Virus record (IMG/VR): IMGVR_UViG_3300043444_000523
Coordinates: 40,737-104,736 of that record
Source: a virus
DNA length: 64,000 nt
Strand: one strand, 5' to 3'
The notes under the pieces were generated by a model. It was not told where the DNA came from, did no database searches, and saw only the letters and a program-made list of their open reading frames with translations. Shown here in pieces: positions 1 to 64,000 of this stretch; the first letter of the stretch is position 1, and the number at the start of each line of letters is the position of its first letter. A program made the translations under genes and the position numbers.

Positions 1-190
1 TTGAGCCAGCTGCCGCCAGTGTTCCACGCGACAGACCCCACATGCTGCTTGCAGGCATCATGTGATTGCCAGACGAGTCCAGCACAACCGCTTTGCTGGC
101 AACGCCAGTACCGGCTGTAGCGCCGTCCAAGACCGCTTCTTCAGTGGTCGTCAGCGTACCGGCAGAATTAACAGGACGGCCATAGCCCAT
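1..190 (-). CDS. Phage structural protein, N-terminal part only
   Basis: Begins at an ATG at 190 with AGGAG seven bases upstream and runs off the left edge; 63 codons are visible. The segment GTGVASKAVVLDSSG resembles the opening of phage head-fibre or capsid-accessory proteins, where a 'state a known time-independent value' strand repeat follows. It is the next gene after the head proteins to its right, so a capsid-associated role fits. The identity is inferred from position and a short motif only. Confidence 0.6.
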   Translation of the reverse strand, partial: MGYGRPVNSAGTLTTTEEAVLDGATAGTGVASKAVVLDSSGNHMMPASSMWGLSRGTLAAAGS

Positions 191-205
191 GATCCAACTC
201 CTCAA

Positions 206-228
206 AATAGGCGCGAGTCGCGCCTATT
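206..228. repeat. Dispersed 23-bp palindrome, copy 1
   Basis: Perfect palindrome: arm AATAGGCGCGA and its complement around one central base. It overlaps the TAA stop of the gene to its right and sits just before the ribosome site of the gene to its left. Confidence 0.9.
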
Positions 229-904
229 AACGACCCGTGTAAATTGCTGAGACCTTTTCAAGAACGCCAGCATTCGTGGCATTGCCTGAATGCAAAATCA
301 TCGGCTCGTTCATGCCGTCAAGCGGCCATTCAGTGATCGCAAGACCAGGGATGGTCCCAACAAAACCAGCAACGCCTTCGCCAGCGTCGGAACCAAGGTA
401 AGTCGTGATGCTCGCAGGGAGCGTGTATTGCGGATGGGCCAAGTTGTCGTTCGGATTCGTGTCCGTGATGATCCCGAAGAACCAGAACGGAGCACCCTTC
501 AGAACCGTCGAAGTCGGCACGTTCGTCGTCATCGTGATCGCCAGCGTCGATACGCTGGAAACCGTGTCGAGAACGTAATTGCCATCGGCAGTCTGGTAAA
601 CGCAAAAATCGTTTGCCGCAATCGCGTTGTTCGATGTGTTCACAGTGCCAATCGCACTGTAAGCGCCAGGGTCTCGCTCAATGTTGATAACGGCTTGAGA
701 AGTCGCAGCCGCAGCAGATGCGAACGTCTTTCCTAATGGCCTCATCACTGTAAGAGTGTGAGCTGTTGCGCCAGCTGTGTACCAAACGCTCGTCAAACGA
801 GTGAAACTCTTTTCACGAGGCGGCACAAGCCGAGTAATCACCGTGCCTGCGGTTTGGGTCAGTTTCCCATGCCCAAAAACGCCATGTCCTGGAATCGAAA
901 TCAT
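227..904 (-). CDS. Probable head or decoration protein
   Basis: 225 residues, ATG chosen five bases after GGAG. Rich in Thr, Ala, Gly, Asn and beta-strand-like stretches with few charges, as in phage capsid, decoration or head-completion proteins. It lies between the scaffold-like gene and the partial structural gene in the head module. I do not recognise the family, and the role is inferred from composition and neighbours. Its stop codon lies in a copy of the dispersed palindrome. Confidence 0.6.
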   Translation of the reverse strand: MISIPGHGVFGHGKLTQTAGTVITRLVPPREKSFTRLTSVWYTAGATAHTLTVMRPLGKTFASAAAATSQAVINIERDPGAYSAIGTVNTSNNAIAANDFCVYQTADGNYVLDTVSSVSTLAITMTTNVPTSTVLKGAPFWFFGIITDTNPNDNLAHPQYTLPASITTYLGSDAGEGVAGFVGTIPGLAITEWPLDGMNEPMILHSGNATNAGVLEKVSAIYTGR

Positions 905-960
905 CACTTCTCCTTAGCTGCGTCTGGTGTCGGACAAGCCGATCATGCCGAGCGCACGGG

Positions 961-1866
961 CTAATTGTTGACGACCACTTCGCCTGTCATCGCGTATTGC
1001 TTGCACTGTTCCCAAGTCGCCTTGGGGTTTTTCTTCATGTAATCGCGGGCTTTGTCCAAAGAGTCCTTGCCGAATGCTTCGCCCTTGCCGCTGTTGACCT
1101 TCTGGTCAGTGATCTGGAGGAAGTCGCCAATCGGCGCGCCCTTGGCCGCGTACTGGACTGCTTCGTCTTTTTCCCAGTAGGCAAGAATCTGAGCTGCTTC
1201 TGCTTTGCGAGAGACCTCGTTCATGCCAAGCAACTTCTTCTTGATTTCGGCTTTCTTCTTTGGATCGCCGAGTGCTTTGACACCAGCATATTCAAGCTGG
1301 TAGATGAGGTTGTCCGTGTCTTTTTCAGCGGCCTTGAGAGTCAGCTTGGCCAACTCCGCGTCTTTCTTCGTGCGGTCGCTCTTGAGGCTGGCAATCTCTT
1401 GCCGAAGCCCACCAATCGCGTTGGCAACCTGCTCAAAGGCCTCAGCATAAGTGATGACCTGATCGCTGTTTTGCATCGCAAGAGCCTCTTCGGGTTTCTG
1501 TTCACCTTCCGGCAGCGGGACTTCTTCAGCACCGCCGCTCATTGCTTCCTGAGTGGCCGCTTCTTCAGCCGCCTGTGGATCAACAGGCTGCTCTTCTTGA
1601 CCGCCTTGGTCAGCCATCATGTGTTCGTAGAGTTGTGCCAGACCGTACAGAGTCGGATTGGTCTGGAGTGCGTATTCAAAGTTGGCCAGCCATTCCGCAT
1701 GACCAGGAGGTTCTTGCGGACCTTGCTCAGCACCCATGTCCATCTCGGCATCGGGAGTAGCAGCCTCGCCGCCGCTCTCTTCCTCGCCTTCGTAGGATTC
1801 GGATTCGTGGCCTTCACGCTCTTCGCGGTCTTTTTTCTCTTGCTCTTCGTCTCTCTCGTCAGCCAT
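961..1866 (-). CDS. Acidic scaffold-like head protein
   Basis: 301 residues. ATG at 1866 is preferred over an upstream TTG because AAAGGGG lies just before it. Residues 1-60 are extremely acidic (runs of Glu and Asp). The middle has a coiled-coil-like stretch with Leu-Lys-Ser and Ala-Glu repeats, and the C-terminus is basic and helical. This layout is that of a phage scaffolding protein acting inside the procapsid before proteolysis, and the gene follows the protease-headed gene as in many head modules. No family-specific motif was seen. Confidence 0.6.
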   Translation of the reverse strand: MADERDEEQEKKDREEREGHESESYEGEEESGGEAATPDAEMDMGAEQGPQEPPGHAEWLANFEYALQTNPTLYGLAQLYEHMMADQGGQEEQPVDPQAAEEAATQEAMSGGAEEVPLPEGEQKPEEALAMQNSDQVITYAEAFEQVANAIGGLRQEIASLKSDRTKKDAELAKLTLKAAEKDTDNLIYQLEYAGVKALGDPKKKAEIKKKLLGMNEVSRKAEAAQILAYWEKDEAVQYAAKGAPIGDFLQITDQKVNSGKGEAFGKDSLDKARDYMKKNPKATWEQCKQYAMTGEVVVNN

Positions 1867-1888
1867 GATGGCCCCTTTGGAGACCTTG

Positions 1889-2062
1889 TTATCGGCCAAA
1901 CTTCTTTGCGAATGATTTCGCTTTGGCAGCGATTCGCGCCGTCTGATAACTGATAGGCGCAGACTGGCTCATGCCATCAAGACAGGTAGATGGGATCGAG
2001 TCAGATTGAAACGCTTGATAATCAGGCGGAACCATCTTTGCCACAGGAAGAGGAGGAGCCAT
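1889..2062 (-). CDS. Small ORF in frame behind an amber stop
   Basis: 57 codons from ATG at 2062 to TAA at 1889. The open frame actually continues upstream without interruption to the TAG that ends the giant gene at 2108, in the same frame. It could therefore be a 72-codon readthrough tail of that protein or a separate small gene. The start has no clear ribosome site. It contains the repeated phrase PVAKM twice when read from the amber codon. Confidence 0.4.
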   Translation of the reverse strand: MAPPLPVAKMVPPDYQAFQSDSIPSTCLDGMSQSAPISYQTARIAAKAKSFAKKFGR

Positions 2063-2107
2063 CTTGGCAACAGGCGGCTTTTCAGCCGGAAGAACATCAA
2101 GAACTCG

Positions 2108-5100
2108 CTATTGCCGTTGCGGCTTGAATCCATTAGCCGGACTTGACTGCTTCCCTGATTGAGCAGCAACATTCGGCTTATCGCCAAGAGAATTCCGAAT
2201 CGCCTTCCTTGCGCCAGCAGCAACAAGAGCGACCAAAATTGACTTTGTTAGAGCCCTTCTCTGTGTTCCAGGATCGCCAAGCAACAAGTTTCCGAACTTC
2301 TTCAACGGCGAGTCTTTGCCAAAGTTGATTAACTTCTTTTGGTCTGGATGAGCCCGCTGAATAAACGAAGGCGGGATGTAATCCCCTTCGCCAAACTTCT
2401 GCCCCTCAAGCGTGATGCCGCCCTTCGGAGCACGCGGCCCCTTGGCCATGCTCTTCGGCATGTCCTGCGGAATCCGCATCAGCAACTTCCGGTTCAACTC
2501 GTGCAATTCTTCAGGCGTTGCATTCGAGATGAAGTCGCCGACATGGCCAGAGAGAGTCTCATGCAAGTGCTGCTGCAACTCTTTCTGAACTTCAGGAGGA
2601 GCATCGGCAATGAAGTCACTCACAGTTTGCTTGAGTTCAGGATCGAGTCGCTTTGGGACCGATGGCGATACTCCAAAAGCCTTACCAAGTCGCTTTTTGA
2701 CACTCTCAGACATCTTCTGCCTAATTGCGCCGCCCATCGTCTTTGGCTGAGTTGGGATCGGCTTGCGACCGTCGCCCTCTTGGGCCTTCTTGAGTTTGGC
2801 CTTCTCTTCAGGAGTCGCCGACTCCAGAACTTCGGACGGAATGAATTGACCGCCGATGTACTTCTTGCCTTGAAGAGTCACACCACCAACCGGAGCGCGT
2901 TCGGCTGCGTAGGGAACCGGCCGTGTCTTTGATTGATCGGTAACTGCACCAAGTCCTGCACCGCCAGCAGCACCCATCGTCCCGCCAATGGTAGCACCAG
3001 CAAGTGAGCCAACTGGACCAAGGATGCTCCCACCCACAGCGCCAGCAGCAGCACCGCCAGCACCTCCCATTAACCCACCTTTGGCAAGTCCTTTGAAGAA
3101 GTAAGGGACTGGAGACTTCTTCCCCTTGTTCTCAACCGGCGTGTCCTTCACACCAGCCGCCTTCAGTCCCTTCTCTGCGACCCAACCGACTGGGCCAGCC
3201 ACTTTGCCGCCCATCTTTGAGCCGAGTTTCTCACCGAGGAATCCGCCTGCAATTCCGCCGACTGTAGAAGTGATCGGGGCCGCTGGTCCTCCGAGCATAC
3301 CCAAGGTAGCACCAGCTGCGCCACCGCCGATTGCGCCAACAACTCCGCCAGCGTTGTTGTTCATCTTGGGCTTCGGGACTTCGTACCGGACTGGATTCTT
3401 CTTCCCGGCAGATACAACCGCGCCTTTCATCTTTGGCATGGATTTCACGTTCCTTAGCCACGGAGGATCAGCGTTCCCTGAATCACCTTGGGCAACAGCT
3501 GCAGCAGCCGGAGTCGCAGCCGGTGCAACATCCTTCGGCTTCCTCACATACTTCCTCTTCGGTTTCGGACTGTCCTGAACAGCAGTTGCAGCCGGAGCCT
3601 GTGCCGGATCGGCAACAACCGCTTTCCCAGGTGTTGCATTGGCGTTGATTGAACCAAGCAAATCGTCTCCGTCCGTGCCAGCTGCTTTCGGAGGAGGAGC
3701 ACTTCTTCGTCCAGCGCCTGGGGGCGTTGTCTTTGGAGTCGGCTTATTTGCCGTAGGCGGATTGCCTTTGCCAGCAACTGGAACATCGCCGTAAAGGCCA
3801 GCCAAAATGTCTTTGCCAAGCATCTCTGTCGCAGGTTGTCCAGTATTCCCGCCGTTCATCGGACCAGGGAAACCTCCCTGTGTTCCTGTCGGCGGAGTAG
3901 AAGGCTGACCGGCCAATCGCGCTGGGAATCCAGGCTGAACTCCTCCAGTGTCAGCTGGCAATGCTTCCATTCCAAGCCTTGACGGGAACCCTGGCTGTGC
4001 GCCATTGCTCGCTGCTGGAGTCGGCTTAACTGCCCCAGGAATTACCTTGTTCCTTTCAATCCTCTTTGCCCTATCTTGTGCCCGCTGAGCCACAGATTGC
4101 CTTGCTTGAGAACCCATACCCAACATTGCGCCGCCGCCAATTCCGGTTACACTACCGGCAATAGCGCCTTGTTTGATTGCCGTTCCAAGCCTTGATCGAT
4201 ACTCTTCGTCGGTCTCTCCAGGCTGTTGCCCATCAGCCATAATTCCGCTGCTGATACCAGTCAGCGCAGCACCGCTCAGTCCGCCAAGTGCCGATTGCTT
4301 CAGCACTTCGCTGGTTCGTGGGCTTTCACGCCGGAATTTCTGAACTGCACGAGACATCCTCTGGCCAAGTGATCTGTTGACCGGCGCATACTCTGTCGCC
4401 TGATTCTGAGTCGGTCCCATAGCTTTCCCGATCTGGTCTGCGGCCACCATAGAGCCGACTTGAGCGGCCCCTTGTTGGACAGCCGGATTACGAACTGCCT
4501 TGCCAGCACCTTTCGCAATCGCACCGCCTGCCTTGGCCAACGCTGCGCCGAAGCTGTACTGCTCGGCATCTTTGGTTTTCCCAAGTGCAACGTCGAACTT
4601 GCCATACTGCACCGGCTTCGCTTGCCCCATGCACATCGACTTCTGATCCGGCGTCATGGACCGAGCAAACGACGGCGGGATATGATGGCCAGCCTTAAAG
4701 TGATGGCCACCAATCTCGATGCCGCCTTTCGGGGCACGAAGAGAAGAGGCGTCGTATTTACCAACGGTCTTTCCTGCACCTGGGAAGAGTTCAGCGTTGA
4801 CTTTTTTCATAAACTCGGCCCCCTCTTTCCCTGTGACAATTCTCGTTCCAACAGGCTTCGAAGGGCGAATCATAAACCGTTCTCTTGGGGTCAGACCAGC
4901 AGTAGTGCCAATTGCCATCCCCCTACTAATCAAGGCAGGCACTTGCTCTTTGCTGAAATTGAGTTTCTTGGTCAGACTCTTGATGAGTTCTTGATCGCCC
5001 TTCTCTGGGTCGATTTTCGTCAATTGATGCGTGATTCTGTCGGCCCGTTCCTTGTTTTTCGACGCCCTATCAAACGCAATCTTGGCCAATGTGATCCTTC

Positions 5101-6529
5101 GGTCTGCCGCCATCCCCTTCATCACGCCAGCGTATTCCTTCGGCCCTGCCGGACTCACTGGCGCACCGAAAGACATGCCAGCGTAATTCGCCGGTTGGCC
5201 AGATACTATCGAGTCTGCAATCGCGTCGATGTTATTGCCGCCTGTATACTTCGCTGGCTTGCCTTTGCACGAACTCGTCAATGGCCGATTCTTGGCCGGA
5301 TCAAATCCAGACACCTCCTTGGTCATTCGGTCAATCTCTGCCTGACGAGCAGCGTTCTTCTGCTTTTGCATCGCTGCCGGATCAGCAGTTGGCTTGGCCG
5401 CAACAGACGTGCCCTTGGATGATTGCAAATCACGCGGCAACGGCTCTTTGAAACTCAAGAAGCCGCGCTGCGGAACGCCAACAGTCGCACCGGCGTACTT
5501 CGTCGGCTTCGTCTTGCCTGCAAACTGCCTTACTTTGGTTTCTTGGTTGTTCGGCAACATCGCCCGACGCGCCATGATGGCGTCGTTCTTCTGCTGCTTC
5601 ATCGCCCCACGAACCGCCGCTGCCGGAACTCCTGCTGCCTGAGCAAGAGTCGTCTTCCCAGCCGCTTGTGCAACCGCATCTGCCTTGGACGGAATCGCCG
5701 AGGCTCTTGTATTGGCCAACTTCTGTGCCGCTTCACCAACCGGAGTCTGCCTGAACTGACCTGCGGCCTCGTGCGCTGCACCGGCCAAGATGCGAACCGG
5801 GTTCTGTTTCAACGCTTGCCCGGTTCGCTTCAGCCGCTCCAGTTTGGCTTGTGCTTTTAGGCCAGGGGATACGTATTGTTGCGCCTCGTACATCGCCACA
5901 TAGTTCGGCGGGATCGGCTGGCCGGATTTGAACCTGTATCCGCCGATTTGGATGCCGCCTTGGGGGGCAACGCATCGTTTGCCGACAGTTTTCTTCTCCA
6001 TGGCGCGAACGATGCTCGAATACGGCATCGAATTGGCCTGATACGACACGATGCCCATCGGCAGGAACGGGTCGCGCTTCAAAAGCGCAACGCCAGTGAC
6101 CTTGTTCGAGTTCGGATAGAAGTCAACACTGCGGAACGGGTATTTTTTCGTGTCTTCCCAGTGTTCTTTGTCGTAGTACAACGTGGCCAAGACTGCCGGA
6201 GTACCCTTTGGCCCGAATGTGCCAACTTTCGCATTGCGAGCAACGCCAACAATGTCAGGCTGGAGCTTTTCAGGGTACGAAGGGTCGCTTTGTTGCCGAT
6301 GGCCGATGGTCATGATCGGCGGAACGCCGTATTCGGCCTCTCGCACATTGATCTGGTCCGCAATGAGCGGCAAATCCTGCGCAGTGACCACTATGTCAAC
6401 TTCTTCCCCGTTTGGCCCTCGCGTTTTCCGCGTGTGCGGCACGAAGATCGGCACATTCTCCACTCGAATGTACCGATTCGGGTCATTGATCTTGGCCAGG
6501 AAGTCGAGAGTTGGGTCGTTGGTTGCCAT
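2108..6529 (-). CDS. Prohead protease-headed giant head protein
   Basis: 1474 residues from ATG at 6529. Residues 1 to about 175 look like a Mu gpI-type prohead protease or minor head domain (segments TIGHRQQSDPSYPEKLQPD and VDFYPNSNKVTGVALLKRDP). The long remainder is low complexity. It carries four copies of an AP-x-GGI module (near residues 190, 600, 1210 and 1365), many K-P-x-x-Y motifs, and three glycine-zipper-like hydrophobic stretches (about 750-815, 1060-1120 and 1150-1196) that could insert in membranes. It sits between the portal/ParB genes and the scaffold gene. It is far longer than typical prohead proteases; the extension may be cleaved or injected. Ends in TAG with an open frame beyond. 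Confidence 0.65.
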   Translation of the reverse strand: MATNDPTLDFLAKINDPNRYIRVENVPIFVPHTRKTRGPNGEEVDIVVTAQDLPLIADQINVREAEYGVPPIMTIGHRQQSDPSYPEKLQPDIVGVARNAKVGTFGPKGTPAVLATLYYDKEHWEDTKKYPFRSVDFYPNSNKVTGVALLKRDPFLPMGIVSYQANSMPYSSIVRAMEKKTVGKRCVAPQGGIQIGGYRFKSGQPIPPNYVAMYEAQQYVSPGLKAQAKLERLKRTGQALKQNPVRILAGAAHEAAGQFRQTPVGEAAQKLANTRASAIPSKADAVAQAAGKTTLAQAAGVPAAAVRGAMKQQKNDAIMARRAMLPNNQETKVRQFAGKTKPTKYAGATVGVPQRGFLSFKEPLPRDLQSSKGTSVAAKPTADPAAMQKQKNAARQAEIDRMTKEVSGFDPAKNRPLTSSCKGKPAKYTGGNNIDAIADSIVSGQPANYAGMSFGAPVSPAGPKEYAGVMKGMAADRRITLAKIAFDRASKNKERADRITHQLTKIDPEKGDQELIKSLTKKLNFSKEQVPALISRGMAIGTTAGLTPRERFMIRPSKPVGTRIVTGKEGAEFMKKVNAELFPGAGKTVGKYDASSLRAPKGGIEIGGHHFKAGHHIPPSFARSMTPDQKSMCMGQAKPVQYGKFDVALGKTKDAEQYSFGAALAKAGGAIAKGAGKAVRNPAVQQGAAQVGSMVAADQIGKAMGPTQNQATEYAPVNRSLGQRMSRAVQKFRRESPRTSEVLKQSALGGLSGAALTGISSGIMADGQQPGETDEEYRSRLGTAIKQGAIAGSVTGIGGGAMLGMGSQARQSVAQRAQDRAKRIERNKVIPGAVKPTPAASNGAQPGFPSRLGMEALPADTGGVQPGFPARLAGQPSTPPTGTQGGFPGPMNGGNTGQPATEMLGKDILAGLYGDVPVAGKGNPPTANKPTPKTTPPGAGRRSAPPPKAAGTDGDDLLGSINANATPGKAVVADPAQAPAATAVQDSPKPKRKYVRKPKDVAPAATPAAAAVAQGDSGNADPPWLRNVKSMPKMKGAVVSAGKKNPVRYEVPKPKMNNNAGGVVGAIGGGAAGATLGMLGGPAAPITSTVGGIAGGFLGEKLGSKMGGKVAGPVGWVAEKGLKAAGVKDTPVENKGKKSPVPYFFKGLAKGGLMGGAGGAAAGAVGGSILGPVGSLAGATIGGTMGAAGGAGLGAVTDQSKTRPVPYAAERAPVGGVTLQGKKYIGGQFIPSEVLESATPEEKAKLKKAQEGDGRKPIPTQPKTMGGAIRQKMSESVKKRLGKAFGVSPSVPKRLDPELKQTVSDFIADAPPEVQKELQQHLHETLSGHVGDFISNATPEELHELNRKLLMRIPQDMPKSMAKGPRAPKGGITLEGQKFGEGDYIPPSFIQRAHPDQKKLINFGKDSPLKKFGNLLLGDPGTQRRALTKSILVALVAAGARKAIRNSLGDKPNVAAQSGKQSSPANGFKPQRQ

Positions 6530-6533
6530 ATCC

Positions 6534-6542
6534 TTTATAGGG
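6534..6542 (-). promoter_or_regulatory. CCCTATAAA motif at start codon
   Basis: CCCTATAAA lies five bases before the ATG of the giant head gene. The same motif sits at the same place before the portal gene. The position would give a nearly leaderless message. No -35 element is evident, so a phage-sigma late promoter is possible. Confidence 0.4.
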
Positions 6543-6577
6543 GGATGCAATATGGCAACCGAACGACGGATGATGTG

Positions 6578-7282
6578 CTATTTAAGAGGTTTGGCCCCTT
6601 CGATGTCGTCGATATGTCCGCCCGGCAGCTTTTTACCAGCGTATCCAACTGGCTTTGTCTCTTCTTCGTCAGGCAGCGAATCCATCACATATGCCGGTAG
6701 CTCTACAATGTCGTGATTGCGAGCCTTCCTGATCCGATGCCGACCATCAATGATCTTTGTGACGCCATCCTTGTGCCAAATGAGAAGAGGATGCGACAAA
6801 TCGCATTCTTCTGCCCTCTCCACAAACGCCGGTGAACGGTCATGTTCGTCCGATTCCGAGTCCTGCATGAGTTTTGACAACTCATCGACTGGCACAAACA
6901 TCAACTTGGCCGACTCTTTCGCAAATTCGGCCAATTCGGGGATTCGATACTCCTTGCCACCCTCTTCTAACGACCACGTTTGGCCCCAGAACGGCTCTTT
7001 CTTGCCAACCACCGTGACCGCGTGCTCTTCAGAAGGATCGTCTTCAGTCGGCCTCTTGTGCTCCTCGACAATCAATGCCCCATCATCGCCGATATAAACG
7101 ACCGGATTTTCGTCGTCTTGATTTTCTACAGGCGCATCTTCTTGTGTGGACTCATCTTGTGGACTAATCGGCGCAATTTGCGCCGATTCTTCTGGGTTGT
7201 ATTCGTCGTCTTCGATAAGCAAATCCAATACAAATCCATTTGCATGAATGTGCCCTGAGAAAATCTCTTCCAGTTCAGGCAT
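6578..7282 (-). CDS. ParB/sulfiredoxin-fold nuclease-like protein
   Basis: 234 residues. The second half has the ParB-like pattern: a sulphiredoxin-type start, then a hydrophobic strand with IDGRHRIRKA (the GxHR-type loop, about residues 173-182) and a buried PAYV strand. The first half is very acidic and disordered. Residues near 35 come from a copy of the dispersed palindrome (SAQIAPI). The end holds KPVGYAGKK, like the repeated K-P-x-x-Y motifs of the next gene. The start lies right after the portal stop codon, so the two are co-translated. ParB-like proteins are frequent in phage head modules; function is unproven. Confidence 0.6.
   Translation of the reverse strand: MPELEEIFSGHIHANGFVLDLLIEDDEYNPEESAQIAPISPQDESTQEDAPVENQDDENPVVYIGDDGALIVEEHKRPTEDDPSEEHAVTVVGKKEPFWGQTWSLEEGGKEYRIPELAEFAKESAKLMFVPVDELSKLMQDSESDEHDRSPAFVERAEECDLSHPLLIWHKDGVTKIIDGRHRIRKARNHDIVELPAYVMDSLPDEEETKPVGYAGKKLPGGHIDDIEGAKPLK
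7166..7188. repeat. Dispersed palindrome, copy 2 (coding)
   Basis: Perfect palindrome with arms AATCGGCGCAA and complement around one base. Read on the minus strand in frame it encodes Glu-Ser-Ala-Gln-Ile-Ala-Pro-Ile-Ser in the ParB-like gene. Confidence 0.9.
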
Positions 7283-7283
7283 G

Positions 7284-10200
7284 TTACACCAGATTGTTCT
7301 TTTTCAACACAGCCCAGCACTTCGGGAATTTTGCTTTGGCTACATTTGGCTTGGTTATGGCAAGACGAACATACTCTGCCCACCCCTCGTGAGCATTAGA
7401 CATTGCATATGAACTTAGCGGAGCTTTTTTCTCGTCTTCGTGCAGGATTTCAATAACCCATGCTTTTTTCCAATCAAAATCACTGCTGTAGGACAAATCG
7501 CCCAATTTGCCGTCAATAATATGGCCAATCTCATGGGCATAAACGCTGGACATTCTTGTGTCCGCAAGTTTCCCTTCGTGTTTTATACTCGGCGCGCCGT
7601 CAAGAAACATGCCGCCAGAACCAACCTCGACGGCTCCTCCAACTCTACCGTCATTATCCGTCGCTGTGGATTTTGATATATCTTCAGAAAGCCTCTTTGA
7701 TGTTGGATAGAACTTCACATGCCGAAGGTTCTTCAAAAGCGAGCCTTTCATCTTTGGATTCATACTGGAAATCGTCTTAACAATTCCAGACTTGAACTCG
7801 CTCTTGAGGCCATTCGGAATATCCTTGTCTTTGTCTATTGATGAATGAATCGCTGACACAAGATCATTGCTGTTCTTTGGATTGGCGGAAATGATATTCC
7901 CTTTTATCCACCTGTTTGGGTTTTCTGAAACAGGAGGGCGTGCAAATGCCGCAATTACACCGCCTACAGCCGCTGACGCTACCGCAGACTTACCAGCAAC
8001 AACCAGTGCGTGTTCTACAGAATCGCCTAATGCCATATTGCGTACAAATACAAGAGCCCCAGCAGTAGCAGCACTTCCAAAAGCGCCTTTCAAAAAGTTC
8101 ACAGCCCTTGCAGTAACAACGCTGTGCCCGTGAGTCATTCCTGGAACTTTTTCTTTTCTAACAACAGACGATCTTTTCCCAGGCGACAATGCCGCCTTTT
8201 CGCTCGAACTTGCTCTGGCAATCGCTTCTTTGGGTATAAACTCTCCGCCCTTGAAGTGCTCTCCGCCAACTTCGATTCCGCCCTTGGGGGCATGGACAGC
8301 CTCGTATCCAATTGCCTGATTCATAATCGGTGCAATTTGCGCTGATTTCTGGGAGTACGACTCCAGCGCCCTTGCAACAGCCGGTGCTAACGCGGACGCC
8401 TCTGCATTTGCCAGTTCTTCAAGGGCCACTTCGGACACTTGAATGCCACTACGCCGAATGCGGTTCTTGATCTTGTCCCGAATCCATAGCGATACAGCGC
8501 CTTCGCTGTGGCTGTCCGAAGACGGTTTATTGAGCAAATGAACCAACGCATCTCCAGCCACGTTCTTGGCGACATTTTTGATGTGTGCCCTCAAGTCTTC
8601 AGTCGGCTTGGATTCCGGCATTGGCTTTTCGCCGTCGATGCCAGACATGCTGAGCATCAGCGGCGCATACCGCTCTGCCGCTTCAGATGCCTCGCTCACC
8701 AAGTCTTCCTCAGTGGCCTCGATTCCGGCCTCTTTCATGGCCTCTTGCATCTTGCCCTTGAACAACTCGACAAGGTATTCGTGCATCACCGCCGAGGCCG
8801 GAACTTCATCCTGATAACCGACCATCCACTCGTCATCCTGGCTCGTTACTAAGCTGCCGCCCTTCTTTTTCATGAGCACGTCGAATAGCTTCGGGATGAG
8901 CATCACGCCCTTCTTGATGCCCAACACAGCCAAGTCCATCGTGGCCTGTGTCGCTGCCCGAAGAGCGAGTCTCTTCAAAGCATCTTTCTCGTTTGGAACC
9001 CTAGAAGACTTACCTGTCACCGGGTCTATCACGAGTTTTGTTTCATTAGGATCGATGCCAAGAGAGATTGCTGTCTTATCAAACGCTCCCTGTGCCAACG
9101 GGCTCTTGGCGATGTCTCGCCTCAGTTTCTTAGGGTCTCTGATCATCCGTTCCGCGATCTTGCCAGCGTACTTGGCCGTCTCGTGAGCCGCCTTCGGCAC
9201 GCCTCTGAGGCTCTGCTTCTTGTCAAACGCCTTCGACCGATTGCCGGAATACTGGTCGATGATCCGAAGCGCCATCGTGGCCACGGTGTCTTCGCCAGTG
9301 GCTGTAACTTCGCGCTCACGTTGATAAGCCCGACCACGGGCACGGGCATACTCATGCGGCGTTAGGCTACCGAATTCCTTGATCTTGTTCATCACATATG
9401 GCCGAAGTTTGAAGTCCGTCTTCAGCCAACGCTCGGTCTCTTGGATCAAGTCATACTCGTTGCCCATCAGGATCGGCTCATCAGGCTTCGGAGCCCGAAT
9501 CCCAGCCTGTTCCAGCATGTCATCGACAGTGGCCGGTTTGTCTTCTTGTTTTTCAGACCTGTCCATGCCGGTTTGCTGCGTCTCAGGCTTCTTGCCATGA
9601 TCCTGCGGCCTGGAAGCAGGCATCTCCGGCACTTTCTCGCCTGAAATCGCCTTCTGGCCAGCCAATGCCGCCTTCTCCTCCGGCGATGCGCGGGCAATCA
9701 CAGAGCCAGGAATAAACTGGCCACCTTCGTAGTGCTTACCGGAAATGTCAATACCACCCACCGGCGCACGAGTCGCCTTGTACTCAATCGTGAACTCATC
9801 ATCAGACACCGCCAAATACTCGATCACAAGGCCATCGTTGGCCATCGACACCTGCCCACCCTCTTCAGGCGGGGCCGGATCAAGAGGAACACTCGTCCCG
9901 TCAGCCAAACGAATGTAATTCCCGTCTTCCGTCTCGTCTGTGTTCTCTTCGCCCATGATTTCTTCAAGTATCTGATCAACCGTCATATCGCTGGCCTCTT
10001 CGGCCACTTGCTCGTCCCGCTGGACCTGTTGCTCTTGCTGCTCTTGGGCCGCTTGCTCCTGGGCTTGCTGTTCCTGTTGTTCCGCTTGCTGCTGCTCTGC
10101 GGCTTGTTCTTGGCCCTGTTGCTGCACTTGGGCCTCTTGATCTTGCGGCATCTCTTGAGGCTGGCCCTCTGCTGGAACTTGCATCTGTTGTTGCGCAGCT

Positions 10201-11723
10201 GCTTGCTGTTGCTGGGCCTGCATTTGCTGCTGCATCTGGGCTTGTTGGGCCTCCATCTGAATCTGCGTTTGCGCCTTGAGCAACTCAATCTGCGTCTCTG
10301 TTTGAACCTTGGACTGAACCTTAAGCAACATCTCCTGGTTAAGAATTTCATCGTCAGGCTCAGGAGCCTTGAGGCCAGCGTTGGCCAAAAGCTCGTCTTT
10401 CCTGACAGAGCCGCCCATCTGAAACACCGCCGAAGCATTCTTCAACTTCGCATCGGCCTTTGGATCATCAACATCAAATACAAATCTGACCCTGAAGTTG
10501 GCCTTGGGGAAATTCCATCGCTGAATTACAGGGATATAATCTTCAGAAAAAGTGTCGGCCAAATTGTTTGCGTCAAACTTCAGGATGCGCCATTTAGTGT
10601 TCTCATGGAACTGAGATACTCCGCTGCCAAGTCCCGTTGCCTCTGCATTGGCGCTCAAAGTCTGGCCGATGATCAATCGCTCGATGTGCTGCTCAAAGTA
10701 TTCCTTGACGATATTGATCAGGATGTTGATGCCGCCGCCTTCAAACCGAAGCAAATCAACACCGGCGGTATCCTTGCTCTGCCCACGGGTCTTCGGCATT
10801 GCGATGGCGTATCGTTCGCCGACGTTTTGGGCTGCGGCCTCGGCTTCTGCCTTGGAATTTGGATTGCCTTCATCATAGTAGAACACCATGATGCCACCGA
10901 TGCTCATCTTCTTCAGGTGGTTGATCGCCCACCCAAGCATCTCGTCACGAAGCTGGAAATTCCAGTAAATCTGAGACCGCAAGCCAACGCCATGCACGCC
11001 GCCTGACATCTCGCCTTCAAAGAAGTCGGCGTCAACGCACTGGTGTTTGTGGATGATGAACCGCTGCCGCCACTTCGGGTCTTTCAGCCGAAGCACCATC
11101 GACCTTTGATCCGAGAAAAGGTCTTCTTCCTTGACGATGCCGCGTTCTTTCAACGTCCGGCCAATAGAGTGATTGACCATCACCCTTGGAACATCGTCAT
11201 GGCCGTACAGGATTTTGTCGCCATTGACCGGCTTGTGCCCGACGACTCCAAGCCGATTCTGGCCATCAATCGGAATCGCGCCCCACTTGACCTGATTCGC
11301 GTATCGGCCATACCAGATCGCCCAAGCCAGCTGCCAAACGAACGGCGTCCACCGCGACGTATTGGCCACGATCTTCGACATATCATCAGTTACGGCCTTT
11401 TGAATCTTGCTCTTTTGGTTCTCAGGCTCAAGATGCCAGCCAAGAGCCGAAAGCTGAAGGAATCTCTCGTTCATGCATCCCAAAACGAACGCATCACGAA
11501 GCATCGCCAGCGCGTTTTCGCGGCTGTGCTTCGTGGCCTCGTCATGAGTCCATCGATGAGACCGAGTTACGGATTGATAAATTGATGAGAATGTTCTGTG
11601 CTGCGGCAACAGAAAGCCGCCCTCGTCTTCGATGGGTCGGCCATTGTGATCAAGCAGCCGAAGCGGTCCACTCCCGTTTCGGCTCATCAGGCCATTAACG
11701 TCTGGTTCTGGTAGCAGTGCCAT
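7284..11723 (-). CDS. DUF935-like portal fused to zinc metalloprotease
   Basis: 1479 residues. Residues 1 to about 460 match the Mu gp29/DUF935 portal type (ALGWHLEPE, WQLAWAIWYGRYANQVKWG, LSANAEATGLGSG), the dodecameric DNA channel of the head. Then comes a Gln-rich coiled stretch (about 460-578), AP-x-GGI modules near 650 and 1143, long helical linkers, and a C-terminal domain with YAHEIGHIIDG (HExxH, about residue 1396) followed by HEGWAEYVRLA as the likely third ligand, as in zincins. A palindrome copy encodes SAQIAPI near 1125. Portals fused to enzymatic or toxin-like tails recall MuF-type phage effectors, but the target here is unknown. A CTATAAT box abuts the start. Confidence 0.75.
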   Translation of the reverse strand: MALLPEPDVNGLMSRNGSGPLRLLDHNGRPIEDEGGFLLPQHRTFSSIYQSVTRSHRWTHDEATKHSRENALAMLRDAFVLGCMNERFLQLSALGWHLEPENQKSKIQKAVTDDMSKIVANTSRWTPFVWQLAWAIWYGRYANQVKWGAIPIDGQNRLGVVGHKPVNGDKILYGHDDVPRVMVNHSIGRTLKERGIVKEEDLFSDQRSMVLRLKDPKWRQRFIIHKHQCVDADFFEGEMSGGVHGVGLRSQIYWNFQLRDEMLGWAINHLKKMSIGGIMVFYYDEGNPNSKAEAEAAAQNVGERYAIAMPKTRGQSKDTAGVDLLRFEGGGINILINIVKEYFEQHIERLIIGQTLSANAEATGLGSGVSQFHENTKWRILKFDANNLADTFSEDYIPVIQRWNFPKANFRVRFVFDVDDPKADAKLKNASAVFQMGGSVRKDELLANAGLKAPEPDDEILNQEMLLKVQSKVQTETQIELLKAQTQIQMEAQQAQMQQQMQAQQQQAAAQQQMQVPAEGQPQEMPQDQEAQVQQQGQEQAAEQQQAEQQEQQAQEQAAQEQQEQQVQRDEQVAEEASDMTVDQILEEIMGEENTDETEDGNYIRLADGTSVPLDPAPPEEGGQVSMANDGLVIEYLAVSDDEFTIEYKATRAPVGGIDISGKHYEGGQFIPGSVIARASPEEKAALAGQKAISGEKVPEMPASRPQDHGKKPETQQTGMDRSEKQEDKPATVDDMLEQAGIRAPKPDEPILMGNEYDLIQETERWLKTDFKLRPYVMNKIKEFGSLTPHEYARARGRAYQREREVTATGEDTVATMALRIIDQYSGNRSKAFDKKQSLRGVPKAAHETAKYAGKIAERMIRDPKKLRRDIAKSPLAQGAFDKTAISLGIDPNETKLVIDPVTGKSSRVPNEKDALKRLALRAATQATMDLAVLGIKKGVMLIPKLFDVLMKKKGGSLVTSQDDEWMVGYQDEVPASAVMHEYLVELFKGKMQEAMKEAGIEATEEDLVSEASEAAERYAPLMLSMSGIDGEKPMPESKPTEDLRAHIKNVAKNVAGDALVHLLNKPSSDSHSEGAVSLWIRDKIKNRIRRSGIQVSEVALEELANAEASALAPAVARALESYSQKSAQIAPIMNQAIGYEAVHAPKGGIEVGGEHFKGGEFIPKEAIARASSSEKAALSPGKRSSVVRKEKVPGMTHGHSVVTARAVNFLKGAFGSAATAGALVFVRNMALGDSVEHALVVAGKSAVASAAVGGVIAAFARPPVSENPNRWIKGNIISANPKNSNDLVSAIHSSIDKDKDIPNGLKSEFKSGIVKTISSMNPKMKGSLLKNLRHVKFYPTSKRLSEDISKSTATDNDGRVGGAVEVGSGGMFLDGAPSIKHEGKLADTRMSSVYAHEIGHIIDGKLGDLSYSSDFDWKKAWVIEILHEDEKKAPLSSYAMSNAHEGWAEYVRLAITKPNVAKAKFPKCWAVLKKNNLV
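8335..8357. repeat. Dispersed palindrome, copy 3 (coding)
   Basis: Slightly diverged copy inside the portal gene. In the minus frame it gives Lys-Ser-Ala-Gln-Ile-Ala-Pro-Ile, just before the second AP-x-GGI module. Confidence 0.8.
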
Positions 11724-11727
11724 ACCA

Positions 11728-11736
11728 ATTATAGGG
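11728..11736 (-). promoter_or_regulatory. CCCTATAAT motif at portal start
   Basis: CCCTATAAT ends four bases before the portal ATG. It shares spacing and sequence with the site before the giant head gene. A near-consensus -10 with no -35 would start transcription at or near the ATG. Confidence 0.45.
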
Positions 11737-11753
11737 ATATGGAGACACTCAAG

Positions 11754-12008
11754 CTAAAGTCTGGTAGCCGACTGAATTGCCCAGACAATCAAGTTGCCGA
11801 TGACCGTTCCAACCAAGATCGAAGCGGTCAGAACCAATGACCACTTGAACAAACTCGGCAAAGGAGGCCGCTTGTCGATGATCTCGATTCCGCCTTTGAC
11901 CGGCACTACATCAATGTAAGGCGGCTTGATGATGTCTATGTGGACCGGATGGCCATTCTCAGGCCCATACTCGACATCGTACCCGTCATCGTCCTGTTTG
12001 TAGTCCAT
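11754..12008 (-). CDS. Small membrane protein with GGI motif
   Basis: 84 residues, ATG at 12008 after GGAG. An acidic N-terminus is followed by PVKGGIEIIDKRPPLP, a shortened relative of the AP-x-GGI modules in the neighbouring head genes, then one transmembrane helix (about 60-80). Immediately upstream of the portal gene and downstream of a dispersed palindrome. Function unknown; a virion or host-membrane role is possible. Confidence 0.6.
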   Translation of the reverse strand: MDYKQDDDGYDVEYGPENGHPVHIDIIKPPYIDVVPVKGGIEIIDKRPPLPSLFKWSLVLTASILVGTVIGNLIVWAIQSATRL

Positions 12009-12027
12009 CTTTGGCTCCAGTTTCAGA

Positions 12028-12050
12028 AATAGGCGCGAGTCGCGCCGATT
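12028..12050. repeat. Dispersed palindrome, copy 4
   Basis: Arms AATAGGCGCGA and TCGCGCCGATT, one mismatch from perfect symmetry. It lies between two minus-strand genes and touches the TAA stop of the upstream one. Confidence 0.85.
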
Positions 12051-12357
12051 ATTGCATGTCCCGAAGTTCTTGAGAGGTCTTCCCGCAATCAGGGCATCGG
12101 TCAAGTTGAGGGTCGAACTTGTTGTGGAAGCACTTATCCGGCTCTTGGGGCTTCTCCACTGAATCAATGCTGCCAAACGACACCTTGCCGGATTCTACCA
12201 CGGCGTCACTCGGCAAATTCGTCTCTACTTTCGCTGGCACGCCCATCTTGGCCAATAGCCCAGTATCACGAAGCACAGTCATCATCTCGTTGACCGAGCA
12301 GAAACCAAGCTCATGCCAGCCTTGACCGTCGTGCCATTTATAGTACAGGCCACTCAT
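12049..12357 (-). CDS. Hypothetical protein with zinc-ribbon-like tail
   Basis: 102 residues. The start MSGLYYKWHDGQGWHELGF suggests a small beta domain. The C-terminus has C-x(7)-LDRCPDCGKTS, a half zinc knuckle. Overlaps the upstream gene by four bases (ATGA-type), so it is translationally coupled. Not assigned to a family. Confidence 0.65.
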   Translation of the reverse strand: MSGLYYKWHDGQGWHELGFCSVNEMMTVLRDTGLLAKMGVPAKVETNLPSDAVVESGKVSFGSIDSVEKPQEPDKCFHNKFDPQLDRCPDCGKTSQELRDMQ

Positions 12358-12614
12358 TTCGACTCACCACCGTCTTGCGGCACTTGCTGCATCAAATGGC
12401 CGAGTAATCCCAAACTCGGAATATCCCTGAACGACTTGTAGCCGACCGTGGCACACCAAATCTTGTACGACAATTCTAGGCAATACGCTTCGGCGCACTT
12501 CGCATGAGACTCCGAGCTTTCAAACGACGAACTTTCGCTGATAACGCCTTTGAGTTCACCGGCCCCTTTTGTGATGTGCTTGATGGCCGCATTGAATTCT
12601 GAATAGTCAATCAT
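12354..12614 (-). CDS. Hypothetical small helical protein
   Basis: 86 residues, ATGA overlaps on both sides. Mixed helical composition with several Ser/Glu and three Cys; no recognised domain. Part of a three-gene coupled unit running left from 12754. Confidence 0.6.
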   Translation of the reverse strand: MIDYSEFNAAIKHITKGAGELKGVISESSSFESSESHAKCAEAYCLELSYKIWCATVGYKSFRDIPSLGLLGHLMQQVPQDGGESK

Positions 12615-12754
12615 TTGTGCCCCTTGATAAAGGAAAGAACCACGCCCCTGAAATACGAAGACAAATCGCGGCCAGCAACCTTACGAGCGGCCTTCATCTC
12701 CTCTTGCGTGAGGAGAATCTGAAGCCGCTCGGTACGCTTCATGTTTTTAGGCAT
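12611..12754 (-). CDS. Ribbon-helix-helix-like small protein
   Basis: 47 residues. After an N-terminal basic tail, a strand (RTERLQILLT) and two helices (QEEMKAARKVAG, LSSYFRGVVLSF) follow the ribbon-helix-helix pattern of CopG/Arc DNA-binding proteins. It overlaps the next gene by ATGA and is divergent from the methyltransferase, whose promoter region (12755-12812) it might control. Inferred from pattern and length. Confidence 0.55.
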   Translation of the reverse strand: MPKNMKRTERLQILLTQEEMKAARKVAGRDLSSYFRGVVLSFIKGHK

Positions 12755-12812
12755 TGCCGTTCTGCCGCGTTTTCGCATACTATATCATTATCATAACTAT
12801 AGAGGATCGGCA

Positions 12813-13832
12813 ATGGTGAATGTCGGCAAACACGAGTTGCACCACGGCAATTGCCTTGACATTCTCAAGTCCATGCCGGACAAGAAGGTGTCTCTGACAC
12901 TCACGAGTCCGCCGTATGAAGACTGCCGAACCTACGGCATTGATTTCTCTGTCAAAGGCCAAGACTGGGTTGATTGGTTTATCCCCATAGTCATCGAATG
13001 TTGCCGAATCACTGATGGCCTAGTGCTTGTAAACGCAGCCGGGAAAGTCCGTGACTTCAAATACTCGCCGGTCATGGAATGGCTTGTGGCCGATCTGACA
13101 CGCAAACACGGCATCGTATGCGGCCCGTCGCCATACGTCTATTACAGAGTCGGAATCCCAGGCAGCGGAGGCCATCACTATCACCGCCGAGACTGGGAGC
13201 CTGTCTATGCCTTCGCTCTTCCAGACCGACTTCCATTGAACTGGTCGGATAATAAAGCCACTGGCCACAAACCAAAGTGGGTTCCTGGCGGAGAAATGTC
13301 ATACCGGCTTGGAGACGGCAAACGTGCTAACCACAAATCTCAAGGACGAGACAAGTGGGGAAATGCTGGCGAATCATCCGGCGAAGGAAGAAACGCCGAT
13401 GGCAGCAGAAAGAAGAGGAAGCGATTCGGTGCCAATCCTGAAGGCGACGTAAAAGTCTCACACGACAGAGACATTGTTGATATTGCCAACGCTGGCAATC
13501 GAATAAGTGAGATGTACGACGCCGACATGGTTAAAAAGCTGCTCGACGACGGAGACGCGGGCGACATCGTTCACTGCAAAGTCGGCGGCGGTCTTATGGG
13601 GCATCCTTTGGCGTCACAAAACGAAGCCCCGATGTCTCTCACGCTGGCCTCTTGGTTCGTTCGCAGCTATGCGCCGCCAGGAAGCTACGTCCTTGATCCG
13701 TTCATGGGCAGCGGAACTTCTCTGCACGCCTGCCTCGAAACCGGCCGAATCGGAATCGGCATTGACATCAGGGAATCCCAAGTGGAACTGACAAAGAGCC
13801 GTCTTGAGTCTGTTACACCGTCTATGTTCTGA
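12813..13832 (+). CDS. DNA methyltransferase, SPPY type
   Basis: 339 residues; the ATG at 12813 is chosen over upstream codons because the conserved N-terminus (HELHHGNCLDILKSMPDKKV) starts just after. Motif IV is TSPPYED (about residue 31), typical of N4-cytosine and some N6-adenine beta-class enzymes. Motif I is DPFMGSGTSLHA near residue 294, and the region between is a large target-recognition insertion. The order IV then I fits class beta. No restriction partner is adjacent, so it is probably an orphan protecting phage DNA or altering its reading. Confidence 0.85.
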   Translation: MVNVGKHELHHGNCLDILKSMPDKKVSLTLTSPPYEDCRTYGIDFSVKGQDWVDWFIPIVIECCRITDGLVLVNAAGKVRDFKYSPVMEWLVADLTRKHGIVCGPSPYVYYRVGIPGSGGHHYHRRDWEPVYAFALPDRLPLNWSDNKATGHKPKWVPGGEMSYRLGDGKRANHKSQGRDKWGNAGESSGEGRNADGSRKKRKRFGANPEGDVKVSHDRDIVDIANAGNRISEMYDADMVKKLLDDGDAGDIVHCKVGGGLMGHPLASQNEAPMSLTLASWFVRSYAPPGSYVLDPFMGSGTSLHACLETGRIGIGIDIRESQVELTKSRLESVTPSMF

Positions 13833-13864
13833 GTTCTATTCGCCGAGACGACTGAGGAGTGATC

Positions 13865-14326
13865 ATGGACTGCCAATGCCAGACCTGCCAGAATGCGTGC
13901 AAGTACAAGCCGGGATGGTTCCGCCCAGGAGAAGTCGAGAAAGTCGCCGACTTCCTCCAAATTTCTCTTAACCGGCTGTTCAAAGAGAAACTGGCCGTAG
14001 ACTTCCTCTACAGGTCGGACGATGGCAATTCTCCGGTGTTTGTTTTGTCGCCTGCAACGACATCAGGCGACCCAGGGAAGGAATTCCCTTTCGACCCACG
14101 AGGCCAGTGCGTGTTCTACAAGGACGGCAAATGCGAGATTCATCCCGTTAAGCCGCACGACTGCCGAGCATACGACCACACGCAAACAGGCGATCAGTCA
14201 TTGCCAACTCACTACGAAACCGGGGATTCTTGGAGCGACCATCAGGATCAGATAAAATCACTGCTTGGACGCGACCCTGAGTTGCCATCTGTAGGCTTAT
14301 TTGACTTCTTAAACATCATGACATGA
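13865..14326 (+). CDS. YkgJ-type cysteine-cluster protein
   Basis: 153 residues, ATG after GAGGAG. The pattern CQCQTCQNAC at the start, then GQCVFYKDGKCEIHPVKPHDC near residues 80-100, is the metal- or Fe-S-binding cysteine cluster of the YkgJ/UPF0153 family. These proteins have no settled function; they are common in phages and planctomycetes. Follows the methyltransferase by 32 bases on the same strand. Confidence 0.75.
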   Translation: MDCQCQTCQNACKYKPGWFRPGEVEKVADFLQISLNRLFKEKLAVDFLYRSDDGNSPVFVLSPATTSGDPGKEFPFDPRGQCVFYKDGKCEIHPVKPHDCRAYDHTQTGDQSLPTHYETGDSWSDHQDQIKSLLGRDPELPSVGLFDFLNIMT

Positions 14327-14333
14327 GGGGAAC

Positions 14334-14546
14334 ATGAAGCCAACTCAGCAGACTACAAAACAGGTTAATAGACCATCTCGGTCATGCGTTTGTGCCACTT
14401 GCACTCTTGACGAGAGGCTCAGAAGCAATGGCTTCAAGATTCTAGCTAGGCCAAGAAATTCTCAGCCGATCTGGATAAAGGACGGGAAGCAGTTTCTTCA
14501 GTCTGACGCCGTTCAGCAGTGCAAACCTTTGCCAGCAAAAAGGTAG
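14334..14546 (+). CDS. Hypothetical small protein
   Basis: 70 residues, ATG preceded by GAGGGGA. Contains CVCATC near the N-terminus and one further Cys, possibly a zinc site; basic overall. Seven bases after the cysteine-cluster gene. Confidence 0.55.
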   Translation: MKPTQQTTKQVNRPSRSCVCATCTLDERLRSNGFKILARPRNSQPIWIKDGKQFLQSDAVQQCKPLPAKR

Positions 14547-14553
14547 TCACGCG

Positions 14554-14742
14554 ATTCCCAACCGAAAGCGTAAGCCGTCTGAAAAGCCGCCTTCGTATTG
14601 GGCAGAGCATGTAAGAATTGTCGAAGAAGAAAACAAAAAGCTGCGAACCATCATAGTTGACATGATGCACAAAATGCAGCAAGCAGCTGAAATTGCCTCT
14701 CCGTTCTTCAGAAAGAGCAACCGTGAAGCTACTCTTGAATAA
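14554..14742 (+). CDS. Small helical protein, likely AUU start
   Basis: 62 codons in an open frame with no ATG, GTG or TTG near its beginning. The coding-like part starts at ATT 14554, ten bases after AAGG. The product is a coiled-coil-like helix (IVEEENKKLRTIIVDMMHKM). Its stop overlaps the GTG of the next gene, as in neighbouring coupled genes. The AUU start is an inference. Confidence 0.45.
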   Translation: MPNRKRKPSEKPPSYWAEHVRIVEEENKKLRTIIVDMMHKMQQAAEIASPFFRKSNREATLE

Positions 14743-15313
14743 CTGGAGAACGCCAGCAACCGGATACAAGCTGAAAACACTCGGCTGCGCGTCCATCGTC
14801 GCAACCGAATACCCCAAGGGCGTATATCCGATGCACGGTGAGTCCGGCTTCTCAGACTTCCAGTGCCTCAGTCCGATCCGAATCACCATGCTGGCCATCA
14901 ATGAACACGTTTCGATGTGGGACGAGCCTCCTCATTGGTACGGCATCCAGCGATGTGCCAGGGCCATGCACGGGAAAGTCCTTGTCGCTGGCCTCGGTCT
15001 TGGCCTAATCGCCCATGCCCTCAAATGGAACAAGGCTGTCCGCGAAATACTGATCATCGAAAACAACCAAGACGTTATCGACCTCATCGGCCCCATGTGC
15101 CCACGCTCGGCACAAATCGAACACGCCGACTGGTATCGATGGGAAGGCCGATTCGAGCCAGATAGCGTACTCATGGACTTGGCAGATGGCGATTACACCA
15201 AAGAACGTGTGGCCGACGAAACCGAGAAATGCCGACAAAGGTTCCCATCGGCGACAACGATCTCCGTCCACGGAAGCGTAGAGTCTAGGCAGAACGAGAT
15301 GAGTGCTTTCTAA
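14723..15313 (+). CDS. Rossmann-fold methyltransferase-like protein
   Basis: 196 residues from GTG 14723. KVLVAGLGLGLIAHAL (about residues 87-102) is a nucleotide- or SAM-binding glycine loop, followed by an acidic strand (ILIIENNQDVI) as in spermidine-synthase-like methyltransferases. Substrate unknown. The last gene before the IS200/IS605 element, whose right end starts a few bases after its stop. Confidence 0.65.
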   Translation: MKLLLNNWRTPATGYKLKTLGCASIVATEYPKGVYPMHGESGFSDFQCLSPIRITMLAINEHVSMWDEPPHWYGIQRCARAMHGKVLVAGLGLGLIAHALKWNKAVREILIIENNQDVIDLIGPMCPRSAQIEHADWYRWEGRFEPDSVLMDLADGDYTKERVADETEKCRQRFPSATTISVHGSVESRQNEMSAF

Positions 15314-15375
15314 CAACGAAAGGAGATTTCGTAAACAACCCCACGGCTGAAGCCGGGGGGCTTTGCCGCTGGGTT

Positions 15376-16449
15376 TTAGCCCGCGACTTTTGGGGCCGGT
15401 TTACTGACGGCCCAAGCCCTCAAATTGAGGGCAGCGTTTCGGTCGGCATTTGTGGAGTGCCCGCAATGTTTGCAGACAAACTCAGACTGGCTCTTTCGGT
15501 TGGCACGCTCGCAGTGGCCGCAGACATGGCACGTCTGGGAACTGTATCGCGGGTCAACCAAGACTACGGACACGCCTGCCCGTCGGGCCTTGTACTCCAC
15601 AAACTGCCGAAGCTGAAAGAAACTCCAGTTGCCAAGTCGTCGCCGGAAACGCCTAGAAGCCGTTTGCTCACAACGGTCACGCAAACCGGAGAGGTTCTCC
15701 AGAGCGATACCGATGCCGAGTGTCTTGGCTTTGCCGACAAGACTCTTGCTGATGGCGTGGTTTACCCATGCTTGATAGCGGGACTGCCGCCCCGCCATCC
15801 GCTTCAACCGTCGCTTGGCAGACTTGGTTCCTTTCCGTTGGTACTGCTTACGGGCTGTCATCCGGCGCTTGCGGTTTCGTTCGACACCCGCACCGGAGAA
15901 CGATTCCCCGGTGGAGTCGGTAGCAATCTGGACAATGCCAAAGTCACAACCCAAGTATTCGGTAACCGGCTGTGGGTCGGAAACGGTCGCCTTGACTTGA
16001 ACATGCAGAAAGTAACCGCCATCGCGTTTGACAAGTGCAGCGCTGGTCGGAACCTTCCCCGCAAGCGCGGTTCGCTGAAAGTCGCCAAGTTGGGTCGTCA
16101 GTCGATGCCGCCCATGCAACAGGGTCAGGCTGAAAGTCCAGTCGGATTCTCGGAAGGAAAAGATTCGAGCATCGTAGTTCACGCTCGTAGGAGCAAATCG
16201 GGAGAGGTCTTTTACGGCGGCAACGCGACCGATGGCACGAACGGCCAGATTCGCCGACAGCCCGAACGCAGTCCGCGTTTCGCGGTAGGCCAATTTGTGC
16301 AGAGCGAGATGTCCTTTAGTCTCTGTCTCTGCCGCACGACGAACCAAGTGATTGCACGCCGCAGCGAAAGCCACAAGTGTAACGTCGATTTCAACCGCCT
16401 GTTCAGCGGTCGGAACCAGCTTGCAACAGATGGTACGGATGGCTTCCAT
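15376..16449 (-). CDS. tnpB: TnpB RNA-guided nuclease
   Basis: 357 residues. RuvC-like active site complete: Asp169 in LGCDFGIVQIA, Glu251 in IALENLSGL, Asp336 in NADRNAALNL. A zinc ribbon is formed by Cys307, Cys310, Cys326 and Cys329. The ATG follows the TGA of tnpA directly. In this family the 3' end of tnpB and the right end (here below 15376) are transcribed as the guide RNA, so the guide would be read from the DNA just left of about 15325. Length is normal for the family. Confidence 0.85.
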   Translation of the reverse strand: MEAIRTICCKLVPTAEQAVEIDVTLVAFAAACNHLVRRAAETETKGHLALHKLAYRETRTAFGLSANLAVRAIGRVAAVKDLSRFAPTSVNYDARIFSFRESDWTFSLTLLHGRHRLTTQLGDFQRTALAGKVPTSAALVKRDGGYFLHVQVKATVSDPQPVTEYLGCDFGIVQIATDSTGESFSGAGVERNRKRRMTARKQYQRKGTKSAKRRLKRMAGRQSRYQAWVNHAISKSLVGKAKTLGIGIALENLSGLRDRCEQTASRRFRRRLGNWSFFQLRQFVEYKARRAGVSVVLVDPRYSSQTCHVCGHCERANRKSQSEFVCKHCGHSTNADRNAALNLRAWAVSKPAPKVAG

Positions 16450-16842
16450 TCAGACACCCTTCTGGTTCTCGATGTACTGCTTGATAACGGCCAGAGGCGC
16501 GCCGCCAACAGTCGCGACAAAGTAGGAGTTCGTCCAGAGCGATGGCAACCGGCTACGCAACGCTGGGTACTCCGTGCGCAGGAACCGGGACGAACGGCCC
16601 TTGACCAACTTTATCAGCCGGTGGATTCCGAACTGTGGATCGACTTCAACGAGCAGATGTACGTGATCGGGCATCACTTCCATCTCGATCAGTTCCGAAC
16701 GGGTTTCAAGGATCACTTCCCGAATCAGATTCTTGAGCCGTTCATCAACGCCGTCGATCAAGACCTTGCGACGATACTTGGGGCAGAAAACAACGTGGTA
16801 CTTGCAGCAGTAGGACACGTTGTTATTGCTCTTGAGCCTCAT
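16450..16842 (-). CDS. tnpA: IS200-type Y1 transposase TnpA
   Basis: 130 residues. The HUH site is DHVHLLVE with His60 and His62; the catalytic tyrosine is Tyr123 in VIKQYIENQ. It makes single-strand transposition between hairpin-marked ends. ATG at 16842 fits the usual N-terminus. Stop is followed immediately by the tnpB start. Appears intact. Confidence 0.85.
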   Translation of the reverse strand: MRLKSNNNVSYCCKYHVVFCPKYRRKVLIDGVDERLKNLIREVILETRSELIEMEVMPDHVHLLVEVDPQFGIHRLIKLVKGRSSRFLRTEYPALRSRLPSLWTNSYFVATVGGAPLAVIKQYIENQKGV

Positions 16843-16948
16843 TCCTGTATTATACACGTCCGAGATGTCGAATGCCACCTCAGTAGCGTGGATTCGCCGT
16901 CTCCATTCCTCCCCATGCCTGAAGGCAGGGGTTTCTTGGAGACATTTC

Positions 16949-17044
16949 ATGAACAGCAAAGCCAAATTTTGGTTTGTGTTCGCTATTGTGTCTTCATGCT
17001 TTTGTGCGTTCTTATTCTCAATCTACTCATGGAAAGTCTGGTAG
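16949..17044 (+). CDS. Tiny single-span membrane protein
   Basis: 31 residues with one hydrophobic helix (FWFVFAIVSSCFCAFLFSIY) after a short basic start; TTGGAG precedes the ATG. It is squeezed between the left end of the IS200/IS605 element and the inverted repeat of the second TnpB element, and its TAG is the first three bases of that repeat. Possibly an original phage gene; holin or regulator roles cannot be told apart. Confidence 0.45.
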   Translation: MNSKAKFWFVFAIVSSCFCAFLFSIYSWKVW

Positions 17045-17063
17045 TGGCTCAACATGGTGTTGA
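17042..17063 (+). repeat. 22-bp inverted repeat, left copy
   Basis: Starts TAGTGGCTCAACATGG. Its exact reverse complement is at 18256-18277, so the TnpB gene is framed by a perfect inverted repeat. Confidence 0.9.
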
Positions 17064-17094
17064 CAACCTGGACGACCCTGATAGAGTTATCCTT

Positions 17095-18270
17095 GTGCTG
17101 AAAACGATTACCTATCGTCTGTACCCGTCGCGGGAGCAGGAATCTTTCCTGTTCTACTTCCTCTACATTGGCCGCAAGATTTACAACGACGCACTTGCCG
17201 AGCGCGTCCGGTTCTACAAAGACACTGGCAAAAGCCTGACTAAATTCACGCAACAGATGGACCTGACGATACGCAGGTCAATTAGCCCGGTGCTTGCCTC
17301 TGTCCCTGTCTGGATTGAGCGAGACTCCCTGTCTAGGATAGACAAGGCATTCGCCAATTTCTTCCGCAGAGTAAATGAAGGGAGTGCCAAGCCTGGGTTC
17401 CCGCGATTCAAGTCAGCCAATCGCTGGAACAGTTTCTCAATGCCTATCCAAGGCAGTGGCAAGAAACTGGTGCAAGGAAATAGAATCCGCGTGGCCGGGA
17501 TTGAAGGAACAATGCCAAGCCGTGGCGGGCAACAAATACTTGGAAAGATCATTGTCCAGAGAATTGTTCATCGAGCAGGCAAGTGGTTCTGCAAGTTCGT
17601 AGTTGATGACAAACTCGACCCACCGCCTATTCATCCTGTAAAGTCGGCTATCGGCGTCGATGTTGGTCTGAAATCGTTTGCAACGCTTAGCAACGGTTCA
17701 ACGATTGAGAATCCACGATTCTATCGGGGACTGGAACTCAAGCGTGCCCATCGCAACGTGTCTCGTAAAATCAAAGGCAGTCGGAACCGATGGAGAGCCG
17801 TTCGTCGTCTTCAATCGGTTTATGAGAAAGTCAGAAACTTACGCCACAATTTTACGCATCACGAGAGCAAGAGGATTGTCAATGACCACCAACTGATTGT
17901 TGTCGAAAAACTGAACATAGCTGGCATGGCCAGAAGCCGATTTGCCAAAAGTATCTTGGACGCTGCATGGGGTCGGTTCATATTTCAATTGCGTTACAAA
18001 GCTGAAAACGCTGGTTGCGCATTCGTTGAAGTTGACCCCCGTGGCACAAGCCAAGATTGCAGCAAGTGCGGCCAGACCGTGCCAAAGAAGTTGTCGGATC
18101 GTGTCCATAAATGCTCTTGCGGTCTCGTGCTAGACCGCGACCATAATGCGGCGTTGAACATCCTTCAGCGTGCCGTTCGATCAGCACCCGGCCCCGGTAG
18201 GTGGATCGGTAAAGCGTGTGGAGAGGCTACGAAGACTCGGCGAAACACGAAGGCTTCAACACCATGTTGA
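17095..18270 (+). CDS. tnpB: TnpB, second and divergent copy
   Basis: 391 residues from GTG 17095, where the family start KTITYRLYPSREQ begins; an in-frame ATG at 17029 would place the inverted repeat inside the gene. RuvC residues are Asp189 (IGVDVGLKS), Glu271 (VVEKLNIAG) and Asp349 (DRDHNAALNI). Zinc ligands are Cys322, Cys325, Cys340 and Cys342. Only distantly similar to the tnpB at 15.4 kb, so it is an independent arrival. The TGA stop lies inside the right inverted repeat. No tnpA accompanies it. Confidence 0.8.
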   Translation: MLKTITYRLYPSREQESFLFYFLYIGRKIYNDALAERVRFYKDTGKSLTKFTQQMDLTIRRSISPVLASVPVWIERDSLSRIDKAFANFFRRVNEGSAKPGFPRFKSANRWNSFSMPIQGSGKKLVQGNRIRVAGIEGTMPSRGGQQILGKIIVQRIVHRAGKWFCKFVVDDKLDPPPIHPVKSAIGVDVGLKSFATLSNGSTIENPRFYRGLELKRAHRNVSRKIKGSRNRWRAVRRLQSVYEKVRNLRHNFTHHESKRIVNDHQLIVVEKLNIAGMARSRFAKSILDAAWGRFIFQLRYKAENAGCAFVEVDPRGTSQDCSKCGQTVPKKLSDRVHKCSCGLVLDRDHNAALNILQRAVRSAPGPGRWIGKACGEATKTRRNTKASTPC

Positions 18271-18277
18271 GCCACTA
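18256..18277 (+). repeat. 22-bp inverted repeat, right copy
   Basis: Exact reverse complement of 17042-17063; holds the tnpB stop codon. Confidence 0.9.
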
Positions 18278-18360
18278 CCGAAGTGTTCTACAATAGGCGT
18301 CATTCGCATGTACGAGCGATAGGCAAGCCGAAATGCTTGAGAAGAAGAAAGGAAACAACA

Positions 18361-18975
18361 ATGGTTCGTAAAATTGGAAGAATCCAGTTCCCGGTTTTTT
18401 CTGGAATCCGCTGTTTGATGCTCCCTTATATTCAAGGAGATTCAAAAAGCGTCCCGCATGAGTATGGTCATGGATACGAATCAATACTCGACGACCTTTA
18501 TGTCAGGAAAGGGGACATCGGGTTTTTGACAATTGACGAATCAATTGCTCATTCTGGATCGCCGCATCGCGGAGCGAGAGCCAAGCATGGACGGGCATTG
18601 CATACAGAGGCAGGTCGTCATCCAGACATGGTGTACGCCTGGGGTGGCGGGAATTGGGGCGGCTCCAATAGAACAACGCTGAGCAGAGATGTTAAGGTTC
18701 TCATTTCAAACAGCATCGACAAGACTTGCGCTGTTTGGGATGCAGAGCATGAAAACACTACCATTGACGGGGACATTGGGTATTTGAGTGATCGTTATCC
18801 TTACGATTCTGCGATGTTCATGATGGCCGGTGAAGTGTACGAGATCGGAATCCTGACTCCACACGAAAGCCTTCCAGTCAACCAAGACACAAGGCGGCAG
18901 TTTATTCGCATTGTGTCGTCTGGGGTGAATGGAAGAGAGCCGTATTTTACCAAGAACAGGCTTCTTGATTACTAG
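18361..18975 (+). CDS. Hypothetical protein, Gly/His-rich core
   Basis: 204 residues, ATG after AGGAAACA. Segments SPHRGARAKHGRALHTEAG and VYAWGGGNWGGS stand out; the rest alternates short strands and charged turns, resembling a soluble enzyme or structural domain I do not recognise. It follows the second TnpB element and ends twelve bases before a dispersed palindrome that separates it from the converging terminase fragment. Confidence 0.6.
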   Translation: MVRKIGRIQFPVFSGIRCLMLPYIQGDSKSVPHEYGHGYESILDDLYVRKGDIGFLTIDESIAHSGSPHRGARAKHGRALHTEAGRHPDMVYAWGGGNWGGSNRTTLSRDVKVLISNSIDKTCAVWDAEHENTTIDGDIGYLSDRYPYDSAMFMMAGEVYEIGILTPHESLPVNQDTRRQFIRIVSSGVNGREPYFTKNRLLDY

Positions 18976-18986
18976 GTTGCCAAAGA

Positions 18987-19009
18987 AATAGGCGCAACTC
19001 GCGCCTATT
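18987..19009. repeat. Dispersed palindrome, copy 5
   Basis: Arms AATAGGCGCAA and TCGCGCCTATT. It lies between converging frames and holds the stop codon of the terminase fragment. The same layout recurs at 22416, so the palindrome moved or was duplicated together with the terminase tail. Confidence 0.9.
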
Positions 19010-19226
19010 TCCGCCTCCCCCACAGGCTGACCTTCTTTTCGTCTCTTCGGGGCGGCTCGTCTGGTATACTTGCAGGCGAGCCCCTCTGTCCCCTGCCTCC
19101 GATGCCGATCCGTGCGCCCATCGTCTGGTCTGTTCGTGATGCTCCGGTTTCTATGCCAGCTAGTGAAGCAACTCCGAAGTCGGCATGGAAGTGGGCCAGA
19201 TTGAATGCGTCCATGCCGTCTGACAA
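19005..19226 (-). pseudogene. Terminase large subunit 3' fragment, inverted copy
   Basis: Reads on the minus strand as the last 70 or so residues of the terminase at 20615-22420: from DGMDAFNLAHFHADFG to the identical ending LWGRRK and stop. Nucleotide identity is roughly 85-90% with mostly silent differences, so it came from a functional relative rather than by simple recent duplication. There is no upstream terminase sequence; similarity stops sharply at the catalytic Asp motif. It forms an inverted repeat with 22200-22438. Confidence 0.8.
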
Positions 19227-19291
19227 GCGAAAGAAACAGCACAAGTTCAAGTGCAGACGATGCCACAAAAAGGCGTTCCTAGAAGAGCCAA

Positions 19292-19828
19292 CTACTTCGG
19301 CCGAGGCTTACTGGCCGCAATCTCAGCCTTGACATTCTTATGGCGCTCTTCCAAGGCTTTGTGCTCTGGAGAGTCGTATCGGTGCATCTGCTTCTGCAGC
19401 TTCAACCAACGGCACTCTTTGTCAGGGCTTGCAAAATCTGGGAAACTCAAGCCGTCCCACTTTTCTCCCTGTTCGGCCCTGTTGACAACCTCATCATCCC
19501 AAGTCCTGTATTGCGACTTCAGCTTTTCTTTGTCCCTGGCAATCGTTGTTGCCGGATCATGCAGCGTAGAAACAACGTAGTATGTCACGATCTTCGTGAG
19601 GCCGCCTGAACGCTTCTCGGCAACGAACACGCCGCCAGTCGGCTTGTGATACCTGTGCTCGATGTCGCTTCGGTTGTTCTTCTGAGACGGGACCATGTTC
19701 TTGTCAAGTTTTGACGACTCAAGATATGCCGAGATGATTTCTTTGGCGTCTTCGTTTACAAAAGACGCGGCCCTCTCGACCCATCGATCATACGCATGGT
19801 TGCTTACACTGATTTTTGAACGGTCCAC
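19292..19828 (-). CDS. Hypothetical protein with phage 'HAYDRWVER' start
   Basis: 178 residues from GTG 19828. The N-terminus SVSNHAYDRWVERA resembles small toxin- or nuclease-like domains that begin with a His-Ala-x-x-R-x-x-x-R helix; then GGVFVAEKRSGGLTKIVTYYV forms a beta hairpin as in RelE/BrnT-like folds. The C-terminus is a charged helix. The functional guess is weak. Lies inside the segment bounded by the inverted terminase repeats. Confidence 0.6.
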   Translation of the reverse strand: MDRSKISVSNHAYDRWVERAASFVNEDAKEIISAYLESSKLDKNMVPSQKNNRSDIEHRYHKPTGGVFVAEKRSGGLTKIVTYYVVSTLHDPATTIARDKEKLKSQYRTWDDEVVNRAEQGEKWDGLSFPDFASPDKECRWLKLQKQMHRYDSPEHKALEERHKNVKAEIAASKPRPK

Positions 19829-19874
19829 AACATCCCCTTAAAAAGAATCGCCCCTGCAAGCAGGGGCATAAAGG

Positions 19875-20210
19875 TCACACCAGTTCCAGAATCCTTCGCG
19901 CCTGTTCACGCCCCATCTCGTTGACCGCACTCTTCATGGCCGCAACGTGACCGGCGTAGTCGATTGGCCTCGGCGGATCAATTGGCCCGGTGGTATACGA
20001 AGTCACAAGGCGGAACGACTTCTTGGCTCCGTCTTGTTTTGGCTTCCCATTCTTGATGATCGACTTGTACGTTGACACCTGAGCCAACGTGGCCTCGACA
20101 CCGCTCTTGGAGCAGTATTCGACGATCTTCTGATTGTCCGTGATGCCGTCCTTGATCGCTTGCCGAACCATCCCCATCCGAGACGGCTTCTTCTCTTTTG
20201 CCTTTGACAT
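19875..20210 (-). CDS. Small HTH-like protein
   Basis: 111 residues, basic N-terminus. RMGMVRQAIKDGITDNQKIVEYC followed by EATLAQVSTYKSIIKNG fits a winged or simple helix-turn-helix (start of DNA recognition helix at VSTYKSII). Upstream of the 19828 gene on the same strand and divergent from the permuted tRNA locus, so it might regulate that intergenic region. Inferred. Confidence 0.55.
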   Translation of the reverse strand: MSKAKEKKPSRMGMVRQAIKDGITDNQKIVEYCSKSGVEATLAQVSTYKSIIKNGKPKQDGAKKSFRLVTSYTTGPIDPPRPIDYAGHVAAMKSAVNEMGREQARRILELV

Positions 20211-20275
20211 GCATACCTCTTGTTAGAAACGGGACCAAACACCATTATCATGATACTGGATGTGACACGCCGCGT

Positions 20276-20282
20276 CTATAAC
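20276..20282 (+). promoter_or_regulatory. CTATAAC box before permuted tRNA
   Basis: CTATAAC, related to the CTATAA boxes at 6534 and 11728, about 80 bases before the tRNA-like segments. Possible transcription start for that locus. Confidence 0.3.
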
Positions 20283-20356
20283 TCAACCGGGTAGCCCAAC
20301 GGAAGAGGCAGCGTCGGCCTATCAGACTATCACAGGAGACTTGTAACGTCGTGCCA

Positions 20357-20504
20357 AGGTCATGATCGTTTGTCGGCCTTAATGCCCTGAGATGCAGGTT
20401 CGATTCCAGCTCCCCCAGCTTATCCACAACCCTACTGGGGGATCGTCTAACGGAAAGACATCAGGCTTAACGATTGAGGGCCACAAGTGGATAAGAGCAT
20501 GACC
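20357..20504 (+). tRNA. Circularly permuted tRNA candidate
   Basis: The 3' half comes first. Anticodon-stem strand CCTGA (20386-20390), T-arm GCAGG-TTCGATT-CCAGC (20394-20410, one mismatch), acceptor strand TCCCCCA and G73 (20411-20418). A 17-base linker follows. Then the 5' half: acceptor strand TGGGGGA (20436-20442, pairing 7 of 7), D-arm GTCT-AACGGAA-AGAC (20445-20459), anticodon-stem strand TCAGG (20461-20465, pairing 5 of 5) and CTT. The flanks also pair: 20369-20383 with 20473-20487 over 14 pairs with two single-base bulges four pairs apart, and GGTCATG with CATGACC outside that. No conventional partner for either half exists nearby. The variable loop is short and the anticodon cannot be fixed because the joining point is unknown. 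The CUU/GAG helix at 20466-20478 resembles the P1 of group I introns in tRNA anticodon loops, so a split self-splicing intron is one possible maturation route. Confidence 0.6.
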
Positions 20505-20543
20505 AACCTGAAAAGGCGCATCCCATCTTGAGTGATGGACTCG

Positions 20544-20576
20544 GACCCGGCAGACGGCTACTCTGTCGGGTCTTTT
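20544..20576 (+). terminator. Rho-independent terminator
   Basis: GACCCGGCAGA pairs with TCTGTCGGGTC over 11 positions (one G-T), loop of seven, then TTTT. It closes the permuted-tRNA transcript before the terminase gene. Its ACCCGG strand could alternatively pair with CCGGGT at 20287. Confidence 0.75.
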
Positions 20577-20614
20577 CTATTGACACATCCAGGCGTCATG
20601 CGTAGCCTGCTTGC

Positions 20615-22420
20615 ATGTTAAGTGCCTCCGAACTCGCCGAACTTGAAGCCTATCTCCCGCACGCCAATGAAGATGAACGTCGGAAGATCAACGAGTATCT
20701 AGTCTCCATCCGCAAGGTGGAGAACAACTTCCCTTGGGCCGCATACCGATACGATCCAATCGGCTATGCGTACAACGTCCTTGGCCTCACGTTCCTTTCC
20801 GACGATCAGAAGATTGCACTGCGAGCGGCTGTAACGCCTCCGTACCGAGTGCAAATTGACGCCGGAAACGCTGTTGGCAAAAGCCTAACCTGCGCCGTCT
20901 TGGCCTCATGGTTCTACGACTCATATGACCCAGGCTGCGTTTTCACTACGGCCCCGACGCACGATCACGTTGTCCGCGTGCTCTGGGCGCAAATACGCTC
21001 GCTTAGGTCCAATGCCAAGATGAAGCTACCGATGGACTTCATCGGGCCAGCTGCACCTGAGATGCGATCATCGGAATATCACTTTGCAAAAGGCCTGACC
21101 GCCTCGAAAGGAGAGGCGCTCAAAGGTTCTCACTTGCAGAATATGTGCTTCATATTCGACGAGTCTGAAGCATTGCCGGTGATGTACTGGGAATCTGTTC
21201 GCACGATGTTTAAGCCGCAGCCGGGTATGCTGTGGCTATCCGTGGGCAACCCGACAACCACCAGCAGCGCTGCATTCCTTGAGTCCACTCGCACGGATGA
21301 GAACAAGAAGCCGTTCTGGCGCAACCTGCGCATGAGTGTGCTCAATCACCCAAACATCATAGCTGGTCTCCAAGGGCTTCCGCCGCCAATCCCAAACGCC
21401 GTCGATGTCGGCATGGTGGATGACTGGGTGCGACGACTATGCACGCCTCTCGATGAAAAAGAAGAAAAAAAAGCCACTGACTTCCAGTGGCGAGGAAGAT
21501 GGTATCGGCCAAGCGGTGAAGCCGAGACGGTCATTCTCGGCTGTCGCCCGTCAACAGGAGCATCCGGCGTTTGGTCAGACTCGCTCTGGGAAGCCTGTTG
21601 CCATCTCGATTTGCCGTTCCCAATCGATCAACCACCCGAACTTGGCTGTGACGTGGCCAGAGTCCTTGGTGGCGATGATTGCGACATTCACGCACAATGG
21701 GGCGGCAACTCTCTCGCCCATGACTCTGCCAATGGCCGCTCTATACCAGCTACCATCGCTCGTCTCAAAGAGATGGCCGAAGAAGTATGCGAGTTTGCCA
21801 ACGCCAAGAGAAAGGAACTTGTGGCCACTGGCAAATACTCACCCGAAGAACTCTCCAGGGCTCAAATCCACAAGCCGTGGGTTCCCAAAGAAATACCTGT
21901 CAAGATCGACGATTGCGGCATCGGCAACGTCATCACCGACTTTGCAGACGGCTGGAACTTCATCCCAGTCAACCCAGGCTGGGCTGCAAAGCAAGACCTA
22001 CGTTATCCCAACGTCCGAAGCGAGCTGTGGTTTGAGACCCAGGAGAAGGCCATACTGTTCGGCCTCAGCATGAAGCACCTGTCTGAAGATGATCAGCAGA
22101 TGCTGCGTATCCAATCCTTTGCGCCAAAGTGGGAGTTGGATGCTAGACGCCGACGAGTTGTTGAGAGCAAAGAGGACACAAAGAAACGACTTGGCCGCTC
22201 GCCAGACGGCATGGACGCATTCAATCTTGCCCACTTCCATGCCAACTTTGGCGTGGCCTCATTGGCAGGCATCGAAACCGGAGTATCACGAACAGACCAG
22301 ACGATGGGCGCACGAATCGGCATCGGCGGCAGGGGACAGAGGGGCTCGCCTGCGAGTGTTCCAGACGAGCCGCCTAGAAGAGACGAGAACAAAGTTACTC
22401 TGTGGGGGAGGCGGAAATAG
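20615..22420 (+). CDS. terL: Terminase large subunit
   Basis: 601 residues. N-terminal packaging ATPase with Walker A AGNAVGKS (about 83-90) and Walker B C-F-I-F-D-E (about 178-183). C-terminal RNase-H-like nuclease has GCDVAR (about 342), KIDDCGIG (about 429) and SPDGMDAF (about 530), the three acidic clusters. It packages DNA into the head through the portal. It is on the plus strand while the small subunit (30.1 kb) and portal are on the minus strand. The last 70 codons plus the palindrome are repeated in inverted orientation at 18987-19226. Overlaps the converging gene at 22395 by 26 bases. Confidence 0.9.
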   Translation: MLSASELAELEAYLPHANEDERRKINEYLVSIRKVENNFPWAAYRYDPIGYAYNVLGLTFLSDDQKIALRAAVTPPYRVQIDAGNAVGKSLTCAVLASWFYDSYDPGCVFTTAPTHDHVVRVLWAQIRSLRSNAKMKLPMDFIGPAAPEMRSSEYHFAKGLTASKGEALKGSHLQNMCFIFDESEALPVMYWESVRTMFKPQPGMLWLSVGNPTTTSSAAFLESTRTDENKKPFWRNLRMSVLNHPNIIAGLQGLPPPIPNAVDVGMVDDWVRRLCTPLDEKEEKKATDFQWRGRWYRPSGEAETVILGCRPSTGASGVWSDSLWEACCHLDLPFPIDQPPELGCDVARVLGGDDCDIHAQWGGNSLAHDSANGRSIPATIARLKEMAEEVCEFANAKRKELVATGKYSPEELSRAQIHKPWVPKEIPVKIDDCGIGNVITDFADGWNFIPVNPGWAAKQDLRYPNVRSELWFETQEKAILFGLSMKHLSEDDQQMLRIQSFAPKWELDARRRRVVESKEDTKKRLGRSPDGMDAFNLAHFHANFGVASLAGIETGVSRTDQTMGARIGIGGRGQRGSPASVPDEPPRRDENKVTLWGRRK

Positions 22421-23069
22421 GCGCGAGTTGCGCCGATTTCTTCTTATCAAGCATCTCAGTCAAATGCTTCCGAATGGCCGAATTTTGGTCATCGCATTGC
22501 TTATTGTAATCGAACAAGTCTTCGGGACTGTTGAAGAACATCCTGCCTACCAGTCGTTGGTCTTCTACGCGGAATCTGTCGTCTTTGTCAATGAAGCAGA
22601 ACTCTTTCTCTGATGAAGCCACCAGCCTGAACTGGTTCCCATCGCTATCAAACACCGTCATGTTCACGCCAAACACGCAACCAGGATGCTCAGGGTCAGG
22701 AAACTTTTCACGAGCGTCTCGAATGTCTTTTGCCGACAGGCAGACCTCGGTATTGTGATAAACAAGCACAATCGTCTTCAGTTTGCCCCAGTCCAAGACG
22801 GCCTTGTACCGTATCGATTCATAGTCTTCGCCGAAGCCCGTGTACGTAAAGCCATAAGCGGCCCCGACGCAGTTGTCGTCATAGAAGACAATCTCGCCGG
22901 AGAACGGAACCTGATCGCCGTCAAGCGACAGGCCACGCTCCATTTCAATCCAATATGTCTCAAGATGGCAACCAAGGCTCTTCGTCTGGTACTGATGGCG
23001 CGCATCCTTGATGAAGTTCGCCTTCTTCGGCAGCGGCGCAGTGCAGATGATCGTGTCATACATTCCCAT
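22395..23069 (-). CDS. Hypothetical conserved phage protein
   Basis: 224 residues from MGMYDTIIC. The start 'MYDT-' with a short Cys/Pro stretch, then LETYWIEMERGL and GEIVFYDD strands, is a pattern I have seen in small metal-binding phage proteins, but no function is known. The C-terminal SAQLAPIS comes from the palindrome copy at 22416. Tail-to-tail with terL, stops overlapping. Confidence 0.6.
   Translation of the reverse strand: MGMYDTIICTAPLPKKANFIKDARHQYQTKSLGCHLETYWIEMERGLSLDGDQVPFSGEIVFYDDNCVGAAYGFTYTGFGEDYESIRYKAVLDWGKLKTIVLVYHNTEVCLSAKDIRDAREKFPDPEHPGCVFGVNMTVFDSDGNQFRLVASSEKEFCFIDKDDRFRVEDQRLVGRMFFNSPEDLFDYNKQCDDQNSAIRKHLTEMLDKKKSAQLAPISASPTE
22416..22438. repeat. Dispersed palindrome, copy 6
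   Basis: Arms AATAGGCGCGA and TTGCGCCGATT. Serves at once as the terL stop region (plus strand) and as coding sequence Lys-Ser-Ala-Gln-Leu-Ala-Pro-Ile-Ser (minus strand). Confidence 0.9.
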
Positions 23070-23391
23070 TCTTGGCCTCCTGTTCTTCAATCAAAGCCAC
23101 AGCTTTCTTCAGGCAGTCAAGGCAAATGTCTGGTATTGTGTTGGTGGGGTCCATTGCTTCGCCAATTTCGACTGCGTACAACGGCGTGCATCCGCACTCA
23201 TCGCATAAAACCTCAGTCCATGCTTTGTTCCCGATAACACAGTCAATCGCATCGGGATCAAGATTGTCTCCTACTGGCTTGAGCGATTCCAGTTTTTGCA
23301 ATTTATCCTGGAAATGCGAGGCTGAGCGGAATTGATTGCGCCATCTTTGGGCAGCAGTGTTTGCCAGAATTTGCCGCGTAATCAGTCTCAT
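23056..23391 (-). CDS. Zinc-ribbon-like hypothetical protein
   Basis: 111 residues, ATG after GAGAGGAAA. C-terminal half has CDEC and CLDC pairs 31 residues apart, a likely zinc ribbon; the N-terminal half is a basic helix. Coupled between the 22395 and 23393 genes by short overlaps. Confidence 0.6.
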   Translation of the reverse strand: MRLITRQILANTAAQRWRNQFRSASHFQDKLQKLESLKPVGDNLDPDAIDCVIGNKAWTEVLCDECGCTPLYAVEIGEAMDPTNTIPDICLDCLKKAVALIEEQEAKNGNV

Positions 23392-23392
23392 G

Positions 23393-23932
23393 TCATTTCC
23401 TCTCGTTTTGCTCTTGAGCGTAGTTGTCGTCCTGGCCCTGTCGTTGTTCCAGTGCCGCCACGCGGTCCTGAAGCTGCTGGACAAGCATCTTCACTTTACG
23501 GATGCTGCCTGGTCCTCCGTCTGAGTATGTGCCTTCGACGGTCAACGGTATTGCAGCAGCAATCCCATTAACGGAATTAACCGGCATCCAGTTCGCACTG
23601 AAGTCTTCAAGCCCCATGAAGCTCAGTTCTCCCGTCCTGTCAATCACATACTCGACTTCTTTGAAAATCTTTTTGACTGTTGCCAATGTGGCCAAAGGGC
23701 CGTACCTGTTGACGTACCGCCCGCCGACGACAACCTCGTCCGGTTCTGGCGGCGCGTCGGACTTGAGGGTCATCTCTTTGATTGTTTTTACGCTGAATGG
23801 CACTAGGCTTCCGCCGTGTCCAATTGTTTTCATCACCGCAACCGGCGTGCCATCTTCATAGCTATCGAGATGGACGACAAGCCGATCAACTCGGCTATCC
23901 GACCACACTTGCCCTACTTTCACTTCGGTCAT
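23393..23932 (-). CDS. Hypothetical protein, beta-rich with coiled tail
   Basis: 179 residues. VKVGQVWSDSR opens a small beta-barrel-like domain seen in phage 'DUF' proteins of unknown role; the C-terminus (KVKMLVQQLQDRVAALEQ) is a short coiled coil. ATGA-type overlap with the upstream gene. Confidence 0.6.
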   Translation of the reverse strand: MTEVKVGQVWSDSRVDRLVVHLDSYEDGTPVAVMKTIGHGGSLVPFSVKTIKEMTLKSDAPPEPDEVVVGGRYVNRYGPLATLATVKKIFKEVEYVIDRTGELSFMGLEDFSANWMPVNSVNGIAAAIPLTVEGTYSDGGPGSIRKVKMLVQQLQDRVAALEQRQGQDDNYAQEQNERK

Positions 23933-24174
23933 GGCTCGCTCCTTTTTTCGTCTGCGCAAATTGAAACCGCCATTACAGCCGACCCAAACAAAATCGCAAA
24001 AAGCAGTATCCCAGCTACAATGCCCATTATCGACCAGGGATTCCCTGTTGTGTTTCCGCCTCCAATTCTAACCCACTCTGGCCCGTTTATATGCACATAC
24101 TGGCACACCAGAACAACAGACACAGACGCCAAAGCCCAGGCGATGATGGTGAACACTAAACGAAGCGTCTTCAT
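23929..24174 (-). CDS. Small two-span membrane protein
   Basis: 81 residues with hydrophobic segments at about 5-25 and 49-70 and a charged C-terminus. Size and topology suit a holin or superinfection protein, but no lysin is adjacent. Overlaps both neighbours by four bases. Confidence 0.55.
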   Translation of the reverse strand: MKTLRLVFTIIAWALASVSVVLVCQYVHINGPEWVRIGGGNTTGNPWSIMGIVAGILLFAILFGSAVMAVSICADEKRSEP

Positions 24175-24278
24175 GACTGCCCGCCTTTCAGTTCTTGGAG
24201 GGCCACTTCGAGCCAGATGATCATGATTTTCCGTAGGTCATCCCAGGTAATTGCCGACAAGCGATCTCTGTCGATCAT
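24171..24278 (-). CDS. Very small amphipathic protein
   Basis: 35 residues (start MIDRDRLSAITWDDL), stop overlapping the next ATG as ATGA. One amphipathic helix with Trp. Supported mainly by the coupled overlap. Confidence 0.5.
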   Translation of the reverse strand: MIDRDRLSAITWDDLRKIMIIWLEVALQELKGGQS

Positions 24279-24284
24279 TGATCT

Positions 24285-24473
24285 CTACAGAGTATCGTTA
24301 TACCTGTCATGCATTTGCTTGAATACTGATCTTGCTTTCAAAAAATCACCTGTCAAAATCATGCTTGCAAAAATCTGCATGTCCTTGCAGCACTTCATGA
24401 CATCATCTTGTGAAACTAAATTAGGAACCTCTGGCTTCTTCATGTTGGCCAACGACGGAACAGACGCAACCAT
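24285..24473 (-). CDS. Hypothetical small helical protein
   Basis: 62 residues from ATG 24473 with AGGAG upstream. Two helices (VSQDDVMKCCKDMQIFASM and LKARSVFKQMHDRY). No family recognised. Confidence 0.55.
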   Translation of the reverse strand: MVASVPSLANMKKPEVPNLVSQDDVMKCCKDMQIFASMILTGDFLKARSVFKQMHDRYNDTL

Positions 24474-24474
24474 G

Positions 24475-24858
24475 TTAAATCTCCTGGATGTCAATACCGA
24501 ACACAGCACGCATCAACTTGTACTTGATCCGGTAAGCACGGTTCTTCCTGGTGATCGCCGACTTCACATCCTCAACGACTTCACGGCCGTCTACTGTGCG
24601 CTTATATCTGAAGTCTGCGATGAAATCGCAGACATGGACGCCGTTGACCTCGATACGGTACTTCACCTGCCGATCAAGTTCGTAAATAGCCCCGGCTGCA
24701 AGCATATTTTGCAACTGCTGCCAGCGGGCAAATTCCTTCTTGCTGTCGAAGCCGTTGGTTTTCACGTTGCCGTACTTCGGCCTCTTCTTTTTGCCGCCGC
24801 TTTCGGTCAGTCGGCCTTCACGGCGAGCACGCTCAAGACCTGCACGAAGAGATGCCAC
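24475..24858 (-). CDS. DUF1064-type phage endonuclease-like protein
   Basis: 127 residues from GTG 24858, seven bases after GGAGGAA. KYGNVKTNGFDSKKEFARW, then a strand-turn (RQVKYRIEVNGVHVCDFIADF) and EVVEDVKS give the PD-(D/E)xK pattern: Asp in CDFIADF, Glu-Asp-Val-Lys near residue 105. These phage proteins resolve or process DNA during replication or packaging. The active-site reading is by eye. Confidence 0.75.
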   Translation of the reverse strand: MASLRAGLERARREGRLTESGGKKKRPKYGNVKTNGFDSKKEFARWQQLQNMLAAGAIYELDRQVKYRIEVNGVHVCDFIADFRYKRTVDGREVVEDVKSAITRKNRAYRIKYKLMRAVFGIDIQEI

Positions 24859-24860
24859 GG

Positions 24861-25451
24861 CTATTCCTCCAGGGCTTTGTACAGACCAGCGATCCACTTG
24901 TTGGCACTGGTAACTGACTCAATGTGCTTGTCCCTTGATTCTTTGGCCGACGCAACATCCTTCTCAAGTCTCGCTATTTCGGCCTGCTTCCATTCTTCGG
25001 CAGGCACAACGCTTGGCACGTCCATCTTGAAACAATAGCAATCGAAATCGATGGACTCCTTTAGCTGCTTGATCATGAACTCCTTCAGACCCTTGTATTC
25101 ATCGGGGCAAGGCCACATCATAACCTTCCCAAGCATGGCAGAATACCGACCATACTCAAGACGCTTCCTTAGTATGTATTCTTGGTTTTTGGCAATGAGC
25201 GATGCAATCTCTCTCTGCTGAGCATCGAGGATGTCCTTCTCACTCATAGCCTTGGCCGCTGCAAGTTCTGACTCGTCTTCTTCCACGATCTTTTGGTAGT
25301 AATCGCTCGGTTCTCGCTCCTTCGGCGGCTGGTCAAAAGAGTCGTCCCGCTGATGCATACACGCGCCCATCCCTCTTGCGCACTGCAACGCAAACTCCCT
25401 GAGAGTCGTCACCTTGCCTTCTTGAACCTTGCAAGTGTATCCTGTCGGCAT
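24861..25451 (-). CDS. Hypothetical coiled-coil protein
   Basis: 196 residues. Central and C-terminal parts are long charged helices (AKAMSEKDILDAQQREIAS, EIARLEKDVASAKESRD) with a Trp/Cys/Pro-rich patch between. First gene after the promoter at 25489. Unknown role. Confidence 0.6.
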   Translation of the reverse strand: MPTGYTCKVQEGKVTTLREFALQCARGMGACMHQRDDSFDQPPKEREPSDYYQKIVEEDESELAAAKAMSEKDILDAQQREIASLIAKNQEYILRKRLEYGRYSAMLGKVMMWPCPDEYKGLKEFMIKQLKESIDFDCYCFKMDVPSVVPAEEWKQAEIARLEKDVASAKESRDKHIESVTSANKWIAGLYKALEE

Positions 25452-25488
25452 AGCAAGTCTCCTTGGGTGTGATGAATCGTGTTATGCC

Positions 25489-25516
25489 ATTGTACTACAT
25501 CGCCAGAACTTGGCAA
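25489..25516 (-). promoter_or_regulatory. Sigma-70-like promoter
   Basis: TTGCCA, 16 bases, TACAAT on the minus strand, 38 bases before the 25451 start. Would drive the coupled genes from 25451 down to 22395. Confidence 0.5.
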
Positions 25517-25534
25517 CAAGATTCCAGAATCCAT

Positions 25535-25557
25535 AATCGGCGCATTTCGCGCCTATT
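25535..25557. repeat. Dispersed palindrome, copy 7
   Basis: AATCGGCGCAT arm and TCGCGCCTATT; same variant as copy 12 at 57775. Intergenic, upstream of the promoter. Confidence 0.85.
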
Positions 25558-25559
25558 AG

Positions 25560-26080
25560 TTAGGAGAGCCTAATGGCCAAAAGCGGTCGTCAGATGATTG
25601 GTAGATGGACCGTGTGCTTTATTCCTGCAAGGTAGCCGAAGCACCTTGAGAGAAGCGGTCAACAGACACTCAGGATTCCACGCAAAGGCCATTCAAAAAA
25701 CAATCATGGTTTCAGAATTACTGAACTTGCAGTCCCAGGTTGTCAGCATTGGACAGGGCCTGGAAATTGGTTGATTGGTTTTGAATGTGAACCGCCGACC
25801 CCACGGAAGGTCGGGTTCCTGCTGGTGGATACGCACAGCGGCTTGTGAGCCGTTGTGCTGCAACCGATTTGCCGCTCGTTTGGTTTGATTGGCTGAATTG
25901 GCTGCACACGCCGCCGATATGGGCGGCTCGCTGGGCCGATGGACCCCGGCTTTCGGAGAACCACTCCAGACCGCTCCTGGGCTTCAGTCACCCTGGGCAG
26001 CGATGGGATTAGATTAAAGTGGCTGCTTTTTTCGGCCCAAGAATCCTTCATGTCGCCTTCTGGCAAACGAGCTTTTTCCC
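25560..26080. other. Structured non-coding stretch
   Basis: No convincing gene. Several stem-forming segments: CCGACC...GGTCGG near 25796, GCACAGCGGCTTGTGAGCCG with its closing arm near 25828-25853, and GCCGCC...GGGCGGC near 25909. AAGCGGTC occurs twice (25587 and 25653). Looks like a structured RNA, but no known RNA family matched by eye. Confidence 0.35.
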
Positions 26081-26082
26081 AC

Positions 26083-26110
26083 TAGACAGAAATGCTGAAC
26101 GTGCTACACT
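26083..26110 (+). promoter_or_regulatory. Sigma-70-like promoter
   Basis: TAGACA, 16 bases, TACACT on the plus strand, 20 bases before a strong terminator hairpin. Confidence 0.45.
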
Positions 26111-26116
26111 AACACT

Positions 26117-26175
26117 GTCAGCTTTGGTAGTGGCCACCGGGTGCTCGTAAAACAACCCGGTGGCCACGTCTTTTT
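26117..26175 (+). ncRNA. Short hairpin RNA candidate
   Basis: A promoter-like pair and a perfect terminator lie so close that the predicted transcript is about 59 bases with no reading frame. It would be almost entirely one long hairpin. Opposite in direction to the flanking genes. Confidence 0.4.
26130..26175 (+). terminator. Rho-independent terminator
   Basis: GTGGCCACCGGGT pairs perfectly with ACCCGGTGGCCAC (13 bp), loop of 12, then GTCTTTTT. Confidence 0.8.
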
Positions 26176-26205
26176 ACCACATCCGCCAAGCATGTCAACG
26201 CAAAA

Positions 26206-26406
26206 TCATCTTGGCTTTTTGGATTTGTTCTTCTTGGTTGCCAGCATCAGCGACTTGCGAGCTGCACGAAATTCCCGTTTGTCTCGGCATTGCTGCTGGT
26301 ACAGGCCTTCAGGATCGTGGACATGGCAGAACCATTTGCCGTTTCGAACTCGGTCTGCGTGGATAGGGCAATCCAGGCCCTTTGTTGTGGTCGCTGAGCA
26401 TTGCAT
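26206..26406 (-). CDS. Small Cys/His zinc-knuckle protein
   Basis: 66 residues from ATG 26406, six bases after AGGAG. CSATTTKGLDCPIHADRV then GKWFCHVHD gives a C-C-H-C-H pattern as in small phage zinc modules; the tail is very basic. Probably a nucleic-acid or protein-binding accessory. Confidence 0.65.
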   Translation of the reverse strand: MQCSATTTKGLDCPIHADRVRNGKWFCHVHDPEGLYQQQCRDKREFRAARKSLMLATKKNKSKKPR

Positions 26407-26408
26407 AA

Positions 26409-26717
26409 TCATCTCCTGTACTTCGCTGCTCGCCGTCTTGATGCTCCTCTGCCGTTTCTTCCAAGGATGCACTTGTTGAAAGTGCATCTATTCCCGTACC
26501 TGTCATCCTTCTTGATCGGCCAGCCTTCCTCAAGGAACCTTGTCAGCACCATAAACTCCCAGCCGTGTTTAGTTACAATGCTGTAGTTCGGCTTGTGAAT
26601 CGAAACCTCGCACCGCGAAACCTCAGAGTCCATTGTTGCGCGATGCTCTTTCCACTTCGTTTCGCCAGCACGGCGAACGAACCCAGGAGTTCCAGCATTG
26701 ATCTTTAGGCCACGCAT
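26409..26717 (-). CDS. Hypothetical basic protein
   Basis: 102 residues, many Arg/Lys, ending in a cluster (RGASRRRAAKYRR) that may bind nucleic acid. Upstream of the zinc-knuckle gene by two bases. Confidence 0.55.
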   Translation of the reverse strand: MRGLKINAGTPGFVRRAGETKWKEHRATMDSEVSRCEVSIHKPNYSIVTKHGWEFMVLTRFLEEGWPIKKDDRYGNRCTFNKCILGRNGRGASRRRAAKYRR

Positions 26718-27436
26718 ATTTTCAGGGTAGTGTATTCTTACACACCATTCAAGACATATCTAAAGAATATGATAAGCCTACAGGAACGGGAAGCGCGCAA
26801 GAACCCCTGGTTATTGGGGGTTCCTGCGCTTTCGCAAGCCGTACAGTATACGGTATAGCGGCGTAGCACAAGCAACTTCAATCATAGACGAGCTATGACG
26901 CCGGACCAATCCGGTTGAGGACGTGCTTGATTAACCTCATCCTCGGAGGTTTAGTGTTTAGCCACCTCCCGTTGCCTCTGCGTTGGCCAGAGGGCTTAAT
27001 TCCCTATCGAGATTCAGGCGGATGCCCGCCAAAGTCGTCGCATACTGGCCTTGTGGCCAAGCCCTGGGCAAAGACAAACCACCCAGGACGGGCAGATCGG
27101 TTCCCACGTTTCCTGTGGGACTGGCTTCGTGAACCAAGGGCGGTATAAGCCCTCACCGTCTGGTCGCTGCACTTCCTGACTACGGCAGCAAAATCGTATT
27201 CCCAATTGTCCCCGCAGGGCGGCTAGGGAGCCGAATTTTCTCATTCAGGGAGTTTTCAATCGTTTTAGGGGTTGCCACCGAGACGTGCATCTGTTAAGGT
27301 GCATTTGTCTCACAGCAGCCGCGTTGCTTGTGAACCAGTGCCCCGGAGTGTTAAGCTCGCGGGGCACAATTCATTTACACAGCATAACACACTTCCAAGC
27401 CATTGCAACACAATTCAACGGAATTCTTCCCCATCG
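26718..27436. other. Long intergenic stretch with hairpins
   Basis: About 720 bases with no supported gene. Holds GCGC-AA-GAACCCC...GGGGTTC-CT-GCGC (26795-26829), CCCAC...GTGGG near 27102-27118 and GTGCCCCG...CGGGGCAC near 27339-27367. No tRNA T-arm or known RNA motif seen. May contain regulatory RNA or leader sequence for neighbouring genes. Confidence 0.35.
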
Positions 27437-28183
27437 TCAACAAACAATCCTGCCAATGTTCCGAAACAGCCGATCATCGGCCTTGCGTTCGCGCTCTACG
27501 ACTCTGTACAGGTGATCCACAAGCGGCTTGAACTCACGCATCTTGGCCAATGACTTGGCCTCGATCTGCCGGACCCGCTCTTTGCTGATCCCAAGGTCAT
27601 TGCCGATGTCCTCAAGGGTTTCTCCACCAACGAATCGCCGGACGATGATGCTGTAATACCGCTTGTCGAGGCAGAACGACATGAGGGCCTTGGTCTCTGG
27701 CGCAAGGTCTTCTGGAACTTCCTCATACTCTGGCCGATCAACAAAATCAAGCTGGTTGGCATCCCTGAACCTGGAGGATGCTTTGATCTGATTTTCGACC
27801 ACTGACATTGGCAGTACGTGGATTCTCTTGATCCACTCGTGTTCTTTTGTTGCCCCGATTCTGGTTGTTGCTTTACCAGCGGCCTTATGGATGCAGTTCT
27901 TGATCCAGTGGAACGAATATGTTCCCTTTGAGGCTCCGTGAGACGGATCGTACCGGACAAGGGCCTCGCACATGCCCAAGACACCGGCCTGAATGAAGTC
28001 ATCGAGCCAGTTGAGGTACAGTTGGCCTTGTTCGTGGATGTTTGTCATTGCGGCCAGGATGTAGGCGCACCTTCGGGCCTCCTTGTAGACAAGTTGCATG
28101 TTGGCCATCACCCATTCCTGATCTTCTTTGTCAAGCCTTGACTTTGGCTCTTTGGATTGGACAATTCCTTCTGCCGATAACAT
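27437..28183 (-). CDS. Sigma-70 family RNA polymerase sigma factor
   Basis: 248 residues. Region 2 is LDDFIQAGVLGMCEALVRYD followed by GTYSFHWIKNCI (core binding and -10 recognition). Region 4 is LEDIGNDLGISKERVRQIE, with the -35 recognition helix SKERVRQIEAKSLAKM. Region 3 is shortened. A phage-encoded sigma would redirect host RNA polymerase, probably to middle or late genes. Closest in style to small primary-like sigmas, not to ECF factors. Confidence 0.85.
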   Translation of the reverse strand: MLSAEGIVQSKEPKSRLDKEDQEWVMANMQLVYKEARRCAYILAAMTNIHEQGQLYLNWLDDFIQAGVLGMCEALVRYDPSHGASKGTYSFHWIKNCIHKAAGKATTRIGATKEHEWIKRIHVLPMSVVENQIKASSRFRDANQLDFVDRPEYEEVPEDLAPETKALMSFCLDKRYYSIIVRRFVGGETLEDIGNDLGISKERVRQIEAKSLAKMREFKPLVDHLYRVVERERKADDRLFRNIGRIVC

Positions 28184-28270
28184 GGTGATCTCCTAGTCGT
28201 GCTCTGTGAAGTCGGCCAAGGGCGGGCGGATTTGTGACCGCGCCGCCCATTTTCTTTTCCGCCGCCGAGT

Positions 28271-28426
28271 CTAACCTTTCTCTTGTGGCATTTCAAGCAA
28301 TTTCTGATGGCTAATCAGGTCTTTGGTGATCATCAATGCCAACCTGACGATTTTGTTCACTTTGAACCGCACAACGCCATCGATATTAACTATCAATGGC
28401 TGCATCGGGTGTTTTGCTGTGCTCAT
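28271..28426 (-). CDS. Small hypothetical protein
   Basis: 51 residues whose ATG overlaps the upstream TGA (ATGA). Start MSTAKHPMQPLIVNIDGVV, then a helix. Support is the coupled overlap and plausible composition. Confidence 0.5.
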   Translation of the reverse strand: MSTAKHPMQPLIVNIDGVVRFKVNKIVRLALMITKDLISHQKLLEMPQEKG

Positions 28427-28749
28427 GGCTTCAGGTGCTCCCTTACATCATACGGCAGCGGAACGTACTCGACTTTGAGTATCCAAACTTCATACGGCTT
28501 GCCAGCAGGTTGCACCGTCCCCGTTGGGCCTTTCTCAAGACTGACGAACTTGGCAAACATCCACGGGCAGTCATGATGGGATCGCGGGATTCTCAGTCCG
28601 CCGACACCGAAAAACTCAGGCGGGACTGGCGTAGGCGACAAAAACGTGTCGGGCTTCACATCACCTAGTATGCTCCGCACATGATTCCACGGCATCACAC
28701 CGTCGTAAGACAGCATAGATATGCTGTCTTTTAAGACTGACCCTCTCAC
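28423..28749 (-). CDS. Hypothetical protein
   Basis: 108 residues, Pro-rich middle (LSPTPVPPEFFGVGGLRIP), C-terminal strand-turn-strand. Overlaps both neighbours by four bases. Confidence 0.6.
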   Translation of the reverse strand: MRGSVLKDSISMLSYDGVMPWNHVRSILGDVKPDTFLSPTPVPPEFFGVGGLRIPRSHHDCPWMFAKFVSLEKGPTGTVQPAGKPYEVWILKVEYVPLPYDVREHLKP

Positions 28750-29132
28750 GGCTTCGCCTCCATAGGAAACATTTCATCCAATTCCTTTTGGAACTCCTCA
28801 TCGGACTGCTCAGGAAACGTCCGATGAGCCGGGTTGAGTATCTGGTTCTCGATTGCCGTCTTCTCGGCCTCGGTCTTGTTTCCAATGCCAATCAGCATGT
28901 CAACCGCGTACATGGCCGAACACGCCATTGAGAGAATGTCACCGAACTGCGGATTCGTCTGATCGAACTTGGCATGGAAGTCGTCGCCTTCTCGACCGGC
29001 GCAGAACTCGACAGACTCAATCGTTTCACGGCTCGCATAGCAGCTGGTCTTTGGCCGCTTCCAATTCAGCCTAACCCACAACGACCGGCGGCCGTCAGTG
29101 AGGCCAATCTGTGTCCACGAATCGTCAGGCAT
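28746..29132 (-). CDS. Hypothetical conserved phage protein
   Basis: 128 residues. A beta N-terminus (IGLTDGRRSLWVRLNWKR), then an acidic helical C-terminus (SDEEFQKELDEMFP). Unknown role. Confidence 0.6.
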   Translation of the reverse strand: MPDDSWTQIGLTDGRRSLWVRLNWKRPKTSCYASRETIESVEFCAGREGDDFHAKFDQTNPQFGDILSMACSAMYAVDMLIGIGNKTEAEKTAIENQILNPAHRTFPEQSDEEFQKELDEMFPMEAKP

Positions 29133-29139
29133 GGGCCAC

Positions 29140-29601
29140 CTAGTCGATGAGGAACAGCTTCACGTTGACCGTGGAGCCAGAGTAGTTGCCTATGGCTATA
29201 CTATCGACTGCCTCCATCGTTGGTTCACTTCCGCCCGTAATTAGGGTTGTGTTCGCTGCCGGAAGTATCGAGCCATACCCACAGAGCCAGAATGGGAAGT
29301 ACGGCCTGATCTTGTGCGTCACGTTCCCGGTCTGCCCGATCAACTGAAGGTAGATGATCTGGTCGGCCCAGCAGTACAGGTAGTCGAAGTCCACCGGGTA
29401 GTTGGAATCCTCGTCCCACAGAGTCCGCACCGTGGCCGTTGGCACTTGGCCAACGAACGGGTAGACGAGTCCGGTGACGGTCGGGCTCTCAGAGAACGAG
29501 TACAGTTCATCAGGCGAACTGTCGGATTCGCCCTGGTTGGCGGCGAAGGTTGTGCCGTTGATCTCGATCTCGAATCGAGAGACGATGCCTAAGTTTGCCA
29601 T
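29140..29601 (-). CDS. Probable virion protein, beta-rich
   Basis: 153 residues, rich in Thr, Ser, Gly and aromatic residues with little charge. FEIEINGTTFAANQG and the final strand VNVKLFLID suggest a tail-tube, head-completion or decoration fold. Sits near the small terminase gene. Confidence 0.55.
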   Translation of the reverse strand: MANLGIVSRFEIEINGTTFAANQGESDSSPDELYSFSESPTVTGLVYPFVGQVPTATVRTLWDEDSNYPVDFDYLYCWADQIIYLQLIGQTGNVTHKIRPYFPFWLCGYGSILPAANTTLITGGSEPTMEAVDSIAIGNYSGSTVNVKLFLID

Positions 29602-29783
29602 GAGACTTTGCCTTTCTGATCAAGCCTGTGAAACAATGCAAGACACGCCAACCCGACCACTTCAGGAGCACCATGCTTCTTGTAGTTGGCCACAGTGTTC
29701 CTATGCAGGCCAAGCAATGAAGCTGCCTCACCGTCGCCTATGCCCATCGAGAGCATCCACTTTACAAAGTCTTCGGCACTCAT
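29589..29783 (-). CDS. Small HTH protein, probably autoregulated
   Basis: 64 residues from ATG 29783 (an upstream ATG at 29819 is also possible). MGIGDGEAASLLGLHRNTVANYKKHG is a clear helix-turn-helix with recognition helix HRNTVANYKK. Two palindromes (29785-29801, 29820-29832) lie at its start. Overlaps the next gene. Confidence 0.65.
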   Translation of the reverse strand: MSAEDFVKWMLSMGIGDGEAASLLGLHRNTVANYKKHGAPEVVGLACLALFHRLDQKGKVSWQT

Positions 29784-29784
29784 T

Positions 29785-29801
29785 TGCACAATTTTAGTGC
29801 A
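29785..29801. promoter_or_regulatory. Operator-like palindrome 1
   Basis: TGCAC and GTGCA arms around AATTTTA, directly at the start of the HTH gene. Confidence 0.5.
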
Positions 29802-29819
29802 TTTTGCGGCGGTGGACAT

Positions 29820-29832
29820 CACAAATTTTGTG
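29820..29832. promoter_or_regulatory. Operator-like palindrome 2
   Basis: CACAAA and TTTGTG around one T. It shares the CACAA/TTGTG core with site 1, one turn and a half away; a likely repressor-site pair. Confidence 0.5.
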
Positions 29833-29839
29833 CATTCGG

Positions 29840-30115
29840 CTAGTTGCGGTCGTCATGGTCTGTTTCGCCTCTGAAGTGCTCTCCAAGTCCGGCAGACGAC
29901 GCTTGGCCATGAACGGCATGGATTTCCTCGAATTTCTGGTAAAAACTCCCTGGTTGCCCAGGCAGGTTGCTGCCGGTGCAGGCATAATCGTGGTCGCTCG
30001 CATGTGGGCAACGCTTGTTGCCGCACGTCGGACACCTTGGCATTTGCCGCTCAAGCAGGTTCGGCGTTCTCTCATGAACACACCGGACACACATGCAATC
30101 AAGAAGGTCAGACAT
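29840..30115 (-). CDS. Zinc-binding hypothetical protein
   Basis: 91 residues. CMCVRCVHE, then CPTCGNKRCPHASDHDYACTG, gives many Cys/His ligands for one or two zinc ions. Overlaps the start-proximal end of the small-terminase gene by eight bases. Confidence 0.6.
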   Translation of the reverse strand: MSDLLDCMCVRCVHERTPNLLERQMPRCPTCGNKRCPHASDHDYACTGSNLPGQPGSFYQKFEEIHAVHGQASSAGLGEHFRGETDHDDRN

Positions 30116-30794
30116 GGCCATTGCTCCCGTTCGTAGATAGCCCGTGTGCAACACCATTTAGCGTAGGACGCACGATCTCGGCTTCAGGTAGCGGAATAGC
30201 GACTCTGGACTTAATATCGGCCAGTAGGGCCAATAGACCGGCTTTGTGGGTGTCTACTTCGGCGAGTGACAAGCCGCCAGAGGTCAGGTCGATTTTCTGG
30301 GCCGGACGTTGGTTGTCTGGCATGATGGCATACTTGTCCTCGATGGCCGACAGATGGGGGTGCGGATCACGGAGTTTGTAAGTGACTTCGCCGTCTTTGG
30401 TTATGGTGATACCGGCGATCATACGCCGGGCTTCTCGTGGTATCTCGTGTATGGGTTTGGACTTGCCGTTTTCGTCGAATAGATCGGCTGGGTCTTGGTA
30501 CGCTATTTGTTGCCGGATTTTCCTTGTGCGCTTGTATTCTATGGCCATTTGGGCGGCTTCGTGGTCCTTGACGTGCTGCTGGACTTCTTTGAGGTACGCG
30601 GCCACATCTGGACGTTTGAGTAGTGAGTAGGCTCGCTGTTGCGCTTGCTTGTCGGTTTGGGCGGTGAAGCCAGCTTGCTTGTAGGCGCGGGCTCTGTTGC
30701 CGGTGGCGATGTAGATGTGGACGAAGTTGGCGTATCGCCCCCTGAGAGTGTTGAACTTCTTGGGCTTGATCGGGTTTGGTTCTCGTTCAGACAT
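30108..30794 (-). CDS. terS: Terminase small subunit
   Basis: 228 residues. The N-terminal half, YIATGNRARAYKQAGF followed by AQQRAYSLLKRPDVAAYL, is the DNA-binding helix-turn-helix of Terminase_2 small subunits; a helical oligomerisation region and a flexible Asn/Gly tail follow. It recognises the packaging site and loads the large subunit. Unusually, it is 8 kb from terL and on the opposite strand. Confidence 0.75.
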   Translation of the reverse strand: MSEREPNPIKPKKFNTLRGRYANFVHIYIATGNRARAYKQAGFTAQTDKQAQQRAYSLLKRPDVAAYLKEVQQHVKDHEAAQMAIEYKRTRKIRQQIAYQDPADLFDENGKSKPIHEIPREARRMIAGITITKDGEVTYKLRDPHPHLSAIEDKYAIMPDNQRPAQKIDLTSGGLSLAEVDTHKAGLLALLADIKSRVAIPLPEAEIVRPTLNGVAHGLSTNGSNGHV

Positions 30795-30803
30795 GGTGAT
30801 GAC

Positions 30804-32309
30804 CTACTGTTTGGCCTCTTGGGTGTTCACTTGAACATGCGGCTTGGCCTGCTCGATGATTTGGCAGACATCGGCTTCATAGAATTGGGCAGACATCTCG
30901 ACACTGGCCGTGACAACGCTCGGCTTGGCCATGTCACAGATGATGGAGAGCTTGGTTACGCCTTTGGGGTTGATGCCGAGTGTTTTACAGAGCATTTGTC
31001 CGAATACGGATGATACGTTGAATTTCGCCTTGGGCTCATTTTTTGCTGGAGTCGCAAACGGGTCTTTGATCATGATAGGACTGCCGCAGCCATCCTCAAA
31101 AGAAATAAAAGAGTGCTCGCTTTTTAAAACAACGACTTTCACCCCGTAAACAAAGTCTGTTAGGCCATACTTGGCGTTTGTACTTTCAAAGAACTTCTCT
31201 CCCCAGTAGTTCCTTACATAGTCTCTGATCTCGTGCGTCCTTGACAGATCGAGCGCTGTCATCTCGCCGCCTATTATCATCAATATGCCTTCACTTGTTG
31301 GCCTTCTGAAATGCCTTGCAACATATCCAAGAGAGTTGTTTATTGCCATGAATCCAGGCGATCTAGGGTCAGCGCTGGCATGTGGCCAACCACTTACCAT
31401 CCTTAGAAAATCTCCGTGTAAAATTTCAGTTGACTCTTCTTTCTGACTGAGCGAGCGGAATGGGTCTTTGATTACGGCATTTTTGACATCGCCGTTAGTC
31501 ATTTTGGCACAAATCAAAATGCCGTCCACCTTCCCTTTATCTTTTTTGATAATTATCTCTAATCCGTACAAGAAGTGCGGTAGCCCCCATGCGGAGTTTG
31601 GCCAGACGTATTTGGCACCGTTGACCCGTGGCTGGTCTCCGACATACGTGGTGCGAATGTGTTCTCTCACTTCGTCTGTTTTTGAAAGAAGGCCAGCAGT
31701 TCTCTGGTCAATCTTCATAGAGACCTGCACAGGCGTCTCGCCGTTTGTAATAGAGGCGATGGCAATGTGAAGCGTTCTTTTGATTTCCAAGTAGTGCGGC
31801 GAATTAGGATCAGCATTTGCCTGCGTCCAGTCAAATGATAGTTCTGGAGTTTCATCGAATGCTTTTACTTGTCCAAGCATCCTCAAGATTTCCTTGCGAA
31901 TAATATCGGCGCTCAGCCCCTCTGCTTGCAGAGCCTCAGAAGCAAGACCTTCTGGCTCACGGATAAGGCCAAGCAATAAGTGCTCAGTCCCCACATAGTT
32001 GTGATTGAGGCTTCTGGCTTCCTCAATCGAGCATTCGATCACTTTTTTCACAAGAGGAGTATGCGAAAGTCTCCCCATCATCGCCGTCTCCAACTTTGGG
32101 CCGGTTTGGGCAATTGCTTCCACTCTCGTTTCGATCTTTCGGAGATCGATGTCGAGGTTTTTCAAGACATTGGCAGCTACTCCTGATCCTTCCTTGACCA
32201 GCCCCAGCAAAATGTGCTCGGTGCCGATGTACTCGTGGCTTAGACGTTGGGCCTCTTGGTTGGCCAGCTGCATCACCTTGCGAACCCTGTCGGTAAATCG
32301 TTCATACAT
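30804..32309 (-). CDS. ClpC N-domain protein without ATPase
   Basis: 501 residues. Residues 1 to about 145 are two Clp_N repeats (YIGTEHILLGLVKEGSGVAA and YVGTEHLLLGLIREPEGLAS), the adaptor- and substrate-docking domain of ClpC/ClpA. The rest holds two related copies of a roughly 150-residue beta domain (each with a ...DPNSPHYLEIKR or DPRSPGFMAINN entry and an ...IKDPF exit). No Walker motifs. Could compete for host Clp adaptors or attach a sensor domain to the Clp machine. The first gene upstream of terS. Confidence 0.75.
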   Translation of the reverse strand: MYERFTDRVRKVMQLANQEAQRLSHEYIGTEHILLGLVKEGSGVAANVLKNLDIDLRKIETRVEAIAQTGPKLETAMMGRLSHTPLVKKVIECSIEEARSLNHNYVGTEHLLLGLIREPEGLASEALQAEGLSADIIRKEILRMLGQVKAFDETPELSFDWTQANADPNSPHYLEIKRTLHIAIASITNGETPVQVSMKIDQRTAGLLSKTDEVREHIRTTYVGDQPRVNGAKYVWPNSAWGLPHFLYGLEIIIKKDKGKVDGILICAKMTNGDVKNAVIKDPFRSLSQKEESTEILHGDFLRMVSGWPHASADPRSPGFMAINNSLGYVARHFRRPTSEGILMIIGGEMTALDLSRTHEIRDYVRNYWGEKFFESTNAKYGLTDFVYGVKVVVLKSEHSFISFEDGCGSPIMIKDPFATPAKNEPKAKFNVSSVFGQMLCKTLGINPKGVTKLSIICDMAKPSVVTASVEMSAQFYEADVCQIIEQAKPHVQVNTQEAKQ

Positions 32310-32344
32310 GATTTCCTAGTCCTTTCGTTGCAAAGAGGTCTATC

Positions 32345-32572
32345 TCATGGCTTGTCCGCTTCTTGCTTGTTGTCATCATTCTTGATGCCAAGCCGACGTT
32401 CGGCCCAGCGCAACAATGCGTATACCACGCCTGCCACTGGAACGCCCAGAGACTTTACCACTTCGTCCTGGTCGATCTTGCTGGCGAGAATCCAGAGCGG
32501 CGCAACACATATGACGCCGACAACGCCTATCTGAACCGTGGGCCAGAAGTGTTTATGTTGGTAGAATTTAAT
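32345..32572 (-). CDS. Holin-like membrane protein, probable AUU start
   Basis: 75 codons from ATT 32572, nine bases after GAGG; no ATG, GTG or TTG exists in frame between the upstream stop and the hydrophobic part. One strong membrane helix (VQIGVVGVICVAPLWILAS), a second weaker segment (GVPVAGVVYALLRW) and a charged tail (KNDDNKQEADKP) suit a class II holin. No endolysin is adjacent. Confidence 0.5.
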   Translation of the reverse strand: MKFYQHKHFWPTVQIGVVGVICVAPLWILASKIDQDEVVKSLGVPVAGVVYALLRWAERRLGIKNDDNKQEADKP

Positions 32573-32583
32573 AGTGGCTTACC

Positions 32584-32814
32584 TCAGTGTTGATAGCCGA
32601 TGCGTTTCATCGAGCCTGCTTCCGTTTCCAGAAGTCTTACTGGCTCTCCGCGCCCGCGCCTAAAAGCACGGCCACGAACTATCATAGCCGCAGCAACATC
32701 CCGGTTACAGGATAATCCGCACCATTTGCACGAGTTCCGATCACCTAGTTCGGTGTGGCGGTCCAGATTGCGACTATTCCGCCATGCCAACGCAAGGTAA
32801 AGGAGGCGGTCCAT
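32584..32814 (-). pseudogene. TnpB C-terminal remnant
   Basis: The frame reads LGDRNSCKWCGLSCNRDVAA followed by MIVRGRAFRRGR, the end of the TnpB zinc ribbon and RuvC-III region (NRDVAA-type), with nothing of the upstream two thirds of the gene. A dead transposon remnant next to the holin-like gene. Confidence 0.65.
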
Positions 32815-32906
32815 GTTGGACCTGAGAAGAGCCGCTTATTGACAACGGCTGTCTCTGTTTTCGCCCGGCCAGTGTTAGCGCACCGACCGGGCTATTGAAG
32901 CGGCAA

Positions 32907-32978
32907 GCCCACGTAGCCTAATGGAAAGGCACCCTGTTCGTACCGGGAGCTATGTGGGTTCAAATCCTGCCGTGGGCA
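32907..32978 (+). tRNA. tRNA-Thr (CGU)
   Basis: 72 bases, full cloverleaf. Acceptor GCCCACG/CGTGGGC; D-arm GCCT-AATGGAA-AGGC; anticodon arm CCCTG-TTCGTAC-CGGGA (one mismatch at the base) with anticodon CGT; T-arm GTGGG-TTCAAAT-CCTGC; A73. CCA is not encoded. It reads ACG threonine codons. On the plus strand among minus-strand genes. Confidence 0.8.
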
Positions 32979-33043
32979 GTTTTCAAACCGTGCGCAGACC
33001 GTGCGCGCTTCACTACATAGCATAAGGACGCGAAGCGGTGCAT

Positions 33044-33256
33044 TCAACTCAAAAACGCTACTGTCTTGCCCCGATCTTCCAATTCTTCCCGCGCGGACCG
33101 CCGTAGCCGATCTCGCATCCACTCGGATAGCTTCTTGCCGTCTTGCTCCGCAGCATCGACAAACGCCTGTTTTTCGGCGATACCGACGCCGCCGATTGCC
33201 CGCAACTTCCGGCACTTGTCGCCAAGACGGCAGATAACTTCAAGATAGGTGAAGTG
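33044..33256 (-). CDS. Mobilisation-type helical fragment
   Basis: 71 codons open to TGA at 33044 but without a standard start. AEKQAFVDAAEQDGKKLSEW then MRDRLRRSAREEL is typical of CopG-like or plasmid-mobilisation accessory proteins. May start at TTG (Leu before RAIGGVGIAEKQ) or be a truncated gene. It lies beside the tRNA and the TnpB remnant, a likely transfer spot. Confidence 0.4.
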   Translation of the reverse strand, partial: HFTYLEVICRLGDKCRKLRAIGGVGIAEKQAFVDAAEQDGKKLSEWMRDRLRRSAREELEDRGKTVAFLS

Positions 33257-33331
33257 TCAGCAGACAAGGCTTACCTGTCGGTCGAAAAAAGGCACACGTG
33301 GCGATCTCCCACGGTGCAATGAGCGCCTTGG

Positions 33332-33574
33332 CTAGTCTTCGAGGCGTTCAAGCCATCCGGGTCGGCATATTGCTGTAACGCAAGTACCGGCCCCGGCTTC
33401 TTCCCCGTTTCGGTCGAAGATGATTTCGCGGTTCCCAAATGGCAAATCACCGTATACGCGAAAACGTAACATCCCGTTCGGGTCAACTTCAAATTGAAAA
33501 GCTAAACCTGATGCCTGGTCTTCAACTATCTGTTCTTTGATCGTCCATGATTTGGCGTCGGTTTTCAACGACAT
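33332..33574 (-). CDS. Hypothetical small protein
   Basis: 80 residues. Beta-strand pattern (GLAFQFEVDPNGMLRFRVYG) with one Cys pair. Overlaps the upstream gene by ten bases. Unknown function. Confidence 0.6.
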   Translation of the reverse strand: MSLKTDAKSWTIKEQIVEDQASGLAFQFEVDPNGMLRFRVYGDLPFGNREIIFDRNGEEAGAGTCVTAICRPGWLERLED

Positions 33575-33747
33575 GATATTCCTCCGATTGCGGCCAATAA
33601 TCTGAATTCGCAGTTCTTCAGGCTGTCAACGTACAGCATCACGCGGCACATCTGGCGGCGCATGCTATCCGGCATCGTCGGCATTCCTTTTGCGCACCTG
33701 ACAATCTCTTCCCACCACAGTTCAAACACGCAATCGCCTGATTTCAT
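33565..33747 (-). CDS. Hypothetical small protein
   Basis: 60 residues, helical, Cys and Met rich (CAKGMPTMPDSMRRQMCRVM). Coupled to the 33332 gene. No domain recognised. Confidence 0.5.
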   Translation of the reverse strand: MKSGDCVFELWWEEIVRCAKGMPTMPDSMRRQMCRVMLYVDSLKNCEFRLLAAIGGISCR

Positions 33748-33752
33748 TTATT

Positions 33753-34175
33753 TCACCGGAAGATGAACACGATGTCTTTCCGCCCGCCCTCGCCCGGCTC
33801 GCACTCCGGGAACCGATACACCGGGATCGCCAGCGGCATCTGGCCGCGATAGTACGAACGCGGCCCCAACGCCCATCGAAACTCGACTAGCTTGCGCTCG
33901 AATGCTTCCCATGTCGTTGGCGGCAGCACGTTTGGTTTACCGTGGCTGAGCTTCCAGCGCCATTCCTGCAACGTCGCCAGTTCGCGCCATAGGTACGCTC
34001 GATAGCAAGCATCGCATTCCCACTCGCAGTCATGCCGATGAACCGGATGCTCTTTGAGCCAGCCTACATGCTGTTCGGCTGCGGTTGCGCATCGTTGGGC
34101 ATGTCCAAGGTTCGGCAGGAATACAAGATCATCTGGATGGACGGGCAGGCACAGCATTGCCACGACTTCCATCAT
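33753..34175 (-). CDS. Hypothetical protein with Cys/His cluster
   Basis: 140 residues. Start overlaps the upstream stop (34172-34175). HPVHRHDCEWECDACYRAYLW could bind a metal; the rest is Trp/Arg-rich. Unknown. Confidence 0.55.
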   Translation of the reverse strand: MMEVVAMLCLPVHPDDLVFLPNLGHAQRCATAAEQHVGWLKEHPVHRHDCEWECDACYRAYLWRELATLQEWRWKLSHGKPNVLPPTTWEAFERKLVEFRWALGPRSYYRGQMPLAIPVYRFPECEPGEGGRKDIVFIFR

Positions 34176-34588
34176 GCCTCGATCCCCATTGCCTTGACGC
34201 ATTCGGCCATTTCGTCGAATGCCTTTGTGCCGATCACTCGCCGCAGGCTTGTGGCCTCTGCCCGGCCCCTGGTATTAGCATACCGCAAAGCGTCCACGAT
34301 GTCTTTGCCGATCTTCTCTTCGTCGTCTATGACAGCCGGGCTCAAGTAGTCGCAAAGAATATCGTACAATAGCCAGCTGATCGATGGAGTTGCATATGGA
34401 TGATCAGAGAAGCACTGCTTGGTCCAGATTCGGCCACGGCATACAACCCTGGCAATGTGCTTGAACTTAAATGAGTTTGCCCATGCCGGAATCTTGTCAA
34501 AGTGCTTGGCCTCCCGATAGAGAAGAGAAACCCTGTGCCGCATGGCAATAATGCTCAGATCGGCAAGGCACAAGTCGAATTCATCCAT
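34172..34588 (-). CDS. Hypothetical helical protein
   Basis: 138 residues from ATG 34588, just after GGAGGCTG. Mostly helical with a WLLYDILCDYL core and a basic C-terminal helix (GRAEATSLRRVIGTKA). Unknown. Confidence 0.6.
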   Translation of the reverse strand: MDEFDLCLADLSIIAMRHRVSLLYREAKHFDKIPAWANSFKFKHIARVVCRGRIWTKQCFSDHPYATPSISWLLYDILCDYLSPAVIDDEEKIGKDIVDALRYANTRGRAEATSLRRVIGTKAFDEMAECVKAMGIEA

Positions 34589-34601
34589 GACAGCCTCCTT
34601 G

Positions 34602-34763
34602 TTATCCGTCTTCTGGAATAGTAACCCCAGCTTCGATGTCCTTGAGTTTGCCGCCTTCTCCAAATGTACAAGCCAACTCGACTTCGCAATCGTCACCGTA
34701 GGAGTTGGCGACCCACTCCTTGATGATTTTTTCTATATCGGCATTATCTAGTATGATCTTCAC
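34602..34763 (-). CDS. Hypothetical small acidic protein
   Basis: 53 residues from GTG 34763, whose bases overlap the upstream TGA (GTGA). The sequence KIILDNADIEKIIKEWV resembles a small beta-alpha regulator-like protein. Unknown. Confidence 0.5.
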   Translation of the reverse strand: MKIILDNADIEKIIKEWVANSYGDDCEVELACTFGEGGKLKDIEAGVTIPEDG

Positions 34764-34951
34764 TTTTTCTCCATCAAAACCTGAGTCTCGCACTGTGGGC
34801 AAATCACATGAGGGGACGACGATTTCACACCATTAACCACGCCGCCCCAATGCAACTCATTCGGCTCGCACGCCAACTCAGCCTCGCAGTTCGGGCACTT
34901 GCCGACGTATTTGATGCGTTGCTCGATAACCTTCCCAAGTTTCACTTGCAT
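34760..34951 (-). CDS. Zinc-ribbon protein
   Basis: 63 residues with CPNCEAELAC and, 30 residues on, CPQC: a compact zinc ribbon preceded by a basic strand. Coupled by GTGA to the next gene. Confidence 0.6.
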   Translation of the reverse strand: MQVKLGKVIEQRIKYVGKCPNCEAELACEPNELHWGGVVNGVKSSSPHVICPQCETQVLMEKK

Positions 34952-34962
34952 TTTGGCTCCAG

Positions 34963-35703
34963 TTAGTCAATGAAAATACGGCGTTTCAAAGGCGTCTCAG
35001 GAGAAACCGGCTTCGGCCTCTCCTCGTGAATCTTCATGCCTTCGGCCTTGAGGATCGCCTGCACAAGAATCCGAAGAACATCGCGCTTCTGCTTGCAAGC
35101 GTACAGGTCTTTGTAATTGATGACGGCCACTTTCTGAACGCCGTTCCGCTTCCACTTGATCTTGATCTTTTTGTCGGACTCAAGGTTGTGGAAGTCGAAG
35201 TCAACGCCCTGGAATTCGCCCGGCAAAACTGAGTAGATCAAATCGGCGTCAACGCCGAAGAATGACTTCTTCTTGGACTCTTCGGCAAGACGCGCCGCTT
35301 TGGCCTCTTGCTGTTTGATCATCATTTCCCTGATGTACTCAGATTGGTTCCTCCCCAATGTAAAACTGCCTATCCATTCTGGCATGGCAACGATTGGCCC
35401 ATACACGATTGACTTGAAATCGTCTTTGGGAGTGGCTGTAGTCGTTGACCACTGTTTCCCTATCTCTTCAGATGCCATATCCACGCCCTCCAAAGCGGCC
35501 TGCTTCTCCATGAACTCAGCCCGCATCGCCAAAGCCTCTCTGTATGCCCAACTGTATGAGTCATCTGCTTTCAAGATCGACGGAGGCACGCCTAGTCCAG
35601 AGTCCAATCCGGCCATCGCTTCCTTAAAAGCATCACTGGCGATGCTTGTTGCGTCAATTGGCTCATAACCCCATTTCGGATTCTTGATCTCCACATATGC
35701 CAT
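34963..35703 (-). CDS. Hypothetical conserved protein
   Basis: 246 residues from ATG 35703, overlapping the stop of the upstream gene. Begins MAYVEIKNPKWGYEPID; contains a helical, Lys/Glu-rich middle and a basic C-terminus with many strands. No recognised domain. Confidence 0.6.
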   Translation of the reverse strand: MAYVEIKNPKWGYEPIDATSIASDAFKEAMAGLDSGLGVPPSILKADDSYSWAYREALAMRAEFMEKQAALEGVDMASEEIGKQWSTTTATPKDDFKSIVYGPIVAMPEWIGSFTLGRNQSEYIREMMIKQQEAKAARLAEESKKKSFFGVDADLIYSVLPGEFQGVDFDFHNLESDKKIKIKWKRNGVQKVAVINYKDLYACKQKRDVLRILVQAILKAEGMKIHEERPKPVSPETPLKRRIFID

Positions 35704-36137
35704 CACTTGACCTCCACAGAGACTCCATACGGCAGAATGAAATACGGACTCGGCGGCGTCTGAACCAACTGTTTCTTGATGTCCTTGATGACTTCGTTCA
35801 GATCAATGCCGGGCTCTGCCGTGAACTCGAAAATCCTCTTGTCCTGCCCAAGCATGATCGCTTTTTGCTTGACGAGCGGCTTCGGCTCGTCAAGCTGAAT
35901 ATCGGCGCATTTTGCGACGATTTCGGTAATAGGCGCGACTCGCGCCGATTTATCGCCTGTGTTTTCCAGTGTTTTCTCGTGGGTGTCTGAAATCGACTTT
36001 GGCTCAGACTTCTTTTCCGCGTCTGTCGGATGAGCCTTCTTGGGATCAGGCTTTTCGGAAATAGGCGCGAGTTGCGCCGATTTCGAGTCCGGCTTTGCCT
36101 CTGTCTTAACTGGGGCTTTTTCAACTTCCGTTGCCAC
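35703..36137 (-). CDS. Linker-rich protein built on palindrome copies
   Basis: 144 residues. GTG at 36137, with AGGAGAA just upstream, is preferred over an ATG inside the previous gene. The N-terminal half is charged and disordered and contains three palindrome copies, reading DSKSAQLAPISEK, GDKSARVAPITEI and a degenerate third. The C-terminal 60 residues form a compact beta-alpha unit (KRIFEFTAEPGIDLNEVI, then PYFILPYGVSVEVK). Clearest case of the repeat colonising a linker. Confidence 0.6.
   Translation of the reverse strand: MATEVEKAPVKTEAKPDSKSAQLAPISEKPDPKKAHPTDAEKKSEPKSISDTHEKTLENTGDKSARVAPITEIVAKCADIQLDEPKPLVKQKAIMLGQDKRIFEFTAEPGIDLNEVIKDIKKQLVQTPPSPYFILPYGVSVEVK
35898..35922. repeat. 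Dispersed palindrome, degenerate copy 8
   Basis: AATATCGGCGCATTTTGCGACGATT-like; symmetry decayed. Directly next to copy 9 in the same gene. Confidence 0.5.
35928..35950. repeat. Dispersed palindrome, copy 9 (coding)
   Basis: Arms AATAGGCGCGA and TCGCGCCGATT with central C. Encodes Lys-Ser-Ala-Arg-Val-Ala-Pro-Ile-Thr on the minus strand. Confidence 0.85.
36060..36082. repeat. Dispersed palindrome, copy 10 (coding)
   Basis: Arms AATAGGCGCGA and TTGCGCCGATT. Encodes Lys-Ser-Ala-Gln-Leu-Ala-Pro-Ile-Ser on the minus strand. Confidence 0.9.
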
Positions 36138-36144
36138 GGTTCTC

Positions 36145-36897
36145 CTATCCGGCCAATGCTTGTTTGGCCTCTTGGACATACTGCTGGACAAGTTCGACGC
36201 TTGCTGAGTTACCGAGAAACTTTTGAATCTCTTCCGGCTTCTTTGCCGACCTTCCATGAAGCCCTGTCAGCCATTCTATGACAAACCGACCTGGGCCGCG
36301 CATAGAGTGAAACTTTTCCGCCATTGTCTTCGGCTCTTCGTCGGGATTAACAGAAGACAACGTGTTGAGCAAAAAAGAGCTGTAGGCATCATTGACGCAG
36401 AAGACTCCGGCCTTCACTAATTCCTTGCGTTTCCTTGCGAAAGACCGGCGAAACGCCAGCTTGACTCCGCCGTAAGAGTATGACTTCCACGACAGCTTCT
36501 TGCCTATTTTGTTTGGCTTCCAATACCGAGCGGCATTGATTATGGCATCATGGGCTATGGTGAGAAGGTCTTCTTCGGATAAGATGCCATTGGCAAGTTT
36601 CTTGGCGAGCTGTTGGGCCACTGGATATGCTTCGGCCACAAGTTCTGACTGCGACTGCGTTAGCTTTGGGGCGCTCTTCTTTTTCCTGAACTCGCTTACG
36701 GCTATCAAGTGGACGCCGTTCGCACACGGCCTCTCCACCTTGTCCATGATGATGCCGTATTCCTGGCGAATCTTGCGGACGGTATCCCTTCCTATGCCGA
36801 GAAGCCTTCCGGCCCTGGCATGTCCCTTATGCTTCAGATCGTCTGTTCTCAAGGCAGAAGCAAACGAATCAGTCTGTTCCCTGGTAAATCCGGCCAC
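36145..36897 (-). CDS. Divergent sigma-70-like protein
   Basis: 250 residues. The N-terminus has an HTH (ARAGRLLGIGRDTVRKIRQE). The middle, LSEEDLLTIAHDAIINAARYW then WKSYSYGGVKLAFRRSFARK, follows sigma region 2 in order and spacing, though weakly conserved. A C-terminal helix pair lacks an obvious region 4. It could be a phage late-gene sigma recognising only a -10 element. The second sigma-like protein in the window and the second gene from the divergent promoter. Confidence 0.55.
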   Translation of the reverse strand: MAGFTREQTDSFASALRTDDLKHKGHARAGRLLGIGRDTVRKIRQEYGIIMDKVERPCANGVHLIAVSEFRKKKSAPKLTQSQSELVAEAYPVAQQLAKKLANGILSEEDLLTIAHDAIINAARYWKPNKIGKKLSWKSYSYGGVKLAFRRSFARKRKELVKAGVFCVNDAYSSFLLNTLSSVNPDEEPKTMAEKFHSMRGPGRFVIEWLTGLHGRSAKKPEEIQKFLGNSASVELVQQYVQEAKQALAG

Positions 36898-37114
36898 GCA
36901 AACTCCATGCGGCTATGGTAAGTTCCTTGGCTTTTTCAAACGCTTTGCTTACATCCTTGGCCCCGTAATGCCAATGCCGGTATGCTGCGGCCCTCATGAA
37001 CTCGTCCACTGACAATTCCAAAGCGGCAATGTATTTGTCGTTTTCGGCACGAACTTCGTGCAGCTTATGCCGCAAGGCCACGCACTCCGCGCATGGTTCA
37101 CCGGGTCGAATCAT
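36869..37114 (-). CDS. Hypothetical protein, first gene leftward
   Basis: 81 residues from MIRPGEPCAECVALRHK. A CxxC start, then a long helix; aromatic His/Trp/Tyr patch (AAAYRHWHYGAKDVS). First gene after the minus-strand promoter at 37122 and overlapping the sigma-like gene by 29 bases. Confidence 0.6.
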   Translation of the reverse strand: MIRPGEPCAECVALRHKLHEVRAENDKYIAALELSVDEFMRAAAYRHWHYGAKDVSKAFEKAKELTIAAWSLRGRIYQGTD

Positions 37115-37121
37115 AATGCGG

Positions 37122-37150
37122 AGTCTATCGCACTCTACCCGTCGTGTCCA
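37122..37150 (-). promoter_or_regulatory. Sigma-70-like promoter, leftward
   Basis: TGGACA, 17 bases, TAGACT on the minus strand, eight bases before the 37114 start. Would drive the leftward early block. Confidence 0.5.
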
Positions 37151-37169
37151 GAGAATTTTGAAATACACC

Positions 37170-37197
37170 TAGACGCGGTTCCGAAAAGTGATATGCT
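37170..37197 (+). promoter_or_regulatory. Sigma-70-like promoter, rightward
   Basis: TAGACG, 16 bases, TATGCT, 65 bases before the first rightward gene; back-to-back with the leftward promoter. Confidence 0.4.
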
Positions 37198-37261
37198 ATC
37201 GAATAACACTAGCCGCGAAGATCGGGCAGTTGATTACGATGATTTAACACAGGAGAGGCAC

Positions 37262-37849
37262 ATGGAATGCAGCATTTGCAAAGAGCGAGAACTGAAAGCT
37301 GCCGATGAAAAGGCATCCGGCGTTTGCGGGTTTTGCTCAAGGGAGCAGAAATTCAAGGAGTTTGCGTTGTCTTGTGGGCTAACGCGGTTCCCTGATACAC
37401 GCGGCGAGCGATATGTCTATTACACGAGCGGCAGGATCGCAGGCAAAAAGAGCGAAGAAGTCAGTTTGATCGATGAACTTTGGAACGCTCTGGTGCGATC
37501 AAAGGGTGCTTCTAAGGAATTGATGGTTCCAGTCAAGCGAATGAAGGCGTACTACGTGCGATATGGTGAATTCGTGGAGTGCGAGGTTACGTCAATTGCA
37601 GCCCCAGGTCGGTGGGGAAGAGGACGAGATTTCTGGGCTGTTGTGAACGGCAATCGAGAAAAGGTCCATGATTACGATTTGAAAGAATTCACCGACAAGA
37701 ACACGGAGAAGGCCAACAAAATCAAAGCTCTTGAAAAAGAGTCGGAGAAAATCAGCAATGAAATCGACAAACTAAAAGAGGCCATGACCCCATTCGTCAT
37801 TCCCAAAGATGTGGAGCGACGCCGACATACCTCCAAGAAGCCCGGCTGA
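37262..37849 (+). CDS. Hypothetical protein with Cys cluster and coiled tail
   Basis: 195 residues, ATG after GAGAGG. CSICKERELKAADEKASGVC then GFC suggests a treble-clef zinc site at the start; a C-terminal coiled coil (KNTEKANKIKALEKESEKIS) follows. First gene of the rightward block. Confidence 0.6.
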   Translation: MECSICKERELKAADEKASGVCGFCSREQKFKEFALSCGLTRFPDTRGERYVYYTSGRIAGKKSEEVSLIDELWNALVRSKGASKELMVPVKRMKAYYVRYGEFVECEVTSIAAPGRWGRGRDFWAVVNGNREKVHDYDLKEFTDKNTEKANKIKALEKESEKISNEIDKLKEAMTPFVIPKDVERRRHTSKKPG

Positions 37850-37906
37850 CGCTGACCGGGATTAGAAACCAGCGCACCGCAGCCGCGTGCGGATAGACGC
37901 GGCCTT

Positions 37907-37980
37907 GGGATCGGGCGGGCACGGTGACACGCGAAAGCATCTGCAGTGCTTTACAACCCGGTTCGACTCCGGGCGATCCA
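37907..37980 (+). tRNA. tRNA-like gene, anticodon unsure
   Basis: 74 bases. Acceptor GGGATCG/CGATCC with an end mismatch; T-arm CCCGG-TTCGACT-CCGGG excellent; anticodon arm AAGCA-TCTGCAG-TGCTT. A standard loop would give UGC (Ala) but position 33 is C instead of U. D-arm is irregular (GCG...CGC). May be degenerate or serve as a processing or regulatory signal. Confidence 0.5.
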
Positions 37981-38017
37981 TCTTCCGGCTCACTACTGGA
38001 CTACAGGAGACAACACT

Positions 38018-38425
38018 ATGACGATTTCAAGAGACCAATGGGAATGGTTCGGAGTGAGTGGCCACCATATATGCGGACAATGGTGCAGATTTCATCTTTG
38101 TACGTTGGTCGTCAAGTATTTGGTTTCTTCTGTTGGCGAATACGTACATCCTCGCCACAGCAAAGGGAACGAAAGAAAAGAATCTGAATGGTTGAAAGAA
38201 AACTGGCCCGGTGAAGATATTGGATGTGACCGAAAATATGAAACGATGGTCTTCATCGCTGGGCCACGATGCGTCAGTAAAGAATGTATGTGCGGAATGC
38301 CTTCACTGGAAAGCCCGGTTATCGAGATTGATTCAGTTGGCTGCAATACGCGCGGCCAAGCATCTAAAAACCATTTGAGCATGTGCGAAAAATGGTCAAA
38401 ACAAAACAACGCTCCGACACAATGA
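38018..38425 (+). CDS. Hypothetical protein with His/Cys motifs
   Basis: 135 residues, CAGGAGA before the ATG. HHICGQWCRFHLC at the start and CVSKECMCG later suggest metal binding. Unknown role. Confidence 0.55.
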   Translation: MTISRDQWEWFGVSGHHICGQWCRFHLCTLVVKYLVSSVGEYVHPRHSKGNERKESEWLKENWPGEDIGCDRKYETMVFIAGPRCVSKECMCGMPSLESPVIEIDSVGCNTRGQASKNHLSMCEKWSKQNNAPTQ

Positions 38426-38476
38426 TCAAACTTGAGAATCGTCTAGCCAGTAGCTTTGCGTGCAGGAGATAACGCC

Positions 38477-38674
38477 ATGACATTCGATGAGTGGTTTTGG
38501 AGAACACCAGCATATACCGCACGTGATTACGAGCCTTGCAAAGCCGCATGGCTCGCATCACGGGAGCAACTTGTCGGCACTGTGTCGCCGACCGGACTAA
38601 CGCTTGACGGGCATGAGATTGTGCGGCTAACGCCGGTCCAACCGGACGTGTACCAGATGGAGAAACCGAGATGA
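38477..38674 (+). CDS. Hypothetical small protein
   Basis: 65 residues from ATG 38477 after AGGAGATAA. Trp-rich start (DEWFWRTPAY), conserved-looking in phage accessory genes. Stop overlaps the next start (ATGA). Confidence 0.55.
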   Translation: MTFDEWFWRTPAYTARDYEPCKAAWLASREQLVGTVSPTGLTLDGHEIVRLTPVQPDVYQMEKPR

Positions 38675-38949
38675 GTGATGAGTACCGCGTGACAATCTCC
38701 ACAAAAGACGGCAGCGAGTCAACGACACGAAGCGGCGAGTCTGTCGGAGATGCGTTTGCGAGCGCTATGATAGACGCTAAAATTTCGCGCGTGTTTTACG
38801 AGCTTGCAATGGCAATCAACAGCGTTACACGTTGGACTACTGATTGTGATTACGTCTTCCCGCCGCATGAAGCAAAACTGGTAGACGCGGCACACAGTTT
38901 GATTCACGAATACAACAAACTTGAAACTGGCAAGGGGGAACCGAGATGA
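38671..38949 (+). CDS. Hypothetical small protein
   Basis: 92 residues, coupled by ATGA on both sides. Strand-rich start (YRVTISTKDGSESTT) and helical C-terminus. No family recognised. Confidence 0.55.
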   Translation: MSDEYRVTISTKDGSESTTRSGESVGDAFASAMIDAKISRVFYELAMAINSVTRWTTDCDYVFPPHEAKLVDAAHSLIHEYNKLETGKGEPR

Positions 38950-39305
38950 ACTTTGGACGATATACAGCATCGGCAGTAGACATGCTCGACTTCTTTGAGC
39001 GACAGCAAGAGTGGTCCTACGAGACCTTCGGGCCTCCAAGTGTTCGCGGACCCATCGGGCCACTGAAGCACCTTGAGAAAGAGGCCAGAGAAGCATACAC
39101 CGAAGAAGACCCAGAGAAACGCAAGGAAGAGATAGCCGACTGTCTCTTCCTTGTCTTCGACGCGGCCCATCGGGCAGGCATGAGCTACGCCGAGCTCTCC
39201 ATGGTAGCGATGGCCAAGCTGAAGAAGAACAAGGCCAGGACGTGGCCAGACTGGCGTAACGCTGACCCAAACTCGGCAGTAGAACACGAAAGGGGCAAAG
39301 AATGA
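38946..39305 (+). CDS. DUF550-like nucleotide pyrophosphohydrolase
   Basis: 119 residues. FGPPSVRGPIGPLKHLEKEA, then EEIADCLFLVFDAAHRAGMS, with the acidic metal-binding helix EEIADC, fits the MazG-related DUF550/dATP-dGTP diphosphohydrolase family. These trim nucleotide pools for phage DNA synthesis or modification. Couples to both neighbours. Confidence 0.75.
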   Translation: MNFGRYTASAVDMLDFFERQQEWSYETFGPPSVRGPIGPLKHLEKEAREAYTEEDPEKRKEEIADCLFLVFDAAHRAGMSYAELSMVAMAKLKKNKARTWPDWRNADPNSAVEHERGKE

Positions 39306-39622
39306 ACACGGCAAAGAAGCCTTGGCCATCGGATGCGGTCATGATCGTGTGTGCCATTCCTGAAAAGGCAAATAAGGCCGCTATGGATTCGGTAAACCAA
39401 GGAACATGCAGAGAATGCCTGTGTGATGTCCTGTACGATGGCTTCTCTTTCGATAGGGCGTCAAGGATCGCCGACTTGCATAATCGGCCAGTGCGGTTCT
39501 TCTGCGAAGAGTGCCACAAGAAATTCGATATCATGCAATGCGACCTTGTGGAAGATCACACTAGGCACAAAGACGGAATTGTTCTACAGTCAGGAAACTT
39601 TGTAAAGGAAGGCAAAGAATGA
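39302..39622 (+). CDS. Hypothetical Cys-pair protein
   Basis: 106 residues. CRECLCD and CEECHKKFD, 30 residues apart, would form a zinc ribbon. Short basic start. Coupled by ATGA. Confidence 0.6.
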   Translation: MNTAKKPWPSDAVMIVCAIPEKANKAAMDSVNQGTCRECLCDVLYDGFSFDRASRIADLHNRPVRFFCEECHKKFDIMQCDLVEDHTRHKDGIVLQSGNFVKEGKE

Positions 39623-40215
39623 ACATCAACGAGGCCTATCAGAAAGTCATGGACGCTGTGCTTGAACTAAAGAACATGGGCGTCGAAGTCGCCATCCGGC
39701 CATCGCGGAGCAAAAGCAATGCGTCAGAGAAGTATGTCGGCGAAGAGTTCCTCTCCGTGGACAAGTGGGTCCATGTCGAGTTCCGGCCAAAGAACCAGAC
39801 CGAGTACGCCTTCGTGTCGGACTACAAGAAGCATCTCAACTGGGCTGGAATCACGTTCGACTCAGGCGGCATGGGCAATTGCCGTGACTGGGAAATCGAC
39901 TGGTCGCTTAGGGCCAATGACGGACCGGACGGAGAGGCGCAAGATCGGCAAGAAGCAGTCGAAGAGATCATGAGGCAAGCGTCTGCCGTCAGCTGCGAGT
40001 CGACCATAGGCGAAGACCCAGGATCAAAAATCATCAGATCGGCTTTTGAGGTTCTCAAGTCGGCCATGTCTGAATACCCAGACTACGCCAGGGGATGGCA
40101 CGATAACATCGCCGTCTGCGCACAAGACGCCGGACTCGAATACAATGCCTCTCAGAAAGCAGCGGCGGCATTTATGAAGCTCTGCTTCGGTGTTGACACG
40201 GCCAAGAAGTCCTAG
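39619..40215 (+). CDS. Hypothetical phage protein
   Basis: 198 residues. Mixed strands (KWVHVEFRPKNQTEYAFVSDY) with an acidic turn, then a C-terminal helical domain. Unknown; coupled to the previous gene. Confidence 0.6.
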   Translation: MNINEAYQKVMDAVLELKNMGVEVAIRPSRSKSNASEKYVGEEFLSVDKWVHVEFRPKNQTEYAFVSDYKKHLNWAGITFDSGGMGNCRDWEIDWSLRANDGPDGEAQDRQEAVEEIMRQASAVSCESTIGEDPGSKIIRSAFEVLKSAMSEYPDYARGWHDNIAVCAQDAGLEYNASQKAAAAFMKLCFGVDTAKKS

Positions 40216-40223
40216 TCCATACA

Positions 40224-40436
40224 ATGAGGATCATTGTGAAAACCGAAATTCTGATCCAGGAAGAACTCACGACACTGCTGGCCAATACACTATACGAAGC
40301 ACTCGGCCCAACGTGCGAATGCCAGTCTCGAAACGGCCAAACATCGGCCTCATTCGATTGCCTCAACTACGAACAAAAACAAGCGGCCATCGAATACCTC
40401 GGCCGACTCGGCATCACCGCAAAGGAGAAGAAGTAG
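40224..40436 (+). CDS. Hypothetical small protein
   Basis: 70 residues, AATGAGG before the ATG. One Cys pair (CECQ) and a helical C-terminus. Its stop overlaps the GTG of the following HTH gene. Confidence 0.5.
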   Translation: MRIIVKTEILIQEELTTLLANTLYEALGPTCECQSRNGQTSASFDCLNYEQKQAAIEYLGRLGITAKEKK

Positions 40437-40651
40437 TGCCCAGCAAAGACTCGTTCGCCAAACGGCTCCGCAAAGCCATCAAACAACGCGGCATCAGCCA
40501 ACGTAAACTCGCGCGAGACTCCGGCCTCGGCCACGCCGACGTGAACCAGTACGCCCAAGGCAAAAAACTACCGTCCGTCCCTTCGCTCTTGCGGCTGGCC
40601 AAAACCCTAGAACTACTCCCAGGCGATCTTCTGAATGGTCTTGTGGCGTGA
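40436..40651 (+). CDS. Xre-family HTH regulator
   Basis: 71 residues from GTG 40436. ISQRKLARDSGLGHADVNQYAQGKKLPS is a standard Cro/C1-type HTH with recognition helix at HADVNQY. Just upstream of a 490-base regulatory region with palindromes, so it may control the early block. Confidence 0.7.
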   Translation: MPSKDSFAKRLRKAIKQRGISQRKLARDSGLGHADVNQYAQGKKLPSVPSLLRLAKTLELLPGDLLNGLVA

Positions 40652-40659
40652 AAATGGCT

Positions 40660-40750
40660 ACCCCTGGGCTACCCCACCTACTCCCCTGGGCTGAAAACAC
40701 CCCCGTTTTCGACCCCCTGCCACCCCACCCCATGCACCACCCACCCGGCA
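40660..40750. other. C-rich strand, G-rich complement
   Basis: Runs of four to five C separated by short spacers; CCCCTGGGCT occurs twice (40664 and 40682). The minus strand carries many G runs and could fold as a G-quadruplex. No gene. Confidence 0.5.
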
Positions 40751-40898
40751 AAGTGAACAAATGAACACTGTTTGCGGCCCGGATTGTGTACATTAGTCCA
40801 CTGAAGCGGAATTCCGCGCAAGATCGTACATAGTGTGCAATAACACTACAGTGCATTAAGACAATGATCAAATAGACACAGATTAGAGCATATTCCCT

Positions 40899-40921
40899 AA
40901 GTCTTTACTATCATTAGACTT
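40899..40921. promoter_or_regulatory. Operator-like inverted repeat
   Basis: AAGTCT and AGACTT arms around an eleven-base AT-rich centre, in the long intergenic region downstream of the Xre gene. Confidence 0.4.
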
Positions 40922-40990
40922 GTGACGATTCTTGCGGCATTCTGCGAGATTATTTAGGCGTTTGGCATAGTCATTGCTTTAGTTTCTCTT

Positions 40991-41026
40991 GCCGCGGCGC
41001 ATCTCGCAAGAGACAAGCGCCGCGGC
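40991..41026. other. Very stable hairpin
   Basis: GCCGCGGCGC pairs perfectly with GCGCCGCGGC; inside, TCTC-GCAA-GAGA adds a GNRA-capped stem. In the untranslated leader of the 41141 gene. Confidence 0.6.
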
Positions 41027-41079
41027 AGTGCTGCGGGATTCCCGAGCGCTTTCGCGCGCTTGTCATTGTTGGCAAGCGC

Positions 41080-41117
41080 CATACGCTGCGCGGCGCGCAG
41101 CAGCGTATGCGTTTTTC
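41080..41117 (+). terminator. Terminator or attenuator before 41141 gene
   Basis: CATACGCTGC pairs with the matching GCAGCGTATG-side arm (10 bp), then CGTTTTT. It ends only 24 bases before the ATG at 41141, which suggests attenuation rather than gene end. Confidence 0.6.
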
Positions 41118-41140
41118 TGCGCGCCATGGGAGTTATGTAA

Positions 41141-41502
41141 TGAAACGTACAATTCGACACCGTGTTACGGGCAAGGCGTACGTCGTTGAAATGCCGCGCG
41201 GCTTTGCACGTTCCATGTCGGCTACGCTGGACCACATCGAAAAAACGGAACATGTTCAGTACTCGCAAGCCGGTTTCAACGTCGAGGGCGTTGACGGTAT
41301 CATGACGAGCGCAGAAGTGAAAGCAGGCGGATTTACGCCGATTGCCGACGTGCCGGACAAGGATACCATTTCGGGAAAGACGGCCGCCGCCGAATTGCGG
41401 CAACTTCTCAACTTGACGGCCGCGCCGACGAAAGCGCCGCGCAAGCATCGCGGCACGCAAGCGCCGACGGAAACGGCCGCGATCGAAACGGCCGAAGCGT
41501 AG
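41141..41502 (+). CDS. Hypothetical basic protein, GC-rich island
   Basis: 120 residues. MKRTIRHRVTGKAYVVEMP start; C-terminus Lys/Arg/Ala/Thr-rich. Codon use and GC are higher than the rest of the window. Paired with the similar-looking 41564 gene and flanked by strong terminators. Unknown. Confidence 0.55.
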
Positions 41503-41517
41503 TCGATTCTCCAGCAG

Positions 41518-41550
41518 GCCGCGCGGACTGTCCGCGCGGCTTTTCTTTTC
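41518..41550 (+). terminator. Rho-independent terminator
   Basis: GCCGCGCGGA and TCCGCGCGGC form a perfect 10-bp stem with a three-base loop, then TTTTCTTTTC. Confidence 0.8.
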
Positions 41551-41563
41551 TTCGGAATTCACC

Positions 41564-42001
41564 ATGAAACGGTACATTCGACCTCAAGGTCGCAAGCGCG
41601 TTATCGCCATTGTGGGCAGAATCACGGACCGCGCCGACGGCAAGTTTATCGGTAGTTCACCGATAGAAGAGATGCAATCGGCCGTCGCGGGGCAATTCCT
41701 AGTTGCCGAACTAGACGGCATGGGCGACACTAAACCGGAAAGACAGCTGCGCAAAATCAACGGCTTGCGCGTTTACTCGTTCACGCGCTTTGACGGACGT
41801 ACATACGTTACTGTGCGCGCGGAAACTGAGATCGCGTACCGATCATTGCACGCGCTGACCTATGTACTCGCATTGCGAGCTGTTCAGCGCGGCAGTATCC
41901 CGCGTATGGCAGCTGGCGCTTGCAATGCTGAAAGTGCCGAACGTGCCGCGCGTAGAATCCGCCAGTATGCGGCCGCGCGGCACGTAAGTAAAAAATTGTA
42001 A
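41564..42001 (+). CDS. Hypothetical basic protein
   Basis: 145 residues, start MKRYIRPQGRKRVIAIVG resembling the start of the 41141 product; C-terminus rich in Ala/Arg (SAERAARRIRQYAAARH). GC-rich island gene bounded by terminators on both sides; no family recognised. Confidence 0.55.
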   Translation: MKRYIRPQGRKRVIAIVGRITDRADGKFIGSSPIEEMQSAVAGQFLVAELDGMGDTKPERQLRKINGLRVYSFTRFDGRTYVTVRAETEIAYRSLHALTYVLALRAVQRGSIPRMAAGACNAESAERAARRIRQYAAARHVSKKL

Positions 42002-42015
42002 TCGACCATGATGCC

Positions 42016-42054
42016 AAAACGCACGCTGGAATCAATTCCAGCGTGCGTTTTTTT
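42016..42054. terminator. Strong bidirectional terminator
   Basis: AAAACGCACGCTGGAA pairs with its complement over 16 bp, loop TCAA, T-runs on both strands. Confidence 0.85.
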
Positions 42055-42098
42055 GTGCGCGTCGCCTGACAAATCATAGTCTTTTGGGAGTAGTTCTT

Positions 42099-42683
42099 GT
42101 GATTATCATGTTCTGGGCTATCTCCAACGGCAAGGGGGAGATCGTCGGCGCTTTCCCGTTCAAAGGCGGAAAGCGCAAAGCGCATGCATATGCGCGCCAA
42201 TTGACAAAGGCGGGGAATCCGCATTTCGTGGCACTTGAGAAAAGCCGCGATGGGCTAGTGCCGCGCCCACCATCACCACTTCCCGAAAGCAAGTGGTTCT
42301 GCTCGTCCAAGCGTCAACGCAAGCCTCGTCTCACTATGTCCGACGAGGACACGCTGCGCGCCGTTGCGACAATGCAGCATGAACACGGGCCGGACTCCCT
42401 ACCCGTGTCAAAGTTCTACAAAGAGCTTCGGAAGAAGGATGCCGACATTCCTACTTTATATTGTGGGACAACCGGCGAGCCGCCGCCGATCCGGCCGCGC
42501 AATCCCAAGCGCGGCCGCAAGGGCGCGCCTACCGCTCCGTCCGTCAGGCCGGACTGGGCAGCGGCGAAGCTCGACTTCGGGCCGATAGGCCGAATTGAAG
42601 TACGGGAAGTAGTTGTAGGTCATGCTATCGGCATGACCGCCAATGGCGTCGATGTTTGGGACGCTTCGGGGGATCGGATATGA
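42099..42683 (+). CDS. Hypothetical proline/arginine-rich protein
   Basis: 194 residues from GTG 42099, nine bases after GGGAG; the ATG at 42108 is the alternative. Pro/Arg-rich centre (PRPPSPLPESKWFC, RPRNPKRGRKGAPT). Stop overlaps the next ATG. Unknown. Confidence 0.5.
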   Translation: MIIMFWAISNGKGEIVGAFPFKGGKRKAHAYARQLTKAGNPHFVALEKSRDGLVPRPPSPLPESKWFCSSKRQRKPRLTMSDEDTLRAVATMQHEHGPDSLPVSKFYKELRKKDADIPTLYCGTTGEPPPIRPRNPKRGRKGAPTAPSVRPDWAAAKLDFGPIGRIEVREVVVGHAIGMTANGVDVWDASGDRI

Positions 42684-42907
42684 AACGACTCGAAGCCGAA
42701 TTCAAACGTCGTATGGGGTGGACCACTTTGCGCGGCCAGACGCGCAAGTTTGTCCTTGAGGATATTGAGACTCTTGGCCTTGATGGCGCAGTGCGCTCAT
42801 GGCGCAACGAGGGGCTCAAGATGCCCTACGGCATCCAGAAGTTGATTGACTCAACGATCCATCTTACCAGCACTGGGCCGTTGGGTATTCAGGGAGTAGG
42901 CTGGTAA
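42680..42907 (+). CDS. Hypothetical small basic protein
   Basis: 75 residues. KRLEAEFKRRMGWTTLRG and a helix; ATGA coupling to the previous gene. Confidence 0.5.
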   Translation: MKRLEAEFKRRMGWTTLRGQTRKFVLEDIETLGLDGAVRSWRNEGLKMPYGIQKLIDSTIHLTSTGPLGIQGVGW

Positions 42908-42938
42908 TTGGCCGATCTTTTCTTAATGGAGTACGTCC

Positions 42939-43112
42939 ATGCGCAAATTCCATGCCGTCATTCGACGGCACAAGAAGGGTTTCATGTGGCTGGTTGTATC
43001 GTCTTGTGGCCGCTACTTGCGCGGCTACTGCGCCTCTGCTGCCATTGGGCAGCGGCGAGTTGAGGCGTCTATTGCCTGCTTCAGCGAGTGCCCGTGCTGC
43101 GCTAAGTCTTAG
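42939..43112 (+). CDS. Very small Cys-rich protein
   Basis: 57 residues with ATG 42939 after AATGGAG. Ends in CFSECPCCAKS; middle has Cys and Arg. Possible zinc or disulphide protein. Confidence 0.45.
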   Translation: MRKFHAVIRRHKKGFMWLVVSSCGRYLRGYCASAAIGQRRVEASIACFSECPCCAKS

Positions 43113-43176
43113 CATTTGCGCCACTACTGCGCCGATGTTCGGCCTAGTAGCGGCGCGTTCATTCCGGGAGTATGAT

Positions 43177-43314
43177 ATGTTCGAGTTGCCGCGTGTTGTC
43201 CGCTTGCGCCGTGCACAATCTGGAGTACGGGCACGACCTTTGCCGTGCAATCGGCCTCTGTTGAGGCCGAATCAGAAGCCTAACAAGGTCTTCGTGGCCT
43301 TGTTCTCGAAATAG
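43177..43314 (+). CDS. Small arginine-rich protein
   Basis: 45 residues from ATG 43177 after GGGAG; Arg and Pro rich. Its TAG lies in a copy of the dispersed palindrome. Confidence 0.4.
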   Translation: MFELPRVVRLRRAQSGVRARPLPCNRPLLRPNQKPNKVFVALFSK

Positions 43315-43332
43315 GCGCGAGTTGCGCCTATT
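43310..43332. repeat. Dispersed palindrome, copy 11
   Basis: AATAGGCGCGA arm with TTGCGCCTATT; contains the stop codon of the 43177 gene. The only plus-strand copy at a gene end in the island. Confidence 0.85.
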
Positions 43333-43551
43333 ATTGCGGTGTACTTGTATATCTCAGGTTTCCTGCCGACATGGCGGCAGGGAGAAATAGAACCAGGAGA
43401 TTCGCCAGCCAATTGCGTCCACTGAGAGACGCCCAACCGATATGGCGATTAACCCAAGGGTGCGTATGAAGAAGTTCTACCTCTTTTCCATTTACTAGAC
43501 GACGAAGATCGACGACGGTAAGGCCGGGGGTCGAAAGACTCCCGGCACGTT

Positions 43552-43618
43552 GGGGATACCGCAGGGCGGGCTTGTGGTTTGCAACCACGATGGCAGGATT
43601 CGAGTCCCTGTGTCTCCA
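43552..43618 (+). tRNA. tRNA-Ala (UGC), short D-arm
   Basis: 67 bases. Acceptor GGGGATA/TGTCTCC has a G3-U70 wobble, the alanine identity pair, and A73. Anticodon arm TGTGG-TTTGCAA-CCACG gives UGC. T-arm CAGGA-TTCGAGT-CCCTG with one mismatch. Only 14 bases lie between acceptor and anticodon arm, so the D-arm is a miniature (CCGC-AGG-GCGG). A stable GCCGGG hairpin precedes it at 43523-43546. Confidence 0.6.
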
Positions 43619-43657
43619 CTACATCTCTGCCAATCCACTTACCTTCAAGGGGACGTA

Positions 43658-43903
43658 ATGGAAACTTTCTTTCGTTTCTACTGGGATCAGTGTACTACCT
43701 GGAAGGCGGAAGTAGACCGCCTTGCCGATCAGGTTGTGAACCGCCTTGGACTTGTCGCCAAGGCGGTTCTGAATACCCAAGACCGACGATCTATTGCGCG
43801 CATGATGATGCGATGCGCGTCTGGCCGAGTTGATGGCGTTTTTGGGTCCGTGTCGTGGGAGCACGACAAGAAAACTAAAGACCTTGTGTACCGTGTGTCG
43901 TAG
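43658..43903 (+). CDS. Hypothetical protein
   Basis: 81 residues, ATG after AAGGGGAC. Helical with aromatic start (METFFRFYWDQ). Unknown. Confidence 0.55.
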   Translation: METFFRFYWDQCTTWKAEVDRLADQVVNRLGLVAKAVLNTQDRRSIARMMMRCASGRVDGVFGSVSWEHDKKTKDLVYRVS

Positions 43904-43911
43904 GGGGCGTC

Positions 43912-44124
43912 ATGTTAAGTCGCGCAATGGAGACGATCCAGTCGGATGCAATGCGGCTTGTGAACATCCGCATTACATCCGCGATTGAGGTCTGTGACTG
44001 GGTGGTAGTTCACAGGCTGACAGAGCAATTGCTGGAACTTGCGGTGCGCGGAATGCACCGTAATTCCATAGATAACGTCATGCCGTCGCTCAAGACGACG
44101 CAGCGTGAATCTGAAAGCCGATAA
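43912..44124 (+). CDS. Hypothetical helical protein
   Basis: 70 residues, mainly two amphipathic helices (TIQSDAMRLVNIRI and WVVVHRLTEQLLELAV). Nine bases after the previous gene. Confidence 0.5.
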   Translation: MLSRAMETIQSDAMRLVNIRITSAIEVCDWVVVHRLTEQLLELAVRGMHRNSIDNVMPSLKTTQRESESR

Positions 44125-44253
44125 CGTGATTCCCCACGTAGCGGGAGGACGGCTAGGGCCAACAATACGTTGGCGCGCTCAACGTCATACCAGTAGTGCG
44201 ACGGCACTACTAGCGTTCCGGCCCGCATGGTGAGCGGGAGAGGGAGATGGGAA

Positions 44254-44421
44254 ATGAACAACATCGCGTCCGTCACCGACCGTGACGGACGTATTAAGGT
44301 GGTGCTCCAGGCCGCGCCGCCGGAATTGGTGACGCAGTTCATGGCCGGGGAGATTGTGCCCGGACTCGTGGATATGTACGGCGATCCGGCAAGAGGGTTT
44401 GCCGGTGGGTACGTGGCGTAG
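44254..44421 (+). CDS. Small hypothetical protein
   Basis: 55 residues, ATG after GGAGATGGGAA. Short strand (DRDGRIKVVLQAAP) then Gly-rich end. The tRNA-like gene begins nine bases after its stop. Confidence 0.45.
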   Translation: MNNIASVTDRDGRIKVVLQAAPPELVTQFMAGEIVPGLVDMYGDPARGFAGGYVA

Positions 44422-44430
44422 TTCGTTTGT

Positions 44431-44632
44431 GGGTCGCTTGCCCGCTGGGGGTGGGCGAAAGCCTGCTGGGAGATGACAGACGTGCCAACGTCTTGATACC
44501 GGCGATGACTGGAGGATGGTAGCGCAAACGGGGGAGCGTGGCTGCTCCATGTGATGCCTAGCGATGGCTAGGCTCGCTGTTCCCGTCCGCAAGAGTACTC
44601 CGGTCTGCGAGGTTCGAGTCCTCGGCGACCCA
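44431..44632 (+). tRNA. tRNA-like gene with internal insert
   Basis: 5' end GGGTCGC pairs 7 of 7 with GCGACCC near the 3' end; A73 follows. D-arm GCCC-GCTGGGGGT-GGGC and T-arm CGAGG-TTCGAGT-CCTCG are perfect. Between them lie about 135 extra bases holding hairpins AGACG...CGTCT, GGAGC...GCTCC and GCCTAG...CTAGGC. The anticodon arm cannot be assigned; the insert may be an intron or a structured extension. Confidence 0.55.
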
Positions 44633-44650
44633 CTTTATTCCAACCAAGCC

Positions 44651-44674
44651 GCCGTCACCGTGACGGCTCTTTTG
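44651..44674 (+). terminator. Terminator after tRNA-like gene
   Basis: GCCGTCAC and GTGACGGC arms with one central base, then TCTTTTG. Confidence 0.6.
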
Positions 44675-44720
44675 CTTGGCGGCAACGTGAGGCATTCTTG
44701 AGAGGGGAGGCGAAACCGAT

Positions 44721-45128
44721 ATGACTAACATTGTCCCGATCTACTACTACGGCACTTGGTTCATTCCAAGCATCTACAACACCCATGATTGGATGGGGTC
44801 GTTGTTCATTGAGGATGGGCATTGGGTATTTGAGCACCGAGTCAGACTCTATGCCGACTCAAAAGCGTTCGGCAGTGAAGACGAAAAGACGTGGTACAAG
44901 ATGAAGGCAAAGGACGACTCAATTGAAGTCAGAGACCGCCTTCTGGAGAACATGAACAAGAACATTCTCCCCAAGCTGGAGAAGGAGTTTGGCTGCAAGC
45001 ATGATTTCGTTCTTTTCGAATGCAAGAACGACGATCCGAAATTCCTGTTTGAACTCGGATCGAGACCGTGGGCGCATATCAAGACACTTTCGCCTGAAGA
45101 GGCAAAAGCACAAGGGCTAATCGAATGA
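44721..45128 (+). CDS. Hypothetical phage protein
   Basis: 135 residues. YYYGTWFIPSIYNTHDWMG start, acidic helical middle, and a C-terminal strand (HDFVLFECKNDDPKFLF). Coupled to the next gene by ATGA. Unknown. Confidence 0.6.
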   Translation: MTNIVPIYYYGTWFIPSIYNTHDWMGSLFIEDGHWVFEHRVRLYADSKAFGSEDEKTWYKMKAKDDSIEVRDRLLENMNKNILPKLEKEFGCKHDFVLFECKNDDPKFLFELGSRPWAHIKTLSPEEAKAQGLIE

Positions 45129-45346
45129 CCCAGACCTACGCAGAGATTTGGTCTACCATCAAGAACAGCCGATGGGCTTGGCTGTACTCTGGACTTGATG
45201 TTCGATCCGACCGTGAAAGCTCCGGCGAGGAGCTGTACAAGTGCCTTTCCAGCCGTGGCCTTGTGTCCGACTGGCGCGAACTTTCCGAAGTGCCAGTAGG
45301 CGGCGAACTGGCCATCGGCATGACAACTTATCGCCGCATTTCTTAG
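45125..45346 (+). CDS. Hypothetical small protein
   Basis: 73 residues. TWP-like start (QTYAEIWSTIKNSRWAWLY) and a Ser/Gly middle; coupled by ATGA. Confidence 0.55.
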   Translation: MTQTYAEIWSTIKNSRWAWLYSGLDVRSDRESSGEELYKCLSSRGLVSDWRELSEVPVGGELAIGMTTYRRIS

Positions 45347-45354
45347 GGACAATC

Positions 45355-45486
45355 ATGAAACGGAAGTACGGCGTTTGCTGGTGTTGTTCGACACCGGCCA
45401 AGGTGAGGCTGCGCAAAATGTGGGTGAGCGGGCTTGTTCGCCAGCTTTGTAAGCTGTGCGCAATCGCTTTGCCCAAGGAGAAGTAG
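45355..45486 (+). CDS. Small Cys-rich zinc protein
   Basis: 43 residues. CWCCS and CKLC pairs, highly basic; likely a zinc ribbon. Nine bases after the previous stop. Confidence 0.5.
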   Translation: MKRKYGVCWCCSTPAKVRLRKMWVSGLVRQLCKLCAIALPKEK

Positions 45487-45488
45487 TC

Positions 45489-45740
45489 ATGGCAACGGCA
45501 AAAGAGATTGCCGCTGTGTACGCAAGGAACAATCCTGAGTCCAGATTCGCTGTGTCCAAGTGCGGCAGCGCAGTCGGCCTCTGGATTGAGAGTCGTCAAG
45601 CTTTCGTCGAGATTGTCGTCAAGACTATCTCGCCCAAGTGCCCTTGGGTAACTTTGTTATCCGAGGATGGAAGTATGATCCAAACTACGTTGGCCAACGG
45701 GAAGCCATTGTATCCACCGGAAGAATGGGAGTCAGTATGA
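45489..45740 (+). CDS. Hypothetical protein
   Basis: 83 residues, GGAG before the ATG. Alpha-beta mixture (EIAAVYARNNPESRFAVS, VEIVVKTIS). Stop overlaps the next start. Confidence 0.55.
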   Translation: MATAKEIAAVYARNNPESRFAVSKCGSAVGLWIESRQAFVEIVVKTISPKCPWVTLLSEDGSMIQTTLANGKPLYPPEEWESV

Positions 45741-45943
45741 CAAAGCCAGTTTATATGTATGCGCCAGTCCGAATGACGTGTGACTCAGGCAAGGAATGGA
45801 TCGACTCTGGTGATATGGCAACCAGCCGAGAGAAGGTTGCGGAGAAAATCGCCAAGATTAGCTCCGCAATCCGTTCGTGGGATGATGCCAACCCTGTTGT
45901 TCGGGTCGTTCTTGTCAGAATCGAAGAAGTGGAGGGGAAGTGA
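45737..45943 (+). CDS. Hypothetical small protein
   Basis: 68 residues, ATGA-coupled. Met-rich start and a C-terminal strand (VVRVVLVRIEEV). Confidence 0.55.
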   Translation: MTKPVYMYAPVRMTCDSGKEWIDSGDMATSREKVAEKIAKISSAIRSWDDANPVVRVVLVRIEEVEGK

Positions 45944-46224
45944 ACAATCCAGTCATTGAACGCTTGCGAGAGGCCAGGAGAACCCTGGAACTTCGCATCA
46001 AACAAAAAGCCGTTGCCGTGTACGCGACGTTCGACCAGAGCGAACGAACCATCATGCGTATCGGCATGTTCCCCGCGCAGAAGATGCAGCAGGCGCAGCA
46101 AGAACTCATTGCCGAACTGACGCTGTGCGACGGAGAGCCGCCAGATTCTTCCGAAGTGTCCCGAATGTTGGCAGTCGGCATCATGGATGCCGCCAATGCC
46201 GGGGCTGACAAACTCGTTGTGTAG
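45940..46224 (+). CDS. Hypothetical helical protein
   Basis: 94 residues from GTG 45940 (GTGA overlap). Long helix (IERLREARRTLELRIKQKA) then QKMQQAQQELIAEL. Possible DNA- or protein-binding accessory. Confidence 0.55.
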   Translation: MNNPVIERLREARRTLELRIKQKAVAVYATFDQSERTIMRIGMFPAQKMQQAQQELIAELTLCDGEPPDSSEVSRMLAVGIMDAANAGADKLVV

Positions 46225-46231
46225 GAGAACC

Positions 46232-46801
46232 ATGAGCACGCTACTTCCGCCGCCTGGATTTATCGAGGCCCATGTTTGGGAACCAGAGTACAAGGACGGC
46301 ATTAAGACCGGCTACTCAAAGCTGGTCCGCATGAAGACCTTGAAAGAGGTCTTCAAGGAACTGTACGCCGAACTTGATGTTCTGATTTGCGACAAGTGCG
46401 GCCATGAGCGTAAACGACGCAAAACCTACGCCAAGCCGGATTACGGCGGCGACAAGTGCAAAGAGTGCGAAGGGGAATATGAGTCGTTACTTGACGAGTA
46501 TTTCCACGGGCCGGACTCTGAGTTTGCTACTGTGCCCAAGAACTATCGATGGGTGGCTTGCTACGCCGTAACAGGCGGAAATGAGGGCCACTACATCCAC
46601 GTTGAATATCTGGCCGAGGTCAAGAAGATCAAGATTCCCGACCCGAACGACCAGACCGGATTTGGGAAGGCCAAAGAAGTCTATCCGTGCAACGGGCAAA
46701 GCCTGTTGCATGTTGTTCGTCTTGCGATTGGCAAGACATTCAGAGGCATGGAACACGCGCAAGCCATTGCCAACCGTTGTGCGCGACTTCTAGGAGCATG
46801 A
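46232..46801 (+). CDS. Zinc-ribbon protein
   Basis: 189 residues, ATG after AGGAGAACC. CDKCGHERKRRKTYAKPDYG then CKECEG is a zinc ribbon in the middle, with beta strands on both sides. Unknown role. Confidence 0.6.
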   Translation: MSTLLPPPGFIEAHVWEPEYKDGIKTGYSKLVRMKTLKEVFKELYAELDVLICDKCGHERKRRKTYAKPDYGGDKCKECEGEYESLLDEYFHGPDSEFATVPKNYRWVACYAVTGGNEGHYIHVEYLAEVKKIKIPDPNDQTGFGKAKEVYPCNGQSLLHVVRLAIGKTFRGMEHAQAIANRCARLLGA

Positions 46802-46802
46802 C

Positions 46803-47318
46803 ATGAGCCTTGATGTGTCTTTACGTCGAAAACGACCAGACAAAACCGAAGCCGCACAAGCGGCAAAGGTTCTGAGAGACAACGGCTTTGATTTATTTGC
46901 ACAAGAAATCGAAGCACGTCACGATACTTCAGAATACGACGGTCTCTACGATTCCAACATCACCCACAACCTTATGAAGATGGCACGCGAGGCTGGCATT
47001 TATCTGGCGTGCTGGAGTCCGGGAGAAATGCTTGCGCCTGACATCGCCAAGAAAATGCAGGAGCAGGCAGATGTGGGGAATTACCACGGCCCAGGCGGAG
47101 AACTTGAGCTTGAGAAAACACTTCCAGTTGCTCATGCTCGTGACCTTATCGGCCCTCTACGCGCAGGGCTGGAGTTGCTGAGGTCTGATCCTGAGAGATT
47201 CAAGAAATTCAACGCGCCAAATGGCTGGGGGCTGTACGAGCACTTCGTCCCTTGGGTTGCTGAGTATCTCGCAGCGTGTGAAGAAAACCCGGATGCCGAA
47301 GTTCACGTGTGTCGATGA
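46803..47318 (+). CDS. Conserved phage protein, 'ITHNL' family
   Basis: 171 residues. The pattern MSLDV start, YDSNITHNLMKMAREAGIY, LIGPLRAGLELLRSDPERFK, NGWGLYEHFVPWVAEYL and a final PDAEV is one I recognise from many phage genomes as a conserved protein of unknown function, here full length. Position among DNA-metabolism genes suggests an accessory role. Confidence 0.75.
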   Translation: MSLDVSLRRKRPDKTEAAQAAKVLRDNGFDLFAQEIEARHDTSEYDGLYDSNITHNLMKMAREAGIYLACWSPGEMLAPDIAKKMQEQADVGNYHGPGGELELEKTLPVAHARDLIGPLRAGLELLRSDPERFKKFNAPNGWGLYEHFVPWVAEYLAACEENPDAEVHVCR

Positions 47319-47332
47319 CAAAGGAGCATGAC

Positions 47333-47716
47333 ATGACTCTTTCGGAACTTGCCAACGACCCCAAGGCCATGTCCGCGTTCATGGGCTGGAATTGGGAAAC
47401 ACAAACAAGGAAGGGCAGGGCGTATTGTGGATACCGAGGCTGGACACGAGACAAAGATGTCGAACTGACCGCCGAGGAAGTATTCCAAGAGCGATGGAAG
47501 GAATACATCGCCAGCATCAGTCCAAGGGTTCAAGAGCAGACCCATCTCAGGATGGTCCATGAGTGCCTGCGAGACGGGCTTGGCCTGAAGGGGAAGGCTT
47601 CTCGTGACTCAGTGGCCGAGCGCATCAAGATAGCAATCAAACGCTGGCCCGATCTTTACTCACCATTCGAGGAAGAGAGCCATGTTGACGAGAACCAACT
47701 ATGTGCGGTGTCGTGA
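47333..47716 (+). CDS. Hypothetical protein
   Basis: 127 residues. Trp/Tyr-rich first half (AFMGWNWETQTRKGRAYCGY), helical second half. Overlaps the next gene by 35 bases. Confidence 0.55.
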   Translation: MTLSELANDPKAMSAFMGWNWETQTRKGRAYCGYRGWTRDKDVELTAEEVFQERWKEYIASISPRVQEQTHLRMVHECLRDGLGLKGKASRDSVAERIKIAIKRWPDLYSPFEEESHVDENQLCAVS

Positions 47717-47912
47717 GTGCGGCTGCGGCCTGACTTGGATCGAGATTGCATATGGGAAGTTGGGCGACGAAATCTGTGGCCGATGTTTAATCGAGCGTCG
47801 GCAACAATCTTGCGATCACAACGAGATGATCAAAAACAACACAACCCATGCTTGGCGCTGTGCCAGATGTGGGTACGTCTACGGAGAAACGAAATGCGAA
47901 CAGAAACCATAG
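47682..47912 (+). CDS. Two-knuckle zinc protein
   Basis: 76 residues with CRECGCGL, CGRC, HNEM and CARCGYV: likely two zinc sites. Overlaps both neighbours. Confidence 0.55.
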   Translation: MLTRTNYVRCRECGCGLTWIEIAYGKLGDEICGRCLIERRQQSCDHNEMIKNNTTHAWRCARCGYVYGETKCEQKP

Positions 47913-48523
47913 TTCGTAACCTGTACAAGTTTGATGAACTTTCGGACAAGGCCAAAGAGAAGGCCAGAGATCGGTATCGAGAATCCGGGATTCACGACGA
48001 ATGGTGGGACAGTGTTTACGAAGATGCCGAAGAGATTGCCAAACTGCTTGGCATCGAGATTCGGCAACTACCAATCAAGACTCTGGGCGGCAAAATCAGA
48101 TACGAACCGGCGATCTACTTCAGGGGATTCAGTTCGCAAGGCAACGGCGCATGCTTCGAGGGCACATACCGATACCGCAAAGGAAGTGTGGCGGCAATTA
48201 AGGATTATGCACCCCAAGACGAGACGCTGCATCGCATTGCCAAGACTCTTCAGGAAGAACAGAAGAAGTCGTGGTACAGGCTCAGTGCGAAGATTACGCA
48301 TCGCGGCAACTACTGCCATTCGTACAGCATGGACATTGAGGTTGACTCCGATCATCCACGAGACTTTGACGCCGAACCAATTCGGAAGTGCATGAGAGAC
48401 TTCGCCGATTGGATTTATGAGCGTCTTGAAGAAGAGTACGACTACCTGAACTCTGACGAGGCCGTTGACGAAAGCATCACGGCCAACGATTACGAATTCA
48501 CCAAGAGTGGAGAGCTAGCATGA
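47894..48523 (+). CDS. Phage 'FDELSDKAKEKARD' conserved protein
   Basis: 209 residues. YKFDELSDKAKEKARDRYRE, EWWDSVYEDAEEIAKLLGI and FRGFSSQGNGACFEG match a widespread phage family sometimes labelled antitoxin-like; its actual function is not established. Acidic C-terminus. Confidence 0.7.
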   Translation: MRTETIVRNLYKFDELSDKAKEKARDRYRESGIHDEWWDSVYEDAEEIAKLLGIEIRQLPIKTLGGKIRYEPAIYFRGFSSQGNGACFEGTYRYRKGSVAAIKDYAPQDETLHRIAKTLQEEQKKSWYRLSAKITHRGNYCHSYSMDIEVDSDHPRDFDAEPIRKCMRDFADWIYERLEEEYDYLNSDEAVDESITANDYEFTKSGELA

Positions 48524-48879
48524 GATTCCCACGATACGGGGCCGCATTCGAGTACATCTCGTTTGAAGACCTGCTGAAACTTTGCCGAGAGACGATGGAC
48601 TTTCACGCCAGAGTTGAGGAGTGCAACGGCGTGTTCGTCGAAGTGGCCCGATGGAAACACTTTGCCGACGAATACGACGGCAAGCAAGGCGTCTGGATGC
48701 GATTCGCCTACTTCCACTGCGAAGGCGGCGAGCATCTTTCGAGAGAGATTCGGGAGTTGTCTACTCCCGACATGGTATCGGCGCATGAGACTGCCGAGTA
48801 CATTGCCGGAATGATCAACGCGGCATCGAAGAGTCGAAGCACGCGGATCATTCACGGGATGCCAAACTGGAAGGACTGA
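48520..48879 (+). CDS. Hypothetical protein
   Basis: 119 residues, ATGA-coupled. A WKHFADEYDGKQGVWMRF core suggests a compact alpha-beta domain. Unknown. Confidence 0.55.
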   Translation: MRFPRYGAAFEYISFEDLLKLCRETMDFHARVEECNGVFVEVARWKHFADEYDGKQGVWMRFAYFHCEGGEHLSREIRELSTPDMVSAHETAEYIAGMINAASKSRSTRIIHGMPNWKD

Positions 48880-48881
48880 AA

Positions 48882-49121
48882 ATGTTCGTTCTGCTCGAAA
48901 TGAGCGGCCTCGACATCATTAGCGTCCGCGTGTTCAAACGAGTGTCGGACGCAGTTTCTGTATTCGAATCGTGCGCCGCCGATAACGGCGTTTACGAAGA
49001 ACCTATGTCCAGCCACGAAGCACCTGGAACTATCCGTGTTGCTGGCGACGATACTTACTTCGTCCAATTGATTGAGACCGATGTTATCAACTCCATCAAA
49101 CCACGGAGGCAGTCATGCTGA
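48882..49121 (+). CDS. Hypothetical small protein
   Basis: 79 residues, beta rich (FVLLEMSGLDIISVRVFKRV). Three bases after the previous stop. Confidence 0.5.
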   Translation: MFVLLEMSGLDIISVRVFKRVSDAVSVFESCAADNGVYEEPMSSHEAPGTIRVAGDDTYFVQLIETDVINSIKPRRQSC

Positions 49122-49606
49122 CCATCAAGTATTACGGCGTGGAAGGCTCTGGCCGCACTGTGACCGAGGCCAAGAAGGACGCCGGGCGAAAGATCGAAAT
49201 CGCCCTTGCTGGCGACTACAACCCGGTTATCATCGTTTGGCGGAAGCACGCCTACCTGATCTATCGTGATCCGACTGTTGGCTGGCGTGATCGGCTGATA
49301 TGCGATGAAGATGGAGTCCGAGACGGGACTGTGTTTGGCAGTTTCGGCGGCGACAGCATGGACAAGGAGTATGTCATTGCCGAGGCCAAGAAACATTTGG
49401 CCAAGCTTGGCTGGGAAGAAGTCGATGGGCAAGAGATTCCTTCGATTCTGCCATTCTGCCATCACAGAGGTTGGAGGGACTGGACTGAGTTTCAGCTTCG
49501 GTACAGAGAGGCCATACGTCGCGGAATGAACGACAATGACGCACACAGTTACGCCGGGAGAAACCCGTCAAGGCCGGAACTGTGGCAAGAGGAGGCAAAA
49601 GTATGA
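49115..49606 (+). CDS. Hypothetical protein
   Basis: 163 residues. Central WRKHAYLIYRDPTVGWRDRL and a His-rich CHHRGWRDW. Unknown; overlaps neighbours slightly. Confidence 0.55.
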   Translation: MLTIKYYGVEGSGRTVTEAKKDAGRKIEIALAGDYNPVIIVWRKHAYLIYRDPTVGWRDRLICDEDGVRDGTVFGSFGGDSMDKEYVIAEAKKHLAKLGWEEVDGQEIPSILPFCHHRGWRDWTEFQLRYREAIRRGMNDNDAHSYAGRNPSRPELWQEEAKV

Positions 49607-49854
49607 TTAGTGACGTTCTTTCAGATGCGTGCCATCAAATCGGGTCGTATCGTTCGCATGAAGGCACGCAAGCGTGCTACGTCGATCATGCAAGAGCACT
49701 CGATGGCCTCGTGGCCATCATGGACAATGCGAGAAAGTTCCTTGATTCGCCGTATCCATTGGCAAGAAATCTGCTTTCTGCGGAACTGCTTCGGCAAGTT
49801 GCCGACGCACTGGACAACGAAGAACTTCCGATGCCAAAGGCCGATCTATTTTAA
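49603..49854 (+). CDS. Hypothetical small helical protein
   Basis: 83 residues from ATG 49603 (ATGA overlap). Helical with an RNLLSAELLRQVADALDN core. Unknown. Confidence 0.55.
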   Translation: MISDVLSDACHQIGSYRSHEGTQACYVDHARALDGLVAIMDNARKFLDSPYPLARNLLSAELLRQVADALDNEELPMPKADLF

Positions 49855-49871
49855 TAACCAGGAGAATTGTC

Positions 49872-50114
49872 ATGCGTACCGAAAACGGATGGGTGATTGA
49901 CGAAAACAACAACCGGGCGTCTCTTGAAAAGTGGGGCAGCGAAGAAGCGGCGGCAAATATACTGGCCACTTTAACCGGCTGCTCCGGCTGCTCCGACTGC
50001 TCTGGCTGCTCTGGCAAAAAGAACGAAAAGTTGGAATCTCCAATTCCGGTCATTGAAGACATTCACAAGAAACTTGCTGACGCCATGATTATTTTAACCA
50101 AGGAGAACCCATGA
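49872..50114 (+). CDS. Cys-Ser-Gly repeat protein
   Basis: 80 residues, GGAG before the ATG. Contains CSGCSDCSGCSG, a three-residue repeat with alternate cysteines that could bind metal or form a disulphide-rich loop. Similar CSxC repeats occur in short phage proteins of unknown role. Confidence 0.6.
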   Translation: MRTENGWVIDENNNRASLEKWGSEEAAANILATLTGCSGCSDCSGCSGKKNEKLESPIPVIEDIHKKLADAMIILTKENP

Positions 50115-50401
50115 TTTCTGACGCTGGCAGTGTTCGGCTATGCACTGATTCGCTCGACATTTTCTTGCCTAACGGCAAGGGAGACGGGCAGTGCGGAGTC
50201 GTGATCGGCGAAGAACCGCCTAATGATTTCCGTGCCTACCTGGGCATGTTCATCATCCGCACATCAGGTTTCATCGCGTACTACGATTGTGAACGGAAGC
50301 CGATTGACCGAGAGCCACTTGGACCGGGGCGTTACCATGCCTGGAACAACCGGGCCGGTACGGTGTACATCAAAAAGTCCGACGACAACCTTATGGAGTG
50401 A
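50111..50401 (+). CDS. Hypothetical protein
   Basis: 96 residues, ATGA-coupled. Strand-rich with Gly/Asp turns and a WNNRAGTVYIKK end. Unknown. Confidence 0.55.
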   Translation: MISDAGSVRLCTDSLDIFLPNGKGDGQCGVVIGEEPPNDFRAYLGMFIIRTSGFIAYYDCERKPIDREPLGPGRYHAWNNRAGTVYIKKSDDNLME

Positions 50402-50405
50402 GAAC

Positions 50406-50840
50406 ATGAATAAGGCCGACTTAGCCGCGACTAGGGATTCAGTCGATGAGGCAACACGCGCCGCAACGAACTTTTCAATCCACGATACGCCTGGAAGCGA
50501 CATGGCTGGCAGTGGACAGCAAGAGGGCGTGAAGCATACGCCATTGCCGTGGGAAATATCAAAACACGGGACGCCAGAATGTCATCCGCAATTCGGGCTC
50601 TACGCCGAAGGATGCCACAGAGACCATGTGATTGTGAAAGGCGACAATCCCAAAGAAGACGCCGAGTTTATCTGCCGCGCCGTCAATTCGTTCAAAAGCC
50701 TGTTGGCGGCACTAGAAGAGTGCATAACAGATGAAGGCGCAGTCGCATACAACAGGCCAGACCGCTACGGGCGAGAACGTCTGGACGCGATAAGTGACCT
50801 TGCCCGTGCCGCCATCGCCAAAGCGACAGTTAAACCATGA
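50406..50840 (+). CDS. Phage protein with 'HTPLPWEIS' core
   Basis: 144 residues. GVKHTPLPWEISKHGTP and NPKEDAEFICRAVNSFKSLLAAL match a common short phage domain of unknown function (often about 80-100 residues), here with a disordered N-terminal extension. Confidence 0.65.
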   Translation: MNKADLAATRDSVDEATRAATNFSIHDTPGSDMAGSGQQEGVKHTPLPWEISKHGTPECHPQFGLYAEGCHRDHVIVKGDNPKEDAEFICRAVNSFKSLLAALEECITDEGAVAYNRPDRYGRERLDAISDLARAAIAKATVKP

Positions 50841-50852
50841 AAGGAGACCCTC

Positions 50853-51035
50853 ATGCAGTTTGAGCACAAGAAGGGCGATAGGTACATAATCATCGGTTAC
50901 TACTACAACACCGGCATCAAGTTTCGGCTCGTCCGATTCAATCCATACTCTGCGCTGGCCATCAATCTTTGGCGAGGCAAGGTATGGCAGATGAGGGGCA
51001 AGAGGCGGACTCTTGTGAAGGAAGTCTGGAACTAA
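50853..51035 (+). CDS. Small basic protein
   Basis: 60 residues, ATG after AAGGAGA. Tyr/Lys/Arg-rich (YYYNTGIKFRLVRFNPYS) with a basic end. Unknown. Confidence 0.5.
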   Translation: MQFEHKKGDRYIIIGYYYNTGIKFRLVRFNPYSALAINLWRGKVWQMRGKRRTLVKEVWN

Positions 51036-51063
51036 TTACCACCTACAAAACGGGAGTACATGA

Positions 51064-52579
51064 AATGTCGGCACTTATCGATAAATTCAAAGCAGCCAGA
51101 AGGGCTTCTGCCCCGTTGATTGCGATCACCACGCCGGACTATCCGGCAACGGAGAGAAACATCTGCGCATGCATGAACGGAGTCCATAAGATTCGATGGG
51201 ACATCATTCGAGGATATGGCGCACTCAACGACGAAGGCCGAGAGGCGATGGAGAAAATCGGCCTTGATTCAGAGAATGTTGTCGCGCGAACCGGGAACCC
51301 AGCAGAGGCTTTGTCTCTGGCACTTGAACTCCCTGAAGACTCTGTTCTGTTCTTTCACAATGCACAACGGTACTTACAGAATGAGGCCGTGTGTCAGGCG
51401 ATCTTGAACTTACGAGACCCGTTCAAGAATCCTCGCCGGACTCTGGTAATGCTGGCCGTGGACATTTCGCTTCCATCGGAGTTGTCCCAGGACGTTTTGG
51501 TTCTTGACGAGCCATTGCCGGATCGTGAGCGGCTGAAGGCAATTGCCTTGGACTGCTACAAGTCGATCAACACCGAGCTCGACAACAAGAAGATGCCGAA
51601 GCTGCCTGATCCAGACAAGGACGCTCTTGAGTTGATTGCAGACTCTCTTGTCGGGCTCTCTGAATTCCCATCGGAGCAGATCGTGTCCATGAGCCTGAGC
51701 AAGTCTGGCATGGATACGCCGTCTCTGTGGGAGAGGAAGTACAAGACGATTGAGCAGACTCCAGGCTTGAAGGTTAATCGCAGCAAAGAGACTTTTGAAG
51801 ACATCAGCGGCATGGACCAGATCAAGAAGCGAATGCAGCGTGTCTTCAAGGGGCTGAAACGATGGAGATGCATCTTCTGGATGGATGAAGTCGAGAAGAT
51901 GCTTGCTGGTGCTACTGGGGCGATTGGAGACAGTTCAGGAACAAGCCAGTATGGCCTTGGGAAAATCCTGACCGAGATGCAGGAAAACCAGTGGGACGGA
52001 ATCATTGGCGTTGGCCCAGGTGGAAGCGGCAAGAGCCTGTTGGCCAAAGCCCTTGGCAACACATTTGAGATACCGACGTTTATCTTTGATATTGGAGCAA
52101 CACAAGCATCGCTCGTAGGTCAGAGCCAAGCCAATATCAATGCGGCCATGAAAGTCGCCAAAGCGATGGCTGGCGACGGTGTGTTTTGGGTTGCCACATG
52201 CAACAAGATCGAATCTCTTCCGCCTGAACTGAAGCGTAGATTCTCAAAAGGAATCTATTACTTCGACATTCCCGACGATGAAGAGAAGTCGCTTCTTTGG
52301 AAGATGTACATCAAGAAGTACAACCTGCCGGAGCAGAAGATTCCAAGCGACGAAGGCTGGACTGCGGCAAACGTGGCTTCGTGCTGCCGAAGCGCGTGGG
52401 AAGAACAGTGTTCGCTTTTGGAAGCCGGTGAGTCCATCATTCCGATCACCAAGAGCGACCCGGAAGGGCTGGCGAAACTGCGAACGATGGCCAATGGGAG
52501 GTTCTTGAGTGTCAACCGGCCAGGAGCGTACTCTATGGCCAAGACCGAGAAGAAGTCCAACCGTAAAATCGAAGTATAA
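51064..52579 (+). CDS. AAA+ ATPase with permuted core
   Basis: 505 residues. The Walker B element CIFWMDEVEKML (about 268-280) comes before Walker A GVGPGGSGKSLLAK (about 316-329), then GQSQANINAAM, sensor 1 WVATCN (about 376) and the arginine region LKRRF. This is the reverse of the usual A-then-B order; I have seen this order in other phage ATPases. The N-terminal 240 residues form a separate domain. Next to DUF1257 and DUF2997 genes, as seen for Ycf46 and Ycf35-type partners. Confidence 0.8.
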
Positions 52580-52588
52580 GGAGAACCC

Positions 52589-52903
52589 ATGCCTTGCTGG
52601 ACAATTCAGACAAACACGCTTGACCTGAAAGTGGCCAACAAAGGGCTACTTGGGAAAGCACTTGAATCGCTTGGGTACAAGCCGACAATGCTACAAGACG
52701 GCTCTCTCGTGTTCATGCACGAAGGGCGACAGGTCAAGATCATGGACGGGAAGATCGAGGTTCCTGTTGGCAAAGAGAGCATCGTTGACAAAATCAAAGC
52801 AGCCTACTCAACCGAAGTCCTGAAGTACGCCTCGCAGAAATTCGGATGGTCCATGACCAAGGGCAAGAAAGAGAACACCTACAACATATCCAGGAGGTTC
52901 TAA
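52589..52903 (+). CDS. DUF1257/Ycf35-like protein
   Basis: 104 residues. CWTIQTNTLDLKVANKGLL, LESLGYKP, and a C-terminal helix-strand (YASQKFGWSMTKGKKENTYN) fit the DUF1257 family, which in plastids and cyanobacteria is Ycf35. Function unknown. Follows the ATPase by nine bases. Confidence 0.75.
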   Translation: MPCWTIQTNTLDLKVANKGLLGKALESLGYKPTMLQDGSLVFMHEGRQVKIMDGKIEVPVGKESIVDKIKAAYSTEVLKYASQKFGWSMTKGKKENTYNISRRF

Positions 52904-53115
52904 TGTTTGGCAAGATTGACGTGATGGAGTGTGAGATTCTCGCGGACGGAACGATCAAGACGGCAACTGATTCTGTGTCGCCAGCAAACCACAGATCAGC
53001 CGATGAGTTCTTGGAAATGATCACCAAGCTGACTGGCGGCGCTGTCGCCAACATTAGGAAGCCAGGCCACGAAGGCCACTTGCATCAACATGGCGGAGTC
53101 TGGCATAAGCATTGA
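52903..53115 (+). CDS. DUF2997-like protein
   Basis: 70 residues; the ATG shares its first base with the previous stop. FGKIDVMECEILADGTIKTATD and a His-rich end (HLHQHGGVWHKH) match the short DUF2997 partner of DUF1257. Possible metal binding. Completes a three-gene cassette with the ATPase. Confidence 0.7.
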   Translation: MFGKIDVMECEILADGTIKTATDSVSPANHRSADEFLEMITKLTGGAVANIRKPGHEGHLHQHGGVWHKH

Positions 53116-53116
53116 A

Positions 53117-53137
53117 CTAAAGCCGTGTTGGCTTTAG
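53117..53137. other. Intergenic hairpin
   Basis: CTAAAGCC and GGCTTTAG, loop of five. No T-run; may separate or stabilise transcripts after the DUF cassette. Confidence 0.4.
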
Positions 53138-53172
53138 ATGTTGTTAGTTGTTTCTAAACGGGAGTGCTGGAA

Positions 53173-54060
53173 ATGACTGGATCAATTGCGGAAAACTCGA
53201 TTTGTCTGGCACTTGATGTCAAGTGCATAGGCAACAGCCGAAAACTTCGTGACGACCAGATCGAAGTTGAGGCCGACAAGGAAATGATCAAAGCGGCCAA
53301 GAAGCTGCTTGATGCGCCAGAACTTGACGCGATCAAGTCTCTGGATGCCGAGATGCGGAATTGGCTTGGCAAGCGGGCATTGCCAAGCATGTTCAAGAGC
53401 GGCATCTACCTGATCCCAATATCCCTGGTGCAAGACGTTGATGCGAAACTGCAAGAGTACCAGGAGAATCGATCTGGGAAAGTGCAGTCCTTCGTTTCGT
53501 CATACGAGAGGATCAAGGCCGACGCACAGCAGCGTCTCAATGGGGTCTACAATGAAAAGGACTACCCAAGCGCCGAGAAGGTCGAACAGCTTTTCAGTGT
53601 CAAGTCAAGTTATGTGACGTTCGGCACACCGGCTGCACTTCAGCAAATCTCATCTTCTCTATGGGAGAGAGAGAAAGAAAAGGCCGAAAAGCAGTGGAAA
53701 GAGGCCGGAGAAGAAATCCGCATCGTCCTTCGTGAAAGCATGAAGAAGCTGGTCGATCACATGGTCGAACGGCTTGCAAGCACGGAAGACGGCAAGCCGA
53801 AGATTTTCCGAGACTCTCTGATTGGTAACATGCAAGAGTTCTTAGAACTGTTCAATGCACGGAACATCACCGGAGACGCCGAACTTGAGGAATTGGCCAA
53901 CAAAGCCAAGGCTATCATGAAAGGCGCTGACCCGTCCAAGATTCGCGCCAGCACGGACACGAGAGAGACCATCAAGAACGCCTTTGAATCTATCAAAGCC
54001 AATCTCGACACGATGGTCATTGATCGGCCATCTCGACAAATCAAGATCGATGACGAGTGA
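53173..54060 (+). CDS. DUF3150-like phage protein
   Basis: 295 residues. SIAENSICLALDVKCIGNSRKL and the long helical arms (DADAKLQEYQENRSG-type, FREKEKAEKQWKEAG-type) fit the phage DUF3150 family, which usually lies beside AAA+ ATPases of the MoxR or permuted type. Forms a functional block with the preceding three genes. Confidence 0.65.
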   Translation: MTGSIAENSICLALDVKCIGNSRKLRDDQIEVEADKEMIKAAKKLLDAPELDAIKSLDAEMRNWLGKRALPSMFKSGIYLIPISLVQDVDAKLQEYQENRSGKVQSFVSSYERIKADAQQRLNGVYNEKDYPSAEKVEQLFSVKSSYVTFGTPAALQQISSSLWEREKEKAEKQWKEAGEEIRIVLRESMKKLVDHMVERLASTEDGKPKIFRDSLIGNMQEFLELFNARNITGDAELEELANKAKAIMKGADPSKIRASTDTRETIKNAFESIKANLDTMVIDRPSRQIKIDDE

Positions 54061-54088
54061 AAGCTCCGCCGCGTAGGCGTACTCCCGG

Positions 54089-54120
54089 CTTGCGCGGTGC
54101 TTGTGGCCGCGCAAGTTTTT
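54089..54120 (+). terminator. Rho-independent terminator
   Basis: CTTGCGCGG and CCGCGCAAG perfect 9-bp stem, loop of nine, then TTTTT. Ends the ATPase-DUF3150 unit. Confidence 0.8.
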
Positions 54121-54143
54121 CTTGTTTACTAACTGGAGAACAA

Positions 54144-55124
54144 ATGATTAAAACTTCAAAATCACTGGCAAACAAGTTCAGGTCTACGGCCGAAAGGCTT
54201 ATCGAAAAGATCGAACACTTACGCCGACCAATGACTCAGAACTCCACGCCAAAGAGACAGAAAGAGTATTCGAGCAGGATCATCGATGCTGACAACCTTG
54301 ACCGATGCCGGTTGGCGCTTCTTGCATTGGCCTCTGCATGGGACAAAGGGGAAGTCCCATACGTCCTTGAAGGCGTGAAGACCAAAAATGAGGTCTTTGG
54401 TTTTGTTCGGCATGGGACAGAATCAAGAGGGTATTACAGCATCTACTCGACGCATAAATACGTCGATCAGACCGAGGCTGGTAAAGCAATACAATCCATG
54501 CTTGAGAAGTACATCGGTGAGAATGATGCCGATAGACAAGAAGCAATCAAGAAAGAGCGACAAATCAGTCGGCTTATCGACAAGGTTCGATTTGCCGATA
54601 TTCCTTCGTTCTTCCCAACTCCGCTCAGCGTCATCAATCTGATGCTCAAGGGAGCGGGTATTTCTCCAGGAATGAAAGTCCTTGAGCCATCGGCAGGCAT
54701 AGGGAGCATCGTTGACGAAATATCCAAGATCGTCGGGGAAGGAAACATCACAGCAGTTGAGAAGGTTCAATGCCTTGTGGACGTTCTCAACACGAAGGGG
54801 AATTGCAAAGTTGTTTGTGATGACTTCCTTACCGTTGATGGTCTTGGCCTGTTTGACAGGATCGTCATGAATCCTCCTTTCGAGAACATGCAAGACATAA
54901 GCCATGTAATGAGGGCATGGGAGATGCTTTCAAGTGATGGAATTCTTGTCTCAATCATGTCGGCATCACCGTTTTTTAGGTCAAACACTGCCGCCGAGAC
55001 ATTCAGGAATTTCCTTGAAGCGAATTACGCTACTGTTGTCGATCTCCCTCAAGATTCATTCAAAGGTGGAGGCGTATTCAGGACTACTGGCGTTTCTTGC
55101 AAGATGATCGTTCTGAGGAAGTAA
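54144..55124 (+). CDS. Phage N6-adenine DNA methyltransferase-like protein
   Basis: 326 residues. VLEPSAGIGSIVDEIS (motif I, about 187-202) and IVMNPPFEN (motif IV, about 244) in the order of gamma-class N6-adenine methyltransferases; N-terminal 160 residues hold a TPxxVxxLM-like entry (FFPTPLSVINLML). Probably methylates phage DNA. Second methyltransferase in the window, different class from the one at 12.8 kb. Confidence 0.75.
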   Translation: MIKTSKSLANKFRSTAERLIEKIEHLRRPMTQNSTPKRQKEYSSRIIDADNLDRCRLALLALASAWDKGEVPYVLEGVKTKNEVFGFVRHGTESRGYYSIYSTHKYVDQTEAGKAIQSMLEKYIGENDADRQEAIKKERQISRLIDKVRFADIPSFFPTPLSVINLMLKGAGISPGMKVLEPSAGIGSIVDEISKIVGEGNITAVEKVQCLVDVLNTKGNCKVVCDDFLTVDGLGLFDRIVMNPPFENMQDISHVMRAWEMLSSDGILVSIMSASPFFRSNTAAETFRNFLEANYATVVDLPQDSFKGGGVFRTTGVSCKMIVLRK

Positions 55125-55171
55125 ACGCCGAAAGGCACTGCGCCTGACAGGTTTCAGGCAGGAGAAGCGAA

Positions 55172-55834
55172 ATGAATCTTTTGCCAGTGAATCTTGGGCC
55201 ACTTGCCGACCTGACATCGGAAGCAGGGAAGTTTGCACTGTCTGGAGTTCGTATCGAATTCAAGGATGACAAATACGAAGCCGAGGCCACGGATGCCAAA
55301 ATCTTGGCCACGATTGAGGGAGTCTGCGAAGACCCCAAAGACTATCCGGCAATTCCGGCACTGGAACTTGCGCCCAATGGGAAGTCGGTGTGCCTTGTGC
55401 CAGCGGCCCTTTGGCGAGATGCCTTCGCCACTGCCAAGAAGGTCACGAAGGCCAGACACATGAAGCCGATCCTCAAGAACAACGCCATCAAGATCGGCGA
55501 GTACGACGTTACATTCGCGGCCACGGACTTGGAGAAGTCGCCGGTCACTTCAGGGAAGCAATTGGAAGGGCGATACCCGCCGACGAAAGAGGTTTACCCG
55601 AAGAGCGACCACAAGAAGATGGTCAAACTCCGGCTCAAATCAGAAGACCTAATTCGGCTTGTCAAGGCTTCTCAAATTGTCGATGAAGTCGTTACGGTCA
55701 CGATCTTCCACGGCAGCTACAATTGCGTCTTGATGGAGGCCGAATCGACCAGCCAGAAGTTCAAAGGGCTGATCTTCCCGGCGTCAATCAGGAAGTTCGA
55801 CGCCGAAGAAAAACTGCAACAAGTCATGGACTAA
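55172..55834 (+). CDS. Sliding-clamp-like protein
   Basis: 220 residues. LEGRYPPTKEVYPK (about 131-144) corresponds to the conserved 'EG.YP....' loop of DNA polymerase III beta clamps, with repeated alpha-beta units around it (VRLKSEDLIRLVKASQ-type). Shorter than bacterial DnaN (about 365), so perhaps a two-domain phage clamp that would trimerise. Consistent with the nearby replication and recombination genes. Confidence 0.6.
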   Translation: MNLLPVNLGPLADLTSEAGKFALSGVRIEFKDDKYEAEATDAKILATIEGVCEDPKDYPAIPALELAPNGKSVCLVPAALWRDAFATAKKVTKARHMKPILKNNAIKIGEYDVTFAATDLEKSPVTSGKQLEGRYPPTKEVYPKSDHKKMVKLRLKSEDLIRLVKASQIVDEVVTVTIFHGSYNCVLMEAESTSQKFKGLIFPASIRKFDAEEKLQQVMD

Positions 55835-55900
55835 TTCCAGTTGCAAACAGTGGCGATGTGTGTATAGTAAACACATATCGCCTCCTCCAAGGAGAAGGCT

Positions 55901-56095
55901 GTGAATGAACTTCTGAAGCAAGTGATTTCAAGGTTTGAGACGGGGCCGCAAGAGTCCCAAACAGTCTATGTCCAACAGCCGGAGCCGCGCACCGAGTCTG
56001 ATCGGACATGGTTTGTGGCCGGAATGGTTACAGCCGGTGCAATCTGCGTAGGATTGTTCGGCTTGGCACTGTGCGCGTTTACTGAAAAGGAATGA
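55901..56095 (+). CDS. Small membrane protein
   Basis: 64 residues from GTG 55901 (AAGGAGAAGGCT upstream). One transmembrane helix (WFVAGMVTAGAICVGLFGLALC), short charged tail. Stop overlaps the RTX gene region; a partner in export or anchoring is possible. Confidence 0.55.
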   Translation: MNELLKQVISRFETGPQESQTVYVQQPEPRTESDRTWFVAGMVTAGAICVGLFGLALCAFTEKE

Positions 56096-56097
56096 CC

Positions 56098-56688
56098 ATG
56101 CGACTTGAACAGCTTGAATCCCGCGAAACTCCATCGATCACGATGACGCACGAGGGCGAAACCTATGGCCGGATCACCATCCAAGGAGATGCGGCCAACG
56201 ACCGAATCATGTTGACCGACTACGGCAACGGTCGGTTTGTTCTGAACGGGGTCCGGCACGATTACGGGATGCCGCTGGATTTCAAAATCTGCGGCGGCAA
56301 AGGCAATGACACGATCCGCGTCTCGTCAAAGTCATTCTGCTGGATCGAAGGCCAGGACGGAAACGACACGATCTACGGCGGGAGCGGCGATGACCTTTTG
56401 TACGGAGGAAGCGGCCGAGACTCCCTCTACGGCGGATACGGAGACGATTATCTTCAGGGCGGCGACGACAACGACTATCTGAACGGTGGGGCCGGAGATG
56501 ATTACCTGAGCGGCGGCAGAGGGGCAGATACTCTCTACGGCGGCTACGGGATCGACACGATTGGAATCTGGATTGGCCAGACTGGGCCAGCGGACAAGTT
56601 CTACTTCGCGCCCAATGATTACTCGTTGTGGTTCAGGAAGGACGGCACTTCGACTTCGCCGTTCTATCTCCAAACGGCTTTTGAATAG
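56098..56688 (+). CDS. RTX calcium-binding repeat protein
   Basis: 196 residues. The N-terminus MRLEQLESRETPS is the Leu-Glu-x-Leu-Glu-x-Arg start found on exported planctomycete proteins (family knowledge). Then a beta region, and six or more nonapeptide repeats GGxGxDxLY (GSGDDLLYGG, YGDDYLQGG, AGDDYLSGG) forming a calcium-bound beta-roll. A phage carrying a host-style exported calcium protein suggests surface adhesion or release. ATG 56098 fits the ribosome site best. Confidence 0.8.
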   Translation: MRLEQLESRETPSITMTHEGETYGRITIQGDAANDRIMLTDYGNGRFVLNGVRHDYGMPLDFKICGGKGNDTIRVSSKSFCWIEGQDGNDTIYGGSGDDLLYGGSGRDSLYGGYGDDYLQGGDDNDYLNGGAGDDYLSGGRGADTLYGGYGIDTIGIWIGQTGPADKFYFAPNDYSLWFRKDGTSTSPFYLQTAFE

Positions 56689-56696
56689 GAGACGCA

Positions 56697-57776
56697 ATGA
56701 AGCCTTTAACACGATCTGAGGAATATCTGTTTTCGCTGTGCGATTCGACGGCCACAACGGTTACTGCTCAAAGGGCCGCGATCAAACGATCCGGGCTTAC
56801 CGGAATGACGGCGAAACAGGTTGAGAAAATCCAGCGGGAGAACTGGAATAAGACCAAAAAGTCAAACCCAGGAGTCCCGATATTTGTTCTGGCTGCTAGA
56901 TACAGTGATTGTCCAGACTGGGAGCGCAGGACGCCAAGAGGGACTCCGGCTGGAGAAATACTTTACAGCAGTGGCCTGATGTATCATGTGTACAATTCCA
57001 TCGACTGGGAGCGTTTAAGGAAACATCAGTGCGGAGAATCAGTGGCTTTTGGCGCTCGAATCCGAGAGAAGACAAACGACAAGACCGGCTGGGATCGAGT
57101 TGTTTGGAGATACGCAGATTATGGATTGGTTCTTTCTCCATGCCGTAAGAAGGTGGCTGTTTCCACAAAGGAAGGGGAGTGGAAGATAAGCCCGTACTGG
57201 CGCGGCTATTTCAAAGCCAATGGCAGAGTTTTTTGCGATGATCAGAGATATAGAAGTAGCTTTCCAACTGGATATTCCGTCCGCCTTCGTGACTGCTTGA
57301 GAATCTTGCTCAACGCCGGATTTAAGGCATATCTGACGCGACAGACACCAGAGCAGATCGCAACCGGGTCAGGCGAGCGCGGGCGGACTGGCGAATTGGT
57401 TCTTGTCGTGGATTTTGGGAAGCACGGGTTTTACCACGCCTTTGCGAACAGATGGATTGTTCGTGCTGTAGCCGCAGCACTGAAGGCACGAGAGGAAGAA
57501 TACGAGCAGAAAGAGCTAGACGCATTGCTTGCCAGAGATGCGGCCAACATCCATGTTTGTTACGCCGACTCCATCAAAGCTGGCAACTGTCCGGCTGGAA
57601 CGGAAAAGTTTGGCGAGCAACACGGCCTGGATCGCAAGCGGCATTACACCGCGAAAGAGCTCCTAGAAATCAGCAATGGCAGCACGCGATTCGTCCGGGC
57701 AGCGGTGCTCACGGCACTGCGCCGGGAACGCCGTGAAATGGCACAAGGGTTCTCTGTATTGGCAGACCATCGATAA
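56697..57776 (+). CDS. Hypothetical conserved protein
   Basis: 359 residues, ATG after AGGAGACGC. Alternating Trp/Arg-rich strands and helices; VVWRYADYGLVLSP, WKISPYWRGYFKAN and RHYTAKELLEISNG stand out. No recognised domain. Ends in a palindrome copy. Confidence 0.6.
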   Translation: MKPLTRSEEYLFSLCDSTATTVTAQRAAIKRSGLTGMTAKQVEKIQRENWNKTKKSNPGVPIFVLAARYSDCPDWERRTPRGTPAGEILYSSGLMYHVYNSIDWERLRKHQCGESVAFGARIREKTNDKTGWDRVVWRYADYGLVLSPCRKKVAVSTKEGEWKISPYWRGYFKANGRVFCDDQRYRSSFPTGYSVRLRDCLRILLNAGFKAYLTRQTPEQIATGSGERGRTGELVLVVDFGKHGFYHAFANRWIVRAVAAALKAREEEYEQKELDALLARDAANIHVCYADSIKAGNCPAGTEKFGEQHGLDRKRHYTAKELLEISNGSTRFVRAAVLTALRRERREMAQGFSVLADHR

Positions 57777-57797
57777 TCGGCGCATTTCGCGCCTATT
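57775..57797. repeat. Dispersed palindrome, copy 12
   Basis: Same variant as copy 7 (AATCGGCGCAT, TCGCGCCTATT). Between the 56697 gene and the SMC-like gene. Confidence 0.85.
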
Positions 57798-57824
57798 ATT
57801 CAAACTCAGCAAAGGGAGCATTAG

Positions 57825-59318
57825 ATGAAGTCCATCGAAATCCAGAATAGCAAAGCCGTCCAAAACCTGACACTGCCTTGGCCGGATAATGGCGGGCTGG
57901 TTGTCCTGAGAGGCTACAACGGTGCAGGCAAGAGCGACACATTGGAAGCCGTCGATGTTCTGCTTGGCGGCGAAGGGAAACTTGAGCGAACGGACGGGAA
58001 GCCGGTTGGCAAGGTCGAAGGCCTCGGACGCACAATCCGAATCACTGCCGCTGGCGCTCGAAAGTCTGGCGCTCTGGAAGTCAACACGCTGGAAGACAAC
58101 ATCGGCATCGGAGACCTGATTGATCCGAAGGAGAAGTCGCCAGCCGCCGCTGATCGAAAAGCCATGAAGGCACTTCTGCGAATCCTCAAAGTCAAAGCAG
58201 ACCCAGAAAAGTTCTTCCCATTAGTCGGAGGCGAAGAAGAGTTTCGCAAGCTGGTGAATCCTGAAGTGTTCATCCAGAGCGACATCGTGACAATGGCCGC
58301 GATGGTAAAGCGGGACATTGAACAAGCGGCACGACGGTCGGAGCAGACCGAGAAGAACCATCGCCAGGACGCAGCAGCAGAACTCAAGGCCGCAAACGGC
58401 ACAGACCTTTCTTTACCAGACGATCCCAAGGTTCTGCACGAAGAACTTGAGCGAGCAACGCGAAGGCGAGAGGAACTCAAGCAGCAGGAGTCGGCGGCTA
58501 TCAGGTCCAGGTCCGAAATCGACAAGGCGAAAGCAGAGTTACAGAAGGCCAAGGAGTCCTATCGTGGCCCAACTGTTGAAGAGGCCAAATCTGCTGCCGA
58601 AGAAGCAAAGACGATGCTTCAAGCGGCAAAGCAGCGTGTCGAGGATGCCCAACGTGCTCTTGATGAGGCCAAGCTGAATCTGGCACATGCCAACTCGGCA
58701 TACACGACTTCCGATCAGGCACACAAGAACGCAGAGGCGTATGAAAGCCTCTGCCAGAAGTGGCAGAACGCTCTGGATAACACAGCAATTATTGAGCCGC
58801 CTTCCGATGCCGACTTGGCTGGCTCGCTGTTGCTACTTGAGAAGGCAAGGGAAGCGGTCGATGCCGGGGTAAAGGTCCGCATGGCCAAGATACACAAAGC
58901 CAAGGCTGAAGAATTGAATGCGAAAGCGAATCAAGAGTCCGCAAACTCTGAAATGTTCCGCAATGCGGCCAAGGGGACAGAGAAAGTCCTGTCTGAGATT
59001 CTCCAGGAAAGCGGCGGGCCAATCAAAGTCACTTCGGACGACAAAGACGAGCTTCGGCTTGTGTACACCGAGCATAAACGCGGCGAAGTGTTCTTGTCCG
59101 ATCTTTCGCACGGCGAACGGACGGCATTGATTGTGCCAATGGTCATCAAGGCTGTCGGACCAGGAGGCGGATTCACGCTTCCTCAAACGTATTACGAGTC
59201 TCTTCAGCCGAGCAAGAAAAAAGAGCTGGCCAAGATGCTTGATGGCAGCGGCGTATGCTGTTACACGGCTGAGTCGGCAGACTGTGACATCAAGGCAGTA
59301 GTCGTATCAGAACAATAA
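57825..59318 (+). CDS. SMC/Rad50-like ATPase
   Basis: 497 residues. Walker A GYNGAGKSDT (about 29-38), a long central coiled coil (about 180-390), ABC signature LSHGERTAL (about 425-433). The final domain lacks a clear hydrophobic-DE Walker B: the place is taken by GGGFTLPQTYYESL, so the ATPase may be slow or need a partner. Likely acts with an unseen nuclease in recombination or end processing, as in gp46-like proteins. Confidence 0.7.
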   Translation: MKSIEIQNSKAVQNLTLPWPDNGGLVVLRGYNGAGKSDTLEAVDVLLGGEGKLERTDGKPVGKVEGLGRTIRITAAGARKSGALEVNTLEDNIGIGDLIDPKEKSPAAADRKAMKALLRILKVKADPEKFFPLVGGEEEFRKLVNPEVFIQSDIVTMAAMVKRDIEQAARRSEQTEKNHRQDAAAELKAANGTDLSLPDDPKVLHEELERATRRREELKQQESAAIRSRSEIDKAKAELQKAKESYRGPTVEEAKSAAEEAKTMLQAAKQRVEDAQRALDEAKLNLAHANSAYTTSDQAHKNAEAYESLCQKWQNALDNTAIIEPPSDADLAGSLLLLEKAREAVDAGVKVRMAKIHKAKAEELNAKANQESANSEMFRNAAKGTEKVLSEILQESGGPIKVTSDDKDELRLVYTEHKRGEVFLSDLSHGERTALIVPMVIKAVGPGGGFTLPQTYYESLQPSKKKELAKMLDGSGVCCYTAESADCDIKAVVVSEQ

Positions 59319-59329
59319 AAGGAGAACCC

Positions 59330-59581
59330 ATGACCACGCAAGAGCAACGCGACCATGCACACAATCATTTCGGAAAGAACTTTGAATCACTTGCCAGATG
59401 CTCATGGAAAGTCGGGAACTGCTTAGAGTCCGGTTATCGGCTGTTTCGGTCGTCTTCTGGCATAGTGACAGAAGAAGATGTTGCGATTGCCAAACACCTG
59501 GACTATGGCCAGACGATGATTGTCAAGCGACTTGGCCATCGTGACATTCTTGTTGAGTACGAGAACGATTCGAGTGGGTGA
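59330..59581 (+). CDS. Hypothetical small protein
   Basis: 83 residues, AAGGAGAACCC before the ATG. Helical, His-rich start (REHAHNHFGKN-type), unknown. Confidence 0.55.
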   Translation: MTTQEQRDHAHNHFGKNFESLARCSWKVGNCLESGYRLFRSSSGIVTEEDVAIAKHLDYGQTMIVKRLGHRDILVEYENDSSG

Positions 59582-59639
59582 GCCGCCCCGGCACGTTGCC
59601 GGGCGGCTGTGATCGAGGGGACGAGAGGGAGGTCGAGAA

Positions 59640-59969
59640 ATGAAAAAAGTATCAGCCTACAAATTGGCCGCAAGAGACGAGGTACGCTCGTTGTTGAAAT
59701 ATCTCGACGACTATAACCACGTCTCTCGCAAACGCGTCATGGAGTTGATACTGGAATTGCGATTGGTAATCCGCCAAGCAAATAACGGTGCTTCGGGCGA
59801 ACTCGAAGATGGGTCTGACGACTATAATCCGTCTCTCAGTCAAGCCGAGGCAATCATGTGTATCCTCAACATGCTTGAGAGAGACAACGGAATTAAGGTT
59901 TCCACTTATGAAACCCTGGGCCGAATTGACTGGAAAATTCTTTCTCATGCACACTTGCACACCGCATAA
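59640..59969 (+). CDS. Hypothetical helical protein
   Basis: 109 residues. KKVSAYKLAARDEVRSLLKYL and a long helix; ends His-Leu-His-Thr-Ala. A GCCGCCC hairpin (59582-59607) precedes it and a CCCGCGAA hairpin follows its stop. Unknown. Confidence 0.55.
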   Translation: MKKVSAYKLAARDEVRSLLKYLDDYNHVSRKRVMELILELRLVIRQANNGASGELEDGSDDYNPSLSQAEAIMCILNMLERDNGIKVSTYETLGRIDWKILSHAHLHTA

Positions 59970-60019
59970 GCCCCGCGAACGTTTCGCGGGCCGTTCGATG
60001 ACACGAGAGGAGCCAACCC

Positions 60020-60307
60020 ATGAAGCAGCACGAAATCCAGGTCGGCGGATACTACGCCGCCAGCATCTCAGGCAAACTCGTCACCGTGCGCGTGGATGCG
60101 ATACGAAAAATCCAAGTTCCGTACAAAACTTTTTACGAACATGGACGCCCTCCAACGCACGAAGTTACTGGCTACGAAGTGACCAACACCGCGACCGGGC
60201 AGAAACTGGTGTTCCGGTCGGCGCAGAAGTTTCGGTACGCGGTTGCGTATTCCGGTAACGGCCACAAAGTTCAACCCCAGGAGACCAATGCAAACACTAC
60301 CACCTGA
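60020..60307 (+). CDS. Hypothetical beta-rich protein
   Basis: 95 residues, AGGAGCCAACC before the ATG. VGGYYAASISGKLVTVRVDAI is a small beta-barrel-like entry seen in phage KOW-like or OB-like proteins. Overlaps the next gene by 20 bases. Confidence 0.55.
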   Translation: MKQHEIQVGGYYAASISGKLVTVRVDAIRKIQVPYKTFYEHGRPPTHEVTGYEVTNTATGQKLVFRSAQKFRYAVAYSGNGHKVQPQETNANTTT

Positions 60308-60512
60308 TACGCCGTTCCCGCGCAGCAAACGGCCGCGCACGTCACGATACGCCGTGTTCCTTGACGGCCAGCAACGCCGGTTCGAACTGACCGGCAAGGG
60401 CGCGTCTGTTCGATCATCGCTGTGCCGGTTCGCGCGACGGCACGGAATGCGAGCGCGTGTGAATATCACGGACGGAGTTGTTACGGCTCAGTTTTACAAG
60501 AGGGAGGAGTAA
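60288..60512 (+). CDS. Hypothetical basic protein
   Basis: 74 residues, many Arg, ATG after CAGGAGACC. Possible nucleic-acid-binding accessory. Unknown. Confidence 0.5.
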   Translation: MQTLPPDTPFPRSKRPRTSRYAVFLDGQQRRFELTGKGASVRSSLCRFARRHGMRARVNITDGVVTAQFYKREE

Positions 60513-60514
60513 TT

Positions 60515-60706
60515 GTGAACGATGAACGTATCGAAAAAATGACACGAAAAATCGTGCTCGAATCTCTGAAATTGATCGACAAAACCACACGCGGCAAGAC
60601 CGGCCGCAGCCGTGGCCCATGTGGGGATGAATTCGCAGCACGCTTACACGATCTAATCAAGGCGGACTTGACTAAACTCTATGGGATCAGCCATGAAAGC
60701 CTCTGA
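60515..60706 (+). CDS. Hypothetical small protein
   Basis: 63 residues from GTG 60515 after GGGAGGAG. Helical and basic start, Gly/Arg middle. Unknown. Confidence 0.5.
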   Translation: MNDERIEKMTRKIVLESLKLIDKTTRGKTGRSRGPCGDEFAARLHDLIKADLTKLYGISHESL

Positions 60707-60872
60707 ATTAACCACTGACGACCTACGCCACAACAAGCGAAACCTCGAAACCGTGCTGAACACCGGCAAGTCGTTTCGCGGACAACCCATTGGCGATTAC
60801 GACCGCACACGGCTGGAACAGACGCTGGCGGCAATCAATGCTGAACTTGAACTGAGAGGAGTGACGAAGTGA
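60693..60872 (+). CDS. Hypothetical small protein
   Basis: 59 residues overlapping the previous gene by 14 bases. LRHNKRNLETVLNTGKSFRG resembles a short helix pair. Stop overlaps the next GTG. Confidence 0.5.
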   Translation: MKASELTTDDLRHNKRNLETVLNTGKSFRGQPIGDYDRTRLEQTLAAINAELELRGVTK

Positions 60873-61363
60873 AAACTTTCCCCAATCCCCAGGTCGGTGA
60901 CTTTGTGCTGGTCTACGAGGGCGACAAACTACACCGAGTTGCCGTCATTCGCAATGTAATCGAGCGGCTGATATGCACTGGGTTTTGCAATGACATTAAC
61001 GACACCAACCCTAAAGTTTTCATCGGATCGTTTTACAATTACTTCAATTTTCGGAAAACAAACGGCAATTGCACAACCGGCACGTATCGCGCTGTTCCAG
61101 CTACACGCTATGAAGCCGTCGCCGGATTCGCCGAACTGGAACGACTCGCGGCCGAAGATAAGCGACTGGCGGAAGAGAAAGAACGGCTTGAAGCCGAACA
61201 ACGGCAGGCTGAATACGACGCGATGCCAGAGAGCATCAAGCTCGCACGGCGGCTGCGATTCATCTCAAACATCATCAATGAATCCAAGCTCGCAACCGCG
61301 CCCATCGAGCACCTACGCGGGATGATCGAATGGGCGAACGCGAACAACATCGAAAAGGAGTGA
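60869..61363 (+). CDS. Hypothetical protein with coiled middle
   Basis: 164 residues from GTG 60869. A beta N-terminus (VGDFVLVYEGDKLHRVAVIR), then a charged coiled coil (RLAEEKERLEAEQRQAEYD), then a helical end. Unknown; coupled. Confidence 0.55.
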   Translation: MKTFPNPQVGDFVLVYEGDKLHRVAVIRNVIERLICTGFCNDINDTNPKVFIGSFYNYFNFRKTNGNCTTGTYRAVPATRYEAVAGFAELERLAAEDKRLAEEKERLEAEQRQAEYDAMPESIKLARRLRFISNIINESKLATAPIEHLRGMIEWANANNIEKE

Positions 61364-61367
61364 CACA

Positions 61368-61742
61368 GTGAAGATCAATGTGAAAAACGCCGAAAAGGTC
61401 GTGAAAGAGGCATTCTGGCTGGCATGGCAGGCCAGCAGGGTATTTGGGATGGGCCATCTCAAGGCAAGCCCAGGTGAGACCAAAGAGTCAGTATGGAAGA
61501 ATGTCAAAAACGCTGGCGAATATGGTGAGGGTGCGGCAGAACTCATGGGCTCAAACAAGACAGGAATGGCGTATGGCGATTACGTCTTTGGCCGAATGAT
61601 GAAGCTGCGTATCGAGTACGACCGCGATTCGATAACGGTGAGAGACGATATGCCAATTCCAGGCTATCAATCGTGGTGCAGCGTTTACAAGACGTATCAG
61701 GACTTAATTGAGGCCGCTAAGAAGTCTCTTGGACAGGAGTGA
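61368..61742 (+). CDS. Conserved phage protein
   Basis: 124 residues from GTG 61368. VVKEAFWLAWQASRVFGMG and YGDYVFGRMMKLRIEYD make a pattern I have seen in phage genomes without a known function. Ends just before the TAA-interrupted zinc-ribbon gene. Confidence 0.6.
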   Translation: MKINVKNAEKVVKEAFWLAWQASRVFGMGHLKASPGETKESVWKNVKNAGEYGEGAAELMGSNKTGMAYGDYVFGRMMKLRIEYDRDSITVRDDMPIPGYQSWCSVYKTYQDLIEAAKKSLGQE

Positions 61743-61747
61743 TACAC

Positions 61748-61939
61748 ATGAAAACATAAATTCAAACAAGATGCAGTGATTGCAAAAACGTCCTGTTCAA
61801 AGTACAGGCGAGCAGGCTTGAGGATTTTCTTGGCCATCGTGTTTATCAATGCGAAAACTGCAAGCAGCAGTGGAAGTTCGTTAATGACGATCCTCCGTTC
61901 AGGACGGAAACAATAGCGTCAATGCCATTTGGCAGATAG
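61748..61939 (+). pseudogene. Zinc-ribbon gene with in-frame TAA at codon 4
   Basis: Good ribosome site (AGGAG, eight bases) before ATG 61748, but the fourth codon is TAA. The frame then continues for 59 codons (CSDCKNVLFKV ... YQCENCKQQWKF ... stop TAG 61937), a sensible zinc ribbon. It may be inactivated, be read from AUU 61760, or be read through. Confidence 0.55.
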
Positions 61940-61945
61940 GTTCCG

Positions 61946-62146
61946 ATGTCTATTCCAAAACTTGAGCCCCACTGCGGCAGTTGGGTTATCTCACGCAGAT
62001 CAACAGGAGAGGTTATTGGTGAGTTTTTCGACCGCCGTATTGTCGAGCGATTTGACCAGTCCAAGTGTTTGATCGAAACAGCGGCACAATATCTTGGCCG
62101 CATCAACCTGTTATATTGGAAGCAAGAATTGTGCCCATCCGTATGA
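61946..62146 (+). CDS. Hypothetical small protein
   Basis: 66 residues. HCGSWVISRRSTGEVIGEFF suggests a small beta unit; Cys-containing end. Unknown. Confidence 0.55.
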   Translation: MSIPKLEPHCGSWVISRRSTGEVIGEFFDRRIVERFDQSKCLIETAAQYLGRINLLYWKQELCPSV

Positions 62147-62206
62147 TGGCACAGTTGCTGGTAGCGTAGCTTGAGTTCCTGAATTTACCATAACCAAGGA
62201 GAGACG

Positions 62207-62416
62207 ATGAACCCGATTCTTGAAAGCACGTTGACGCAAATCCACCGACTCGAATCAAGTGCCAAGTCCGAAGGGGCTCCGGCACTGTTGATTTCGAGCG
62301 GCGAAGGGAAGATGAGCGGTAAAGAGCGAGCCGCATTCTGCAAGGGAGTTGCCTTCGGCCTCGGCATTATCCGAGAGCACATCGAAACGCTCCTGAAAGT
62401 CGCAGGTGGCCAGTGA
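62207..62416 (+). CDS. Hypothetical small protein
   Basis: 69 residues, AAGGAGAGACG before the ATG. Helical with a Gly-Glu-Gly turn and RAAFCKGVAFGLGIIREH. Coupled by GTGA. Confidence 0.55.
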   Translation: MNPILESTLTQIHRLESSAKSEGAPALLISSGEGKMSGKERAAFCKGVAFGLGIIREHIETLLKVAGGQ

Positions 62417-62631
62417 CCAAAGACATGATGATTGAGACTCCATACGGCAAGAAGCGATGGTCGTTTCTGAAGCGAGTTATGGATTGTCATAGTGATCTTG
62501 CCAAGGCTGTTGAAATGGTTCTTGACGCTGGAACTGACGACGGAGAAGAGAAGTCAGCCTCCGAAGTCGTGGACCTAATCGATTGGGACATGCTTCGTGA
62601 GGCACACGAGAAAGACAAAGGTGGCAATTGA
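62413..62631 (+). CDS. Hypothetical small protein
   Basis: 72 residues from GTG 62413. Acidic helical C-terminus (SASEVVDLIDWDMLREAH). The next gene's TTG overlaps its stop. Confidence 0.55.
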   Translation: MTKDMMIETPYGKKRWSFLKRVMDCHSDLAKAVEMVLDAGTDDGEEKSASEVVDLIDWDMLREAHEKDKGGN

Positions 62632-62894
62632 CCAAAGAAGAGTCCTATCGTCTTGAGCAGCATATTTGCCAGCTGCGCATTGCTGTCAGAGAGCTCGAAT
62701 GGCTCAGCAAAAGCAGCCATGAAGAGTTTTGGAAGCAAGACGATCTTGAGTCGGCAAAAACCATCGCTTCTGAATCCAGAAGCCTGATGAACAGGATTCT
62801 CTCAAGGAAGGGCGAGAAGTCATTGGCCATGTCGTACAAGGGAGACGACGGCAAGTATTACGAACCAGTTTTCGTGGAGGGCGCAAATGAGTGA
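62628..62894 (+). CDS. Hypothetical helical protein
   Basis: 88 residues from TTG 62628. Two helices and a short strand (MSYKGDDGKYYEPVFVEG). Coupled to the ERF-like gene. Confidence 0.55.
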   Translation: MTKEESYRLEQHICQLRIAVRELEWLSKSSHEEFWKQDDLESAKTIASESRSLMNRILSRKGEKSLAMSYKGDDGKYYEPVFVEGANE

Positions 62895-63600
62895 TTCAAC
62901 GCAAATGGTAGCAACCAACCCGATCAATCTGATCCAGTTGGCTATCGAAAAGGGGCATGATCCAACCCAGATCATTGCCCTGTACGAACGCATGGAATCA
63001 GCCCGTGCTGCCGAAGAGTTTGGCAGGGCATTATCGAACTTCCAGCTTGAATGCCCGCCGATCCCGAAGTCTCGGCCTGTGAAAAACAGAGACGGCACTG
63101 ACAGGTATAAGTTTGCCGGATTCGAGGACATTGTGCCGATAGTCAGCCCGATCCTGACACGCAACAAAATCTCATACTCGTTCTCTGTGCCGAACACAAA
63201 GGACTTCTTTGAGATGTCGATGCGGATTCAGGTTGGCAATCACTATCGGGACATTCCTTACATGGCCCCGATGCCGGACCTTGATGCTTTGGCAAAAACC
63301 ATGTACTGCTCTCAGCCGCAGGCATTCATGGCGCTGAACTCTTACCACAAGAGGAACCTGTTCTGCAACGGATTCGGAATCGTCACAGTCGGCGAAGACA
63401 ACGACGCTGTTGGCTGCCCAGGAGAGCCGATCAGTGCCGATGAAATCGAAGGAATCAAGAAATCGCTTGCGGCAAAGAATGTGTCTCTTGAAAAGTTCCT
63501 TGCCTTTGCCCGTATGGAGTCGCTTGACCAACTGACAAAGAGCGAGTTGAAAAATGTGACTTGGGTGATCGGGAACCTCAGTAAGAAGGAGCAGAAATGA
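62887..63600 (+). CDS. ERF-like single-strand annealing protein
   Basis: 237 residues. The core EEFGRALSNFQLECPPIPKS, then YKFAGFEDIVPIVSPILTRN and a strand NKISYSFSV, follow the ERF/RecT-like single-strand annealing pattern (start of helix, then aromatic Y-A/S-x-F-E/D motif). Anneals complementary single strands during recombination or replication. The C-terminal 80 residues are a separate helical domain. Confidence 0.75.
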   Translation: MSDSTQMVATNPINLIQLAIEKGHDPTQIIALYERMESARAAEEFGRALSNFQLECPPIPKSRPVKNRDGTDRYKFAGFEDIVPIVSPILTRNKISYSFSVPNTKDFFEMSMRIQVGNHYRDIPYMAPMPDLDALAKTMYCSQPQAFMALNSYHKRNLFCNGFGIVTVGEDNDAVGCPGEPISADEIEGIKKSLAAKNVSLEKFLAFARMESLDQLTKSELKNVTWVIGNLSKKEQK

Positions 63601-64000
63601 GCAAGATCATTCGTAGACCAGATAGGGCGGAAGGCGGCGTAACGGCAAAAGAAATAAAGGCCTTTTCCAAGCACTCAAAGAAGTGGATCGATATAGCATT
63701 ACGAACATCGCCAATTGACGATAAAAAGATCACCGCTGCAATTCGGGGTGTTTACAAAGCCTCCGGCCTAAAACAACCAAGGATAGTCATTGTTCCAAGT
63801 CCGCTTGTTATGGCATTTGCTGGAGGATTTGCTTCTGTTATTTGGATGTTAAGAAAAAATAGCGCTGCGACCTACGCTGCGGCCGACGCTGCGACCTACG
63901 CTGCGACCCGCGATGCGACCCGCGCTGCGACCTACGCTGCGACCGACGCTGCGACCCGCGCTGCGACCCGCGCTGCGACCTACGCTGCGACCGACGCTGC
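63597..64000 (+). CDS. Repeat-bearing protein, runs off the edge
   Basis: At least 134 residues; ATGA-coupled to the ERF-like gene. The N-terminal 90 residues ([28 protein letters not shown]) resemble a domain that I recall next to AAT-type repeats in planctomycete and phage proteins. From about residue 90 comes the tetrapeptide series [13 protein letters not shown]-terminus outside the window. Confidence 0.7.
63871..64000 (+). repeat. 12-bp tandem coding repeat
   Basis: Units of GCTGCGACCTAC, GCTGCGACCGAC and GCTGCGACCCGC, about eleven in tandem to the window edge, encoding Ala-Ala-Thr-(Tyr/Asp/Arg). Near-identical units suit slippage or recombination. Confidence 0.9.

Follow-up and report, generated by a model that had tools for sequence, protein, structure and literature searches.

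A circularly permuted tRNA locus beside a phage terminase gene and similar arrangements in other bacteriophages

A swapped-order tRNA upstream of the terminase gene

The window analysed here is a stretch of 64,000 nucleotides from a virus record of 104,736 bp (IMGVR_UViG_3300043444_000523). Within it, about 400 bp separate a short reverse-strand gene (19875–20210) from a gene (20615–22420) that we call the terminase large subunit through distant similarity, and this interval holds an RNA-like locus on the + strand in which the halves of a tRNA occur in swapped order. The 3′ half comes first, followed by a 17-nt linker and then the 5′ half (20386–20465, coordinates verified), which is the arrangement that defines a permuted tRNA gene, with the 3′ half before the 5′ half and the acceptor ends bridged by a short sequence. 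The original prediction had named an acceptor stem of 7/7 pairs, an anticodon stem of 5/5 and a D-stem of 4/4, and all three are present. The features, in window coordinates and all on the + strand, are as follows.

20224–20251, +, weak sigma-70-like promoter candidate, 9/12 matches
20358–20364, +, outer leader–trailer helix, 5′ strand GGTCATG; 7/7 pairs with 20498–20504, pairing probability 0.99–1.00
20369–20383, +, inner leader–trailer helix, 5′ strand TTTGT-c-GGCC-TTAAT; pairs with 20473–20487
20386–20390, +, anticodon-stem 3′ strand CCTGA; 5/5 pairs with 20461–20465
20394–20410, +, T-arm GCAGG-TTCGATT-CCAGC; conserved TTCGA loop, 4/5 stem pairs and one A.A
20411–20417, +, acceptor 3′ strand TCCCCCA; 7/7 pairs with 20436–20442
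20418, +, discriminator G73; CCA not encoded
20419–20435, +, 17-nt linker between the natural 3′ and 5′ tRNA ends
20436–20442, +, acceptor 5′ strand TGGGGGA; 7/7 pairs, U1-A72 and G73 as in tRNA-Gln
20445–20459, +, D-arm GTCT-AACGGAA-AGAC; 4/4 pairs, GG in the loop AACGGAA
20461–20465, +, anticodon-stem 5′ strand TCAGG, followed by CTTAACG; 5/5 pairs
20473–20487, +, inner leader–trailer helix, 3′ strand ATTGA-g-GGCC-ACAAG
20498–20504, +, outer leader–trailer helix, 3′ strand CATGACC
20543–20573, +, intrinsic terminator for the RNA gene, preceding the terminase gene; 12-pair stem with 7 G-C, then TTTTCT

The tRNA 3′ part starts at 20386 or inside the loop bases just before it, and the anticodon loop becomes readable only after a junction is chosen. 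The inner leader–trailer helix comprises 5+4+5 = 14 pairs, interrupted by two opposed 1-nt bulges four pairs apart, and the sequence CTTAA is repeated at both edges of the permuted tRNA (20378–20382 and 20466–20470). Further upstream, 20287–20312 (CCGGGTAGCCCAACGGAAGAGGCAGC) resembles a 5′ half belonging to another tRNA (compare GCCGGGGTAGCCCAAAGGTAGAGGCAACGG in Arthrobacter phage Racecar), with no 3′ half close by. The surrounding region also carries a 247-bp inverted repeat, 89% identical, at 18983–19229 and 22196–22442: the terminase gene has its 3′ end (residues 528–601, 90.5% identical) duplicated there on the opposite strand, and the permuted tRNA is located between the two copies.

Chance, folding and competing accounts of the locus

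A detector that requires only the T-arm, acceptor and D-arm, ignoring the anticodon stem and flanks, matched this locus and no other in the 104,736-bp genome, where 0.17 chance hits per genome are expected in first-order Markov sequence; the perfect 5-pair anticodon stem comes in addition. The leader–trailer pairing of 14 + 7 pairs is as originally described and exceeds chance, its duplex (−25.1 kcal/mol) having a P of 0.0025–0.004 against shuffles and 0.01 when compared with other places in the window sequence that have the same geometry. When only the cloverleaf pairs were imposed, the whole leader–trailer helix formed unaided (−47.4 kcal/mol, versus −47.6 for the free optimum). The overall folding z-score is modest (−1.5), and a competing fold at −44.7 kcal/mol pairs linker 20419–20427 with trailer 20487–20495 over 9/9 complementary positions, so that the permuted fold is plausible but not forced. 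ARAGORN called no tRNA on the locus as it stands and did call one once the sequence was rotated, giving Ile(UAU), yet the U1-A72/G73 combination and the D-arm look Gln-like. The permuted tRNA locus is real, and it is unusual.

One contig, 100% identical over 7.8 kb, is the sole relative of the locus, and covariation is therefore unreadable here. A blastn search of the locus against phages gave no diverged relative, and a Gln-specific permuted pattern again found the identical contig only. Terminase and portal scans recovered that contig plus two portal relatives at 33–35%; no permuted tRNA was found in the first of these, and the second contains a single poor pattern match, apparently in coding sequence.

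The original prediction had also raised self-splicing, in which the flanks would be the two ribozyme halves of a natural permuted group I intron–exon and would circularise the tRNA by splicing. A P1-like GGCUU/GGGCC helix with a U.G at the proposed site and the resemblance of CAGACTA (20323–20329) to a P7 strand speak for such a ribozyme. Against it, a covariance search with cmscan and Rfam returned no group I match in the 601 bases around the locus, either at gathering score or at the permissive E ≤ 5, a search in which split halves could lower the score. ACCCGG (20545–20550), proposed as one strand of a split P6, lies within the stem of the intrinsic terminator (20543–20573), the GGTCATG/CATGACC helix is misplaced for P3, and too little sequence remains for P8–P7–P9. 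Inspection by eye, allowing one mismatch, gave CAGACTA and TTGTCG (20370–20375) as the only P7-like strands, without a consistent P3/P8; P3, P8 and P9 do not fit, and no complete P3–P8 core emerged. We consider a group I origin very improbable. What found support in the earlier reading is the permuted tRNA with its leader–trailer helix, an arrangement that is repeated in other phages; the group I component was not supported.

Our preferred reading, which we judge to have a marginally better than even chance of being correct, is that the phage carries here a circularly permuted tRNA gene with its split in the anticodon loop, as part of a short, self-terminated RNA whose anticodon-loop ends become joined. 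For a function of this single locus the odds are about even, and the main rival is that it is a relic. A tandem tRNA pair whose neighbouring copies lost the 5′ and the 3′ half, respectively, could leave the same order of halves as an unmatured remnant without function. The anticodon loop that is not clearly decodable fits such a history, as do the CTTAA repeats at both edges and the upstream tRNA-like 5′ half, which suggests old tRNA debris. Decay of this kind does not, however, predict the terminator, the leader–trailer helix or stems that have been perfectly kept, and many other phages show this layout with helices that co-vary (see below); we regard the relic account as unlikely, although it is the strongest competitor to a permuted gene.

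Permuted tRNAs across phages

A pattern for permuted acceptor halves, run over viral contigs, returned 103 stretches with 106 match places, and at 81 of these 106 the T-arm or acceptor strand is not explained by an ordinary tRNA. Many of the matched stretches show the same permuted order within a leader–trailer helix, often with ACAG[CT]AA right 3′ of the leader strand, and a scan for ACAG[CT]AA near a T-arm gave at least 120 matches. Under a stricter filter, the other collected loci contain, among the matches listed, 106 distinct candidate permuted tRNAs, which may include some false positives and are nearly all viral; by loop they divide into 63 ACAG[CT]AA-like, 11 TACTTC-like and 32 others. 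Matches to a CCGGC/GCCGG acceptor pattern were mostly coding sequence, with a few clear permuted units.

We compared pairing within and between loci for 58 distinct ACAG[CT]AA units among the matches listed, using a score of at least 8 and dissimilar leaders only. Own-trailer pairing of the helix beside ACAG[CT]AA is seen in 84% of cases and pairing with the trailer of another locus in 3%; the own-trailer pairing is kept though the helix sequences differ between loci, which constitutes covariation across the set. In a rough automatic classification, the breaks appear to lie at the variable loop, on the D side or in the anticodon stem, and in the anticodon loop. At one locus (L208, 8236–8360) the permuted cloverleaf is the unconstrained folding optimum, with a z-score of −3.6, and further ACAG[CT]AA permuted units are found in L116, L022 and ON615601.1.

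The last of these is a cultured phage, Synechococcus phage BUCT-ZZ01 (laboratory host Synechococcus elongatus PCC 7942), which carries one permuted unit with TTCAGCAA, on the minus strand at about 122108–122247 of its record. A second cultured phage, Arthrobacter phage Racecar (MN234206.2; laboratory host Arthrobacter globiformis B-2979), has two permuted units in tandem at about 99074–99375, where the annotation shows no tRNAs; they have different flanks and no ACAGCAA, and the first is split in the anticodon loop, like our locus. The flanks of the BUCT-ZZ01 and Racecar units are unrelated. Our locus shares with the ACAG[CT]AA units the permuted tRNA within a leader–trailer helix, and some of them are likewise split in the anticodon loop, but it lacks ACAG[CT]AA, and its helices and loops differ.

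The ACAG[CT]AA element is not confined to permuted genes. In one phage clade, the D-arm of a serine-type tRNA of ordinary order is interrupted by it, as an insert of some 60 nt (L022 8266–8405; also L015, L058, L061, L064, L066, L077 and L096), whose 3′ edge, we infer, falls between CAG and TA of CAGTA. We tentatively propose, at somewhat short of even probability, that bacteriophages commonly carry circularly permuted tRNA genes and that the transcripts mature through a splicing activity that is neither of group I/II type nor a bulge-helix-bulge endonuclease: an intron of about 60 nt, consisting of the leader–trailer helix and the ACAG[CT]AA loop, would be removed from genes of both ordinary and permuted order, yielding circular pre-tRNAs in the permuted case, with the 20386–20465 locus as a diverged or independent member. 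The recurrence of permuted tRNA genes in phages, two of them cultured, would mean that phages or their bacterial hosts possess an undescribed route of tRNA cutting and joining, and that standard tRNA finders overlook a class of viral tRNAs.

Several side observations accompany this set. A segment of the insert in these serine-type tRNAs and the 5′ acceptor strand are complementary and change together (AGATAG/CTATCT in L022), and similar complementarity occurs as GAAGTAG/CTACTTC in L087 and GGAGTAG/CTACTCC in L088. U is nearly universal at tRNA position 33; a purine apparently occupies this anticodon-loop position in several tRNAs of L007, L008, L058, L064 and their relatives (for instance CGTTTAA and CAGTTAA). 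Permuted tRNA candidates in three GC-rich phage contigs, L253 (IMGVR_UViG_3300009987_000002), L251 and L257, have TACTTC or a similar sequence in place of ACAGCAA in their leaders, and some of their leader–trailer helices span 11–12 bp.

Possible maturation and comparison with known systems

For the permuted gene at 20386–20465 we envisage that a short RNA would be transcribed across the locus and end at its own terminator (20543–20573). The leader–trailer helix would keep the two anticodon-loop ends side by side, their joining would produce a circular precursor, and RNase P with host 3′-end enzymes could then excise the linker, after which CCA would be added. Removal of the linker by RNase P and 3′-end enzymes is known for algal permuted tRNAs (PMC3978253). 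The joining agent might be a ligase of the RNA-repair type acting on the helix-held ends, which would be as compatible with this scheme as an RNA-catalysed step.

Neither RtcB nor tRNA-splicing endonuclease (PF01974) nor a member of the RNA_ligase family was found in the recovered 104.7 kb, a record that is possibly incomplete, and the host might supply the endonuclease. Across 30 large viral records containing these or similar units, RtcB and a T4 Rnl1-like ligase each exceeded the cut-off in 5 and tRNA-splicing endonuclease in 0; with 5, 5 and 0 of 30, these were rejected as the common enzyme. RNA_ligase PF09414 was present in 19 of the 30 and in both cultured phages (21/32, counted without matched control phages), a co-occurrence that is suggestive, though uncontrolled and involving enzymes that are common in large phages. 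The annotation of Racecar lists two RNA ligases, a polynucleotide kinase and a tRNA nucleotidyltransferase. There is no known splicing enzyme common to the permuted-unit phages.

The halves might also never be ligated. Permuted two-piece tmRNA of some bacteria has its tRNA-like halves swapped, with an excised piece between the acceptor strands. Such permuted tmRNA is mentioned in PMC3978253, and our locus resembles it in the order of halves and in the intervening piece between acceptor strands; it is unlike tmRNA in its canonical D-stem, anticodon stem and T-arm, and a tag-like reading frame was not seen. With no tmRNA call by ARAGORN and a D-stem of 4/4, we rejected tmRNA identity. A two-piece, tRNA-like RNA of another kind could nevertheless be formed if end-processing enzymes removed the linker and the pieces were held together by the acceptor stem and leader–trailer helix, serving for example as a decoy and not in decoding. 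The shared gene order, the long helix that continues the anticodon stem and the recovered genome without a recognisable ligase are in keeping with this idea; the same features that separate the locus from tmRNA count against it, as does the occurrence of the element in the wider set as an intron-like insert in ordinary tRNAs, which suggests its removal. We think a two-piece RNA rather improbable.

In a 2014 review the count of permuted tRNA genes stood at 34, all from algae and one archaeon, and these were tied to a protein endonuclease whose use by bacteria is not known (PMC3978253). Those of Cyanidioschyzon, other algae and Thermofilum pendens also place the 3′ half first, then an intervening sequence, then the 5′ half (PMC3978253), and, as in our locus, leader and trailer pair around the junction. 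They differ in using a bulge-helix-bulge cut by tRNA-splicing endonuclease; our locus has no rightly placed motif of this kind, and the enzyme was not found in the recovered phage genome. A bulge-helix-bulge consists of 3-nt bulges flanking 4 bp; the bulges here are 1 nt each, lie on the 5′ side of each 4-bp strand and are off the exon junction, and hence do not form this motif. A search confined largely to open-access papers turned up no account of permuted tRNAs in phages.

The larger value of the locus is as an entry point to a recurrent phage arrangement, and its cultured carriers make the question of maturation testable in laboratory infection. Phage permuted tRNAs may also bear on the enigmatic introns in the tRNAs of Lak megaphages, which their authors left unexplained (Devoto et al. 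2019, PMC6784885). Like the phage element described here, these introns are short insertions in phage tRNA genes, and that report makes no mention of permutation (PMC6784885); in two Lak stretches that we scanned, no ACAG[CT]AA permuted unit was found. The leader–trailer element itself also occurs around a short sequence or hairpin in place of a tRNA, at about 8863–8970 in L022 and about 7440–7520 in L054.
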